Origin: Methanofastidiosum sp.
Lineage (GTDB): Archaea > Methanobacteriota_B > Thermococci > Methanofastidiosales > Methanofastidiosaceae
Length of the DNA: 51,864 nucleotides
Direction: 5' to 3'
Assembly (NCBI GenBank): GCA_020854815.1
Contig: JAHKLW010000004.1
Location: 1 to 51,864, forward strand
The notes beneath the pieces are model-generated. The model was not told the DNA's origin. It saw only the letters and a list, made by a program, of their open reading frames with translations, and ran no database searches. The first letter of the stretch is position 1. The number at the start of each line of letters is the position of its first letter. Both the position numbers and the translations under genes were made by a program. Positions 1 through 51,864 of the stretch are shown here, one piece after another.

Positions 1-966
1 CCCGTATGTAAGCATACACTTTATTTCCATTTCTAGTATCTCACCTAAGGTAATAAAATCTCTTGCAAGTTTTTTTGCCACATTTGCATCCTTAATCTTA
101 GCATTTTTACCAACGGGGATATCTATAACTACTTTTTCAGATCCCGAGGCTTTTTTCTTTGCAAGTATGCTGGCAAGAAGTAAAGATTGGGGGTCTAATC
201 CAAGAGGATTCCTTATTTTTATCAATTTATCATCGGCTATCGCTAAATCGACTCCCCCGCCCCATACTATGCAACACCCTATCTTATCGACAATCCTTTC
301 AATCTCATCTTTGTGAAAGCTGACATCACATAGTAACTCCATTGTATCTGTTGTTCCTGCTGCACTTGAAATGGCTCTTGAGGATGTTTTAGGAATAGTT
401 AAACCTGCGGCACCTAGGATAGGAACTATCACCATAGTAGTCCTATTCCCCGGAACTCCACCTATACAGTGTTTATCAAAAATAGGTTTTCTTTTAATAT
501 CCAAAGTTTGGCCGGTATTTACCATACTATTGATAAGATTAATTACCTCTCCATTAGAAAGCCCTCTTGTGTAAATTGCAGACACAAAGGCAGAAAGCTC
601 AACATCACTTAATCTATTTTCAACTGTATCTTGGATTATACTATACAGCTCTTCTTTGGATAGAGAATCACCATCTAATTTTTTCTTTATGAAATGAACA
701 GAATCTGGGGGAGGGGCTAACGTTACTTCAGCATTAGTACTACATGATAAATCTAATTTATCACATAAGTATTCATAAAGCCCTATTTCACCCTTTGTCA
801 CTACTTTTTCTGTTAAATCTACAACGGCGACAAATTCTTCATTGCCCAACTTGACATTAACCCTGCCCAATCTTCTGACTCCGATGAACTTAGCATCATC
901 TTTGTGCATTAGAACAAGAGGATAATCTGTCGCTTCAATATCAAGTGTTTTAATCTTAAATAACAT
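1..966 (-). CDS. deoA: AMP phosphorylase (DeoA family), 3' end cut by window edge
   Basis: Phosphorolysis of nucleoside 5'-monophosphates to ribose 1,5-bisphosphate and free base. In archaea this feeds ribose-1,5-bisphosphate isomerase and form III RuBisCO. I translated it directly from the minus strand: an open frame of 322 codons from ATG at 966 runs off the left edge, against about 500 residues for the family. Visible motifs are KHCIGGVPGNRT, the phosphorylase substrate-binding region, and TSSRAISSAAGTTDTME, typical of the archaeal AMP phosphorylase and thymidine phosphorylase superfamily. A GGGGGA ribosome site precedes the ATG. It follows the ahcY-like gene on the same strand with a 70-bp gap, so both may act in adenosine/AMP salvage. 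The type III RuBisCO partners are not in the window. Confidence 0.9.
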   Translation of the reverse strand, partial: MLFKIKTLDIEATDYPLVLMHKDDAKFIGVRRLGRVNVKLGNEEFVAVVDLTEKVVTKGEIGLYEYLCDKLDLSCSTNAEVTLAPPPDSVHFIKKKLDGDSLSKEELYSIIQDTVENRLSDVELSAFVSAIYTRGLSNGEVINLINSMVNTGQTLDIKRKPIFDKHCIGGVPGNRTTMVIVPILGAAGLTIPKTSSRAISSAAGTTDTMELLCDVSFHKDEIERIVDKIGCCIVWGGGVDLAIADDKLIKIRNPLGLDPQSLLLASILAKKKASGSEKVVIDIPVGKNAKIKDANVAKKLARDFITLGEILEMEIKCMLTYG

Positions 967-972
967 TAAATC

Positions 973-1027
973 CCCCTTATAAAAAGAATAAATAAGAGTA
1001 TTTATAGCTACCCCTATAAAAAGAATA
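973..1027. repeat. Short direct repeat in the deoA promoter region
   Basis: CCCCTTATAAAAAGAATA (973-990) recurs as CCCCTATAAAAAGAATA (1011-1027) with one base missing. On the minus strand each copy reads as a T-rich TATA-like box followed by a G-run. The copy next to the gene supplies the ribosome binding site of deoA. It could be a duplicated promoter/leader element or an operator pair. Confidence 0.5.
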
Positions 1028-1036
1028 GAATATAAT

Positions 1037-2293
<1,257 letters not shown>

Positions 2294-2363
2294 CTACTCA
2301 CCTGAAAAAGTTTCCAAAGAAAGACTTATAAATGATTGTATTGGCATTGATATACGTGAGTTA

Positions 2364-3608
2364 ATGAAAAAGTACATTTTTATAGTTATTTTAACGGCAA
2401 TGTTACTCCTTTCGGCAGGTTGTGCCATAGAAAAAAAGGTTGAAAAAGGAGATACGGTAAAAGTTGACTATATTGGAAAACTTCAAGATGGAACAGTTTT
2501 TGATACATCCATCTTAAATGAAGCTCAAAGCGCAGGAATATACAATGCTGAGAGAATTTATGAGCCTTTAACATTGAAAATAGGAGACGGATCAACTATT
2601 CCTGGATTTGAAAATGGGCTTTTAGGTATGAAGGAAGGAGAGTCAAAGACTCTTGCAATACCTCCCGAACAGGGTTATGGCCCAGAAGATCCTAACTTAA
2701 AGTTTAGCCAGACAAAAATCTTAGAAGAAATACCAAAAACTGAAGAGATTACAAGATTTGAAGAAATTCCAAGAACTTTCCAGGCTACAATTAGCTCATT
2801 TGTTAACCGATATCAAAGACAGCCCACAGTTGGTATGGTCATCGACTTAGTAGATTGGCCAGGCCAAGTTGTTCAAGTTACCGGAACAGATGTCGTCATA
2901 GAACATAAGCCTGAAGTTGGAAAAACTATAACTAATGAGATTGCAACTTTTACAATAACAGAGATTAAAGCTTCAACTATAGTATTAAGATACGACCCCA
3001 AAGTTGGCGATCTTTTACCGACTGAATACGGAAATTTAATGGTGCTTGAAGTAACTGACACAACTATGAAAGTAGAGGCGCTGCCACAGAAACAAATAGA
3101 AACAATTTTTGGAATGGCAACTGTTATCGAGTCAGGCAACAAATATGTAATAAGAGTAAATCCATCAGTTGGAGACGATATAATATATCAAAACCAAATA
3201 GGTAAAGTAGTTGAAGTTACAGCAGATAGTTTTGTTGTTGATTTCAATCATCCACTTGCAGGTGAAACTCTATACTTCACAGTAACAGCTGTAATCATCC
3301 AAAAAGGTCAGGAATCAGGATTCTTCGAGAAATACAGGCTTTTAATATTTGGTAGTCTTTTAATAGTCGTATTTGCAGCTGCATATGTATTCATGACCAA
3401 ATTCTATTCAAAAGAAGAAAAAGAAAAGAAAAAAGATAAACCAAAAAAGAAAACTAAAGCCGCCAAAGAAGAAATGAATGGCGAACTAAAAGAACTCGCA
3501 TCAACTGTTGAAGAAGTGCAGAAAGACCTGGATACTAAGGAAGAGACAAAGGCCAAACCAAAGAAATCAAAAGCAAAGAAAAAGACTTCAAAGAAGAAAA
3601 AAGAGTGA
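2364..3608 (+). CDS. FKBP-type peptidyl-prolyl isomerase, lipoprotein with C-terminal membrane anchor
   Basis: Predicted extracytoplasmic proline isomerase/chaperone. The N-terminus is a signal peptide ending in the lipobox LSAGC (Cys20). An FKBP domain follows (from GDTVKVDYIGKLQDGTVFD to the IPPEQGYGPED segment, about residues 29-112), with the SlyD-like ending DFNHPLAGETLYFTV near 305-320. Between them is a long insertion containing repeated VG...VVEVT units, which look like tandem insert-in-flap-type modules. A transmembrane helix (about 328-350) and a very Lys/Glu-rich tail of about 65 residues end the protein. At 414 residues it is much longer than usual FKBPs. The start is 24 bp before... 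the downstream SppA gene begins 24 bp after its stop, suggesting an envelope-maintenance operon. Confidence 0.85.
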   Translation: MKKYIFIVILTAMLLLSAGCAIEKKVEKGDTVKVDYIGKLQDGTVFDTSILNEAQSAGIYNAERIYEPLTLKIGDGSTIPGFENGLLGMKEGESKTLAIPPEQGYGPEDPNLKFSQTKILEEIPKTEEITRFEEIPRTFQATISSFVNRYQRQPTVGMVIDLVDWPGQVVQVTGTDVVIEHKPEVGKTITNEIATFTITEIKASTIVLRYDPKVGDLLPTEYGNLMVLEVTDTTMKVEALPQKQIETIFGMATVIESGNKYVIRVNPSVGDDIIYQNQIGKVVEVTADSFVVDFNHPLAGETLYFTVTAVIIQKGQESGFFEKYRLLIFGSLLIVVFAAAYVFMTKFYSKEEKEKKKDKPKKKTKAAKEEMNGELKELASTVEEVQKDLDTKEETKAKPKKSKAKKKTSKKKKE

Positions 3609-3632
3609 TACATTTTAAGGTGAAAATCTAAA

Positions 3633-4631
3633 ATGAAATATAATAATAAATTTTTATTTTTAATATTTGCTATTTTAGTTCTTATAACAGCAACAATTGG
3701 TTGTAATTTTAATTTAGACGATATTGGCATATCCTCAGGCAACGGTGGTGTGTCAAGCAGCGGAGAAATTGATATTCTAAAATCCAAACTTTCTGCCTAC
3801 GAATCCCAAGAGTCGATGGAAAATCAGGAAATACAGAGACTAAGAGAAGAAATTGACAGAATAAAGAATGAGAATATCCCCCTTAATGGTAACATAGCAG
3901 TTGTAAGGATATTTGGGATATTGGACCAAGAAGATGTCTTGCCCATTACTTCCCAGTTAAGAAAGCTTGCTGAGGATAGAGAAGTAGGCGGCGTAGTTTT
4001 ATGGCTTGACAGCCCAGGTGGTGGAGTTTCTGCAGTGACAGAAATTTACGATGAGGTCCAAAGATTGAATATGAGAAAACCTGTTGTTGCCTATGTTGGA
4101 GGGGTTGCTGCGTCTGGTGGTTATTACTTGGCAGTTGCAAGTGATAAGATAGTAGTAAAACCTGATGCCATTTTGGGAAGTATTGGAGTAATATATGTCC
4201 ATGAAGATTTAACAGAATACTTCAAAATGTTTGGTATAAAAATAGAAGTAATTAAAACTGGCGAAGATAAGGATCTTGGAGCTCCTTGGAGACCTTTGAC
4301 AGATGATGATCGAGAGAATATCCAGAATATGATTAATGAAGATTTTGATAGATTCGTCTATGTTGTATCAAAAGGAAGAAATCTCTCAATTGAAGAAGTT
4401 CTAAAATATTCTGACGGAAATATATGGAGCGGTACCCAAGCAGTTTCTTACAAACTTGCTGACAGAGTAGGCACTCTTGATACAGCGATAGAAGAATTAA
4501 AAGTTAGTGCAGGACTTAAAAATCCAAAGGTAGCATTTATTCAGATTTCTGATGATGGTAGTATTTCAAACATGAGCTATGAATATATGAGATACCAATA
4601 CGAGCCTTCTATACGTATTCAAAAGAAGTAA
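3633..4631 (+). CDS. sppA: SppA-like signal peptide peptidase (family S49), lipoprotein
   Basis: Serine protease that degrades cleaved signal peptides and membrane peptides on the outer face of the membrane. The signal peptide ends at a lipobox-like IGC (Cys24), and a short coiled segment follows. The S49 core has LDSPGGGVSAVTEIYDEVQ (substrate groove), the nucleophile in VAASGGYY (Ser161) and the general base in KTGEDKDLGAP (Lys213). The 52-residue Ser-Lys spacing matches Bacillus SppA. The 332-residue length is normal for the short, one-domain form. It is probably co-transcribed with the preceding FKBP gene. Its last 23 bases overlap the 3' end of the convergent nuclease gene. Confidence 0.9.
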   Translation: MKYNNKFLFLIFAILVLITATIGCNFNLDDIGISSGNGGVSSSGEIDILKSKLSAYESQESMENQEIQRLREEIDRIKNENIPLNGNIAVVRIFGILDQEDVLPITSQLRKLAEDREVGGVVLWLDSPGGGVSAVTEIYDEVQRLNMRKPVVAYVGGVAASGGYYLAVASDKIVVKPDAILGSIGVIYVHEDLTEYFKMFGIKIEVIKTGEDKDLGAPWRPLTDDDRENIQNMINEDFDRFVYVVSKGRNLSIEEVLKYSDGNIWSGTQAVSYKLADRVGTLDTAIEELKVSAGLKNPKVAFIQISDDGSISNMSYEYMRYQYEPSIRIQKK

Positions 4632-5379
4632 ACGTTTTTTCAAAGAAATCTTTGTCAACTACTAAGACTCTTTTATCTGTAATAATGTCGTCAATATACC
4701 CTTTCCAGTAAACAACTATGCCAGGGCCAAAAAGAGAAACATAATGCTTTAACTGTTTATTATAATCCTGCTTAAATTCTATATAGTCACAAAAACTAGC
4801 CTTGCTTTCAAACCAAAATACTTTTCTACCTCTTATTTTAATTGCTTTTTTTAATAGAAAATCGGGAGTTTTACCAGACCCTAGTTTTCTTAAATCATCT
4901 TCCCTTAAGAATTGAATCTCTTTTTTATCCAGATAAACTTTTAACATTTCTTCACCATTTTTACCATTCTCTCTTTGAATTTTAGAGGATTGAGGTGAAT
5001 AAGCAATATCAAAGTCAATCGCTTTTTTAATTTCATTCTTTATTCTTTCGTCATCGATTGAATCTGGATTATGCATAATATTTTTGATATCTTTCTTATT
5101 AATGCCCTTTTCCTTAAGAATCATCGTTGCAATTAATATTGGTGAAAAGGATAACTTTGAAGCTATGTCAAAGAAGGAGAGGCCTTTATCCCATAGCTTC
5201 ACGATTTCTCGAATTCTATTCATTATAGGGTAATAATCTTTCTTAACATTTCTGACTGTTTTTTGAGATAATATTGAAAGCAAAACGTCTTCTTCGATTC
5301 CATATTTATTCGATAGTTCCGGTACATCGTCTCTTGTATTTATAGACTTGTAGATTTCCATGAAGACTTGTTTTTTCAT
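4609..5379 (-). CDS. CDIN1 (C15orf41)-like TPD-motif protein, predicted PD-(D/E)XK nuclease
   Basis: 256 residues. The N-terminal half is helical and HTH-like: segments around 60-90 resemble DNA-binding repeats (KLWDKGLSFFDIASKLSFSP). The C-terminal half carries the TPD motif in SGKTPDFLL (171-173) and WFESKASF (Glu191, Lys193), with a conserved-looking Glu at GEE144. This Glu...Asp173...Glu-x-Lys arrangement is that of PD-(D/E)XK nucleases and matches the family containing human CDIN1/C15orf41, linked to congenital dyserythropoietic anaemia I. Function in archaea is unknown. The start at 5379 follows a GAGTGG ribosome site. It is divergent from aRF1 with only 60 bp between starts, and its 3' end overlaps sppA by 23 bp. 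Confidence 0.75.
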   Translation of the reverse strand: MKKQVFMEIYKSINTRDDVPELSNKYGIEEDVLLSILSQKTVRNVKKDYYPIMNRIREIVKLWDKGLSFFDIASKLSFSPILIATMILKEKGINKKDIKNIMHNPDSIDDERIKNEIKKAIDFDIAYSPQSSKIQRENGKNGEEMLKVYLDKKEIQFLREDDLRKLGSGKTPDFLLKKAIKIRGRKVFWFESKASFCDYIEFKQDYNKQLKHYVSLFGPGIVVYWKGYIDDIITDKRVLVVDKDFFEKTFTSFEYV

Positions 5380-5410
5380 TGGTCCACTCTATTGCAAGAT
5401 GTAGGAACAC

Positions 5411-5421
5411 TTTTAAATATT
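5411..5421. promoter_or_regulatory. Shared, bidirectional TATA-like element between aRF1 and TPD nuclease
   Basis: TTTTAAATATT lies in the 60-bp gap between the divergent starts at 5379 and 5440. It is AT-rich and readable as a TATA box on both strands. It is centred about 25 bp upstream of the aRF1 ATG, consistent with a leaderless aRF1 mRNA. On the other strand it would give a short leader containing the GAGTGG ribosome site. Assignment is from position and sequence only. Confidence 0.55.
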
Positions 5422-5439
5422 TTCTATCATTTCTTGATT

Positions 5440-6678
5440 ATGGATAACAAAGAGCTCTATGAGCTTAAGAAGCAGCTCAAGTTTCTTTCAAAGATTAGGG
5501 GCAGACATACAGAACTTGTTTCAGTTTATATCCCTGCGGGATATGAAATTTCTAAAGTAGCTGCGCAGATTAAAGATGAGCAAGGAACTGCTACAAATAT
5601 TAAATCTAAAGGAACTAGGAAAAACGTTCTTTCTGCTCTAGAAAGGGTAATGCAGCACTTGAGATTATATAAAATGACTCCGCCTAATGGACTTATTATC
5701 TTCTCAGGCAATATCTCTGAAGATGAAGGAAATCCGAAGATAGAACTCTTTACACTTAATCCTCCTGACCCAATATCGGTAAGAATATACAGATGCGATC
5801 AGCAGTTTATTCTTGATCCGCTACTTGACATGATTGAGGATAAAAGAGTCTTTGGTCTAATCATTGTTGAAAGAGGGGAAGCAAGTATAGGTCTTCTAAG
5901 AGGTAAAAAGGTAGAGCTACTTAAACATATGGTATCAAGAGTTCCTGGAAAGTTCAGGGCTGGTGGACAGTCTTCAGTGAGATTTGCCAGGTTAAGAGAA
6001 ATTGCAGCTGATGATTTCAAAGAGACAGTTGCCCATAACGCGAATGAAATTTTTTTAGCAGAGCCCAATCTAGAGGGAATTCTTATTGGTGGTGGTGGGT
6101 ATACCAAATATGAATTTGAAGAGGCGGAATATTTACACCACGAACTTAGGAAAAAAATATTGGGAGTTGTAGATACAGCATACACTGAACTTTTTGGATT
6201 AAACGAGCTTGTAGATAAGGGGTCAAAAATTTTAGAGAATTTGGACATAACAAAAGAAAAGGATATTGTGACCAGATTTCTTAAGGAATTAATTAAAAAT
6301 GATAGTCTTGCAGCTTATGGAGAAAAGGAAGTTAGAAAATACTTAGAGGCCGGTGCTGTAGATTTATTACTACTCTCCGAAGGATTAAACAAAAATAGAA
6401 TTAAGATAAAATGCGGATCGTGCGGTGATCTAACTGAAAAGACAGGGACAGACGAAGAGTTATTTAAATTAGAACAACAAATCTCTAGCATTCAGTGTGA
6501 AAAATGTAGTAATCTTAGCTTAAATATAGAAGAAAAAGTAGATCTTTTAGAGGAGTTGGCAGATTTGGCCCAAGAAGGAAATACAAAAGTAGAAGTAATT
6601 TCTACAGAAACCGAAGAGGGAAATCAGTTGCTTAAAGCATTTGGTGGTATTGCTGCAATTATAAGATACAGATTGTAG
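5440..6678 (+). CDS. prf1: Peptide chain release factor aRF1
   Basis: Recognises all three stop codons and triggers peptide release. Domain 1 carries NIKS at residues 53-56 (stop-codon decoding), and domain 2 carries GGQ at 175-177 within RAGGQSSVRFAR (peptidyl-tRNA hydrolysis). Domain 3 contains a CGSCG...CEKCS zinc-ribbon-like pair near 340-370. The length of 412 residues is standard for archaeal aRF1. The frame is open upstream to 5368, but the family start MDNKELYELKK at 5440 fits both homologues and a TATA box about 25 bp ahead. The convergent regulator gene begins its stop 1 bp beyond this stop. Confidence 0.96.
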   Translation: MDNKELYELKKQLKFLSKIRGRHTELVSVYIPAGYEISKVAAQIKDEQGTATNIKSKGTRKNVLSALERVMQHLRLYKMTPPNGLIIFSGNISEDEGNPKIELFTLNPPDPISVRIYRCDQQFILDPLLDMIEDKRVFGLIIVERGEASIGLLRGKKVELLKHMVSRVPGKFRAGGQSSVRFARLREIAADDFKETVAHNANEIFLAEPNLEGILIGGGGYTKYEFEEAEYLHHELRKKILGVVDTAYTELFGLNELVDKGSKILENLDITKEKDIVTRFLKELIKNDSLAAYGEKEVRKYLEAGAVDLLLLSEGLNKNRIKIKCGSCGDLTEKTGTDEELFKLEQQISSIQCEKCSNLSLNIEEKVDLLEELADLAQEGNTKVEVISTETEEGNQLLKAFGGIAAIIRYRL

Positions 6679-6679
6679 A

Positions 6680-7387
6680 TTATAGTGACCTTAACCCTGT
6701 TAATAATTCTTCAAGAGTTTCTATTGGAGATAGAATAAGGGGTATTTTCTGTAATTCGGCCAATTGAACTGCGATTTCATCAACTTTTTTTGCCCCGTGT
6801 AAAACAACTATTGATGGAATTATGCCCTGTACTTTAATAGCAATCATTGGGGATCTCCCCGTTGATACCTTAGTAAATATCAAAGCCCTTTCTGAAGATA
6901 ATCCATAAAGTTTAAGAAATTCTTCAGAATTTAAATTAAGAATAGCTTTGATACTATCAATAACCGTATACCCATGGACCTCCTTTCCCAAATACTCTTC
7001 ATTTACCAGAATATCCCCTTGAATTGCATCAATAAGCTTTTTTGGAGATATTGGAACTGGAAATTCTCTAAGGTCAAGTACTACATCGCTTATTACTTCT
7101 TTAGCAAATCTGTGGCTGAATGAATGAATTATCTTTCCGCCTCTGTTAATATCGATCTCTATCAGGCTTTCAACAACTTTTCTAATTGTTGAAGAACCCG
7201 GAGATTTTCTCCTACCTCCCTCATAGTCACTTACAACAGAAGGAGAGATAAATAAATGATGGGCCAAATCCGTTTGGGATATGCCAAAAATCTCACGCCA
7301 TTTCCTCAATGTCTGCCCAGGATCATCAGATAAAACAACTTCCCCCGCCATCATCTTAGCAAGTTGTTCCTTCGCATCTTCAAACAT
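6680..7387 (-). CDS. XRE-family helix-turn-helix transcriptional regulator (archaeal type)
   Basis: 235 residues. An HTH_3-type DNA-binding domain lies at about 25-75 (LRKWREIFGISQTDLAHHL then SPSVVSDYEGGRRKSPGSS). The C-terminal domain of about 140 residues has no motif that I recognise and may sense a ligand; its end, IVVLHGAKKVDEIAVQLAELQ, looks alpha/beta. The architecture resembles predicted regulators widespread in Euryarchaeota (COG1709-like), but the target is unknown. It ends tail-to-tail with aRF1, so shared regulation is unlikely. A divergent promoter region of about 85 bp separates it from the DUF362 gene at 7472. Confidence 0.8.
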   Translation of the reverse strand: MFEDAKEQLAKMMAGEVVLSDDPGQTLRKWREIFGISQTDLAHHLFISPSVVSDYEGGRRKSPGSSTIRKVVESLIEIDINRGGKIIHSFSHRFAKEVISDVVLDLREFPVPISPKKLIDAIQGDILVNEEYLGKEVHGYTVIDSIKAILNLNSEEFLKLYGLSSERALIFTKVSTGRSPMIAIKVQGIIPSIVVLHGAKKVDEIAVQLAELQKIPLILSPIETLEELLTGLRSL

Positions 7388-7471
7388 ATAGTTAAATAGC
7401 GAATATAACTATTTAAAATTTTCGTTGAAAAGCGGAGAAAATAATAAAAATACATACTAGTATCGATATAT

Positions 7472-8515
7472 ATGGCAAATGTATATTTTGTTCCCTGGCG
7501 GCAAGACTCAGACATGATTGGCAAATTTAAAAAAATTATAAGAAAAAGTAATATTCTAGATAATATCAATAAAGAAGATAGGGTTGCGATTAAACTTCAT
7601 GTAGGAGAATATAAAAATCCGGCGCATGTCCATCCTCTTTATCTTAAGGAATTAGTATCCGCACTTTTGGAAAGAGAATGCGAGCCTTTTCTCACAGACA
7701 CGACAACATACTATTGTGGAAATAGGTTCTCTGCTGTGGGTATGATAAAAAACGCCTTTTATCATGGATTTTCTTTAGCCAATATAGGAGCTCCTTTTAT
7801 AGTTGCAGATGGTTTAGGTAAAGATGAAGGATTTTCCGTTAAGGTCAGAGGCCCTTTAAATGAAATATTCTTGCCCAATCTTTTCAAAGAAGTTGACAAG
7901 ATGATTGTGTTCAGTCATTGCAAAGGCCATGCATTAACTGGATTTGGGGGATCTATAAAAAATGTTGCTATGGGGTGTGTTACAAAAAAATCAAAACTTG
8001 CAATGCATAAATTTGTTAATTTTTGCTATGATGATGCTCTTTGCGATGGATGTGATGCCTGCAAGGATATTTGCGATCGAGAGATACCTACAATAAAAAA
8101 TGGAAAAAGAATTCTTTCTCTCGAAAAAAGAGATGACTGTATGCACTGCCCAGGATGTATGGAAGCTTGTACAAGGGGTGCTATAAAACTATCAGAACTT
8201 CAAAAACTGGAACAAGTTCTTCCAATAGCTGTTGAAGGATTATTCAAAGTCATAGGAAAGGAAAATGTGTCATCAATAAACTGGGGCGCAAATATTGTAG
8301 AGTATTGTGATTGTATGCCGTTTCCAGGAAAAACTATTAGAGAGAATACTGGAATATATCTATCAAAAGATATAGTTGCAATTGACAAAGCATTTTTAGA
8401 TGATGCCAAGAAAGATACTTTTATGATAGATGGGAGGCCAGATCCGGAAATACAAACTATTGAAGGGGAAAAGATTGGTATAGGTAAAATGGATTATGAT
8501 CGAGTATTATTATAA
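7472..8515 (+). CDS. DUF362 domain protein with two [4Fe-4S] ferredoxin motifs
   Basis: 347 residues. The N-terminal DUF362 domain contains EDRVAIKLHVGEYKN and HCKGHALTGFGGSIKNVAMG. A ferredoxin-like insert follows at about 185-235 with two CxxCxxCxxxC clusters, CDGCDACKDIC and CMHCPGCMEAC, which should hold two [4Fe-4S] clusters. The C-terminal part closes the DUF362 fold. Members are cytoplasmic Fe-S proteins of unknown reaction, abundant in anaerobes and methanogens. No signal peptide is seen. The start at 7472 is the first ATG after an AT-rich promoter region. The gene is followed by a strong hairpin at 8541-8576. Confidence 0.85.
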   Translation: MANVYFVPWRQDSDMIGKFKKIIRKSNILDNINKEDRVAIKLHVGEYKNPAHVHPLYLKELVSALLERECEPFLTDTTTYYCGNRFSAVGMIKNAFYHGFSLANIGAPFIVADGLGKDEGFSVKVRGPLNEIFLPNLFKEVDKMIVFSHCKGHALTGFGGSIKNVAMGCVTKKSKLAMHKFVNFCYDDALCDGCDACKDICDREIPTIKNGKRILSLEKRDDCMHCPGCMEACTRGAIKLSELQKLEQVLPIAVEGLFKVIGKENVSSINWGANIVEYCDCMPFPGKTIRENTGIYLSKDIVAIDKAFLDDAKKDTFMIDGRPDPEIQTIEGEKIGIGKMDYDRVLL

Positions 8516-8540
8516 AATTTAGATTAGAAATGTTGGGAAC

Positions 8541-8576
8541 CCCCTCCTTTGAGGCCATTTTCAGGTAAAGGAGGGG
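8541..8576. terminator. Perfect 10-bp GC-rich hairpin after the DUF362 gene
   Basis: CCCCTCCTTT (8541-8550) pairs with AAAGGAGGGG (8567-8576) across a 16-base loop. It starts 25 bp after the stop of the upstream gene. There is no T-run immediately after it, so it may protect or process the 3' end rather than being a simple terminator. Confidence 0.5.
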
Positions 8577-8595
8577 ATTCTTTAGGGCCCTTTTG

Positions 8596-8633
8596 TCATT
8601 ACCAAGTGAAATCGCGCATTTCCACGGCAATGA
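8596..8633. other. Imperfect hairpin in the 8.5-8.8 kb intergenic region
   Basis: TCATTACCAAGTGAAAT (8596-8612) pairs with ATTTCCACGGCAATGA (8618-8633) around the loop CGCGC, with one A-C mismatch and small bulges. It lies between the hairpin at 8541 and another at 8656. The 290-bp gap has no convincing coding frame. Confidence 0.5.
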
Positions 8634-8655
8634 TGTATTTTTTCATAGATGATGC

Positions 8656-8681
8656 ATGATAGTTGCTACAACAACTATCAT
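8656..8681. other. 10-bp stem hairpin in the 8.5-8.8 kb intergenic region
   Basis: ATGATAGTTG (8656-8665) pairs perfectly with CAACTATCAT (8672-8681) around a six-base loop. It is the third inverted repeat in about 140 bp, so the region may encode a structured RNA, or the repeat may be an operator for the gene at 8817. Confidence 0.5.
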
Positions 8682-8764
8682 TAATGATTAATTATCTTAA
8701 TTTATATATAAAGTTTTCGGTTAATAATGACTAATTATAATGATAATTAATAATGATTATCATT
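8677..8764. promoter_or_regulatory. Cluster of ATGAT/ATCAT palindromes upstream of the aldehyde dehydrogenase
   Basis: ATCATTAATGAT (8677-8688) is a perfect 12-bp palindrome, and AATGATTATCATT (8752-8764) is another inverted repeat with a one-base centre. Further AATGAT and AATTA units lie between them. Both sit just upstream of the TATA box at 8781, where an activator or repressor would bind. The words resemble Fur/DtxR-type metal boxes, but no regulator can be named. Confidence 0.4.
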
Positions 8765-8780
8765 GCCACGACTACAAAAT

Positions 8781-8790
8781 CTTTTAAAAT
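8781..8790 (+). promoter_or_regulatory. TATA box of the aldehyde dehydrogenase gene
   Basis: CTTTTAAAAT is centred 31 bp upstream of the ATG at 8817. Predicted transcription starts within a few bases of the start codon, so the mRNA would be leaderless or nearly so. Confidence 0.55.
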
Positions 8791-8816
8791 AATATGATTT
8801 AGAGCCATTGATTCTT

Positions 8817-10232
8817 ATGAAAAATATTCTAATTGGTGGAAAATGGATTGATACGAATAATTACATAGAAGTGATAAATCCCTATACTGGAAAAGCCATA
8901 GATAATGTATCTAAGGCGTCTTCAGAGCACCTAAAGGAAGCTGTTGAATCTGCAGTTAGAGGAAGTAAAGTGATGAAAGATTTAAGCCGCCACAGAAGAT
9001 ACGAAATACTGACAAAAACTGCTGAGTTGATGTTGAAAAGAAAAGATGAAATTTCTAGGACAATGGCTTTAGAAAGTGGAAAACCTCTTTCATACTCAAA
9101 AGGAGAGGTATCAAGAGCACATGAGACAATTATATTGTCTGCTGAAGAAGCAAAGAGGCTCGGCGGAGAAGTCATACCTTTTGATGCTGCGCCTACAAGT
9201 TCCGATAAATATTGTTTTTACATAAGAGTTCCAGTGGGTATTGTATTGTCCATTACTCCCTTTAACTTTCCTCTAAACCTTGTGTGCCATAAAATAGGGC
9301 CTGCAATAGCCGCTGGGAATAGTGTGATACATAAACCTGCATCAAAAACTCCTTTGACTTCATTACTTTTAGGGGAGATCCTGTTAGAAGCCGGATTGCC
9401 AAAAGATGCGCTTAATATTGTTGTATGTTCTGCAGAAGATGCTGAAAACTATCTAGTCAAAAATTCTCTGATTAGAAAAATTTCATTTACAGGAAGTAAA
9501 TTAATAGGAGAAAGAATAGCAAGTAATGCAGGACTAAAGAAACTTTCGATGGAACTAGGTTCCAACTCTGGAGTGATTATTGATGAAAAAACGGATATCG
9601 ACAAAGCTGTGTCTGCTGTTAAGGTAGGTGCGTTTGGTTACTCTGGTCAAGTTTGTATTCATTGCCAAAGAGCTTATGTTCATGAAAGTGTTTACGAAGA
9701 ATTTAAGAAAAAAATTGTTGATGTGGCGAATAATCTTATCATAGGAGATCCCCTAGAAAATGGAACAGATATTGGGCCAATGATTGATGAAAGAGAAATA
9801 GTCCGAGTCAAATCATGGTTGGATGAAGCAGCTTCCCAAGGCGCCAAAATTCTTTGCGGTGGTGAAAGAGAAGGATTTATTTTAAAACCAACTGTAATAG
9901 AAAATGTAGCTGAAGACATGAAGATAGTTAAGGACGAAACATTTGGCCCAACTCTTGCCATCATACCTTTTAGCGATTTCAAAGATGCTGTGAGTAAATT
10001 AAATAACTCGATATATGGATTACAGGCAGGCGTTTTCACAGAGAATGTCAGAAATGCATATTATGCCATTGATAATTTAGACGTTGGCGGGGTCATGATA
10101 AACGATGTTCCAACTTTTAGAATAGACTTAATGCCTTACGGCGGATTGAAGGGCTCGGGGTATGGTAGAGAAGGACCTAGATACGCTGTAGAAGAGATGA
10201 CTGAAATTAAGTGCGTAAGATTTCACCTTTAG
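8817..10232 (+). CDS. NAD(P)-dependent aldehyde dehydrogenase (lactaldehyde dehydrogenase-like)
   Basis: Oxidises an aldehyde to the acid. All core features of the superfamily are present: ITPFNFPLNL, the NAD-binding SFTGSKLIGERIA, general base Glu246 in MELGSNSG and nucleophile Cys280 in YSGQVCIHCQR. The 471-residue length is normal. It resembles the archaeal lactaldehyde/glyceraldehyde dehydrogenase group (CofA-like, supplying lactate for coenzyme F420), but substrate cannot be set from sequence. An upstream in-frame TTG at 8808 exists; ATG at 8817 fits the TATA spacing and homologues. The gene stands alone behind a region rich in inverted repeats, convergent with citrate synthase. Confidence 0.88.
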   Translation: MKNILIGGKWIDTNNYIEVINPYTGKAIDNVSKASSEHLKEAVESAVRGSKVMKDLSRHRRYEILTKTAELMLKRKDEISRTMALESGKPLSYSKGEVSRAHETIILSAEEAKRLGGEVIPFDAAPTSSDKYCFYIRVPVGIVLSITPFNFPLNLVCHKIGPAIAAGNSVIHKPASKTPLTSLLLGEILLEAGLPKDALNIVVCSAEDAENYLVKNSLIRKISFTGSKLIGERIASNAGLKKLSMELGSNSGVIIDEKTDIDKAVSAVKVGAFGYSGQVCIHCQRAYVHESVYEEFKKKIVDVANNLIIGDPLENGTDIGPMIDEREIVRVKSWLDEAASQGAKILCGGEREGFILKPTVIENVAEDMKIVKDETFGPTLAIIPFSDFKDAVSKLNNSIYGLQAGVFTENVRNAYYAIDNLDVGGVMINDVPTFRIDLMPYGGLKGSGYGREGPRYAVEEMTEIKCVRFHL

Positions 10233-10259
10233 AAAAATGATAAACAAAAAATGAGGATT

Positions 10260-11594
10260 TTATATCCTCTTACCTATTTCAGTATAAGGAATAAAATCAC
10301 CAACATGTGCATATGCAGGCCTAATTATTTTCTTACCTGAAATCAATTCTTCAATTCTATGGGCGCACCAACCAGGGATTCTGCCCATTGCAAATAGGGG
10401 AGTATAGAGCTCTTTAGGTATGTCAAGACAGTTGTATACAAATCCTGAATAGAAATCAACGTTTGCAGTTATTACTTTGTTAGATTTCTTTACTTCATAG
10501 AATGCTTCAGGCCCAACCTGTTCTATAAGCTCGTACAGCTTAAATTCATCCATCTTTCTCTTATCCTTTGCAAGTTCCCTTGCCTTCTTCTTTAGGATAA
10601 CTGTTCTTGGATCTGATTTAGTATAAATTGCATGCCCTAGTCCATAAATGACACCCGTTTCATCAAAAGCTTTTCTTTCAAGGATTTTTTTTAAGTAATC
10701 TTTTACTTCTTCTTCGTCTTCCCAATCTCTAACATTATCCTTGATATTTTTCATCATTGCCATGACACTTTTATTTGCACCGCCATGCAGTGGCCCTTTT
10801 AGAGAGCCTATGCCTGCAGATATTGCAGAATATGTATCTGTTCCAGATGAACTAACTACATGAACTGTAAATGATGAGTTATTTCCTCCGCCGTGTTCTG
10901 CATGTAAAATTAAAAGAATGTCAAGTGTATCGGCCTCAAGCTTTGTAAAATTGCCATCTTCTCTCAACATGTAAAGAAAGTTTTCTGCTGCGGAATATTC
11001 GGGGTTTTGATTCCTCAATATGAGGTCTCTACCCTTAAAATAATGTCTCCTGGCATGATAAGCGTATGCAACAATTGATGGAAACTTAGCTATTAATCCA
11101 ACACTTTGTCTAAGAACATTTTCTATGTTGATGTCATCTGCTTTTTTATCTAGGGCATAAAGAACTAAAACACTTCTTGCAAGCTTGTTCATTATATCGT
11201 TACTTGGGAAGTGGAGGATTACATCATTAGTAAAATTAACGGCTAAATCTCTGTTGCTCACCATTAATTCATTGAAATACTCTAATTCTTCCCATGTGGG
11301 CAATTTTCCGAAAAGCAGGAGAAAAATTATTTCTTCAAATCCATGTCTATTCTCTTTTGAGATAGCTTCTACTATGTCCTCAATTTTTATCCCCCTATAT
11401 GCAAGCCTACCTTCGAGTGGGGTGAAAACTCCGTGTTTTTTTTCGTAACCTGTTACGTCCGATATTTTAGTCAAACCAACTAATACTCCACTCCCATCTT
11501 CATTTCTTAATCCCCTTTTAACATCAAATTTAGGATATAGTTCAGGATTAATTTGGTTGTTTACTTTGGCATAATCCACTAGTTTCTCAAACAT
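10260..11594 (-). CDS. gltA: Citrate synthase (citrate/2-methylcitrate synthase type)
   Basis: Condenses oxaloacetate with acetyl-CoA (or propionyl-CoA) to citrate (or methylcitrate), probably for glutamate synthesis in a methanogen. The catalytic triad is intact: His270 in GPLHGGAN, His321 in GLGHAIYTKSDPR and Asp380 in VDFYSGFVY. The 444-residue form has an N-terminal extension and is closer to the long type found in clostridia than to the short archaeal type of about 380 residues, which hints at lateral origin. AAGGTG precedes the ATG at 11594. The nearby methylmalonyl-CoA genes at 18-20 kb make propionyl-CoA metabolism possible, but do not prove methylcitrate activity. Confidence 0.9.
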   Translation of the reverse strand: MFEKLVDYAKVNNQINPELYPKFDVKRGLRNEDGSGVLVGLTKISDVTGYEKKHGVFTPLEGRLAYRGIKIEDIVEAISKENRHGFEEIIFLLLFGKLPTWEELEYFNELMVSNRDLAVNFTNDVILHFPSNDIMNKLARSVLVLYALDKKADDINIENVLRQSVGLIAKFPSIVAYAYHARRHYFKGRDLILRNQNPEYSAAENFLYMLREDGNFTKLEADTLDILLILHAEHGGGNNSSFTVHVVSSSGTDTYSAISAGIGSLKGPLHGGANKSVMAMMKNIKDNVRDWEDEEEVKDYLKKILERKAFDETGVIYGLGHAIYTKSDPRTVILKKKARELAKDKRKMDEFKLYELIEQVGPEAFYEVKKSNKVITANVDFYSGFVYNCLDIPKELYTPLFAMGRIPGWCAHRIEELISGKKIIRPAYAHVGDFIPYTEIGKRI

Positions 11595-11755
11595 ATAAAC
11601 ACCTTTATAATAAAAATCTTGACATATGTCTTATTATCAATTAATTTTTTATTCTAATGTTTTATATTTAAGAGTTTCGGTGAAACTTTAGTTAAAAAAG
11701 ATATTGAAAAAAAGCTAGAGTATTCTCTATGACAAAATAAAGTTAAAGAATTAAA

Positions 11756-11833
11756 TGGTGGGGTCGCTGAGATTTGAACTCAGGTCCCAAGCTCCCAAAG
11801 CTCGAAGGATAGGCCAAGCTACCCCACGACCCC
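11756..11833 (-). tRNA. tRNA-Pro (anticodon TGG), CCA encoded
   Basis: The minus strand starts GGGGTCG and ends CGACCCC plus discriminator A and encoded CCA (11756-11758). The anticodon stem CGAGC/GCTTG closes the loop TTTGGGA, with anticodon TGG at 11795-11797. The T arm contains GTTCAAATC. No intron is present. It lies between citrate synthase and phoU on the same strand. CTTATAAG at 11859-11866 could be its TATA box. Confidence 0.95.
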
Positions 11834-11880
11834 AATAAGTCCATGTTTAAAAATATCACTTATAAGATTTTCGTTTAATA

Positions 11881-12531
11881 TTATTTGATTATGATTCTTT
11901 CACCATTAACCATATAGTGTATTTTTTCTGAAATCTTACAAACATGATCTCCGCATCTCTCAAGATACCTTGCTATCAGCATGTAATGAGTATAATAACT
12001 TATGCTTTTAGGATTTTCAATCATGTAAGATATGCATTCGCGCAGTATTGTATGAAAAAGATCGTCGATTGTATCGTCTCTTTTCCACATGTCGTCAATG
12101 ATGGTCAAATCCTCATTTTGATATGCTTTGATAACATCATCCAGCATGCCCAAAACAATGTCCCCCATGACGATCACGCTTTTTAGTCTAGGGAACTCTT
12201 TGTTAAAGGATATCTCTCTTATATCCTTTGATATATCCTTAGAGTATATCCCAATCCTTGTTAGATAAGTGTTCATTTTCAAGGTAGCTATTATAGCCCT
12301 CAAATCTCTGGCGACTGGTTGATACAAGACTATTAATCTTTGTGCATCATCTTCAATTTTATAATCATATTCTCTAATATCTCTTCTTTGGCTGATTACT
12401 TTTTCTGCAATAGTAATATCTGAATGTTTAAGGGCATCAAGGGATTCTTTTAACATCTCTTTAGAGAGGGTTGACATTTCAACTACATCTGATTTAAGTT
12501 GCCTTAATTCTTCAACAAATTTTTCTCTCAT
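11881..12531 (-). CDS. phoU: PhoU phosphate uptake regulator
   Basis: 216 residues, an all-helical protein with two PhoU repeats. The typical segments are ISQRRDIREYDYKIEDDAQRL in the first repeat and MLIARYLERCGDHVCKI, with the conserved metal-binding E...R..D, in the second. It links Pst transporter activity to phosphate signalling and limits uptake. It is the last gene of the minus-strand pst operon, starting 9 bp after pstB. A second PhoU-domain protein, fused to an AbrB-like DNA-binding domain, is encoded divergently at 16440. Confidence 0.93.
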   Translation of the reverse strand: MREKFVEELRQLKSDVVEMSTLSKEMLKESLDALKHSDITIAEKVISQRRDIREYDYKIEDDAQRLIVLYQPVARDLRAIIATLKMNTYLTRIGIYSKDISKDIREISFNKEFPRLKSVIVMGDIVLGMLDDVIKAYQNEDLTIIDDMWKRDDTIDDLFHTILRECISYMIENPKSISYYTHYMLIARYLERCGDHVCKISEKIHYMVNGERIIIK

Positions 12532-12540
12532 TTTTCCAAC

Positions 12541-13317
12541 CTATCCAAATCTTCCCATTATATATTTTTCAGTTAATTCATGTTTAGGATTTTCAAATAT
12601 CTGCTGAGTATCCCCAAATTCTATAAGTTCACCTAAATACATAAATCCTGTATAATCACTTATTCTTGCAGCCTGCTGCATGTTATGTGTAACAATCACG
12701 ACGGTATAATCCGTCTTTAATTCATCTATTAAGTCCTCTATCTTTGTCGTTGCTATTGGGTCAAGTGCAGAGCATGGCTCGTCCATTAAAATAATATCTG
12801 GTTGAATAGCTAAAGCCCTCGCAATGCAAAGTCTCTGTTGTTGGCCGCCTGATAATCCCATTGCAGACTCCTCTAATCTATCAGAAACTTCATCCCATAT
12901 TGCAGCATCCTTCAAACTTTTTTCTACAATGGCGTTGAGATCATTCTTATTTTTAATGCCATGTATTCTAGGTCCGTATGCAATATTATCATATATTGAG
13001 CGCGGGAATGGATTTGGTTTCTGGAAAACCATGCCAATCTTACTCCTCAATGCAACAGGGTCAACTTTAGGATCAAGGATATTAATTCCTTTCCAAATTA
13101 TTTTACCATTCATTCTACAGCCTAAAATTTCTTCATTCATACGGTTAAGAGCTCTAAGTAATGTGCTTTTCCCACACCCGCTTGGACCGATGAAGGCTGT
13201 TACTTTATTTTTTGGGATGTTTAAGGAAACTTTGTTGACTGCAAGTTTATCGGAATAATAAACATCCAAATTGGAAATAACTAATGATCCATCTTTCTTT
13301 TTTTCTTTATTTTCCAT
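12541..13317 (-). CDS. pstB: Phosphate ABC transporter ATP-binding protein PstB
   Basis: Energises phosphate import. Walker [10 protein letters not shown] is at 44-52. The Q-loop [14 protein letters not shown] is the PstB-specific form, the ABC signature LSGGQQQRL is near 155, the Walker B is IILMDEP, and the H-loop is VTHNM. The 258-residue length is standard. It lies between the fused permease gene and phoU, with short spacings (29 and 9 bp) that indicate one operon. Confidence 0.96.
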
Positions 13318-13346
13318 CCATTATCACCATAGAAGTTAATATAATA

Positions 13347-15239
13347 TCACCAATCTCTATTAGATTGTGAACGTTGACGTATTATTATTGCTATAAGATT
13401 CATTGCGAATAAAATCACTAACAATACAATAATTGTGCTTGCTGCAAGATTTTGAAATTCTACTTTAGGGTGTCTAGTCCAGAAGAATATTGTGACGGGT
13501 AATGCTAAAAATCCATCAAATATGCTTCCTGGAGGAACTTTAGCAAAAACTGAAGCTATGAACAGAATAGGTGCTGTTTCACCTATCGCCCTAGAAAGGG
13601 CAAGTATTGATCCAGTTAAGGTTCCTGGCAATGCATAAGGAACTACGTGGTGCCTAACGGTCTGCCATTTTGTAGCCCCAAGTCCTCTAGCAGCCTCTCT
13701 AAAAGATTGAGGGATTGCTTTAAGAGATTCCTCCGTAGTAACTATAATAACTGGCATAATCATCAAGGATAAAGTTAAACTACCGGCTAAAACACTGGTT
13801 CCAAATCCAAAAAGACGAACAAATACCGTTAATCCAACTAGCCCAAAAACTATTGAAGGTACTCCTGCCAAATTTTGGATTAGTCTTCTTAAGATACGGG
13901 TATATGAATTATCTTTTGCAAATTCAGTCAAGTATACTGCAGCTCCAACACTTACTGGTAGGGAAAAAATCATAGCTAGTCCAACAAGATAAATTGATCC
14001 TAAAATTACAGGGTATATCCCTGCTATAGAAGGATTAGCACTAGGGTATGAAGTTAAAAAACTTAGATTAATTTTGGGCAATCCTTGTTCTAAAATAGAA
14101 ACCATTAATACCCCTAAGAAAACTGTTGCAAAGATTAAACACGACCCCACAGAAAGAATTCCCAATTTGGCAATTTTATGTCTAAAGTCTAAAGTATCTT
14201 CTGATTGAATTTTTTTAATTTCTAAATTATTGTTTCTTGAAGTAGTAATTTTAACTTTTGTTTTATTTTTTATTGGCATTATTAATTTATTTTTTTTATT
14301 TGAAGTTATTTTTCCTGCATTCTGAATCCTTAAGACAACACGTCCTGCAATAAAATTAATTATGTATGTAATTGCAAATAAAACAAGGCCAACGGCAAAT
14401 GCAGCACTAACAGCTAATCCAGGAGGTATATCACCAGTTGCTACTTGGGCTATGTAAGCAGTCATAGTTTGAACTTGACTTAAGGGATTGAAGGTAAGTC
14501 TTGCGACATTACCTGCGGCTAGTGCCACAACCATTGTTTCTCCAAGAGCTCTTGCCAAGCCAAGTAGTATCGAAGCAATAATACCGCTTGAAGCTGCAGG
14601 CATTACTACTTTAATTGCTGTTTCCCATTTTGTAGCGCCCATTGCAAGGCTTGCTTCTTTCAATTCTCTCGGAACAGCTCTCAATGAGTCATCTGAGACG
14701 CTAACAATTATTGGAAGAATCATTACAGCCATTACAATAATAGCACTTGCAGCATTAAAATAACTGGCACCAAAATATTCTCTTAATATAGGGCTTATTA
14801 CAATAAGGGCAAAAAATCCATAAACTATAGAAGGTATACCGGCCAAAAGTTCAATAATAGGCTTAGCTATGGAACTTGCTTTTTTATTTGCAAATTGAGT
14901 AAGGTATAATGCAGCCCCTAATCCGAGAGGCGTTGCAATTAAAATTGAGCCCCCGGCGATTAAAACTGTACCCGACAATAAAGGTAAAATACCAAAACTT
15001 GGATCTGTTCCATTTGGAGTCCATTTTGTTCCAATAAAAAATTGAATAATACTTACTTTAGGGCTCAAAAAAAAGTCAATAGAGCCATTTATCAACGTAT
15101 ACAAGATAGCTAGACTAACGACTATTGCGAGACTTGCTGCAATAAACATCAGCTTAACTATCAAAGATTCTTTTAGATCCACCTTTTTGTGAAATGGATT
15201 ATTTCCATTGAAGTATGCTCTATTGACTTTACCTAACAT
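13347..15239 (-). CDS. pstCA: Fused phosphate ABC transporter permease PstC-PstA
   Basis: One uninterrupted frame encodes both permeases. The N-terminal part (to about residue 310) is PstC-like: TKWTPNGTDPSFGILPLLSG, then the EAA-like loop ELKEASLAMGATKWETAIKV. A basic linker of about 50 residues (rich in Lys and Asn) joins it to a PstA-like part with its own loop SFREAARGLGATKWQTVRHH. Each half has about six membrane helices. They are normally two separate proteins of about 300 residues. The start is set at ATG 15239, behind GAGTGG; an in-frame GTG lies at 15248. It follows pstS by 11 bp. Confidence 0.92.
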   Translation of the reverse strand: MLGKVNRAYFNGNNPFHKKVDLKESLIVKLMFIAASLAIVVSLAILYTLINGSIDFFLSPKVSIIQFFIGTKWTPNGTDPSFGILPLLSGTVLIAGGSILIATPLGLGAALYLTQFANKKASSIAKPIIELLAGIPSIVYGFFALIVISPILREYFGASYFNAASAIIVMAVMILPIIVSVSDDSLRAVPRELKEASLAMGATKWETAIKVVMPAASSGIIASILLGLARALGETMVVALAAGNVARLTFNPLSQVQTMTAYIAQVATGDIPPGLAVSAAFAVGLVLFAITYIINFIAGRVVLRIQNAGKITSNKKNKLIMPIKNKTKVKITTSRNNNLEIKKIQSEDTLDFRHKIAKLGILSVGSCLIFATVFLGVLMVSILEQGLPKINLSFLTSYPSANPSIAGIYPVILGSIYLVGLAMIFSLPVSVGAAVYLTEFAKDNSYTRILRRLIQNLAGVPSIVFGLVGLTVFVRLFGFGTSVLAGSLTLSLMIMPVIIVTTEESLKAIPQSFREAARGLGATKWQTVRHHVVPYALPGTLTGSILALSRAIGETAPILFIASVFAKVPPGSIFDGFLALPVTIFFWTRHPKVEFQNLAASTIIVLLVILFAMNLIAIIIRQRSQSNRDW

Positions 15240-15250
15240 GTAGGCCACTC

Positions 15251-16279
15251 TTAATTAAGTTTTGAAAGTTGTGCCGGCATTATTGTTGGGTCAACTAAGG
15301 ATACTTTTACATATCCAACTTGCGGTACTATTGTTTGTCCTTCTTCACTTAAGATGTATTTTAGATATGCATTTATAGCTTTTCCCTTTTCAGAGTTAGT
15401 GTTTGGGATGCCGTTTGTGTATATATGAAGGGGTCTTGCCATTGGATAATCTGCTACGTTTTCAATTGATGCTTCAACAAATGTATCTCCGGATATTTTT
15501 GCAATTTTAACAACTTGTAACTGCCCAGGATTTTCAATGATATATGCATATCCAAAGTATCCTATTGAATACTTGTTTGTTTTTATTGCGTCTAAAATTA
15601 CATTGTCATCTGCACTTGGATTGTATACTCCATCGCCTGCTTCAAGTCTTGTCTTTGCAACTTGAGTTGCTTTTCCCCAGTCTTTAATTATGCTCTCAAA
15701 GAAGTAATCGTATGTTCCGCTGGCTTCATCCGGTGCATATATTGTTATTTTTTCGTGTGGCGCTCCCTTTTCTTTTAATCCGGGAACTTCATCCCAGTAG
15801 ACTGCAGGACTATCGTCTGTAAAAATCTTGTATAATTGGTCATATGTAAGTTCATTTGCCCATGTATTTTCTTTGTTAACTACTACAGCTAACACGTCAT
15901 AAGCTACAATCCATTTTGTTGGGAGAACTCCATTACAAGCAGCTGATGCAGTACCATCTGAAGAAACTAATGTTTCATCACAACCTACGTTCTTATAGTC
16001 AGAACTTTTCATTAACCTGCTTGCATCTCCTAAATCTGCCTCTCCTTTAAGAAGAGCATTTAATCCGTGGCTTGATCCTCCACCCGAAACAGATATCAGT
16101 GCACCTTCGAATTGTTCTGCCCAAGCTATTGCCAAAGGCAAAACTGTGCTTGATCCTGTCTGGTTAAGTTTTACTGTTGATGACTGTGTTGATGTATTTT
16201 GAGTACAGCCGGAAAAGACCATACCGAAAACAATAACGGCCATCAATAATCCAAATACTCCTATCCTTCTTTTATCCAT
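15251..16279 (-). CDS. pstS: Phosphate-binding lipoprotein PstS
   Basis: Extracellular substrate-binding protein of the Pst system. A signal peptide ends in the lipobox FSGC (Cys25), and a Ser/Thr-rich stretch follows. Phosphate-binding loops are visible: NQTGSSTVLPLA, SGGGSSHGLNALLKGEADLG and APDEASGTYDYF. 342 residues. GGTGATTAACC supplies a good ribosome site before ATG 16279. It is the first gene of the pst operon, with a probable TATA element (TATTATAAAAG on the minus strand) about 35-45 bp upstream. Confidence 0.95.
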   Translation of the reverse strand: MDKRRIGVFGLLMAVIVFGMVFSGCTQNTSTQSSTVKLNQTGSSTVLPLAIAWAEQFEGALISVSGGGSSHGLNALLKGEADLGDASRLMKSSDYKNVGCDETLVSSDGTASAACNGVLPTKWIVAYDVLAVVVNKENTWANELTYDQLYKIFTDDSPAVYWDEVPGLKEKGAPHEKITIYAPDEASGTYDYFFESIIKDWGKATQVAKTRLEAGDGVYNPSADDNVILDAIKTNKYSIGYFGYAYIIENPGQLQVVKIAKISGDTFVEASIENVADYPMARPLHIYTNGIPNTNSEKGKAINAYLKYILSEEGQTIVPQVGYVKVSLVDPTIMPAQLSKLN

Positions 16280-16324
16280 GGTTAATCACCGAATTAATTA
16301 AATTTTGATCTTTTATAATACTTG

Positions 16325-16435
16325 TCGACTTAGAGTATATAAGTATACATACCAAACTGTTTTCTCTATATATCTATATATTATCAAAAAACTATGCAGT
16401 AATATTTATAAACTCAATAGAAATCAATAAGTCGA
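16325..16435. promoter_or_regulatory. Divergent promoter/operator region between pstS and the AbrB-PhoU regulator
   Basis: The octamer TCGACTTA (16325-16332) reappears in opposite orientation as TAAGTCGA (16428-16435). The first lies just upstream of the pstS TATA region, and the second lies next to the regulator start at 16440, near its predicted transcription start. A 14-bp inverted repeat, GTATATAAGTATAC, lies at 16335-16348. The TATA box of the regulator is likely ATATTTATAAAC (about 16402-16413). This layout suits autoregulation plus control of pst. Confidence 0.45.
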
Positions 16436-16439
16436 TTAA

Positions 16440-17438
16440 ATGGAAATAAGAAAGGTTCAGATTACTGGTGGTTCTTCTTATGTTATTACCTTGCCTAAAG
16501 AGTGGATTAAATCATTAAACATAAAGAAGAATGATTCATTAGGCCTCATAGTTCAAAAGGATGGAACTCTGCTTGTAACAACGGATAAAGTAACTGAAAA
16601 AAAAAGAAAACAAAAGGAGTTTATTGTTGATTCTGATACTGATAAAACATTTCTATTTAGACTTCTTGTGGGTGCTTATGTTATGGGATACTCCGATATT
16701 GCAATAAGGTCAAATGAAATAATGCCTCCTCAGATTAGAGAATCTATCCGAATGTTCACGCAAATTGCAATAGGCCCTGAGATTGTTGATGAAGAGTCTA
16801 ATCTTTTCATTATAAAAGATCTATTAAGCCCAATGGAAATGCCTTTTGAAAAGACAGTCAAGAGGATGTATTCTCTTGTTGAAAGCATGTATAAGGACGC
16901 AATTAAATCTCTAAAAATTAACAACAAAGAATTAGCTGAAAATGTTGTTTCAAGGGATTTTGAAGTAGATAGGCTCTACTGGCTTGCCACGCATCAGTAT
17001 AATGTAATTCTCACCGACATGATGCTTTCAAAGAAAATGGGTTTGAGTCAAGAAGAAGCAAGCTATTACTTTTTGATTAGCAGGATTTTAGAAAGAATTG
17101 GTGATCACGCTGCTATCCTTGGAGAGAATGTTGTAAAAGCTATAGGTAAGCTCAATCCAGAAATTATTCAAGATATAGAATCTGCAAGTACTTTGGCCCT
17201 TGAAATCTTCTCAAACAGCTTTGAATCTCATTTCAGGAAGAATATCAAAAAGGCAAATGAAAATATTGAGTCTGTAGAGAAATTACTGGAAAAATGTGAA
17301 GATATAAATAACAAGGCATTGAACCTTGGCATTGAAGCATTCCCGGTCATTTATATTGTTGAAAGTATTAGAAGAACAGGCGAATACTCAGGAGACATCT
17401 CGGAACTTACAATTAATTACTTAATATTAAAAAATTAA
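16440..17438 (+). CDS. AbrB-PhoU domain protein, putative regulator of the pst operon
   Basis: 332 residues. An N-terminal SpoVT/AbrB-like swapped-hairpin domain (ITGGSSYVITLPKEWIKSL, residues 1-50) should bind DNA. A helical PhoU-like region follows from about 130 to the end, with two repeats (FEVDRLYWLATHQYN and ISRILERIGDHAAILGENV). This architecture is common in methanogens beside phosphate transporters. It is divergent from pstS with 160 bp between starts, so it is the natural candidate for phosphate-dependent control of pst. Evidence for that is context only. Confidence 0.88.
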   Translation: MEIRKVQITGGSSYVITLPKEWIKSLNIKKNDSLGLIVQKDGTLLVTTDKVTEKKRKQKEFIVDSDTDKTFLFRLLVGAYVMGYSDIAIRSNEIMPPQIRESIRMFTQIAIGPEIVDEESNLFIIKDLLSPMEMPFEKTVKRMYSLVESMYKDAIKSLKINNKELAENVVSRDFEVDRLYWLATHQYNVILTDMMLSKKMGLSQEEASYYFLISRILERIGDHAAILGENVVKAIGKLNPEIIQDIESASTLALEIFSNSFESHFRKNIKKANENIESVEKLLEKCEDINNKALNLGIEAFPVIYIVESIRRTGEYSGDISELTINYLILKN

Positions 17439-17442
17439 ATAT

Positions 17443-17907
17443 TTATTTTAATCTTTTAATAAACTCTTTTATTTTTTCATCACGATTTGACTTAAGATCT
17501 TTTCCCGTAATGGTAAATTTTGATAGTGGTGTAATTCCAATATAATCTTCCATATCTCCAAATGTTTTTACATCGCCGGAACTACCACATGTGCAAAAGA
17601 ATGCAACTTTCTTAAATTTGCCTTTGTTTTCATTGATATAGGTTCTTACTGCAGGCGCCATTAGCGCAGCCCATACTGGAGTCCCAATGGCAACTACATC
17701 ATATCTAGAGGGATCTTTTTTTGTTTCCCCTATAGTAGTTAATTTTTTAGAGTGTGCATCTCTTACTGATTTTAGCCACCCTATTATTCCTTTTCTGTTT
17801 TTAATATCTATTATTTCCTCTAGGTCGCATACCATTTTATCAGAAATCTCTTCCGCCAATTTTTTAGTATTCCCAGATCTAGAATAATAAACCACAAGAG
17901 TTTTCAT
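17443..17907 (-). CDS. Flavodoxin-domain protein
   Basis: 154 residues. The FMN phosphate-binding loop VVYYSRSGNTKKLAEEI is at the N-terminus. VAIGTPVWAALMAPAVRTYI and VAFFCTCGSSG are the second and third FMN-contacting regions of the flavodoxin-4 type. It likely acts as a small electron carrier or NAD(P)H-quinone/flavin partner. TTTATATATC, about 25 bp upstream on the minus strand, predicts a leaderless mRNA. It converges with the AbrB-PhoU gene (4 bp between stops). Confidence 0.85.
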   Translation of the reverse strand: MKTLVVYYSRSGNTKKLAEEISDKMVCDLEEIIDIKNRKGIIGWLKSVRDAHSKKLTTIGETKKDPSRYDVVAIGTPVWAALMAPAVRTYINENKGKFKKVAFFCTCGSSGDVKTFGDMEDYIGITPLSKFTITGKDLKSNRDEKIKEFIKRLK

Positions 17908-18020
17908 AATAACTTACTATATTTAAGATATATAAATCTTATTACAATTAAACGGTTACAGGGAATACCTATAAAGTAAATATTACAACTTAGAATATCG
18001 TAGATAAATTAGAGATAAGT

Positions 18021-18030
18021 CTTATATATC
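18021..18030 (+). promoter_or_regulatory. Strong TATA-like box in the 17.9-18.3 kb gap
   Basis: CTTATATATC lies in the 413-bp gap between the flavodoxin gene and the B12-binding subunit. A start about 26 bp downstream (near 18050) would transcribe the small ORF at 18087-18191 and could also read into the methylmalonyl-CoA genes. Confidence 0.4.
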
Positions 18031-18086
18031 CATGCTGATACTTATTTTCTGGACAAGTAAAAACACTGCCAGTCATTTTTAATGAA

Positions 18087-18191
18087 ATGGAGGAGATATA
18101 CATAATTGAACCACAAATTAACTTTCCCGTCGAGGACAGAGACGATGAGCAGCCTCTCTTCATTCCTGAAGAAGACTACGATGAAGACTAA
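18087..18191 (+). CDS. Candidate small acidic protein, function unknown
   Basis: ATG at 18087 opens a 34-residue frame ending in EEDYDED. The rest is acidic too (VEDRDDEQPLFIPEE). A TATA box lies 60 bp upstream. A strong GGAGG ribosome site lies just inside this ATG (18089-18093), so translation may instead start downstream in the same frame at a non-standard ATA/ATT (18102/18105). Alternatively it starts at TTG 18106 in a different frame, giving 30 residues. C-ending codons (GAC, TTC, AAC, TAC, CTC) are frequent in the acidic frame, as in highly expressed genes. No homologue is recognised. Confidence 0.35.
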   Translation: MEEIYIIEPQINFPVEDRDDEQPLFIPEEDYDED

Positions 18192-18319
18192 ATATTAATT
18201 AATCTTTTTTGATAAATTTAAATTTAAATTAATATAATGTAATGATTCTTATAATAGATACGTGCTAACCGAAAACTATTTTAAGAATATATTCTTTATA
18301 TGAAAATGGAGGGCTTTTA

Positions 18320-18721
18320 TTGCCAGAAAAAAAATTGAGAATATTAATAGCAAAACCTGGGCTTGATGGCCACGATAGAGGGGCAAAGGTAGTTGCTAGA
18401 GCTTTGAGGGACGCAGGAATGGAAGTAATTTACACTGGACTCAGACAGACTCCCGAAAGCATTGTCGAAACAGCATTGCAAGAGGATGTGGATGTCATAG
18501 GGCTTAGTATTTTATCAGGGGCACACAATCACCTGTTTAAAAAGGTTATAGATCTCCTAAAGGAAGAAGGTGCAGAAGATATTCCTATTTTTGGTGGTGG
18601 CATAATACCTGAAGATGACATGCCTTACCTTAAGGGTATCGGCGTGAAAAAAATATTTGGGCCTGGGACTAATACTGGGGACATTGTCACATATATTAAA
18701 GAAATGACGAATAAATTTTAA
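18320..18721 (+). CDS. mcmA2: Methylmalonyl-CoA mutase, cobalamin-binding subunit
   Basis: 133 residues forming a single B12-binding Rossmann domain. The base-off signature is [13 protein letters not shown], with the His that ligates cobalt, followed by GLSILSGAH and the [10 protein letters not shown] loop. It interconverts methylmalonyl-CoA and succinyl-CoA together with a separate large catalytic subunit, the split form used by archaea. That large subunit is not in the window. The start is TTG 18320 behind GGAGGG. MeaB and the epimerase follow directly, giving a three-gene operon. Confidence 0.92.
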
Positions 18722-18733
18722 AGAGTGCCTAAA

Positions 18734-19687
18734 ATGAACTCCTTGGACGAACTAATTAAAAAGATGATCAAAGGAGATAGAAGAGCACTTGGAAAAATTA
18801 TTACTTTAATGGAAAATGATTCCTCTTCTTCTGCTTATATAATTCCTAAAATACATTATCTGACTGGCAAAGCCCATATTGTAGGAATAACTGGACCTCC
18901 TGGATCTGGCAAAAGTAGCATTGTTGATAAATTAATCTCTTATTATAGAAATGAAGGAAAAAAGGTTGGAGTTGTTGCTATAGATCCTACTAGCCCTTTC
19001 ACTGGAGGGGCTATTCTTGGGGATAGGATAAGGATGAAAAAACACTATACTGACAAAGAAGTTTTTATTAGAAGTATGGCTACTAGAGGAAATCTCGGAG
19101 GATTGTCAGAAGCAACTGGAAACACAATCAAAGCACTAGACGCCTTCGGAAAAGATGTAATTATTATTGAAACTGTTGGCGCAGGGCAGGTAGAAGTTGA
19201 TGTTGTTAAAGTAGCAGATACTGTTGTAGTTGTTTCTGTCCCGAGCATGGGAGATAGTGTCCAAACACTAAAAGCTGGGATTATGGAAATAGGAGACATA
19301 TTTGCTGTTAATAAAGCAGATATTGAAGGTGTTGAGAAGTGCATCATGGAAATCAGAATGATGCTAGAACTTTCAGACAAAGAAGAAGGTTGGAATCCTC
19401 CAATAATGAAAACATTTGGAAATAAAGATGATGGGGCAAATGAGCTTTATGATGAAATTAAGAAACATAATAGTTTTTTATTTGATTCTGGACATCATGA
19501 AAAAAGGAGGATAATAAGAGAGAAAACTGAATTATTTAACATACTCCAGAATCTATTTATTAAAAATCTGTATAGTACGGTCAGTGAAAAAGAAATGGAC
19601 GAGCTTGCAAAAAAGATAGCAAATAGGGAGAAAGATCCTTATATGATTATTGAAGAATTAATTCCTAGATTAAAGAAGTTAATATGA
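18734..19687 (+). CDS. meaB: MeaB/ArgK-type GTPase, methylmalonyl-CoA mutase chaperone
   Basis: G3E-family GTPase that loads and protects B12 on methylmalonyl-CoA mutase. Walker [10 protein letters not shown] begins at residue 54, [19 protein letters not shown] is the family switch region, [12 protein letters not shown] the Walker B region, and NKAD the guanine motif. I place the start at ATG 18734 ([11 protein letters not shown]), as in homologues; an in-frame GTG at 18725 is possible. It follows the B12-binding subunit by about 12 bp, and its last bases overlap the SD region of the epimerase gene. This genetic linkage supports the role. Confidence 0.92.
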
Positions 19688-19695
19688 GGTGCATT

Positions 19696-20094
19696 ATGAT
19701 AAAAAAAATAGACCATATTGGTATAGCTGTGAATAATTTAGCAGAATCTTTGAGTTTTTATGAAGATGTTCTTGGATTAAAAGTAGAGGGTATTGAAGAA
19801 GTTCCCGAGCAGAAAGTGAAAGTTGGATTTCTTGACATTGGAGGGGTACATCTAGAGCTTTTAGAATCAACAGAGACTGACGGCCCTGTTGCAAAGTTTA
19901 TAGAAAAAAGGGGAGAAGGTATACATCACATTGCAATTTTAGTTGACAACATAGAAAAGAGCATAGAGATAATGAAAAATAAAGACGTGAAACTTATTGA
20001 TGAAATCCCAAAAAAAGGTGCTGGCGGATCTAAGATGGCCTTTGTACATCCTAAAAGTACACATGGGATATTATTAGAATTATATGAGAAATAG
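19696..20094 (+). CDS. mce: Methylmalonyl-CoA epimerase
   Basis: Glyoxalase/VOC-fold enzyme that converts (S)- and (R)-methylmalonyl-CoA. [20 protein letters not shown] and [19 protein letters not shown] are the two beta-alpha-beta-beta-beta units with metal-ligating His residues. LLELYE supplies the last Glu. 132 residues is normal. The frame is open to 19684, but ATG 19696 has a GAGGTG ribosome site 5 bp upstream. It is the third gene of the methylmalonyl-CoA operon. Confidence 0.92.
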
Positions 20095-20157
20095 ATTTAA
20101 ATAAAAAGACATATATACTGCATATCGGCATTTTATTATATATTAGGAGGAGTTTAA

Positions 20158-21270
20158 ATGGGCCTTTTTGGTGGTAGTAGTGAAAAAGATGAAAAAATAG
20201 ATGTACTCACGCAGAATATAGAGGAAATTGAAAAGGAAAACAGGGCTCTGAAGATGCAACTTAAAGTTTATGAAGAAGAGTACGAAAACATAGAGATTAT
20301 CAAAGAAAAATTCGAAAAGATAACTAGAGAAAATCAGGACTTCATGTGTAAACTAAAAGAAGCTGAAGATAAGTACAGAGAAGTTGAAGAAAGAACTCAC
20401 GACGTTATATCAGAAATAAGTGAAGAAAGGGACAAATACAAATCTGAACTTAACAATGAAAGATCAAAGGAAATCATTGAAATAAGACAGAAAGAGGAAT
20501 TAATTGAAGATGTTGAGAGAGAGCTTGAAAGAGTAAAGGCAATTAACGAAGAGCTCAATAGGCAGATGGAAGAGACCGAGAGAGGCAAAGTTATAGTTTT
20601 GGACGCCTTTGACAAAGACATTGAGATAAGTGAAGGTGTTATTGTAAAAGGTGGATTAAAAACTAAAGAGAATGTAAAAATAGAAAATGATGCCCTTGTT
20701 AAAGGAGATATTATAGCAGGAAAGAACGTTACTCTTGGTGACAGGACCACTGTACAAGGAGCTGTAAAATGTGATGGATCCCTCATAATGGGAGAAGAAG
20801 CCGAGATTAGAGAAGAGATCTTTGCAGGTAACGCATTTATTTCAAACGGTAGTGTAATACCAGTTTCAATTAAAACTACTGGGGACATTAAAGGTGGAGA
20901 AAGAATAAAAATTGGCGGCGAATTTGTAGCGGGTGGCGACGTATTTCTAGGTTCTGAAGCAGTTATTAAAACAAAACTTGAAGCAAATGGAAATATTTCA
21001 ATTGGTGAGAACAGCAAAATAATGAAAGACCTTATTTCAGATGGAGACGTCATAGTGGGTGCAAACAGTGATGCAAAGACCATTAAAGCAAAAGGAAATG
21101 TCACAATAGGCCATAATTGTAATGTTAGCAAGGTTCTTTCAGACGGCTCAGTTACTTTGATGGATGGAACACATATCAGCGAAGGCATAGAATATAGAGG
21201 TTCAATAAAAATTGGCGGTGGCGTAACTCTGGAAGGAACTATAAGAACAAAAGATAGAGGGGAAATTTAA
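20158..21270 (+). CDS. Bactofilin-like polymer-forming protein with N-terminal coiled coil
   Basis: 370 residues. Residues about 10-150 are a charged coiled coil (Glu/Lys/Arg heptads such as IEEIEKENRALKMQLKVYEE). The remainder, about 155-365, is a run of short turns of the type VKGDIIAG, ITIGENSKI, KGNVTIGHNCNV, typical of the right-handed beta helix in polymer-forming cytoskeletal proteins (DUF583/bactofilin). There is no signal peptide, so it is likely cytoplasmic. The related halofilins shape haloarchaeal cells. A strong AGGAGG precedes ATG 20158. It is a single gene, convergent with the S16 protease. Confidence 0.8.
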   Translation: MGLFGGSSEKDEKIDVLTQNIEEIEKENRALKMQLKVYEEEYENIEIIKEKFEKITRENQDFMCKLKEAEDKYREVEERTHDVISEISEERDKYKSELNNERSKEIIEIRQKEELIEDVERELERVKAINEELNRQMEETERGKVIVLDAFDKDIEISEGVIVKGGLKTKENVKIENDALVKGDIIAGKNVTLGDRTTVQGAVKCDGSLIMGEEAEIREEIFAGNAFISNGSVIPVSIKTTGDIKGGERIKIGGEFVAGGDVFLGSEAVIKTKLEANGNISIGENSKIMKDLISDGDVIVGANSDAKTIKAKGNVTIGHNCNVSKVLSDGSVTLMDGTHISEGIEYRGSIKIGGGVTLEGTIRTKDRGEI

Positions 21271-21279
21271 AAATTTTTT

Positions 21280-23145
21280 TTATCTATAAATTTCTCTTTT
21301 TGTATAAAGTACGGCTATACCGCCAATTATTAATCCTACCAATAATCCTCCAATAAAGTACCCAACAAAATTATAATATTTGGGCGTTATCAAAGTTGGA
21401 GATTTATCAATTTGCACTTCTTGAGGTGTAGAAGCTTCATCCAGTGGCTCTAGATACCTTAGTGCAAAGGCAACGCCTTTGGAATATTTATACAAAATTA
21501 TTGAACCTATCTTATCAGATTCTTCAAATGTAGATGCGTATTCAAAGTAACTTTCAGCCATCAAAGGTTCTCCACCGTCTTTTCTTGCAAGGTAAATTGC
21601 ACCTCTAGCTTGTTCCTTTGCCCTTTCAAGTCTTTGTTTTATCACATCTTCTCCTGAAGACCATAACTCAATTGAAACGCTGGATCTGACCTTACTGTCA
21701 ATAGCATCAAAAATAGCCGCTGCGTATTTACCTTTGGCATATTCGTTTTCAGCTGCTTTTAGTAATTCAGCACTTTGTGTGAGCAAAGAATTCTGGCCAA
21801 CTAATGTTTGGGCATAAACAAGGCTAAGTCTTGCATCTTCAATTCTCTGACTTGCATTGTATTTAATCTGCGATTCTTCAATTATACTTTCACCTTTGGA
21901 ATTTTCTTTACTTACATCCATCCACAGCTTTGCTGTTTTTGCCCTTTCTTGAGCAAAATTTGCATAGTAAATAGCATCATAATACCTCTGATTATAGAAA
22001 TTTTTCCATGCGTCGGCGATTAGACCTTCTGCCTCAATTGCTCTTTTTTCTGAAGCCGCAAGGCATTCAAATGAAGTTATACCTCTAACATTTGCCGATT
22101 CATTTGCTATTAGTAGATTTGCTTCGTCTAGCTCTTTTTGAGCTGCCTCTATCTTTGCTTTGACTATATCTGCGTCCTTATTTACAATGACATCTATCGA
22201 ATCGCTGATATAGTTTAACTGAATTTTAGCATTGAAGATATTGCTCATAGCGCTGTAGTATCTTTTTTCAGCAAGATTCTTTTTGGCGTTATCAATGTTT
22301 AAATTTGCCCTAGTAAGAAAATCGTTCATAGTTTGATATTCCCTATATCCAATAGATTCAGAATTTAGTTTCTGGGTTGTTGCATTCGATAGTTTTTCAA
22401 CTACTACGAATTCAGAAAGTGCTCTATCTTTGACAAAATCAGTATTAACAATAACTTTCGCGGGGGGTCTAACCTCCTGTATCCTATATCCTGTGAAGTA
22501 CCAAAGGGCATCTATTGCATCGTCAACTTCGATTACAGTTATTCCCCAACGACTCTTTGCATGTTCAATGACATTTACAGTGTCAATTTTACCCTCTTCA
22601 ATTATTTGGATAACTGATTGACCGCTTGGGATTAAAAATATCTTTATATCCTTTGCATTTGCACCCATTACTTTCTCCAATATCCCGCCTACTGGGCCCA
22701 CGGTCCCATCGGGATTAATCATCCCTGTCATCATGACGCTTGGCTCAATTTCAAGTCCTTTAATTGAGGCTATTGTAGCTATAGTAAGTGCTGCCCCAGC
22801 TGAAGGACCTCCAATTATGGGGGAATCTGCTCTAATTGTATAAAAATAATCATATTTTGAATGGGGCTCCTTTAATATATCTGAAGCAACTACAGATGCA
22901 AATCTGCATGAAGCTTGAGTATCAAGTTCAGATAGGGGCCAAGTATCAACAAAGACCCTCCCAGTACCGGGTTTTACTAAAACGGTAGCATCGAAAACAG
23001 CACCTTCTAGACCGGAGTCAGTTCTTTTGACTGCAGGTACTTTAATTGTGATAGATTTCCCATTTTCTTCTTGAGATAATAAAACTGGCAAAAAACCAGT
23101 AAATAGCATACTTAGCAATAAAATTGCCAATATTTTTTTATTCAT
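21280..23145 (-). CDS. Membrane-anchored Lon-like serine protease (family S16), no AAA domain
   Basis: 621 residues. An N-terminal signal/anchor segment is followed by a Lon-type proteolytic domain: Ser115 in IIGGPSAGAALT and Lys158 in VGGILEKVMGA. The 43-residue spacing equals that of the Ser-Lys dyad of E. coli Lon. A long helical, Ala/Glu-rich region (about 240-570) made of repeated units such as NAKIQLNYI follows, then a C-terminal transmembrane helix (about 593-615). It lacks an ATPase domain, so it should be ATP-independent and face outward. It is co-transcribed with the upstream single-pass protein (8 bp gap). Confidence 0.85.
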   Translation of the reverse strand: MNKKILAILLLSMLFTGFLPVLLSQEENGKSITIKVPAVKRTDSGLEGAVFDATVLVKPGTGRVFVDTWPLSELDTQASCRFASVVASDILKEPHSKYDYFYTIRADSPIIGGPSAGAALTIATIASIKGLEIEPSVMMTGMINPDGTVGPVGGILEKVMGANAKDIKIFLIPSGQSVIQIIEEGKIDTVNVIEHAKSRWGITVIEVDDAIDALWYFTGYRIQEVRPPAKVIVNTDFVKDRALSEFVVVEKLSNATTQKLNSESIGYREYQTMNDFLTRANLNIDNAKKNLAEKRYYSAMSNIFNAKIQLNYISDSIDVIVNKDADIVKAKIEAAQKELDEANLLIANESANVRGITSFECLAASEKRAIEAEGLIADAWKNFYNQRYYDAIYYANFAQERAKTAKLWMDVSKENSKGESIIEESQIKYNASQRIEDARLSLVYAQTLVGQNSLLTQSAELLKAAENEYAKGKYAAAIFDAIDSKVRSSVSIELWSSGEDVIKQRLERAKEQARGAIYLARKDGGEPLMAESYFEYASTFEESDKIGSIILYKYSKGVAFALRYLEPLDEASTPQEVQIDKSPTLITPKYYNFVGYFIGGLLVGLIIGGIAVLYTKREIYR

Positions 23146-23153
23146 TGAAACAC

Positions 23154-23672
23154 CTAAATATTTTCTAAAAGTTTTTGGATTTTACTATAACAAGCTTCAA
23201 GTTTTTTCCAAGCATTGTCCATGTCAGTTTTTCCGATATTAGGATTTTGGATATTATCAAAATAAAATCTTGTTAAATCTCTATACATCTGACTCATCTT
23301 GAAGTATTCGTGAGCTTTGGCATCTACCAGACTGTTTGTCAAATTGTCGATTTCTATAATAAAGTCTGCCCAATTATTGATTTTTTTTCGCTCTGGAATT
23401 TTTGGTGTTTCAACTACACTCTCGGGTACAGGTTTTGGAGATATGTCATTAATTTGGATTGTGGTATCCTCTTTTTTAATTTCAGGTTCAGGAGTCTTTT
23501 GTTTAGAGAAAAAAGAAGGTTCTTCTTGGGTCTTAATTTCAGGGGGACCATATTTACCTTTCTTCTTTGTGGAAACAAATCTAACAAGGAAAATTAGTAA
23601 TATTAATAAAACAATTAAGGCTGAAAATATTATCATCCAATACTGAGATAGGAGTGTTTCTATAGAAGCCAT
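23154..23672 (-). CDS. Single-pass membrane protein, unknown function, partner of S16 protease
   Basis: 172 residues. A transmembrane helix (about 13-33, WMIIFSALIVLLILLIFLV) is followed by a Pro/Lys/Glu-rich linker and a helical C-terminal domain (about 95-172, with Trp and aromatic residues such as FKMSQMYRDLTRFYFDN). No family is recognised. The gene lies 8 bp before the S16 protease gene on the same strand, so it may recruit or regulate that protease. Orientation of the C-terminal domain is not determined. Confidence 0.7.
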   Translation of the reverse strand: MASIETLLSQYWMIIFSALIVLLILLIFLVRFVSTKKKGKYGPPEIKTQEEPSFFSKQKTPEPEIKKEDTTIQINDISPKPVPESVVETPKIPERKKINNWADFIIEIDNLTNSLVDAKAHEYFKMSQMYRDLTRFYFDNIQNPNIGKTDMDNAWKKLEACYSKIQKLLENI

Positions 23673-23857
23673 TAATAAAAGGAATATAAAATTACTTATA
23701 ACTTTTTCTATAAAATGAAATATTTGTCAGATTGCACAGGAAAAAGACGATTACCGAAATCTTTAAATAGTTTTTTACATTATTATTTTTTAATATAAAT
23801 CAAACTTATGTATAAAGATGATAATCTTTAATAAATAACTGTAATAATGGGATACTT

Positions 23858-25192
23858 ATGTTTAAAATAGATATTTCTTCCTCATATGAAAGATTTGGTC
23901 TAGACAAAAATCCTTTTACGGATCTCTCATCTGAGGCTATAAGAGATATCGAAAAGATTCATGTTTCTCAAGAGGTAGACTCTCGTATTGCCGATATTCT
24001 TTCTGATGTTATCGGAGAAAGTTCAGGTATAGCGCTTTCACTCGTTGGGCCCTTAGGTTCAGGTAAAACTCAGAGATTGAAAGGAGTTCATAAACTCATA
24101 CAGGAATCAGGAGGAATGTCAATCTATCAGAAGATTGACTCAAATGATATAATCAAAGTAACTCTTGATATTTTTTCATATTTTTCTGAATACGAGGATG
24201 AAGAAGAGGTACAACAAATCCATGAAGAAATTGTTGTGCCTGAAGAAACTGCATTCGAAGAAGAAGGATACGAACAGGATTATCAAGAAGAAAAACTTTC
24301 GTTTTTCCAGAAAATAAAGAGATTTTTTTCTGGAGGGCGTAAAGCTGGATCAAGTGTGGAGGAATACGAAGATTCTGAACTTACAAGAGCGAATTATGAC
24401 TCTCAGGACATTGGAAATCAGCTAATAGACTATCTTGGTGAATATAAGAGGTCCGCCCTCATTATTGATGAAATGGAAAACATTTTGACGGCCTCTAATA
24501 CTGACCTTATTCTTTTCTTTGAATTTTTAAGAGAATTCATTAGTAACATGCCAGAATCAAGTGTATTTATCATGGCATGCACCAACAATGCTTATGAAAG
24601 AATAAGAGAAATAAATCCAGCCTTTGTAGCAAGACTCCACAATGAATTGTTCTCTGAACCTCTCTCTGATGAGCGTGCAATAAAACTTGTCCAGAAGAGA
24701 CTTGAATACAACAGAAAAAAATCAATAATAAATCCACTTTACCCCTTTGAAGAAAGTGCCATAGTTCTTGCAAACAGTATGGCAAAAGGAAATCCAAGAG
24801 ATCTACTAAAGTTGCTTCACACCGTTTTGTTTACATCTACGAGAGATAACTTTGTGGAGTTTATAGATGACAGATACCTTGCGAAAGTTTTGACTGGACC
24901 ATCGTCAATTGATGAATACATCAGGAGAGTTCCTTCAGATTTGAGAGAAGATGTCAGAATAATAATTGAAAAGTATGGCGGAGGACCAGTAACATACATC
25001 CAACTTGCAAAGGACACTCAAGAATCAGTAACAAAACAGTATACTAAACTGGAAGAGTTAGTTGCAATGGGTATTCTGACCAGCGAAAAAGGAAAATACC
25101 GAATAAATAATTCTGTTATCCAGATGGTTAGGGCCGCAATTAGAAAAGAAAGTGACAAACCTAAAGAAGGTAAAAAAGAGACAAAAAGGTAA
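23858..25192 (+). CDS. AAA+ ATPase with winged-helix domain (Orc1/Cdc6- or ExeA-like)
   Basis: 444 residues. The N-terminus FGLDKNPFTDLS resembles NPF-type starts of ExeA/Orc-like ATPases. Walker A is GPLGSGKT (64-71), Walker B ALIIDEME (200-207), and sensor-1 is at IMACTNN. C-terminal residues about 355-430 look like a winged helix (YGGGPVTYIQLAKDTQESV). Unusually, an insertion of about 75 residues sits between Walker A and B: acidic (111-146), then the amphipathic LSFFQKIKRFFSGGRK (147-162). It may be a replication/partition ATPase or regulator. It is not a canonical Orc1. It converges with apgM, whose stop abuts it. Confidence 0.7.
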   Translation: MFKIDISSSYERFGLDKNPFTDLSSEAIRDIEKIHVSQEVDSRIADILSDVIGESSGIALSLVGPLGSGKTQRLKGVHKLIQESGGMSIYQKIDSNDIIKVTLDIFSYFSEYEDEEEVQQIHEEIVVPEETAFEEEGYEQDYQEEKLSFFQKIKRFFSGGRKAGSSVEEYEDSELTRANYDSQDIGNQLIDYLGEYKRSALIIDEMENILTASNTDLILFFEFLREFISNMPESSVFIMACTNNAYERIREINPAFVARLHNELFSEPLSDERAIKLVQKRLEYNRKKSIINPLYPFEESAIVLANSMAKGNPRDLLKLLHTVLFTSTRDNFVEFIDDRYLAKVLTGPSSIDEYIRRVPSDLREDVRIIIEKYGGGPVTYIQLAKDTQESVTKQYTKLEELVAMGILTSEKGKYRINNSVIQMVRAAIRKESDKPKEGKKETKR

Positions 25193-26371
25193 TTATTGTT
25201 TCTTTAAAAGTTCTATAAATTCACTTCCATTGATTAAGCCGAATCTACCATTTTTTGCTTCTTTTTCATTGTAATGAGAAGTCTTGTCTTTCTGAATTTT
25301 TTCCGAGTAAACTGCAAATGGTACTGGGTCTGATACATGTGTCTTCAGCTTAATAGGTGTTGGATGATCCGCTACTATACTGATGTTATAGTCAAAGCCT
25401 TTTCCATCAAGTTTATTTAGGATTCTTCCGACAACCATTTTGTCCAGATCTTCAATTGCTTTGATCTTCATTTCAAGGTCTCCGGAGTGCCCTGCTTCGT
25501 CTGGCGCTTCAACATGTATATAGATGAAGTCAATATCTTCTAAGGCTTTTAGAGCGTAATCTGCTTTCCCTTCATAGTTTGTATCAATGAATCCTGTTGC
25601 ACCAGGAACATCGATGACTTTCATTTTTGCGCCATAGCCTATCCCTTTTATCAAGTCAACAGCAGATATTACGCCACCATTCATCCCAAATTTCTGGGAA
25701 AATGGCTCCATTGGTATTTTCTTGCCCTGCCCCCAAAGCCATAACATGTTACCTGGATTCTTACCCTCGGAAATTCTTTTTTTATTGACTGGGTGCTCCA
25801 TTAGTATTTTTTTGGAGTCAAGCATCATCTTGTTCAGTACATCTGCATTTCTACCTTTAATTAAATTATCAGATACTTTTTGCCCAACTACATCGTGCGG
25901 AGGTGTGCAGACAAAGCTATTATCTCCTTTATAGACAAATAGATGCCTGTAACTTACTCCAGGATAAAATTTCCCTACATCAAATGATTTAGAAACTTTT
26001 TTTAGTAGGTCTGTTGATTCGAGTGTTGTGATGTGGCCTGAGGAATAGTCCTTTATAATTCCGTTTTCTTCTGTTATAATATTGCATCTAAATGCTATAT
26101 CGCCTTCTTCAAGTTCAACGCCAATGCTATACGCCTCAAGAGGTCCTCTGCCGGTATAGTACTGTTTAGGATCGTAACCTAAAATTGAAAGATTTGCAAC
26201 GTCTGAGCCAGCTTCAAATCCATTAGGTACTGTTTTTAATTCCCCCATTGCACCTTCCTTTGCAATCATGTTGATATTTGGGATATCAGAAAGTTCAAGT
26301 ACAGTTTTGTTCCCCTTATCTTCGAGAGGATAATCGGCCATTCCGTCTCCGCATACCACTATATATTTCAT
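25193..26371 (-). CDS. apgM: 2,3-bisphosphoglycerate-independent phosphoglycerate mutase, archaeal type
   Basis: Interconverts 3- and 2-phosphoglycerate. The 392-residue protein belongs to the archaeal alkaline-phosphatase-superfamily enzyme. VVCGDGMADYPLEDKGNKT at the N-terminus carries a metal-binding Asp, NLSILGYDP includes the phosphorylated Ser, and VEAPDEAGHSGD and VADHPTPIK supply further Asp/His metal ligands. The start at 26371 has a TATA-like TTTTAAACAATC about 25 bp upstream, so the mRNA is likely leaderless. The gene serves glycolysis/gluconeogenesis, together with the carbohydrate operon at 30.7-33.8 kb. Confidence 0.93.
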   Translation of the reverse strand: MKYIVVCGDGMADYPLEDKGNKTVLELSDIPNINMIAKEGAMGELKTVPNGFEAGSDVANLSILGYDPKQYYTGRGPLEAYSIGVELEEGDIAFRCNIITEENGIIKDYSSGHITTLESTDLLKKVSKSFDVGKFYPGVSYRHLFVYKGDNSFVCTPPHDVVGQKVSDNLIKGRNADVLNKMMLDSKKILMEHPVNKKRISEGKNPGNMLWLWGQGKKIPMEPFSQKFGMNGGVISAVDLIKGIGYGAKMKVIDVPGATGFIDTNYEGKADYALKALEDIDFIYIHVEAPDEAGHSGDLEMKIKAIEDLDKMVVGRILNKLDGKGFDYNISIVADHPTPIKLKTHVSDPVPFAVYSEKIQKDKTSHYNEKEAKNGRFGLINGSEFIELLKKQ

Positions 26372-26403
26372 GTTTCAAATGAATATAGATTGTTTAAAAG
26401 GTT

Positions 26404-27486
26404 TTAGAGAGTTCTAAGATAAGTTTTTAAAAAAATAGGTAGAAAAGTTAATGCTTTTGGATCTTTTATCAATGAGAGAATAGTCTTAGAATGCTCATCA
26501 AAGCTCCCAGTTTCATTAAGAATCTGTTTTTTTGATTTAAGAAAATCAAATATGCTGTTTAGTTCTTTGTCATTTAGACTTTCATACATTTTTCTCAAAA
26601 GTAATCCTCTAGAAATCTCCTTCCCAAGTAAGTTCTTACACTGCAATGGGTAGTCAAAATATCTATCTGAGATTATTGAATTGGCAAGGGCCTCTGCAGC
26701 CAACGCGCCGTAATAAACACCTCCACCAGATAATGGTTTTACCTGGCATGCTGCATCCCCTAAAAGAAAGACTCTGTCCTTGTAGATATCTCCTTTTCCC
26801 ACAGGTATAACGCCGGCTTGAACTTCAATCGGATCTTGCTTTATCCCTATTTCTTTTAAGAATCTAGTAAGTGACTCTTTGGGATTATCTGATACCGTAC
26901 CTATTCTGAATATGCCTTCTCCTTCGGGGATGATCCATGTAAAGAACGGTCTTTGTACGTGGACTTCGACAAGATTCTCTAAATCAAGTTCTGCTCTAGT
27001 TCTAATCTGGTAGCCTTTGTAGTGTTTTATATTGAATTGAAACTCTTGTGATCTAACTTTAGAGGACGGCCCATCTGCACCTATAAGCAAATCGGTGTTG
27101 AATTTACTTTTGTTTGTCTTTATAGTAATAGTCCCGTTATTTCTGTTAAATGATTGAAATTTTTCGTTCAAAGAAACTTCAAGCCTTTTTGAAAGAGACT
27201 GGTCAAAAATAGCTCGGTCAACAACAAAGGATACGCCCTTTCTTTTAAGCTCAAAGGATTCATTGCCAAGAAATATTTTTGCTCCGTCAATCCTGTTTTT
27301 AATAGAATCCTTAAAGTCAAACTCCTTGAAGTGATCAAAAAAGTCTTTTCCTATGAGGCCAGAGCAGGAAATGGGTTTCCCGATAGTCTTGTGCTCTTCA
27401 ATTATTTTTACCTTGTACCCGGCTTTATTGAGATACTGAGAAACAAGTAGCCCCGCCGGTCCTGCGCCAATAACAGTTATATCCAC
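26404..27486 (-). CDS. Geranylgeranyl reductase family flavoprotein
   Basis: 360 residues. N-terminal Rossmann motif VIGAGPAGLLVSQYLNKAG binds FAD, DLLIGADGPSSKVR is the second FAD/NAD motif, and the CSGLIG segment has the Cys found in lipid-reductase members. FLLGDAACQVKPLSGGGVYYG is the third. This family saturates isoprenoid chains of archaeal membrane lipids (digeranylgeranylglycerophospholipid reductase). Assignment to lipids rather than to another isoprenoid rests on family. The start is GTG 27486, with a TATA element (TATTTATAAAC) about 25 bp upstream, suggesting a leaderless mRNA. Confidence 0.82.
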   Translation of the reverse strand: MDITVIGAGPAGLLVSQYLNKAGYKVKIIEEHKTIGKPISCSGLIGKDFFDHFKEFDFKDSIKNRIDGAKIFLGNESFELKRKGVSFVVDRAIFDQSLSKRLEVSLNEKFQSFNRNNGTITIKTNKSKFNTDLLIGADGPSSKVRSQEFQFNIKHYKGYQIRTRAELDLENLVEVHVQRPFFTWIIPEGEGIFRIGTVSDNPKESLTRFLKEIGIKQDPIEVQAGVIPVGKGDIYKDRVFLLGDAACQVKPLSGGGVYYGALAAEALANSIISDRYFDYPLQCKNLLGKEISRGLLLRKMYESLNDKELNSIFDFLKSKKQILNETGSFDEHSKTILSLIKDPKALTFLPIFLKTYLRTL

Positions 27487-27552
27487 AAAATCATCTTTAT
27501 TTTCTTGTTTATAAATAGTTACTAGTTTGTATAAAAAGAAAAATAAAGTAAA

Positions 27553-27906
27553 TTAAATTTTCGTCCATTTGAGTTCTGTCATTTTTGTTACATCAGAACT
27601 CTTCACTTTTGCAGAGAAATAGTAACTTGTAGGGCAAACGTTACATGCCTCACAAACTGCATTCCCTGATTCTACCTTCTTAACTTCAGAAAGCTCTATT
27701 TGGTAGACATTGCCATAGTATGCAATAATGAGCTCACTGTCTGTTGGCTCTTTTATAAACTTTATGCCACCTTCAGCGTACCACTTCTCCCAAGGAGTTT
27801 CCTCACACTGCATTGGCTGAAATTTCATTGTAGTTAATGCACTACTTGTGCATCCTAAAGAAAGTATTAGTAATGCTATAGGCACTATAATTAAGACCTT
27901 CTTCAT
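27553..27906 (-). CDS. Small secreted lipoprotein with CxxCxxC motif
   Basis: 117 residues. Signal peptide MKKVLIIVPIALLILS ends in the lipobox LGC. The mature part contains CEETPWEKWYAEGG and a CEACNVC motif near residue 90, which could bind a metal or an Fe-S cluster, or form disulfides. No family is recognised. The frame extends to GTG 27915, but that codon lies inside the AGGTGG ribosome site, so ATG 27906 is taken as the start. It is a single gene between the reductase and the metal-binding ABC protein. Confidence 0.65.
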   Translation of the reverse strand: MKKVLIIVPIALLILSLGCTSSALTTMKFQPMQCEETPWEKWYAEGGIKFIKEPTDSELIIAYYGNVYQIELSEVKKVESGNAVCEACNVCPTSYYFSAKVKSSDVTKMTELKWTKI

Positions 27907-28000
27907 ATATACCACCTCTAATTAAACAAGTTTAAAAAAATATATAAATATTGTGATAAGGTTTGATATATCTTGAAGTTATATATAAAAAAGAAAAAAA

Positions 28001-28975
28001 TTAATTTTTCCTCTTGTAGAGCATTGCTCCTAAAGCTATTGTTATGATTAATAATATTATAGAGATCCCTTGGAATATGACTAGTTGATTTGAAATAGAA
28101 GAAATGTGTGATTTGAGCTGAGTTATTTCTTTTGATTCGTTTTGGGCCTGTTTTATTGAGCCAAATAACTGATCTGCGTTGTATTGGATCATTTCTGCAA
28201 TTGTTTCTGTACCGGGGATTGCTTCAGGATAATTAGAGAAAACTAAGTGCCTTCCGCCAATCTCATCGGCCATTTGTGCACCTAATGTTGTTCCGCTCTG
28301 AAGATTATCGATTACAAATGTGATGCCTTCATCCTTACCCTTTACCACAAGGTTTTGAACAGTCTGGACAGACAAAGTTTCAGGTGGTTGATATGATTCA
28401 ACAACTTCTAGGCCTATCCACTCAGAGAATGGTTTTTGCCATGCCATTGCTATTGCCTTGTAATCTGAAGTTCCAAGTTCTTTTGCTTGGGTCAATATGT
28501 TCTCATTTAGTTCGTCTAATTCAAGGGAAATTTCTGCGGCATTTTTCTCATAAAAAGATTTATTCGATGGGTCAATTTCAATCAATGAATCTTTTATTGA
28601 ATTGATCTTCGCTTTGGCAAGAGGTGGTGTCCCCCATGGACCTTGAAGCATAAGTTTTTTGATATTTTTATTTTCTGATGCATTTATCATATTATCCAGC
28701 CAAGGCTCAATGCCGTGGTAAACTACAAGTGATGCTGTATTTATCTCAGATACTGTGCTTGGTCTTACGTCAAAATGGTCTGGGCATATACCTGGTTGCA
28801 CTAAGGCTATAGCGTCTATCCTGTCGCCCCCTACTTCTTGGACAAAATATTTCATTGTTGTTGTTGTGCAAATAACTTTAATTTTTTCTGCCGAAGAGAA
28901 AGTAGGCATTGAAGATAAAATCAATGCTAAAATAAAAATCGATACTATTAGTTTCTTTATAATAATCGCCTCCAA
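28001..28975 (-). CDS. Zinc/manganese-type ABC transporter substrate-binding protein (ZnuA family), membrane-anchored
   Basis: 324 residues. Signal-like N-terminus (LIVSIFILALILSSMPTFSSA), then the cluster A-1/ZnuA domain: VICTTTTMKYFVQEVGGDRI, GICPDHFDVRPS (His ligand) and VVYHGIEPWLD. A C-terminal transmembrane helix (about 300-320, IILLIITIALGAMLYKRKN) tethers it. No permease or ATPase is nearby, so its transporter partner is elsewhere or it acts alone. The start is not an ATG: TTG 28975 overlaps a GGAGG ribosome site, and ATT/ATA codons 9-15 bp further in are alternative starts. Confidence 0.8.
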   Translation of the reverse strand: MEAIIIKKLIVSIFILALILSSMPTFSSAEKIKVICTTTTMKYFVQEVGGDRIDAIALVQPGICPDHFDVRPSTVSEINTASLVVYHGIEPWLDNMINASENKNIKKLMLQGPWGTPPLAKAKINSIKDSLIEIDPSNKSFYEKNAAEISLELDELNENILTQAKELGTSDYKAIAMAWQKPFSEWIGLEVVESYQPPETLSVQTVQNLVVKGKDEGITFVIDNLQSGTTLGAQMADEIGGRHLVFSNYPEAIPGTETIAEMIQYNADQLFGSIKQAQNESKEITQLKSHISSISNQLVIFQGISIILLIITIALGAMLYKRKN

Positions 28976-29139
28976 GTATTACGAATAAAATATTCGTGCT
29001 ACTATTAAACTCTATCATTTATTTATAAAGGTTTTGATTGTTTTATTTATTCTAGAATCTATTGTAAAAATATATTACTATATAAAATATTTAAGTAAAC
29101 TATATAAGCCAGTTATCATAATGTGAGGCGGTGATAAAC

Positions 29140-30195
29140 ATGAAAAAGATTATCGTAATACTATTATTACTTGCATTGTTGTTACCAAGTGTCTATGCAG
29201 TGCAAAATGTAAACGATCAAAATGGAAAGGTCACTATCATCCAAAATGATGTAAATGACGACCTTTTCATTTCGGGAGATCAAGTTACCATAAATGGTAA
29301 CATTAATGGGGACTTGTTTGCTGTAGGAGGGCGGGTAGTTGTAAACGGTAATGTAACTGGCGATGCCTACATTGCCGGAGGAAACGTTGCAATAAACGGT
29401 CAAATTACTGGCGGACTTATTGTTGGTGCAGGGCAAGTAACTATTTCAGGCAACACCGGAAAGATATTGGCGGGTTGTGGAGATTTAGCGATCAAAGGAA
29501 ACACTGACAAAATAATTGCTGCTGCCGGAAATGTCAAGATATACCCAACTTCCGTAGTTGAGAGGTATGCATATATCGGTACCGGCGGATTTGAAAACCA
29601 AGGTACGATTAATGGAGAGCTAAATCTATCGGCAGAACAGTTAATCGAAAAGGGTAATGTTGGTTCATTTAACTACCAGAAGAGCACTGTCGGAGAAGAT
29701 TTTTCCAAAGGTATGAGATCTTTAGGTGCTATACTTTCAATACTTGGCGCCATCGGGATGCTAGTTCTTGGAATATTATTAATACACCTCTTCCCAAAAC
29801 TATTCTTCACAATCGAAAAAGAAGTGGAAAAGGACTCCATAGTGAGAACTATAATTGGGTTCCTGTTGATTATTGCTACAGTAATTGTCGGGGTAATACT
29901 CGCAGTTACAGTAATTGGTCTGCCTATTGCGGCCATACTTGGAATGTTCTTCGTAATAGCCCTTATGACTTCAGGACTATTCGTTTCTTACTGCACAGGG
30001 AACTTTGTTACCAAGAGACTAAACATTAATACCAGCGAGATAGGTATATTCGTAATCGGTTTCGTAATACTGGCAGTTCTAAAGCTGATACCTTTCCTTG
30101 GATTCTTTGTTAGTCTAGTAGTAGTAAGTCTTGGATTTGGGGCAATCTATTACGCAGTTAAAAACAACTGGAATGTAATAACAGCAAAAAATTAA
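29140..30195 (+). CDS. Secreted bactofilin-like protein with C-terminal membrane helices
   Basis: 351 residues. A signal peptide (IIVILLLLALLLPSVYA) is followed by a beta-helix domain (about 25-200) of short repeats such as VTINGNINGDLFAVGGRVVV and VAINGQITGGLIVGAGQVTI, like polymer-forming bactofilin-type modules. Four to five membrane helices follow to the end. The beta helix should therefore lie outside the cell. In-frame GTG 29131 lies within the ribosome site GGCGGTGATAAAC, so ATG 29140 is taken. Codon use looks like that of a well-expressed gene. Neighbour 30256 is a methanogenesis-marker-like gene. Confidence 0.75.
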   Translation: MKKIIVILLLLALLLPSVYAVQNVNDQNGKVTIIQNDVNDDLFISGDQVTINGNINGDLFAVGGRVVVNGNVTGDAYIAGGNVAINGQITGGLIVGAGQVTISGNTGKILAGCGDLAIKGNTDKIIAAAGNVKIYPTSVVERYAYIGTGGFENQGTINGELNLSAEQLIEKGNVGSFNYQKSTVGEDFSKGMRSLGAILSILGAIGMLVLGILLIHLFPKLFFTIEKEVEKDSIVRTIIGFLLIIATVIVGVILAVTVIGLPIAAILGMFFVIALMTSGLFVSYCTGNFVTKRLNINTSEIGIFVIGFVILAVLKLIPFLGFFVSLVVVSLGFGAIYYAVKNNWNVITAKN

Positions 30196-30255
30196 TTTTA
30201 TTTTTCTTTTTTTAAAGAACAAAAACTTATAAACTTCTTATCAACCCTTCTTTTA

Positions 30256-30714
30256 ATGATTAATCCAAATAACACTAGGATGGTTCCAGGATGGAAGTTC
30301 GCACCTGTTCCGATATGTTACGGAGGAGATCTAAGGGCAATTTCATTCTGTTGCCACCCCGGATATCCATTGACATTTTCTTTTAAGTGTGGCCTTCCTA
30401 AAGCTTTAGAAGAGCTTGGAATAACTAAAGAAGAGTACATTGAAATGAAAGACAAATTCTCAAAAGATCATGACTGGGATAGTGAACTTGTCTGCTTCAA
30501 ATCTCTTTCTTACTGTTGCATGAGAAGAAGCGGGTGTATGGGTGGAAGAGACATAGCCTTAACAACAAAATACAAAGATGAAGAGGCTTATGAGAAATAT
30601 TTTGCATTGAAGAGAAAGCTCTGTGTTGAAATACTAAAAAAGTCTAGAAACAAAGAAAAAGTAAAAGAGCTTCTAGACTATGAGCTTTCTAGACCAGAGC
30701 CTTTAATCGAATAA
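30256..30714 (+). CDS. Methanogenesis marker 9-like, eight-cysteine protein
   Basis: 152 residues. Eight cysteines fall within residues 21-94 (21, 32, 33, 45, 80, 87, 88, 94), including two aromatic-Cys-Cys pairs, SFCCHPGYP and SYCCMRRSGC. That pattern matches what is known of the methanogenesis marker 9 domain, which has two [WFY]CC motifs and eight conserved Cys, and is confined to methanogens. The assignment is by pattern, since the lysine and second Cys positions differ from the consensus. It probably binds metal or Fe-S. A TATA box (CTTATAAAC) lies about 25 bp upstream. It overlaps the 3' end of rpe. Confidence 0.55.
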   Translation: MINPNNTRMVPGWKFAPVPICYGGDLRAISFCCHPGYPLTFSFKCGLPKALEELGITKEEYIEMKDKFSKDHDWDSELVCFKSLSYCCMRRSGCMGGRDIALTTKYKDEEAYEKYFALKRKLCVEILKKSRNKEKVKELLDYELSRPEPLIE

Positions 30715-31360
30715 TATTATTTTTTATGCTGTCTTTTTTATTGAAGACCGCTGAGCCTGCTACAAGGATATCTGCACCCGCATCTTGTATCTTCTTTATG
30801 TTTTTTTCAGTGACTCCACCGTCTACTAAAATCTCTATATCATTGCCCTTAACTAGTTTCTTGGCCTCTTTGATCTTTGGGAGCATTGTTTCAATGAAAC
30901 TCTGCCCCCCAAATCCAGGATTTACAGTCATTAAAATAAGTAAATCCATTGAGTCTAAAAGGTGTGATATTGTATTGACTGGAGTTGATGGATTCAAAGC
31001 TATTCCCGATTTCACTTTTAGCTCTCTTATTCTGTTCAAAAGTCTGTGTGGGTGATATGACGCTTCAATGTGAAAAGAGATATAGTCAAGAGAGATGTCT
31101 CTGTCTTTTTTGTCTAGGGATTTAGAAAATAGTTCAACATAATCAGAAGGATTTTCAATCATTAAATGGACATCAATCGGAAGTTCAGTAACTCTAGATA
31201 CTGCATCAACGACCAGTGGCCCAATTGTAATATTTGGAACAAAGTGCCCATCCATCACGTCGATATGTATTAAATCTGCACCGGCGTTTTCTGCCTCTAG
31301 TATGTCGTCTCCGAGTCTAGAGAAATCAGCAGAAAGAATTGAAGGCGCAAGTTTCGCCAT
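30689..31360 (-). CDS. rpe: Ribulose-phosphate 3-epimerase
   Basis: TIM-barrel enzyme converting ribulose 5-phosphate and xylulose 5-phosphate. LAPSILSADFSRLGDD and HIDVMDGHFVPNITIGP carry the catalytic Asp and metal-binding His residues; VNPGFGGQSFIETMLPKI is the phosphate/substrate loop; and EILVDGGVTEKNI holds the second catalytic Asp. The 223-residue length is standard. AAGGAGAT precedes the ATG. It is the last gene of a minus-strand pentose phosphate operon, with only 4 bp from the transaldolase gene. Confidence 0.95.
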   Translation of the reverse strand: MAKLAPSILSADFSRLGDDILEAENAGADLIHIDVMDGHFVPNITIGPLVVDAVSRVTELPIDVHLMIENPSDYVELFSKSLDKKDRDISLDYISFHIEASYHPHRLLNRIRELKVKSGIALNPSTPVNTISHLLDSMDLLILMTVNPGFGGQSFIETMLPKIKEAKKLVKGNDIEILVDGGVTEKNIKKIQDAGADILVAGSAVFNKKDSIKNNIIRLKALV

Positions 31361-31364
31361 AAGA

Positions 31365-32018
31365 TTAAATCTCCTTGTGCGCTACCTTTTTCCAGTCACA
31401 CATGAACTTCTCAATACCAATATCAGTCAGAGGGTGATTGATAAGTTTCATCAAAACATCATGAGGTACTGTTGCGATGTCTGCGCCCATCATTGCAGCC
31501 TGCAACACATGGATTGGGTGTCTGATACTTGCAATTATGACCTCAGTTTCAAATGAGTAGTTTCTATATATCTGTTGAATCTCTGCAATAAGATTCATGC
31601 CATCAGTTGAAATATCGTCTAATCTTCCAACAAATGGAGAAACATATGATGCACCAGCTTTTGCAGCTAGAAGTGCTTGAGTTGCAGAGAAGATAAGGGT
31701 AACATTGGTTTTTACACCTTGCTCGGATAATGACTTCACTGCCTTGAGTCCGTCCTTTGTAATTGGAACCTTTATTACAATATTCTTATGGATGTCCGAT
31801 AATTTCAGCGCTTCTTCGATCATTCCCTTATGGTCAGAACATGTAACTTCAGCCGATATTGGCCCATCAACAATCTTGCAAATTTCAAGGATTATATCTT
31901 TGAAAGGTTTTTTTTCTTTAGAGATTAGGGATGGGTTTGTTGTAACTCCTTCAATCAATCCAAGACTTGCTGCATCTCTAATCTGTTCGATATTTGCAGT
32001 ATCCAAAAAAAATTTCAT
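31365..32018 (-). CDS. tal: Transaldolase / fructose-6-phosphate aldolase-like (TalC family)
   Basis: 217 residues, the small TalC/MipB type. [32 protein letters not shown] (Schiff-base Lys near residue 85) and [15 protein letters not shown] are the family motifs. It transfers a dihydroxyacetone unit (transaldolase) or cleaves fructose 6-phosphate; the choice cannot be fixed from sequence, but context with split transketolase and Rpe favours transaldolase. The start at 32018 has a strong GAGGAGA site. Confidence 0.9.
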
Positions 32019-32043
32019 TTTATCTCCTCTATATTAATCATGA

Positions 32044-32985
32044 TTATTTTTTCATCGTTATAACGTTTTTTGATAGTTTATAGATTTCATCCGACGTAAG
32101 ATTATATATCTGCATCAAAAGTTCATAATCTCCGCTTTGGGCAAAAGTGTCTTTTATTCCGCATCTTAAAACAGGGACTGGGTATTCCTCAGAAAGAATT
32201 GATGAAACAAGCGCACCCATCCCGATATATATATTATGCTCTTCTGCAGTGACAACGCACCCTGATTTTTTTCCAGCTTTAATTATGCCTTCTCGGTCAA
32301 TTGGCTTTAAAGTGCTTAGATTTACAACACCAGCAGAAATGCCTTCTTTCACTAGTTTCTGTGCTGCCTCAAGAGATTTTGATACCATTACTCCTGATGC
32401 CATTATAGTAACGTCATCTCCATCTAGCAATGTAATGGCTTTTCCTAGTTTGATTTCATCTTCGCTTTCGAACACATTAGGAACTTTACTCCTTCCAAGC
32501 CTTACATATGTCGGGCCTTTTTCTAAAGATATTTCACGAATTATTTTTTTAGTTTCAAATGTGTCTGCAGGCACCATGACCTTCATATTTGGAAGTGCGC
32601 ACATGAGAGAAATATCCTCTATCATCTGGTGCGATACTCCATCTTCACCAACTGTAATGCCAGCGTGCGTTGCAACAATTTTGACATTCATCTTGGGGTA
32701 TGCTATTGATTGTCTAATCTGATCGTATACCCTTCCAACAGCAAACATGGCGAATGATGAAGCAAAAACAGTTTTTCCTGTTGTGGCAAGACCTGCAGAT
32801 ATGCCAATCATATTTTGTTCAGCGATACCTATGTTGAAAAATCGGTCGGGGAACTTCTTTCCGAATGAAGATGTCTTTGTTGAAGATGATAGGTCAGCAT
32901 CCAATACAACTATATCTTTTCTTGTTTCTCCAAGCTGGGATAACACCTCGCCGTAAGCATCCCTTGGAACTCCAAATCCCGTCAT
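32044..32985 (-). CDS. tktB: Transketolase, C-terminal subunit
   Basis: 313 residues: the pyrimidine-binding and C-terminal domains of transketolase. DLSSSTKTSSFGKKFP and NIGIAEQNMIGISAGLA (catalytic Glu that activates thiamine diphosphate), then GEDGVSHQMIEDI, and GPTYVRLGRSKVP are visible. It forms an alpha2beta2 enzyme with the N-terminal subunit encoded just upstream. The start overlaps the stop of that gene by 4 bp, and translation is probably coupled. The gene continues the operon into tal and rpe. Confidence 0.95.
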   Translation of the reverse strand: MTGFGVPRDAYGEVLSQLGETRKDIVVLDADLSSSTKTSSFGKKFPDRFFNIGIAEQNMIGISAGLATTGKTVFASSFAMFAVGRVYDQIRQSIAYPKMNVKIVATHAGITVGEDGVSHQMIEDISLMCALPNMKVMVPADTFETKKIIREISLEKGPTYVRLGRSKVPNVFESEDEIKLGKAITLLDGDDVTIMASGVMVSKSLEAAQKLVKEGISAGVVNLSTLKPIDREGIIKAGKKSGCVVTAEEHNIYIGMGALVSSILSEEYPVPVLRCGIKDTFAQSGDYELLMQIYNLTSDEIYKLSKNVITMKK

Positions 32986-33824
32986 GATATTGCCTCCAAG
33001 TCTTTCATGGCAATTTTATACTCTTCATCAGTTGGTGGTTTACCGTGGAAAGATGCATTGTTTTCCATAAAAGATACGCCCTTTCCTTTAATTGTGTGGG
33101 CTATTATCGCCTTTGGTTTATCTGTGATCTTAAGTCCTTCATTAATAGTTTCAATTATTTCTTTGAAATTGTGCCCATCTATCTCGTAAACTTGCCAATT
33201 GAATGCTTTGAGCTTGTCTTTTAGGGGTTCAAGAGCCATGACCTTTTCTGTTAGTCCATCTATCTGCAGCATATTTCTATCTATAATCGCGGTGAGATTT
33301 CCAAGTTTAAAATTAGGTGCCGCCATCATGGCTTCCCAAATCTGTCCCGATTGGAGCTCGCCATCTCCAAGTAAGGCAAAAACTCTGGAACTACTTCCAT
33401 CGAGCCTAAGTCCAAGTGCGATACCTGTGGCAATTGATAGACCTTGACCCAGTGAACCTGTTGATATCTCTATACCTGGTGTTTTGGTGCAGGGATGGCC
33501 CTGTAAAAGACACTCAGGTTTTCTTAAATTTTTTAATTCGCTTACGTCAAAATATCCTGATTCTGCAAGTGCAGCGTATAGCGAAGGGCATGCATGTCCC
33601 TTGCTCAAAATGAATCTGTCTCTCTCAATCCATGAGGGATTTTTAGGGTCATGATTCATAATATGGAAATAAAGTGATGTTACAATATCTGCAGAAGATA
33701 GAGATCCACCTGGATGCCCGGATTTGGCAGAATAAATCATTTCTATAATATCTTTTCTGATCTTATTAGCTCTTTTTTTCAAATCATTTATAGTCAATTC
33801 ATCTAAGGATTCTTTTGCTTTCAT
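32982..33824 (-). CDS. tktA: Transketolase, N-terminal subunit
   Basis: 280 residues: the thiamine-diphosphate-binding domain. HPGGSLSSADIVTSLYFHIM, SKGHACPSLYAALA, STGSLGQGLSIATGIALGLR and LLGDGELQSGQIWEAMM (GDG motif binding Mg and diphosphate) are all present, with ID...NMLQIDG downstream. It is the first gene of the minus-strand operon tktA-tktB-tal-rpe. A TATA-like CATTTATATCG lies about 35 bp upstream of its ATG. Bidirectional transcription is expected, since the zinc-finger gene begins about 100 bp away on the other strand. Confidence 0.95.
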   Translation of the reverse strand: MKAKESLDELTINDLKKRANKIRKDIIEMIYSAKSGHPGGSLSSADIVTSLYFHIMNHDPKNPSWIERDRFILSKGHACPSLYAALAESGYFDVSELKNLRKPECLLQGHPCTKTPGIEISTGSLGQGLSIATGIALGLRLDGSSSRVFALLGDGELQSGQIWEAMMAAPNFKLGNLTAIIDRNMLQIDGLTEKVMALEPLKDKLKAFNWQVYEIDGHNFKEIIETINEGLKITDKPKAIIAHTIKGKGVSFMENNASFHGKPPTDEEYKIAMKDLEAIS

Positions 33825-33931
33825 CTTATCTGATATTATTTATTTTTTCTCGATATAAATGATTTATGGTTTATTGCCAAAACAATTGAAACATAGCTAA
33901 ACTTTTTATATATATAAATTAAAAAATGATC

Positions 33932-34525
33932 ATGGAAACTTGTGGCATTTGCAGCAAAAGGATAAAGGACAATCTTGAGATGTGCTACTGTAGTTACTGT
34001 AACATGACCTTTCATTTCACGTGTATTGAAGAACAGCCCTGCCCTAACTGTGGCAAAATTCTAAATGTTGCACACGTTAGACTCGGCAAACCAAGTGAAA
34101 TTTTTAGAAAAGATGAAAACAAGGATGTCTTTATTGAAGAGGTGGATATAGAACAGACAGAAGAGCCTTTATCTCCTGTCGAAGAGAGTTTTGAAAAAGA
34201 GGGGATAACTGATGAAGAAATCCCAGAGAGGATGAAAGGTGAATTCTATCCAGAAGAACCTCCTCAAAGAAAAGATATACAGAGACTAGATGTGCCACCA
34301 ATGAGCCCGATGATGGAGAGGGGTAAAACTCTTCGAAGGAGAGAAGCACCAAGGAAAAGAGTAGGGATATCAAAGAAGAAGCTCTTGTTTATCATTCTAG
34401 TTGTAGCCCTTTTGATAATAAACGCTTTTGTTATCTATTATGTACTAAATGAAGGGACTATCCCATTCTTGAATATCGGTTTAGGGGGAGAAGAGGCTAC
34501 TACAAAGATCTTCTTAAATTTTTAA
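33932..34525 (+). CDS. Zinc-finger protein with C-terminal membrane anchor, unknown function
   Basis: 197 residues. The N-terminal 40 residues are a treble-clef/RING-like zinc motif, CGICSKRIKDN, CYCSYCNMTFHFTC and CPNCG, with cysteines spaced as a cross-brace. A long acidic and then basic linker (about 60-140) has Pro-rich patches. A single transmembrane helix (about 145-168, LLFIILVVALLIINAFVIYYV) and a short outside tail follow. It faces the cytoplasm with its zinc domain. An in-frame ATG at 33926 exists; TATATATA at 33905-33912 gives a start near ATG 33932. No partner is known. Confidence 0.65.
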   Translation: METCGICSKRIKDNLEMCYCSYCNMTFHFTCIEEQPCPNCGKILNVAHVRLGKPSEIFRKDENKDVFIEEVDIEQTEEPLSPVEESFEKEGITDEEIPERMKGEFYPEEPPQRKDIQRLDVPPMSPMMERGKTLRRREAPRKRVGISKKKLLFIILVVALLIINAFVIYYVLNEGTIPFLNIGLGGEEATTKIFLNF

Positions 34526-34579
34526 TTTCTAACCAAAAACGATAAAAAGATTCTACTTAGTTTTGCTGTGGGGACAATA

Positions 34580-36265
34580 TTGCTCAAAAATTTAAAGAAT
34601 GATTTGGAAAACTCAATAAGAAAAGCTATTGATTCAGAAAATGCTTTGGATTTTGAGATAGTTTTTTCAAGGCCGCCTGATTTTAAAATGGGTGATATTG
34701 CAACTCCGCTCTCTTTTGAGCTTGCAAAAAAACTAAAGAAAAATCCCATCCAGATTGCAAAAGATATTGCAGATAATATTGTCCTGCCAACAGGTTTGGA
34801 AAAAGTGGAAACATCTGGGGGATACATAAACTTCTTTTTTGATAGGAAATATTTTTCAAAAAAGACTGTTGGCGCTATAATTACTGAAAATGGCTCTTAC
34901 GGAAAAGGTGAGAAAAAGAAAGAGAAGGTAATGGTTGAGTATTCACAACCCAACACTCACAAATCATTCCACATAGGTCATTTAAGAAACGTCTGCCTTG
35001 GAGATGCCTTGGCCAATATAATGGAATTCTCAGGATATGAGACTGTTAGGGCCAATTATATTGGAGATGTCGGAGCCCATGTTGCTAAGTGCATATGGGG
35101 GTACATGAAATTCTATGATGGTGTGGTACCGGAAAGCGGCAAAGGAGATTTTCTCGGTAAGGTCTATTCTGAAGCCGATAACAAACTCAAGGACTCTGAA
35201 GAATATCAAGAAGAATACAAAATCGTTTTGAAAAATCTCTATGAAGAGGACAAACGAACTATGGACGTCTGGAAAATGACCAGAGAATGGAGTCTTGAGG
35301 AGTTTAATAGAATTTACCAAGAGCTCGGAGTTAACTTTGATATCTTTCTATATGAGAGTGAAGTCAAAGATGAAGGCACCAAAATAGCTCGTGAGCTTTT
35401 TGAAAAAGGGATAGCAAAGAACAAGAATGGTGCAGTAATAGTTGATCTTAAGGAGTTTGGCCTTGATGAGTTTGTCATCTTAAGAAGCGATGGAACTGCA
35501 CTCTACTCGACAAAAGACCTTGCTCTTGCAGAAAGAAAGTTTCAGGATTTTAAGATTGATCTATCATTATATGTTGTTGGGAGTGAGCAGAAATTTTACT
35601 TCAAACAGCTTTTCAAAACCCTAGAGCTTATGGGATTTAGCCAAGCAAAAAGATGCTATCATTTATCATATGAGCTTGTAATGCTTGAAGAAGGAAAGAT
35701 GTCTTCAAGAGAAGGGAATGTTGTACTTTATTCAGATCTAAAGGATGTTGTGAAAAAAGAGGCTTTAAATCAAGTTAGAGAAAGGAATATTTCAAATGCT
35801 GAAATTATATCCGAAATTGTGACTATTGGTGCTTTGAAGTACAGCATGATGAAGGATAATAACAAGAGGATCATCTTCAACTGGAAAAAGGCATTGGACT
35901 TTGAAGGTGATACTGCGCCTTATATTCAATACGCTCACGCAAGGGCATCGAGCATCCTGAAAAAAATTGGAGAGTTTAACTCTGAATTTGAAATAGAGAG
36001 GTTAAATGAAAAAGAGTATAAGCTTGTGTCTTTGCTCTCTGAATTGCCAGAGATTGTTGAGAAGGCCTCTATTGATTACAGGCCTGACTATGTTTCAAAT
36101 TATGTTTATGATGTAGCAAAGTGCTTCAATGAGTTTTACCATGAGTGTCACGTTGTGAATGCTGAATCAAATAAAGAGTTTAGAGCTTGCCTTGTTAAAG
36201 CAACAAAGATAGTTTTACACAATGCTTTGGGACTTCTTGGAATTAAAGCCCCAGAAGAGATGTAA
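34580..36265 (+). CDS. argS: Arginyl-tRNA synthetase
   Basis: Class I synthetase charging tRNA-Arg. The HIGH-like motif is FHIGHLRNVCLGDAL, the KMSKS-like motif is KMSSREGNVV, an additive N-terminal domain lies before residue 110, and DALR-type anticodon-binding helices occupy the C-terminus (YVYDVAKCFNEFYHECHV). The length, about 561 residues, is normal. TTG 34580 is preferred because GTGGGG lies six bases upstream; GTG 34568 is an alternative. It is followed by an ECF transporter gene 66 bp downstream. Confidence 0.95.
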   Translation: MLKNLKNDLENSIRKAIDSENALDFEIVFSRPPDFKMGDIATPLSFELAKKLKKNPIQIAKDIADNIVLPTGLEKVETSGGYINFFFDRKYFSKKTVGAIITENGSYGKGEKKKEKVMVEYSQPNTHKSFHIGHLRNVCLGDALANIMEFSGYETVRANYIGDVGAHVAKCIWGYMKFYDGVVPESGKGDFLGKVYSEADNKLKDSEEYQEEYKIVLKNLYEEDKRTMDVWKMTREWSLEEFNRIYQELGVNFDIFLYESEVKDEGTKIARELFEKGIAKNKNGAVIVDLKEFGLDEFVILRSDGTALYSTKDLALAERKFQDFKIDLSLYVVGSEQKFYFKQLFKTLELMGFSQAKRCYHLSYELVMLEEGKMSSREGNVVLYSDLKDVVKKEALNQVRERNISNAEIISEIVTIGALKYSMMKDNNKRIIFNWKKALDFEGDTAPYIQYAHARASSILKKIGEFNSEFEIERLNEKEYKLVSLLSELPEIVEKASIDYRPDYVSNYVYDVAKCFNEFYHECHVVNAESNKEFRACLVKATKIVLHNALGLLGIKAPEEM

Positions 36266-36331
36266 TACTCATTTTCAAGTATCTACCCAAATATTTATAA
36301 ATTATTTTTAGCTAATGATTTTGGTGTTTCA

Positions 36332-36841
36332 TTGAAAGCTAAAAGCTCAAAGAATATCGCCTTCACTGCAATCTTTGCAGCAATAGGAATTCTATTCGGA
36401 ACGATACTGCTTATACCAACACCGGTACCAAATGTTTATCTTGATCTGTCCCATATAGGTACAGTTCTTGCTGCTATATTATTGGGCCCAATATTTGGAG
36501 GGGTAACTGGATTTATTGTAGGTATATGGCCTGGCGTTACCTTTGGAAATTTCCTTGTGCCCCCTTTTAAAGCTTTAACGGGTGTTTTTATTGCTATTTT
36601 GTCCAAAAAGACAAGACCTGGTATAGCAGTCTTTGGTGGGTACCTGCCCGAGGCATTTTTAACATATCTAACGCTTGCAGTATTGAAGATTCCATATGGG
36701 CTCCCGTTGCCTGTTGTATACACTATATTGACGAAGGCCTTTGCTGAAATTATTATTCTGGCTATACTGATGGAAATAATAATGAAGAATAAAGGAGTAA
36801 AACACTTTCTTGAATCAAAGGTAGGATTTTTATACCTTTGA
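36332..36841 (+). CDS. ECF transporter S component-like membrane protein
   Basis: 169 residues with about five membrane helices. N-terminal FTAIFAAIGILFGTILLIP and the helix with LGPIFGGVTGFIVGIWPGV are of the ECF S-component/vitamin-uptake type, with Pro and Gly motifs in a small membrane barrel. It should bind a vitamin or metal-like ligand; the substrate is not identifiable. Start is TTG 36332 behind GGTG. Its TGA stop overlaps a TTG that opens the frame of the next gene by 4 bp, so coupling is possible. No ATPase or T component is near. Confidence 0.75.
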   Translation: MKAKSSKNIAFTAIFAAIGILFGTILLIPTPVPNVYLDLSHIGTVLAAILLGPIFGGVTGFIVGIWPGVTFGNFLVPPFKALTGVFIAILSKKTRPGIAVFGGYLPEAFLTYLTLAVLKIPYGLPLPVVYTILTKAFAEIIILAILMEIIMKNKGVKHFLESKVGFLYL

Positions 36842-36855
36842 TATTTTTAATTTTT

Positions 36856-37500
36856 GTGAGAAAAAAACAGCTTGAAATCTTTCTTTCAAATCTAAAGGAG
36901 ATGGAAGACCCAGACATGTTTGAAGAGCAGTACACCACTCCAGGTGACATTGCTGCTGAAATCGTCCTATTTGCTTACCACAGAGGAGATATAGAAGGAA
37001 AGACTGTAGTTGACCTTGGGGCAGGTACAGGCAGGCTTGGTATAGCTTCTCTCTTATTAGGGGCTAAAAAAGTGTACTTTGTAGAGAAAGATAAAAGGGC
37101 CATAGAGATTTTGAACGATAATTTAAAAACATTAACTTTAAAAAGTAATCAAATCTTAGGAGAATACGAGATTAAGGATGGTGACGTTTTAGACGTCCTC
37201 CTGCGAGGGGACACTATTATTCAAAATCCGCCTTTTGGTACAAAAAAGAGGAAGATGGATACCAATTTTTTGAAAAAGGCTTTTGAAATAGGAGATGTTG
37301 TGTATTCCTTGCACAAGAAAGGGAACTATGATTTCATAAAGAATGTTGCATTGGAAAACGGATTTGAGCTAGTTGAGAAGGAGAGTTTCAATTTTCCAAT
37401 AAAAGCAATATTTAGAGTTCATAAGAAAAGGAAAGTAATGATTGAAGTTGAACTTTATAGATTCATGAGGTGTTATAATGAAAGCGAATGCAGAGACTAA
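36856..37500 (+). CDS. METTL5-like adenine-N6 RNA methyltransferase
   Basis: 214 residues. Class I Rossmann fold with SAM motif VVDLGAGTGRLGIASLLLGA, acidic VYFVEKDKRAIEI and catalytic motif IIQNPPFGTKKRKMD (NPPF of N6-adenine enzymes). The family includes METTL5, which methylates adenosine in small-subunit rRNA. The frame is open to TTG 36838, but the homologue-like start MRKKQLEIFLSNL corresponds to GTG 36856. Its end overlaps csl4 by 23 bp. The operon with Csl4, DUF2067 and RpoL is a conserved archaeal theme. Confidence 0.85.
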   Translation: MRKKQLEIFLSNLKEMEDPDMFEEQYTTPGDIAAEIVLFAYHRGDIEGKTVVDLGAGTGRLGIASLLLGAKKVYFVEKDKRAIEILNDNLKTLTLKSNQILGEYEIKDGDVLDVLLRGDTIIQNPPFGTKKRKMDTNFLKKAFEIGDVVYSLHKKGNYDFIKNVALENGFELVEKESFNFPIKAIFRVHKKRKVMIEVELYRFMRCYNESECRD

Positions 37501-38074
37501 GAAAGAGTTTGTTATACCAGGTGACTACATAGGAGTTGCCGAAGAATATTTACCAGGAGAAGGGGCATATGAAGAGAATGGAAAGATATATGCTACACTG
37601 GTAGGGAACTTAGACCTAGATATGTCAAGAAGAAGTGCAAGTGTTATTTCAAAAACAAATGTTTTACCTCAGATTAAAGAAGGAGATATAGTCTACGGAG
37701 AGATAGTATCTGTTAAACCACAGATGGTTTATGTGGATCTTCTAGCATTAGAGGGGCATGCAGACAAGAAGCTTTCAGCCAATACAAAGGCTAGGATATA
37801 TGTTTCACAGACTGACAAAAAGTATGTGAAAACGATTTCTACAGAATTTAGAAATGGGGATGTTGTTAGGGCCAGAGTCGTAGATACACAAGGCGATTCA
37901 ATAAGACTTTCGACAGCAGAAGACTCTCTTGGAGTAATAAGAGCAGTTTGTGGCGTTTGTAGAAAAACTCTTGAGAACAAGGATGGAAATTCTGAGGGAA
38001 ATCTTGAATGCAGTTACTGTGGTGCTAAGGAAACAAGAAAGACAGCAAACGACTATATGAAAGCTAAATTATGA
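37478..38074 (+). CDS. csl4: Exosome subunit Csl4
   Basis: RNA-binding cap protein of the archaeal exosome. An N-terminal domain (FVIPGDYIGVAEEYLPGEGA) leads into an S1-like domain (about 65-140, IKEGDIVYGEIVSVKPQMVYVD) and a C-terminal zinc ribbon with CGVC and CSYC pairs. The 198-residue length matches the archaeal form. Its start overlaps the end of the methyltransferase gene, indicating translational coupling. Downstream are DUF2067 and rpoL. Confidence 0.95.
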   Translation: MKANAETKKEFVIPGDYIGVAEEYLPGEGAYEENGKIYATLVGNLDLDMSRRSASVISKTNVLPQIKEGDIVYGEIVSVKPQMVYVDLLALEGHADKKLSANTKARIYVSQTDKKYVKTISTEFRNGDVVRARVVDTQGDSIRLSTAEDSLGVIRAVCGVCRKTLENKDGNSEGNLECSYCGAKETRKTANDYMKAKL

Positions 38075-38078
38075 TTAG

Positions 38079-38669
38079 ATGAAGCCAAAAATAAGAGTTT
38101 TAAGTTTTAAAATCAAGGGCAATGAAAAAGTAGAAATTGCCCGTTTTCTTTCTAAATTTGAAGATATATCTTTTAATTTATCTGATGATACATTAAAAGT
38201 CAAAGTATTTAATCCCGGAAATATGGGGGATATAGTACATTCAATTAAGAGTTACTTGGAAGAGCTGAAGGAGAAGGAAATAAACGAAGATAAGGGGATT
38301 TACACATACAGCCTTGACAGCATCTCTAAAATAGCTGGCACGACAGTTCCTGTGAAACTTCTAAAAGCAGTCTTAGTGGATAAAGGATACTCATTTGAAG
38401 TTGAGAAGGAAAATGTTCTTTCTACGGCGAATGTTTCAGTTGCTGCTAAAGTTGCAGGAGAGATATCTTACCTATTAGAAGATTTGGATGGGGTATCAAA
38501 ACCTGTTACAGAGATCATCGTAAGGGTTGCAATTGAATTTGATATCTTATCTTCAGAGCTTTTGAGTGTAGGAATAGATGAAAAGATTTTTAATGATACA
38601 GAAACGGTATCTTTAAATATAAGCTACGACGATGCTCTTTCATATCTAAGAGAGTATGCAGGTGGTTAA
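38079..38669 (+). CDS. DUF2067 family protein
   Basis: 196 residues; its start is 4 bp after csl4. It is mostly alpha/beta: an N-terminal IRVLSFKIKGNEKVEIARFLSK and a helical, hydrophobic middle. The family is archaeal, uncharacterised and often sits between csl4 and rpoL, as here, suggesting a role in RNA metabolism. I identify it by position and general form, not by a decisive motif. The end overlaps the open frame of rpoL. Confidence 0.65.
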   Translation: MKPKIRVLSFKIKGNEKVEIARFLSKFEDISFNLSDDTLKVKVFNPGNMGDIVHSIKSYLEELKEKEINEDKGIYTYSLDSISKIAGTTVPVKLLKAVLVDKGYSFEVEKENVLSTANVSVAAKVAGEISYLLEDLDGVSKPVTEIIVRVAIEFDILSSELLSVGIDEKIFNDTETVSLNISYDDALSYLREYAGG

Positions 38670-38670
38670 T

Positions 38671-38943
38671 TTGGATATTGAAGTAATTAAAAATGAAGAA
38701 AATTTTATGGAATTTAGAATTATTGGTGAAGATCATACATTATGCAATGTATTAAGAGATGCATTACTACAAAACAATAAAGTAAAGGTGGCCGCTTACA
38801 GAATTGACCATCCTCTACTTGATAGAAAAAGACCAATGTTTATAATAAATACTGATGGTTCGATATCACCAAAAGATGCACTTCTTGAAGCCATAAAAAG
38901 TGTCGAAAAAGATATTAGAGGATTAAAGAAAAAATTGCTTTAG
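38671..38943 (+). CDS. rpoL: DNA-directed RNA polymerase subunit L
   Basis: 90 residues, the Rpb11/RpoL type. EFRIIGEDHTLCNVLRDAL and VAAYRIDHPLLDRKRPMFII are the signature, and a C-terminal helix follows. It pairs with RpoD to nucleate assembly of RNA polymerase. The frame extends to ATG 38656, but TTG 38671 has AGGTGG at the right distance and fits homologues that begin at this point. The gene ends against the convergent THUMP gene (4-bp overlap). Confidence 0.92.
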   Translation: MDIEVIKNEENFMEFRIIGEDHTLCNVLRDALLQNNKVKVAAYRIDHPLLDRKRPMFIINTDGSISPKDALLEAIKSVEKDIRGLKKKLL

Positions 38944-39467
38944 AATGAATCTGGGTCTTCTTCTAGAACGTCTTTTCTAATAATCTCTTCTCTTTTTAAA
39001 ACTGAAATACCTGTTTTTTTATCAATTATCTGAATAACAACCTTGATATCAGGATCTTCAAGATTTACCTTTGCGCTTGTTGCTTCAACAATCTTTGCAC
39101 CGATTTCTCTTTCAAGGTCCTGTGATTTGAAATTGACCTTTCCTCTCTTCTTACACCTTACTGCAAATGTGTCATTTTTAAATATTTTAGGCACCGCAAC
39201 ATCAGTTGCTTCGACTGTTATCAGATTCATGTCTGTATTGATATATCTATCAAATGGCAATACACGATGAATAGCGCTTGTCTCATAATCTCTGATCATC
39301 TCGGCAGCTTTTCTGGCATTTTTACACTTCACAAGGAGGACCCCTTTGAACTTAGTTTTTTTAATTTCAAAGATTTCCCCTTCCAATGCCCATTCTACCT
39401 CCCATATCCCATCAAACTGCCTAGCCGTGGGTGTGGTCACAAGAAGGAATTCTTTCATTTGTTCCAT
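38940..39467 (-). CDS. THUMP domain protein (Tan1-like)
   Basis: 175 residues. An N-terminal ferredoxin-like half (FLLVTTPTARQFDGIWEVEW) and a THUMP core of about 90 residues (TFAVRCKKRGKVNFKSQDL, IGAKIVEATSAKVNLEDPD) are visible. THUMP domains bind the tRNA acceptor; the archaeal stand-alone form resembles Tan1, the adaptor for tRNA cytidine acetylation. No catalytic domain is present. A TATA element (CTTTTTAAATC on the minus strand) is about 25 bp upstream of ATG 39467. It is convergent with rpoL. Confidence 0.85.
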   Translation of the reverse strand: MEQMKEFLLVTTPTARQFDGIWEVEWALEGEIFEIKKTKFKGVLLVKCKNARKAAEMIRDYETSAIHRVLPFDRYINTDMNLITVEATDVAVPKIFKNDTFAVRCKKRGKVNFKSQDLEREIGAKIVEATSAKVNLEDPDIKVVIQIIDKKTGISVLKREEIIRKDVLEEDPDSF

Positions 39468-39537
39468 AATGAAAGAAAATATTATTGATTTAAAAAGTTT
39501 TATATGGGCGTGAAAATAGCATCTTAAATAAAATAAA

Positions 39538-39610
39538 CCATATAGAGTTTTAACCTCTATACGGCGGAATACTATATGCCAGTAACACTAATCTATACTA
39601 ACGTGTTACT
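39538..39610. other. Two inverted repeats in the 39.47-39.67 kb gap
   Basis: CCATATAGAG (39538-39547) pairs with CTCTATACGG (39555-39564), with one mismatch and a seven-base loop. AGTAACAC (39581-39588) pairs with GTGTTACT (39603-39610) around 14 bases. Between them GGC...GCC pairs are possible. A TATA-like ATTTATAAAG follows at 39611-39620. The region has no good coding frame, so it may be a small structured RNA or operators. Confidence 0.4.
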
Positions 39611-39671
39611 ATTTATAAAGCTTTGTATAACTTTTAGATACTTTTTTAATTTAGACTAAATAGTCGGTATA

Positions 39672-40025
39672 ATGTCTTCGCATGACCTATCAAAAATCTT
39701 TGACAAACTGACCTATCAAAGAAATTTTTTTGAACTGTCAAGAGGATTAATGTTCAAGAACGATATATCTATTTCAAACGAATCTTATATCTTTATTTTG
39801 AATCGGGAAAGAAAAGCTGCTATAACAATGATGTTTGTTTTTTTTCCTATTGATGTTGTCTGGCTCAACTCAGAATTTCAAGTCATTGACTCAAAAGAAA
39901 ATTTAAAACCTTTTTCATTTTATACTAGCCACAAAGGTAAGGCCAAATACTTTGTTGAAATGCCGTTAGACTCTATCAAGAAATACAGGATCAAGATTGG
40001 AGATAGGTTAAAATTCCCTCTTTAG
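39672..40025 (+). CDS. DUF192 family protein
   Basis: 117 residues. FFELSRGLMFKNDI, FVFFPIDVVWLNSEFQVID and AKYFVEMPLDSIKKYRIKIGD match the conserved blocks of DUF192 (COG1430), a small beta protein without known function. Bacterial and archaeal members are often secreted, but no signal peptide is obvious here. The start follows a TATA-like region at 39611-39620. It is followed by the TatD-type hydrolase gene 46 bp downstream. Confidence 0.8.
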   Translation: MSSHDLSKIFDKLTYQRNFFELSRGLMFKNDISISNESYIFILNRERKAAITMMFVFFPIDVVWLNSEFQVIDSKENLKPFSFYTSHKGKAKYFVEMPLDSIKKYRIKIGDRLKFPL

Positions 40026-40071
40026 AGATTGATTGCAAAACTATTAATAATGGTCCGCCTTAATTAATTCA

Positions 40072-40911
40072 ATGTTCATAACAGATAATCACATGCATAT
40101 TGACCCGATAAGAGGGATGGGGCTTGATGCCGTGAGAGAATTTACTTCTGCTGGCGGTACACATTTTATGCTTGTCTATAAAACTGCTAATGATTCAAAG
40201 ATTCAAGTAAAAAGTGGAAAAGATTTTGGAAAAGCCTATGATTATATAATTGAGCTTTCAAAAAAAATAAACAGAGAAACTGATGCAAAGTCTTTTCCAA
40301 TTATAGGGCTCCACCCTGCTGAATTTCACCACCTTATACTAGACTTTGGAAAAGAGAAAGCGTATGAGATGGCTTTGGAGGCTCTAGGTGAAATTGAAAA
40401 GAGGATTTCTGATGGTCTAGCATTTGGAATCGGGGAAGTCGGAAGACCGCATTACGATGTTGGCAAAGAGATAATTGACATATCAAATCAATTTCTTATT
40501 GAAGTTCTAAAAGTTTCAAAGAAGCTAAGATGCCCAGTGCAACTCCACACTGAAACATTTGATGAAAAAAAGTTTTTAGATCTTGGAGAGATTGTAAAAA
40601 AGCATGGGCTAGCTGAAAAGACAATAAAGCATTTTTCACCTCCAATGGTTTCCATGTGTGAAAAAATCGGGATTTATCCATCAATTATTGCAAGAGAAAA
40701 GAATATTCTAAAGGCTTTGGAGGAAGGTAAGAGATTTTTGATGGAAACAGATTACATTGACGATAACGAGAGGCCGGGCGCTGTTGTTGGTCCTAAAACA
40801 GTCCCTAAAATTACTAAAAAATTATTTGATAAAGGAATACTGACAAAAGAAGATATTGATAATATACATAAGTACTTGATAGAAGAGATATACGAAATTG
40901 AGATTATCTGA
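40072..40911 (+). CDS. TatD-like metal-dependent TIM-barrel hydrolase
   Basis: 279 residues. ITDNHMHIDP (HxH metal motif), IIGLHPAEFHH, GIGEVGRPHYDVG, PVQLHTETFD and FLMETDYIDD hold the ligands of a binuclear amidohydrolase/TatD metal centre. It resembles the archaeal COG1099 type, whose substrate is unknown; TatD relatives act as deoxyribonucleases. The ATG start lies after AT-rich promoter sequence. Its end overlaps the convergent small membrane protein gene by 8 bp. Confidence 0.85.
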   Translation: MFITDNHMHIDPIRGMGLDAVREFTSAGGTHFMLVYKTANDSKIQVKSGKDFGKAYDYIIELSKKINRETDAKSFPIIGLHPAEFHHLILDFGKEKAYEMALEALGEIEKRISDGLAFGIGEVGRPHYDVGKEIIDISNQFLIEVLKVSKKLRCPVQLHTETFDEKKFLDLGEIVKKHGLAEKTIKHFSPPMVSMCEKIGIYPSIIAREKNILKALEEGKRFLMETDYIDDNERPGAVVGPKTVPKITKKLFDKGILTKEDIDNIHKYLIEEIYEIEII

Positions 40912-41188
40912 TATTTCTGTAGGAGTCTATTCTTTTCTTTGACGAAAGATATTCTGCCTTTGCCAAAAGTTCTTTGTTTTTCTTTATTTCTTTCTTCTTT
41001 TTCATTTCTGTGGTTCCCATGAAAAATATATTTGCACCAACAATCATGAAAGAGATGGCAATCATTGTAGCGCCTGACATCATATATACATCTGTAGCTT
41101 TGGCATTTATGGCTATAGATAGGCCAAACAGCAAGCCGACCCCCAAGACAATTATACCCACGACCCATTTAAGAAAATATAGTGCCAT
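40904..41188 (-). CDS. Small membrane protein, unknown function
   Basis: 94 residues from ATG 41188 (ATG 41194 is two codons upstream). Two transmembrane helices, LYFLKWVVGIIVLGVGLLFG and a second near 35-55, and a Lys/Glu-rich helical tail of about 40 residues that would face the cytoplasm. No family is recognised. It overlaps the hydrolase gene tail-to-tail and is divergent from the membrane regulator gene. Confidence 0.6.
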   Translation of the reverse strand: MALYFLKWVVGIIVLGVGLLFGLSIAINAKATDVYMMSGATMIAISFMIVGANIFFMGTTEMKKKKEIKKNKELLAKAEYLSSKKRIDSYRNIR

Positions 41189-41269
41189 TATCATAAAGAA
41201 TATCTGAAAATTTAAAAGTCTTTTCTTTTAATTGGGAAAAATCTTAAATAACAACCCATTAATTGTAAT

Positions 41270-41305
41270 ATGCACAGTTTAGAGGTACAAATGGTGGCCT
41301 TATGA
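41270..41305 (+). other. Possible 11-codon upstream ORF overlapping the regulator start
   Basis: ATG 41270 starts an 11-residue frame (MHSLEVQMVAL) ending in TGA at 41303-41305, which overlaps the ATG at 41302 as ATGA. A TATA-like CTTAAATA lies about 25 bp before 41270, so the mRNA could begin at this ATG. It may be a leader peptide coupling translation, or simply a leader. Confidence 0.3.
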
Positions 41306-42267
41306 AAAAATTAATTATTATTTTACTAATTATTATTGGCATGGCCTGCCAAATTCCCATTTATGCTCAGGAAGATTTCGCCTGTATGGGATGCACAATA
41401 GATGTTGAAATATCGGAAAATTCGGAACATGTTACCATTCGGATGATATTCCTAAACCTTGGGCTGCCAGATTTCAATGGTTTTTTTCTTTATGTCCCAG
41501 GCAGGGTCAATAATCTAAGAGTGGTGGATGATGCAGGTAACGTTTTAGAGTCCTCTTCTTCATCCATAGGTAGGGAAACCTTTGTGAGATTTTATTTCAA
41601 TAGAAGTTTAAGGCTTGGAGAAACGATACTTGTAAAAATTGACTATGATGTATCTGATTTAATTACAAAAAATGATTCCTATAAATTGAGCTTCCCATTT
41701 GAATCGCCCTGTGATGTAAGGTATCTTAAAATGGCATTTAACTTTGAGAAGGGAATCCCGATTTTAACTGAATTTGCACCTTCACCTTCAAGATTTGAAT
41801 CTGTGGACAATCAGGTTTCTGTTGTATGGTACAAGGAGGGAGTTAAGGAAGGAGAAAAATTCCTTTTTGAAGCCAGCTATGATGAAAAATATGCGCCTCT
41901 TAGACAAATAAAAGATCAAACTCCCGCAAAAGAAGAGCCCCCGGATAATCCTGCGATGTATATCCTAATGTCAACTGCCATTATCTTCTTTGGGTTGATC
42001 ACAATTCTTCTCCTCACAAGAAAAAGAGGCCACAATAAGATAGATGTAGCTTTAAATGTGCTTGACCCAAGAGAATCAAGAATCTTAAAGATAATATCAG
42101 AAAACGGTGGATCAATGACTCAGGCAAAGCTGTTTGAGCAGACCACCTTCTTTTCAAAACCAACTCTATCAAGAGTCTTGGATAAACTTCTCAAGAGAAA
42201 ACTCATAGAGAAAGAAGAAAAGGGAAGAACAAACATCATAAAGCTAGGGGAAAAGCTGAAGGACTAA
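41302..42267 (+). CDS. Membrane-anchored winged-helix regulator with extracellular domain
   Basis: 321 residues. A signal peptide (LIIILLIIIGMACQIPIYA) is followed by an ectodomain of about 190 residues, rich in beta strands, with CMGC near its start. One transmembrane helix (about 220-240) and a cytoplasmic winged helix (about 255-320, DPRESRILKIISENGGSMTQ then FSKPTLSRVLDKLLKRKL) follow. It appears to be a one-component sensor that carries outside information to DNA. Archaeal relatives are grouped as COG2512-like. GGTGG precedes the ATG. It is followed by a flippase gene, a possible target. Confidence 0.75.
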   Translation: MKKLIIILLIIIGMACQIPIYAQEDFACMGCTIDVEISENSEHVTIRMIFLNLGLPDFNGFFLYVPGRVNNLRVVDDAGNVLESSSSSIGRETFVRFYFNRSLRLGETILVKIDYDVSDLITKNDSYKLSFPFESPCDVRYLKMAFNFEKGIPILTEFAPSPSRFESVDNQVSVVWYKEGVKEGEKFLFEASYDEKYAPLRQIKDQTPAKEEPPDNPAMYILMSTAIIFFGLITILLLTRKRGHNKIDVALNVLDPRESRILKIISENGGSMTQAKLFEQTTFFSKPTLSRVLDKLLKRKLIEKEEKGRTNIIKLGEKLKD

Positions 42268-42307
42268 ACAAAAGAAATAAAAGACAGAGCTTTAGTCATA
42301 AAGTTAT

Positions 42308-43696
42308 ATGATTAAGAAATCCCTGATGCTTCTTATTGCAAATTCCTTCTCCAGAGTTGCAAATTATCTCTTCACTCTTTTCACGGCCAACATCCTTCTA
42401 CTTACAGAGTATGGGCTGCTGTCTGCTATCATGCCTTTTCAGTCATTAATATTAGTTCTTTCGTCATTCGGTATCGCACCATCTGTATCCAGGTTTACAT
42501 CAATCTATGATGCAGAGAATAAAAATCAAAAAATATCTTCTTCTCTGTTTTTTGTACCTATCGGGATTGGCTTATTTATTTTGCTCTTTGTTTTATCTCC
42601 AGTCATAATGAGTTTTTACTCATTGGACATAAGAGAAGGAATTGATGTACCGCTTAAGATAATTCTTCTTGTGATACCTCTTGGTGTGTTATTTTCAGTT
42701 TTCACTGGAATTCTCCTTGGTATCAAAAAGGTAAATTACATGGCAGTTTCAATATTTGCGCTTTCACTCTCTTATTTTTTACTTTCAATGCCACTTTCTT
42801 ACTTCTTTAGAGTTTCAGGCGCCTCTGCAGCACTTGTGGTAGGATATCTAATAGGGATAATAGTTTCGTTTTTATTAGTTCTAAAGAGTGGCGTCAAACT
42901 AACTCTAAAAAGTGAGAATTTTCAGGAATTTAAGAAGATTTTAGTATTTGCAGTCCCGGTATCCATATTCTCTTTAAGCCTTGTACTGCTCTTCAATGCC
43001 GATATTTACATATTGGCCCACTTTTTTGGCCCAAAGACTGTTGGAATCTATGGCATGGCATCACCAACGGCAGGTATTGTCCCCTCATTTGCAATTGCCC
43101 TATCTGCCGTGTTATTGCCTGAACTATCAAAACTAAAATCAATAGAAAAAGACGGGATTAAAAGCATTCTAGTATCACTTAAAGCCTCGTTTAATATTAC
43201 ACTCCCTGTTGCACTTTCACTTTTTGCATTTTCAGCTCCAATAATATATTTTCTCTTTGGAGTCCAAGAAGGAGGATGGGTGCTGAAGCTTCTCTCAGTT
43301 GGTATGCTATTCTATTCTATATTTTATATCGCCTCTACTTCTCTTCAGGCTATGGGAAAACAGTGGACTCCAATGAAGATAACGGTGCTTATAGCTATAA
43401 TAAATGTAATCCTGAACTACCTGCTCATACCTAGGTACAATATAAACGGTGCAGCTTTTGCAACTATGGTATCTTGTATAATTGGTATGGCCCTGATGCT
43501 CAAAAGCTTAAAAATTATGTTTGTTCCTGACAAGAGATTTGTTTTATTTTCAATGGCCATCTTTCTAGCGATGATGATCTTTGAGAGTATAGTTGGATTA
43601 TTTCCATCAAGAACTATGAATCTTATTGTATACGGCGGATTTGGAGCTCCCTTAATTATGAGTTATTTTTACTATCTTAAGAAAAAATGGATATGA
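42308..43696 (+). CDS. Polysaccharide/lipid-linked glycan flippase (MATE/MviN-Wzx superfamily)
   Basis: 462 residues with about 12-14 membrane helices. N-terminal ANSFSRVANYLFTLFTANI, LLTEYGLLSA, and AHFFGPKTVGIYGMASPTAG are typical of polysaccharide biosynthesis/oligosaccharide flippases. The last half shows the second bundle, LLIPRYNINGAAFATMVSCI. It would move lipid-linked sugars across the membrane for glycosylation. No glycosyltransferase is adjacent. It lies 40 bp downstream of the membrane regulator and ends at the stop of the marker operon (convergent). Confidence 0.85.
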   Translation: MIKKSLMLLIANSFSRVANYLFTLFTANILLLTEYGLLSAIMPFQSLILVLSSFGIAPSVSRFTSIYDAENKNQKISSSLFFVPIGIGLFILLFVLSPVIMSFYSLDIREGIDVPLKIILLVIPLGVLFSVFTGILLGIKKVNYMAVSIFALSLSYFLLSMPLSYFFRVSGASAALVVGYLIGIIVSFLLVLKSGVKLTLKSENFQEFKKILVFAVPVSIFSLSLVLLFNADIYILAHFFGPKTVGIYGMASPTAGIVPSFAIALSAVLLPELSKLKSIEKDGIKSILVSLKASFNITLPVALSLFAFSAPIIYFLFGVQEGGWVLKLLSVGMLFYSIFYIASTSLQAMGKQWTPMKITVLIAIINVILNYLLIPRYNINGAAFATMVSCIIGMALMLKSLKIMFVPDKRFVLFSMAIFLAMMIFESIVGLFPSRTMNLIVYGGFGAPLIMSYFYYLKKKWI

Positions 43697-44620
43697 TTAT
43701 AGATTGTTTTTTAATGAATCAAAATAAGATTTTGTAAATATCTTTAGTATTGTAATCCCACTGTAGGGTGACTGATAGATATTAGCATACTCTTCTATCT
43801 TCCTACCATCAAATTCTATGTTCTTTATCTTTTCCTTGAACTGAGCCAATGGCATTTTTACTTTGACACCATCTACATTTAGGACTATAGGGATTGGTGA
43901 AATGATCTTGTCTATGCCCTCAACGTTTTCTTCTAAAATCTTCTTAAGGTATATTGGTTCTAATATCAGAGGATCCTCTTCTATTTCCCTTCTCCTTTTT
44001 TCTACTGCCTTTGAGATTTCACCGACCATGACATCAAATATATCAAGATCAAACTTCTGCCTCAATCTCTGGCTCCTTCTTCCAATGCCGCCGACGTAAT
44101 AATCAAGCCCTTCAATATTAAATTGTTCTGGACCTCCGAGAACAACTACGGGTATATCAATGTCGATAAAGAGATGAGTCTTTTTCATAAGACATCTGCT
44201 AAAGTTTCCCAGAGAATAGACCGCCACATCGGCCTCTTCTATCATCCCCTTTTCTGTGGCAGTTATCTGGTTTATTCTCTGGCCAACTCCTCTTGCAAGC
44301 CCCATGACGTTTGTCACAGCACCGTTCCTTCTGATGTATTCTGATATATCGCACACCGGGTGTGGCAGATGATGCTTTCCAAGAGAAGGTGCTACAATTG
44401 TGACTTCTGAACCTGCAAGTGGAACTTCAACAATTTTTCCCCTTAACTCTTTTGCTTTTTTAACTACAAGCTCATAATCCTCGGCGGGTACAGAAATGAT
44501 TAGAGTAATATCAATTTGGGTAACATTTTTCTGGATTAAAAAACCTCCAAGATCATCTACGAGGTCTTCAAACTCATCTGCCCTATGGAGTCCTCCTTCA
44601 AATAATGCCATCTTAAACAT
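43697..44620 (-). CDS. mmp7: Methanogenesis marker protein 7 (MCR activation complex)
   Basis: 307 residues. HHLPHPVCDISEYIRRNG and RGVGQRINQITATEKGMIEE, followed by VVLGGPEQFNIEGLDYYVGG, mark Mmp7. In Methanococcus maripaludis it is part of the complex with McrC, Mmp17, Mmp3 and component A2 that reduces Ni in F430 of methyl-coenzyme M reductase. The frame is open upstream into mmp17, but ATG 44620 (MFKMALFEGGLHRAD) is preceded by GGTGG and gives no overlap. It is the last gene of the Mmp6-5-15-17-7 operon. Confidence 0.9.
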   Translation of the reverse strand: MFKMALFEGGLHRADEFEDLVDDLGGFLIQKNVTQIDITLIISVPAEDYELVVKKAKELRGKIVEVPLAGSEVTIVAPSLGKHHLPHPVCDISEYIRRNGAVTNVMGLARGVGQRINQITATEKGMIEEADVAVYSLGNFSRCLMKKTHLFIDIDIPVVVLGGPEQFNIEGLDYYVGGIGRRSQRLRQKFDLDIFDVMVGEISKAVEKRRREIEEDPLILEPIYLKKILEENVEGIDKIISPIPIVLNVDGVKVKMPLAQFKEKIKNIEFDGRKIEEYANIYQSPYSGITILKIFTKSYFDSLKNNL

Positions 44621-44630
44621 TGATTTCCAC

Positions 44631-45173
44631 CTAGTCCCTCTCGTGAAACTTTTGAGCAAGTTTTTTGCTTTCTTCTGAAATTGCATTCTCACTTGATGCA
44701 ACTGTTATAGTTTTTTCTGCAGAGAGTATGTATTTGATCCTAGCTGCTTCAGGTAAAACCCTATTGATTGCTTCTTGAACGTTTTTCTTCAAATCCTCTG
44801 TAGGGTAGTAGACGACTTCAGACTTTATCTTATTGAAGATATCAGTCGGGATTTTAATCTCAGTTCTATCGGCCTGCTCTACCCCTTCTTTAGAGATGGC
44901 CCATAATAATGATAATATCTTTGGAACGTAAAACTCATCCTCTACAGACAGTGATTCTTTTTCTGCGTTGTAGATGGCAACGTCCTCTATCCTCAAAGGT
45001 TCAAGAATTTTTTTTATCCTAATTGATGTTATGAAAACAAAATTTTCAGTATCGCCATAGAAGTATACCTTTTCTATGCTTCTTCGTATCTCAAATTCTC
45101 TCATTATATCATTTATTAAAGTGACATAACCTTGAGATTCCTTCTCTGGCAATCCTTCAACTATTATTTCCAT
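44631..45173 (-). CDS. mmp17: Methanogenesis marker protein 17 (MCR activation complex)
   Basis: 180 residues. EIIVEGLPEKESQGYVTLIND, RRSIEKVYFYGDTENFVFIT and VYYPTEDLKKNVQEAINRVLP are recognisable as Mmp17, a subunit of the MCR activation complex. ATG 45173 is taken as the start: AGGAGATAAGTTA lies immediately upstream, whereas the open frame to 45227 would overlap mmp15. Gap to mmp15 is 13 bp, and to mmp7 is 10 bp, so translation of this trio is probably coupled. Confidence 0.88.
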   Translation of the reverse strand: MEIIVEGLPEKESQGYVTLINDIMREFEIRRSIEKVYFYGDTENFVFITSIRIKKILEPLRIEDVAIYNAEKESLSVEDEFYVPKILSLLWAISKEGVEQADRTEIKIPTDIFNKIKSEVVYYPTEDLKKNVQEAINRVLPEAARIKYILSAEKTITVASSENAISEESKKLAQKFHERD

Positions 45174-45186
45174 TAACTTATCTCCT

Positions 45187-46404
45187 TTAGATAAATCCTG
45201 AGCAGAGTAAGGCTCCTCCGACTGCACCGATATATTGAGAGTTTTGTGGAACTAAAGGTTCTGTTTTTAAGATATCGCCTACCGCCCTTACAAGTCCTTT
45301 TAGAAGTGAGGTACCACCTACTTGAATCACTGGAAACCTTACATCAATTTCCTGAAGCTGCTGCTGATAAATCTGTTCGGCAACGCTTCTGCATGCTGCT
45401 GCTGCAACGTCTTCTTTAGTATATCCTTCAGCTAAAGCAGAAACCAATCCCTGGATTCCAAAAACTGTACAGTAGCTATTCATTGGTACCTTGTGAAGCT
45501 CTCCTTTTGCTGCCATATCCCCAAACTCGCCGATTTCAATTCCAAGTCTCTTTGCAGTAGTTTCTAGAAATCTCCCAGATGCCCCAGCACATATCCCTCC
45601 CATTGTAAAGCTATCGGGTATACCATCCATGACAGTTATTGCCTTATTGTCCATTCCACCTATATCAAGGATTGTGGCTTCTCCTTTCTGTTTATCCGCA
45701 AGAAAAACTGCGCCTTTTGAGTTTACAGTCAATTCTTCCTGGACAAGTTTTGCCTTGTAGTGATGTCCTAAGGTATATCTGCCGTAACCAGTTGTCCCGA
45801 TTGATTCGATATCTTTAAGATCCACCTTAGCTTCCTTAAGGGCCTCTGATACTACCTTCTCGGCTGACTCTATCACTGTTGTTGTCGGACTCCAGTATTT
45901 ACCTATAATCTTATTATCTTGCATTATCACTGCTTTTGTTGTAGCTGAGCCTGAATCAATGCCCATTGTCAAGCCTACTTGCCTTTCTCTCCCGAGTAGA
46001 TCTTTTCTTTTTACAATTGTCACAAGCGCTTCCATTCTTGTAAGAAGAACACTTGCCTTAGTATTTTCAGTGAATGAATACATGACGACTGGAAGTTTTG
46101 TGTGCCTCTGAAGATATCTCCTTATCTCATTTCGGATTAAAGCACCTTCTGCACATCTAAAACATGTGGCTATCAATACAGCATCTGCTTCAAATGTTTT
46201 ATCTGCTAGTGCTTTTGCCCTCGCAACCATGAGTTTTAATCCAGCACTTACAGGGTTGAATCCAAATTCTTCAACTGCCTCATCAAAATCAATGTCGACA
46301 TCAGGAAAAACTATCTTGGCCCCTACTGTTTCTGCAGCTTTTTCAATTTCTTTTTGGATACCACTGTAATCATTACCACATGAAAGCTGAGCTATTTTAA
46401 TCAT
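45187..46404 (-). CDS. mmp15: Methanogenesis marker protein 15, BcrA/HgdC-like Fe-S ATPase
   Basis: 405 residues. The N-terminal 130 residues form a marker-specific domain. The rest is an ASKHA ATPase of the BcrAD/BadFG type: [42 protein letters not shown] and [13 protein letters not shown]. The Cys of that motif and the Cys in YCTVFGIQ are where 2-hydroxyacyl-CoA dehydratase activators hold a [4Fe-4S] cluster between subunits. So an ATP-driven electron-transfer role is likely. It is tightly coupled: it overlaps mmp5 by 4 bp (ATGA) and lies 13 bp before mmp17. Confidence 0.9.
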
Positions 46405-46835
46405 TTTAGACCCTCCAAGAACCCTTTAATTCTTGCAATGAAATCTTCCACTTCTTCCTCATTTGTAGGATAGTCAAGTTCTAGAGTTGGAACTTTTCTC
46501 TGTTTGATGAGATAAATAGTAAGCTCATTTGTCCTGGCGCATGCCATGCACCCAAATGTAGATGGAAAGTTATTGACAATAATAGCAGCTTCTGCCTCAT
46601 CAATCAATGGTCCAAACATGGCAAGTCTGCCCCTGACGCCAGATGGAACTTCTATGGCGGCATACTTTAATCCAATTTTTACATCTATTTCAGTTATATT
46701 CATTGGTGGAGAGTCAAGTTCTGGATCATTAACTCTTCTATCTATCTCTTTTGCTAGAGCTAGGGGAGTGTGACCAAACCTTTCAACTAAATCCTGCAAT
46801 ATCATGCTGTTTGGGGGATAAATAAAAACTTTCAT
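46401..46835 (-). CDS. mmp5: Methanogenesis marker protein 5
   Basis: 144 residues beginning [20 protein letters not shown], the signature of Mmp5. A small Cys motif, [13 protein letters not shown], may bind metal. Function is unknown; the family is found only in methanogens (and relatives). AAGGTG precedes ATG 46835, 2 bp beyond the mmp6 stop. The stop overlaps the mmp15 start by 4 bp, giving a tight operon. Confidence 0.85.
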
Positions 46836-46837
46836 CG

Positions 46838-47248
46838 TTACACCTTTTTCTTAATAGCCTTCTTCAGTACATCTACATCTACAGGTTTTTTCTTCTTTTT
46901 ATCTATGGTTTTAAATCTTCCTTCTTTTAAAACCTTGGAGATCAGAGGTAATAATTTGTACTCTTCTTGTAAAAAATAATAACCGGGCCTTGCTCCGCCA
47001 CCTCTTGTAGCCCTACATCTTCTTTCATCTCCTATTGGATAAGCTCGATGCTTTGAAAATATATCTGCGTTAAATTTCTCCCTTATTTTTAGTGTGACAT
47101 TCTCAACAACGTCGTCGTCGCCTTCTACCATGATACCATAACAGGTATCTTTGATGTTCAAAGTCTTCCCAAGACTTACAATATAGTTAATTACTGTTTG
47201 AGGAGTTAGTGATGAGGTATCAGCGATAACAAACATTCTTGTTTTCAT
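46838..47248 (-). CDS. mmp6: Methanogenesis marker protein 6
   Basis: 136 residues. [20 protein letters not shown] and [21 protein letters not shown] mark Mmp6; a Lys-rich tail follows. It is the first gene of the marker operon. The frame is open to 47272, but ATG 47248 lies about 28 bp from a TATA-like CTCTTTTATT (47271-47280, minus strand), consistent with a leaderless start. Function unknown, confined to methanogens. Confidence 0.85.
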
Positions 47249-47270
47249 ATCTGAATTAATATTTATTAAC

Positions 47271-47280
47271 AATAAAAGAG
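47271..47280 (-). promoter_or_regulatory. TATA-like element of the methanogenesis marker operon
   Basis: CTCTTTTATT on the minus strand is centred about 28 bp from the Mmp6 ATG at 47248. It is the only candidate promoter for the five genes. Confidence 0.45.
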
Positions 47281-47310
47281 TTTCGACTATTATCTAGAAT
47301 ATTGGATAAG

Positions 47311-47320
47311 AATATAAAAT
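47311..47320 (+). promoter_or_regulatory. TATA box of the UbiA prenyltransferase gene
   Basis: AATATAAAAT is centred about 26 bp upstream of ATG 47341. This supports ATG 47341 as a leaderless start instead of TTG 47302. Confidence 0.5.
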
Positions 47321-47340
47321 ATTTTTTTATAAATAATTTA

Positions 47341-48207
47341 ATGCGGATTAGAAAAAAACTTAGAGGGATTGCACAATTAATTAGACTAGACCTTTCTTTT
47401 GCGGCGGCTATATGTGTAGTTGCCGGAGAGATATTGGCCCTTTCAGGTATCCCCACCTTAATAGAGGCTGTAGCAGGGTTTAGTTGTGGATTTTTTATCT
47501 CTGCTTCTGCACTAGTATTAAATGATTATTTTGATCTTGAGAGTGACAGGATAAATGCTCCAAATAGGCCACTCCCCTCAGGAATCGTTTCAAAATCTGA
47601 GATAATCTATTTGACAGTATTCACGACAATCATAGGACTTTATTCTGCCCTCTTACTTGGGATATATGTTTTGATTATTGGTATATTATTCTGGTTTATT
47701 GGGGTTCTATATAACTGGAAACTAAAAAGAACGGGGCTGTTGGGTAACATAATGGTCGCATCTTCAGTTGCAATCACATTTATTATTGGAGGTATAGCAG
47801 TCGGGAAACCCTGGAATGTTACAGTATGGTCATTTGGCCTGATGGCTTTCTTAGTTGATCTAGGCGAAGAAATATCTGCCGATGCAATGGATTTAGAAGG
47901 CGATAAACTTCAGAACTCAAAATCGATTGCGATAATTTGGGGGAGAAAAGTTGCACTTAAAGTATCCAGCTTATTGTTTGGCCTAGTAATATTAGTGAGT
48001 TTTTTTCCTTTGCTCTTTGGCAATCTAGGAAGAATTTATTTACTGGCAATGATAATTATAGATGCTAATATTATCTATTTTGTGTATAAACTCTTGAAGA
48101 GTAAAACTGAGAGTGAAGGTAGGAACTATATCATAGGTATATATCGTGGAATAATGATTGGGATTATGGTATTAGTATTGGGGCTTGTTATTTTAGAAAT
48201 TATTTGA
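47341..48207 (+). CDS. UbiA-family prenyltransferase, probable digeranylgeranylglyceryl phosphate synthase
   Basis: 288 residues with about eight or nine membrane helices. The first Asp-rich motif, NDYFDLESDRINAPNRPLPSG, and the second, ADAMDLEGDKLQNSKS, are typical of UbiA enzymes and of the archaeal DGGGP synthase, which adds the second geranylgeranyl chain to geranylgeranylglyceryl phosphate. ATG 47341 is taken over TTG 47302 because of the TATA box. It may work with the reductase at 26404 in ether-lipid synthesis, although other UbiA substrates are possible. Confidence 0.85.
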   Translation: MRIRKKLRGIAQLIRLDLSFAAAICVVAGEILALSGIPTLIEAVAGFSCGFFISASALVLNDYFDLESDRINAPNRPLPSGIVSKSEIIYLTVFTTIIGLYSALLLGIYVLIIGILFWFIGVLYNWKLKRTGLLGNIMVASSVAITFIIGGIAVGKPWNVTVWSFGLMAFLVDLGEEISADAMDLEGDKLQNSKSIAIIWGRKVALKVSSLLFGLVILVSFFPLLFGNLGRIYLLAMIIIDANIIYFVYKLLKSKTESEGRNYIIGIYRGIMIGIMVLVLGLVILEII

Positions 48208-48279
48208 AATCTTTTTTTAAATGGAAAATCATCTTCGTAAAATCATTCATTTAAACTTAATAAACTATGATTTGATAAG

Positions 48280-50235
48280 TTATTTTTTAATTTGTAAAAG
48301 TTTAGCATTAATAGCGACAATCACTGTGCTAAGAGACATCAATGCTGCGCCAACTGCAGGTGAAATTAGAATCCCCTGATTGTAGAGTATTCCAGCTGCT
48401 AAAGGTATGGCAATGACATTATATCCGGTAGCCCAAAATAAATTTTGTAACATTTTGTTGTGTGTAGCTTTGCCAAATTCGATTAAGGTAACTATGTCAT
48501 CGGGGTCACTGTTTACTAATACTATATCAGCTGTTTCGGCGGCAACATCTGTCCCAGAGCCTATAGCAATCCCTATATCTGATTCAGCTAAGGCTGGCGC
48601 ATCATTAACTCCATCGCCAGTCATTGCAACAAACTCATTATTCTTTTGAAGCTCTTTTATTTTCTGCTGTTTTTGGTGGGGCAAAACTTGTGAAAAATAA
48701 CCGTCCAATCCAAGTTCATTTGAAACTTCTTTGGCTGTTTCTTCATTATCTCCGGTGAGCATCCAGCACTTTATATTCATTTTATGTAAAGTATCGATTG
48801 CATTTTTTGATTGTTTTCGTATTTTATCGTTCAAAGAAATACTCCCTAGGAGCTTAGAATCTTCTAGGATATATACTGTTGTTCCAACACTATTAGTTTT
48901 AGGAAAGATGATATTGTTTCTTTCTAGGTATCCCGGGCTTACTACTCTAATATTTTTGCCATCTATAATTCCTGCTATGCCCTCCCCCCTCATGTTCTTA
49001 AAGTCCTTTACTTCAATCAATTCGATATTCATTTCTTTGGCCCTATCAGTTATGGCTTTCGCTATGGGATGTTCAGAAGAAGATTCGAGAGATGCTGAAA
49101 TTTTCATCAAATATTTCTCATCAATATTTTTGTATAATATTTGCACAAAAGATACCCCAAATTTACCTTCGGTTAAAGTTCCTGTTTTATCAAATACTAT
49201 TGTGGTTATTTTTCTAGCATTTTCAAAAGCGGTCCTATTTCTTATAAGCAATCCATTTTTTGCAGATAAAGAAGTGGAAATTGCAACTACAAGTGGAATT
49301 GCCAGCCCCAGTGCATGAGGGCATGTTATTACCATGACCGTTGCCATCCTTTCAATGGCAAAAGATAAATCGCCTTTTAATATCATCCAACTGGCAAAAG
49401 TAAAAACTCCAACTGAGATGCCGATAAGGGTTAATCCAAATGCGGCCTTATCTGCAAGATTTTGTGTCCTTGATTTTTGTTCCTGTGCCTCCTTTACTAG
49501 TTTAATAACCTTCGCAAGGTATGAATCTTCGCCAGTTCTTTCAACTCTAAGATCAAATGCTGCGTTTCCGTTTATCGACCCCCCGACTAGAGTATCACCT
49601 GCTTTTTTCTTAACAGGCTTTGATTCGCCAGTTAGCATTGATTCGTCGACATGACCCTCTCCTTCGACTATAACCCCATCGGAAGGAATTTTTTCACCAG
49701 GCTTTATTAGAATAATATCTCCTTTTTTCAATTCGCTGATTTCGATGTCTCTTATGCCCTTATCGCCTTTTAGATGCGCAGTGTTAGGCAACAGTTCAAC
49801 AAGTTTTTCGAGTGCCTTTGATGCGCCCATTATAGAGCGCATCTCTATCCAGTGCCCTGCAAGCATTACATCAATTAAGGTTGCAAGTTCCCAAAAGAAG
49901 GTCATTCCCTCTAATCCAAAAACTACGGCAGTGCTGTACGCATAGGCAACCGTAATAGCTACAGCAATTAAAACCATCATTCCCGGTTTTCTCTCTTTTA
50001 GTTCCTCTTTGAATCCTTTTAGAAAAGGATATCCGCAATAGAAAAATATTACAGAGGAAATAAGAAATGAAATATAATTATCGTATCTAAAAGTCAATGA
50101 TACGCCTAAAAGCCCCTGTATAGTTGGAGATAGAATCAAAATAGGAACAGTCAAGGTCAGTGATATCCAAAGCCTCTTTTTAAAATCGTCCAACATCATT
50201 TTATGATGATCATGTTTATGTGGATGGTTGTTCAT
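48280..50235 (-). CDS. copB: Copper-exporting P1B-type ATPase, CopB-like (CPH)
   Basis: 651 residues. The N-terminus is His-rich (NNHPHKHDHHKMM). The transmembrane metal motif is CPH (Cys305 in VITCPHALG), the P1B-3/CopB form for Cu/Ag. LTGESKPV, phosphorylation motif DKTGTLTEG and hinge TGDGVNDAPAL are all present. ATG 50235 follows AGAGGGG, while the open frame to 50313 would add an unrelated leader overlapping the upstream gene. It is probably co-transcribed with the Met/His-rich SHOCT protein upstream. Confidence 0.92.
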   Translation of the reverse strand: MNNHPHKHDHHKMMLDDFKKRLWISLTLTVPILILSPTIQGLLGVSLTFRYDNYISFLISSVIFFYCGYPFLKGFKEELKERKPGMMVLIAVAITVAYAYSTAVVFGLEGMTFFWELATLIDVMLAGHWIEMRSIMGASKALEKLVELLPNTAHLKGDKGIRDIEISELKKGDIILIKPGEKIPSDGVIVEGEGHVDESMLTGESKPVKKKAGDTLVGGSINGNAAFDLRVERTGEDSYLAKVIKLVKEAQEQKSRTQNLADKAAFGLTLIGISVGVFTFASWMILKGDLSFAIERMATVMVITCPHALGLAIPLVVAISTSLSAKNGLLIRNRTAFENARKITTIVFDKTGTLTEGKFGVSFVQILYKNIDEKYLMKISASLESSSEHPIAKAITDRAKEMNIELIEVKDFKNMRGEGIAGIIDGKNIRVVSPGYLERNNIIFPKTNSVGTTVYILEDSKLLGSISLNDKIRKQSKNAIDTLHKMNIKCWMLTGDNEETAKEVSNELGLDGYFSQVLPHQKQQKIKELQKNNEFVAMTGDGVNDAPALAESDIGIAIGSGTDVAAETADIVLVNSDPDDIVTLIEFGKATHNKMLQNLFWATGYNVIAIPLAAGILYNQGILISPAVGAALMSLSTVIVAINAKLLQIKK

Positions 50236-50281
50236 AGCCCCTCTTTTTAAAGTAAAAATAAATTTATAGTTTTTTGATATG

Positions 50282-50866
50282 TTAACTTTCCAAATCCTTT
50301 CTAGTTTTCTCAAACTCGGCCTTAGTTATTTCTCCTTTGGCGTATCTTTCTTTTAGCAATTTTATGGTGTTGTCTTCCATTTCTTTTTCTGACCCTTTCT
50401 TTTGAGCCAGTAAGAAAACTAGTACTATTATGAGTATGGCTATTAAAGCAACTATTCCAAAGCCTACGGCGCCAAATCCCCAGAAGAAATGACCATCTCC
50501 AGGATACATCATGTGCCCCCAATTATTCTCTCCCATCATGCCTGGCCCCATTCCTCTAGTCGGGAGAATCTCCGTTTGAAGATACTGGCTGTAAAATCTT
50601 TTGCCCATGTTTATGTGGGCAATTCTAAGACTTTCAGAACCTTCACCGCCCATCATCTCGTCCATGTACTCGTGATCTTCCTCCAACATTAGTTCCATAA
50701 AGTAATCTCCAAGGATTTCAAATTGGTCATCAGTTATCTGAGCATAAGGTATTTTCTGTTCTAAGATTTCTATAGCTTCTGAGAAATCTTCATGCGAGTC
50801 TGAATCAGCAATTACAAATGAAAGTGTCAATAAAACTATTAAACTAGCTAAGATTAGTTTCTTCAT
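50282..50866 (-). CDS. Secreted Met/His-rich protein with membrane helix and SHOCT domain
   Basis: 194 residues. A signal peptide (KKLILASLIVLLTLSFVIA) is followed by an ectodomain with HEYMDEMMGG and GMGPGMMGENNWGHMMYPG, a pattern of Met and His typical of copper-binding regions. A transmembrane helix (about 130-150) follows, and the C-terminal 35 residues are a SHOCT module (ERYAKGEITKAEFEKTRKDL). Together with copB 47 bp downstream, the protein likely contributes to copper sensing or handling. A direct biochemical role is not established. Confidence 0.75.
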   Translation of the reverse strand: MKKLILASLIVLLTLSFVIADSDSHEDFSEAIEILEQKIPYAQITDDQFEILGDYFMELMLEEDHEYMDEMMGGEGSESLRIAHINMGKRFYSQYLQTEILPTRGMGPGMMGENNWGHMMYPGDGHFFWGFGAVGFGIVALIAILIIVLVFLLAQKKGSEKEMEDNTIKLLKERYAKGEITKAEFEKTRKDLES

Positions 50867-51038
50867 TTATATCTCCAAATTTAATATACTAATTTTTAAG
50901 TATATAATCTTAATGGCTATAATGTTTAATATAAATTGATTTTATTTTTTATATTACAACTCTTTTCTTAGATAAAATAATTTCGTTGATTTTATCCTTG
51001 TATCAGGCCCTTTATATTGGATAAAGATAGTAAAATTA

Positions 51039-51864
51039 TTAACCAAACCTGACCCTATCAATCTTCTCTTTAATCGCATCAATCACGATTGGATCGTCAT
51101 TCCACGCCCCGAGATTAATAACATCAATACAATTTGGCACTTCACATTTAGAAACAAGCTCAGGAAGATCACACATGCTATGTATACTATCTGCACTAAT
51201 TGCAGCTGAAAAGTAAAATATCTTCTCAACTCCATTTTGTACTAATTTTTGAACTGCCTCTGATGTACAAGGCTCTCTAAACTCCATCCATGCAAGATCT
51301 AAATTCTTACGGTCGTATCCATCTTTAACAAATAATTCTAAAACATCTGTTCTAAATTTTATCTCCTGCTCTGTTTCTGTCGGCCATTCAATGTCCCACT
51401 CTTTTGGCTGCCCGTGACCAACAAGCAAAACTCCAACTTTTTTCTTATCAGCTTTTCCAAGATTTTTCTTTACTCTTTCGATGAACATGCCCTGCAAAGT
51501 CTTTGAATCCCAAAGTGGACCTGTAAATGCAATTGAAACTCCGTAATCATCAAAATTAATTTTTCTAACTAACTCCTTACCTTCAGCTGTATGATTTGAA
51601 ATGGTCAAGAATATCTCACTTACTATTATTCTGCTTGCCCCTTCATTTAATGCAGTTATAACAGCAGCGTCTGGTCTTGGCTCATCCTCTAAAAATGATA
51701 GATAAAATTTAGTCTTCTTATCCCCTTCTTTTCTAAATTTCTCTTCAAGCGATTTCATCATCTTTTCATGCGTTTTCTTATGCTGACTAAAACCAACATG
51801 GATATACTTTTTCCTCAACATATAAAGAAAAATTGGCCTAATCAAAAGTGGGATAAACTTAATC
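51039..51864 (-). CDS. Ferrochelatase/CbiX-like chelatase, 5' end beyond window
   Basis: The frame is open to the right edge (codons before the possible TTG 51845 continue as IKFIPLLIRP), so the true start may lie outside. At least 268 residues. YIHVGFSQHKKTHEKMM resembles the start of chelatases, LLVGHGQPKEWDIEW and FYFSAAISADSIHSMCDLP resemble the second half with catalytic His residues, and ASRIIVSEIFLT and INLGAWNDDPIV complete a two-domain class II chelatase. It may act on a tetrapyrrole (F430, cobalamin or haem-like). The substrate metal is not known. Confidence 0.65.
   Translation of the reverse strand, partial: IKFIPLLIRPIFLYMLRKKYIHVGFSQHKKTHEKMMKSLEEKFRKEGDKKTKFYLSFLEDEPRPDAAVITALNEGASRIIVSEIFLTISNHTAEGKELVRKINFDDYGVSIAFTGPLWDSKTLQGMFIERVKKNLGKADKKKVGVLLVGHGQPKEWDIEWPTETEQEIKFRTDVLELFVKDGYDRKNLDLAWMEFREPCTSEAVQKLVQNGVEKIFYFSAAISADSIHSMCDLPELVSKCEVPNCIDVINLGAWNDDPIVIDAIKEKIDRVRFG

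Follow-up and report, generated by a model that had tools for sequence, protein, structure and literature searches.

A conserved mmp6-mmp5-mmp15-mmp17-mmp7 operon of Candidatus Methanofastidiosum and a possible ATP-driven electron donor for the activation of methyl-coenzyme M reductase

The closest described system is the activation complex of methyl-coenzyme M reductase (MCR), the structure of which was solved in 2025 (PMC12176620; PDB 8s7v, 8s7x and 9h1l). In M. maripaludis, three [8Fe-9S-C] L-clusters in McrC and Mmp7 were shown to form an electron chain to F430, and FeSIII, the surface L-cluster of the complex, is located at the interface of Mmp7 and Mmp17 (PMC12176620). The purified complex requires Ti(III) citrate, DTT fails as a substitute, and the source of the very low potential for the reduction of F430 to Ni(I) is named as an open question (PMC12176620). 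Further clustered Mmp proteins are presumably required for physiological activation; their genes are clustered and followed by nifB in Methanothermobacter marburgensis and clustered with A2 in Methanosarcina (PMC12176620). Already in 2014, 13 of the 15 methanogen-wide markers had been located within approximately 16 kb together with mcr in Methanomassiliicoccales and had been proposed to serve MCR, among them a 'CoA-substrate-specific enzyme activase', which is Mmp15 (PMC4153887).

In the present study, a marker operon in a DNA stretch of 51,864 nucleotides from a genome of Candidatus Methanofastidiosum (the window) was analyzed. The operon and the functional guess attached to it by the initial annotation are largely known, including the assignment of Mmp7 and Mmp17 to the MCR activation complex (PMC12176620), and only the arrangements in Methanofastidiosum and its sister family appear to be additions to the gene-order record. 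The statement that Mmp5, Mmp6 and Mmp15 have no defined role needs a qualifier, as Mmp15 can be recognised as an activase of the HgdC type and the markers were linked to MCR in 2014 (PMC4153887) and to its activation in 2025 (PMC12176620). New here are the domain assignments of Mmp5 and of the N-terminal domain of Mmp15 (Mmp15N) and a testable model for the two proteins as electron donor, an earlier statement of which was not found in the literature searched, most subscription journals being outside its coverage.

The previously annotated marker order mmp6-mmp5-mmp15-mmp17-mmp7 proved exact to the base: the operon extends from 47248 to 43697 on the minus strand and consists of five stop-free open reading frames. 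Marker identities were assigned with NCBIfam models and their curated cut-offs, which all five proteins exceed. The first gene, mmp6 (46838..47248, minus strand, as are all that follow), encodes a DUF2102 protein of 136 aa (TIGR03272, 132.7 bits versus a cut-off of 125.95; PF09875) and is separated by 2 bp from mmp5 (46401..46835), which encodes a DUF2112 protein of 144 aa (TIGR03271, 227.3 bits). The next gene, mmp15 (45187..46404), overlaps mmp5 by 4 bp (ATGA) and encodes a protein of 405 aa with an N-domain and an HgdC-like ASKHA ATPase (TIGR03286, 701.3 bits). It is followed after 13 bp by mmp17 (44631..45173; DUF2113, 180 aa; TIGR03291, 101.7 bits), the gene of an MCR activation complex subunit, and after another 10 bp by mmp7 (43697..44620; 307 aa; TIGR03274, 352.7 bits), the gene of the McrC-like L-cluster subunit. 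The spacings reported earlier, gaps of 2 to 13 bp, agree with those read from the sequence (+2, -4, +13 and +10 bp), but the plural "4-bp overlaps" does not, the Mmp5/Mmp15 junction being the sole overlap of the operon. G-rich Shine-Dalgarno-like stretches are located ahead of the start codons of Mmp5, Mmp15, Mmp17 and Mmp7, and none was seen before the start of Mmp6, the first gene. Upstream, the operon is divergent from a gene for a UbiA-type prenyltransferase. At the other end, a flippase-like gene (42308-43696, plus strand) is convergent with mmp7, which ends at 43697, so that the two stop codons abut with zero gap. Elsewhere in the window, a copper-type P-ATPase reading frame (48280-50866, minus strand) overlaps, with its longest start, the gene of a small, secreted-looking His/Met-rich protein, and a 268-aa ferrochelatase/CbiX-like protein (51039-51845, minus strand), encoded approximately 4 kb from the operon, is weakly matched by the model of the F430 nickelochelatase CfbA (43.8 bits versus a cut-off of 120).

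McrC, Mmp3 and A2, noted at the outset as absent from the window, are all encoded on other contigs of the same genome, which has a size of 1.95 Mb and is 96% complete. McrC was found on contig C2, Mmp3 on contig C29 and A2 (AtwA) as two paralogues on contigs C78 (27137-28699) and C31 (22254-23813), with scores of approximately 750 and 614 bits in the order listed; McrA is encoded on contig C78 as well, approximately 4 kb from one A2 paralogue. A NifB-like protein on contig C94 remains below the cut-off of the nifB model because the match spans the radical-SAM part only; the same holds for several other methanogens in that search. For the L-clusters, seven ligand residues listed in PMC12176620 were checked in Mmp7 and McrC. 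The Mmp7 ligands H84, C90 and C143 are kept in the alignment to chain H of 8s7v (E 5e-76), and the McrC ligands C12, H49, C55 and H118 all fall on matching residues of the PDB chain when an offset of 36 is applied to the numbering, that chain being longer at its N-terminus. DUF2098, a co-purified member of the activation complex in M. maripaludis, was not found in the 7 Methanofastidiosum genomes tested for it and DUF2111 was not found in 10; the sister family of Methanofastidiosum carries both. The genome thus holds what characterizes an MCR activation gene cluster, namely orthologues of Mmp7 and Mmp17 with conserved ligands, together with McrC, Mmp3, A2 and MCR. The sequences support the view of the locus as the Methanofastidiosum version of a conserved gene set predicted to build and run the MCR activation complex.

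Gene order was compared across methanogens in three phyla, the sample being drawn from Methanofastidiosum, its sister family, Methanomassiliicoccales and Methanobacteriota, and the core order was found to be conserved in all three phyla. Among the loci with enough flank, mmp5 is located directly upstream of mmp15 in 98 of 99 and mmp17 directly downstream of it in 96 of 98, counts in which loci inside one group are non-independent and the groups diverged long ago and have different flanks. In Methanofastidiosum the run comprises the five genes alone. The sister family has mmp6-DUF2111-mmp5-mmp15-mmp17-mmp7-mmp3-mcrB-mcrD-mcrG-mcrA, Methanomassiliicoccales have A2-mcrC-mmp3-mmp6-mmp5-mmp15-mmp17-mmp7, often 1-3 kb from mcrA, and Methanobacteriota have mmp3-mmp6-(DUF2111)-mmp5-mmp15-mmp17-nifB with mmp7 elsewhere. 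Two apparent fusions, Mmp6-Mmp5 (L093) and Mmp3-Mmp6 (L077), would have directly indicated that the fused proteins are partners, but both contain stretches of X left by scaffold gaps and were discarded. True Mmp15 and Mmp7 have an identical distribution over 115 genomes of the phylum of Methanofastidiosum (14 with both, 101 with neither). The linkage of the mmp genes is far above chance, and gene order and presence pattern exclude that Mmp5, Mmp6 and Mmp15 never co-occur with Mmp7 and Mmp17. The suggestion of the initial annotation that the former act together with the latter is supported by the order in three phyla, by the runs with A2, mcrC, mmp3, nifB or mcrBDGA and by the matched presence of Mmp15 and Mmp7.

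Mmp15 is a two-part protein with an N-domain (residues 1 to approximately 142) and an HgdC-like ASKHA ATPase (approximately residues 145-405). The best structure match of the C-terminal half is 1hux_A (E 2e-21, TM-score 0.92 to the target), and the BcrAD_BadFG family PF01869 matches with 227.8 bits. C272 and C312 align with the ligand cysteines of the HgdC [4Fe-4S] cluster and are conserved without exception among 60 relatives; by sequence, this half is an HgdC-type ATPase with both predicted [4Fe-4S] cysteines. BcrAD_BadFG is the only Pfam family assigned, PF06050 (HGD-D) giving no match to Mmp15. Nor was any PF06050 dehydratase found over the cut-off in the same genome or in the other Methanofastidiosum genomes tested, matches above it being confined to two genomes from a different family of the order. 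Mmp15 is therefore an activase without the usual partner in its genome, and for this reason it was not filed as a dehydratase activase. At two loci in the other family of the order (L043 and L044; genomes G019 and G020), an HgdC-like activase gene lies beside genes of two HgdB-like dehydratase subunits; McrA and markers 3, 7 or 15 were not found in these lineages.

The N-domain of Mmp15 has three cysteines, C9, C81 and C84, that are invariant, and is matched by a dehydratase/DCCP profile at the C-terminal cluster domain of that profile (prob 84, P 7e-6). The alignment places C84 on a conserved dehydratase cysteine, by count C346 of 3o3m_A, which we take to be a cluster ligand. The same cluster domain was matched by Mmp5 (prob 54, P 1e-4), in which C96 and C99 are invariant within an FGCxxC motif. 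In the forward controls, no value exceeded 0.4% among 11 other profiles from the loci or 1.8% among 70 flanking-gene profiles; the latter include antisense reading frames and test chance similarity rather more than fold mimicry, the 11 same-locus profiles being the fairer comparison. The reciprocal profile controls peak at 5.8%. A resemblance of the end of Mmp5 to that of HgdB-like dehydratases had been predicted ahead of the fold search from its pattern (strand, cysteines, helix, 'P.L.' and 'R...FLE'). The eight top-ranking PDB structures in the fold search with the AlphaFold model of Mmp5 (pLDDT 85) include six that are benzoyl-CoA reductase (BzdN), 2-hydroxyisocaproyl-CoA dehydratase or DCCP (prob 0.75-0.96), with modest scores (E 0.007-0.08, TMq 0.41-0.47). 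Strands and helices follow each other in a similar order in the models of Mmp5 and Mmp15N, and in both the CxxC lies between the third main strand and a long helix. A search of PDB sequences with the Mmp5 profile gave nothing useful (best E 0.96), and DUF2112 is the only Pfam match of Mmp5, PF06050 giving none, so neither Mmp5 nor Mmp15N was filed as a member of the HgdB/DCCP acceptor family. Taken together, sequence profiles and models point to a remote relationship of Mmp15N and Mmp5 to the C-terminal domain in which 2-hydroxyacyl-CoA dehydratases and double-cubane proteins hold their cluster, and the conserved CxxC motifs of Mmp15N and Mmp5 may likewise bind one. A weak profile similarity of Mmp5 to the McrC-like part of Mmp7 was also observed (prob 16), above the other control pairs in the same comparison. 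Mmp6, whose two invariant cysteines occur in 60 of 60 relatives, is probably an accessory protein.

In the known systems, the dimeric activase carries a single [4Fe-4S] cluster, from which ATP hydrolysis drives an electron onto the cluster of the dehydratase. The combination of the HgdC-type Mmp15 with dehydratase-like Mmp15N and Mmp5 in a genome without a dehydratase makes Mmp5/Mmp15 a candidate for supplying the activation complex, at the expense of ATP, with low-potential electrons, a reading that, with partnership, cluster content and electron direction as we infer them, we hold at slightly short of even. Together, Mmp15 and Mmp5 would act as an archerase-type reductase powered by ATP, in which the HgdC-like half of Mmp15 would dimerise around the [4Fe-4S] cluster at C272/C312 and accept an electron from ferredoxin. 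The candidate acceptor would comprise two dehydratase-like domains, that within the Mmp15 chain and that encoded by the adjoining mmp5, and ATP hydrolysis would pass the electron to a cluster held jointly by the HgdB-like Mmp15N and Mmp5. From there it may reach FeSIII at the Mmp7/Mmp17 interface, a path proposed because mmp17 adjoins mmp15 and its product is located at that interface. Mmp7 and Mmp17, together with McrC, Mmp3 and A2 encoded elsewhere, would form the L-cluster chain that feeds electrons to F430. The putative complete path would then be ferredoxin, Mmp15 [4Fe-4S] cluster, Mmp15N/Mmp5 cluster, FeSIII, FeSII, FeSI and F430, with the reductase supplying a potential below the reach of ferredoxin. 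More tentatively, Mmp5/Mmp15 may represent a previously undescribed type of archerase in which one acceptor domain shares a chain with the activase and the second is a small protein of its own, and which feeds ATP-energised electrons into the L-cluster chain and thereby determines the Ni(I) state of F430 in methanogens.

In favor of an electron donor, we count the conserved mmp5-mmp15-mmp17 order and the runs with A2-mcrC-mmp3, nifB or mmp3-mcrBDGA. Furthermore, the need for Ti(III) citrate, the failure of DTT and the presumed need for further Mmp proteins (PMC12176620) describe a gap which such a donor would fill. Against it stands that Mmp5, Mmp6 and Mmp15 were not among the proteins reported from the co-purification with tagged McrC, so that a transient contact would be required, and that an ATP dependence is already provided by A2. 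The modest fold scores of Mmp5 and the lack of a PF06050 match to Mmp5 or Mmp15N argue in the same direction.

The chief rival of the electron donor is a role in cluster supply, with Mmp15 as a NifH-like ATPase that would deliver or insert NifB-made L-clusters into McrC and Mmp7 and with Mmp5 and Mmp6 as carrier or scaffold. Three L-clusters have to be installed in these two proteins, nifB is the last gene of the mmp run at 20 of the 22 loci from Methanobacteriota and is present in the genome studied here, and Mmp5, Mmp6 and Mmp15 all have invariant cysteines. However, in Methanofastidiosum, its sister family and Methanomassiliicoccales nifB is not a neighbor of mmp15, and the HgdC/HgdB pairing in other systems transfers electrons, not clusters, and we consider this explanation rather unlikely. 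By analogy with NifH, an Mmp15-type ATPase could do both jobs. Less probable again is that Mmp5, Mmp6 and Mmp15 serve MCR otherwise, by F430 insertion, modification or assembly chaperoning, and that co-transcription indicates only a shared target. Such a role would agree with the linkage to MCR as a whole, the genes adjoining mcrBDGA in the sister family and being near it in Methanomassiliicoccales, but mmp5-mmp15 is positioned immediately beside mmp17, the gene of an activation-complex-specific subunit, in three phyla. An incidental grouping unlinked to MCR activation, for which no supporting observation was found, is hardly credible in view of the order conserved in three phyla and the exactly matching distribution of Mmp15 and Mmp7.

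If Mmp5/Mmp15 is indeed an ATP-driven donor, the question of low-potential F430 reduction becomes testable by the addition of two small proteins to the existing assay, and targets would be named for methane control and for efforts to produce active MCR in other hosts.

In comparison with known systems, the locus resembles the MCR activation complex (8s7v, 8s7x and 9h1l) in that Mmp7 and Mmp17 are encoded in the operon, McrC, Mmp3 and A2 are encoded in the genome and the ligands are kept; it differs in that the solved complex is without Mmp5, Mmp6 and Mmp15 and DUF2098 was not found in the 7 tested Methanofastidiosum genomes. With MTBMA_c04360-c04410 plus nifB of M. marburgensis (PMC12176620) and with the 16-kb cluster of Methanomassiliicoccales (PMC4153887) it shares the marker set and the mmp6-5-15-17 core order, whereas the Methanofastidiosum run is limited to five genes, without adjoining mmp3, nifB, mcrC, A2 or DUF2111. 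Like HgdC, the 2-hydroxyacyl-CoA dehydratase activase (1hux and 4eht), the C-terminal half of Mmp15 has an ASKHA fold and the two cysteines for the cluster, and Mmp15N and Mmp5 appear remotely similar to the acceptor cluster domain of the dehydratases and of DCCP:DCCP-R (6eno and 7yyl). Unlike in the HgdC and DCCP:DCCP-R systems, in this genome without a PF06050 protein Mmp15 unites the activase and one acceptor-like domain in a single chain, and the second such domain is the separate, 144-aa Mmp5.
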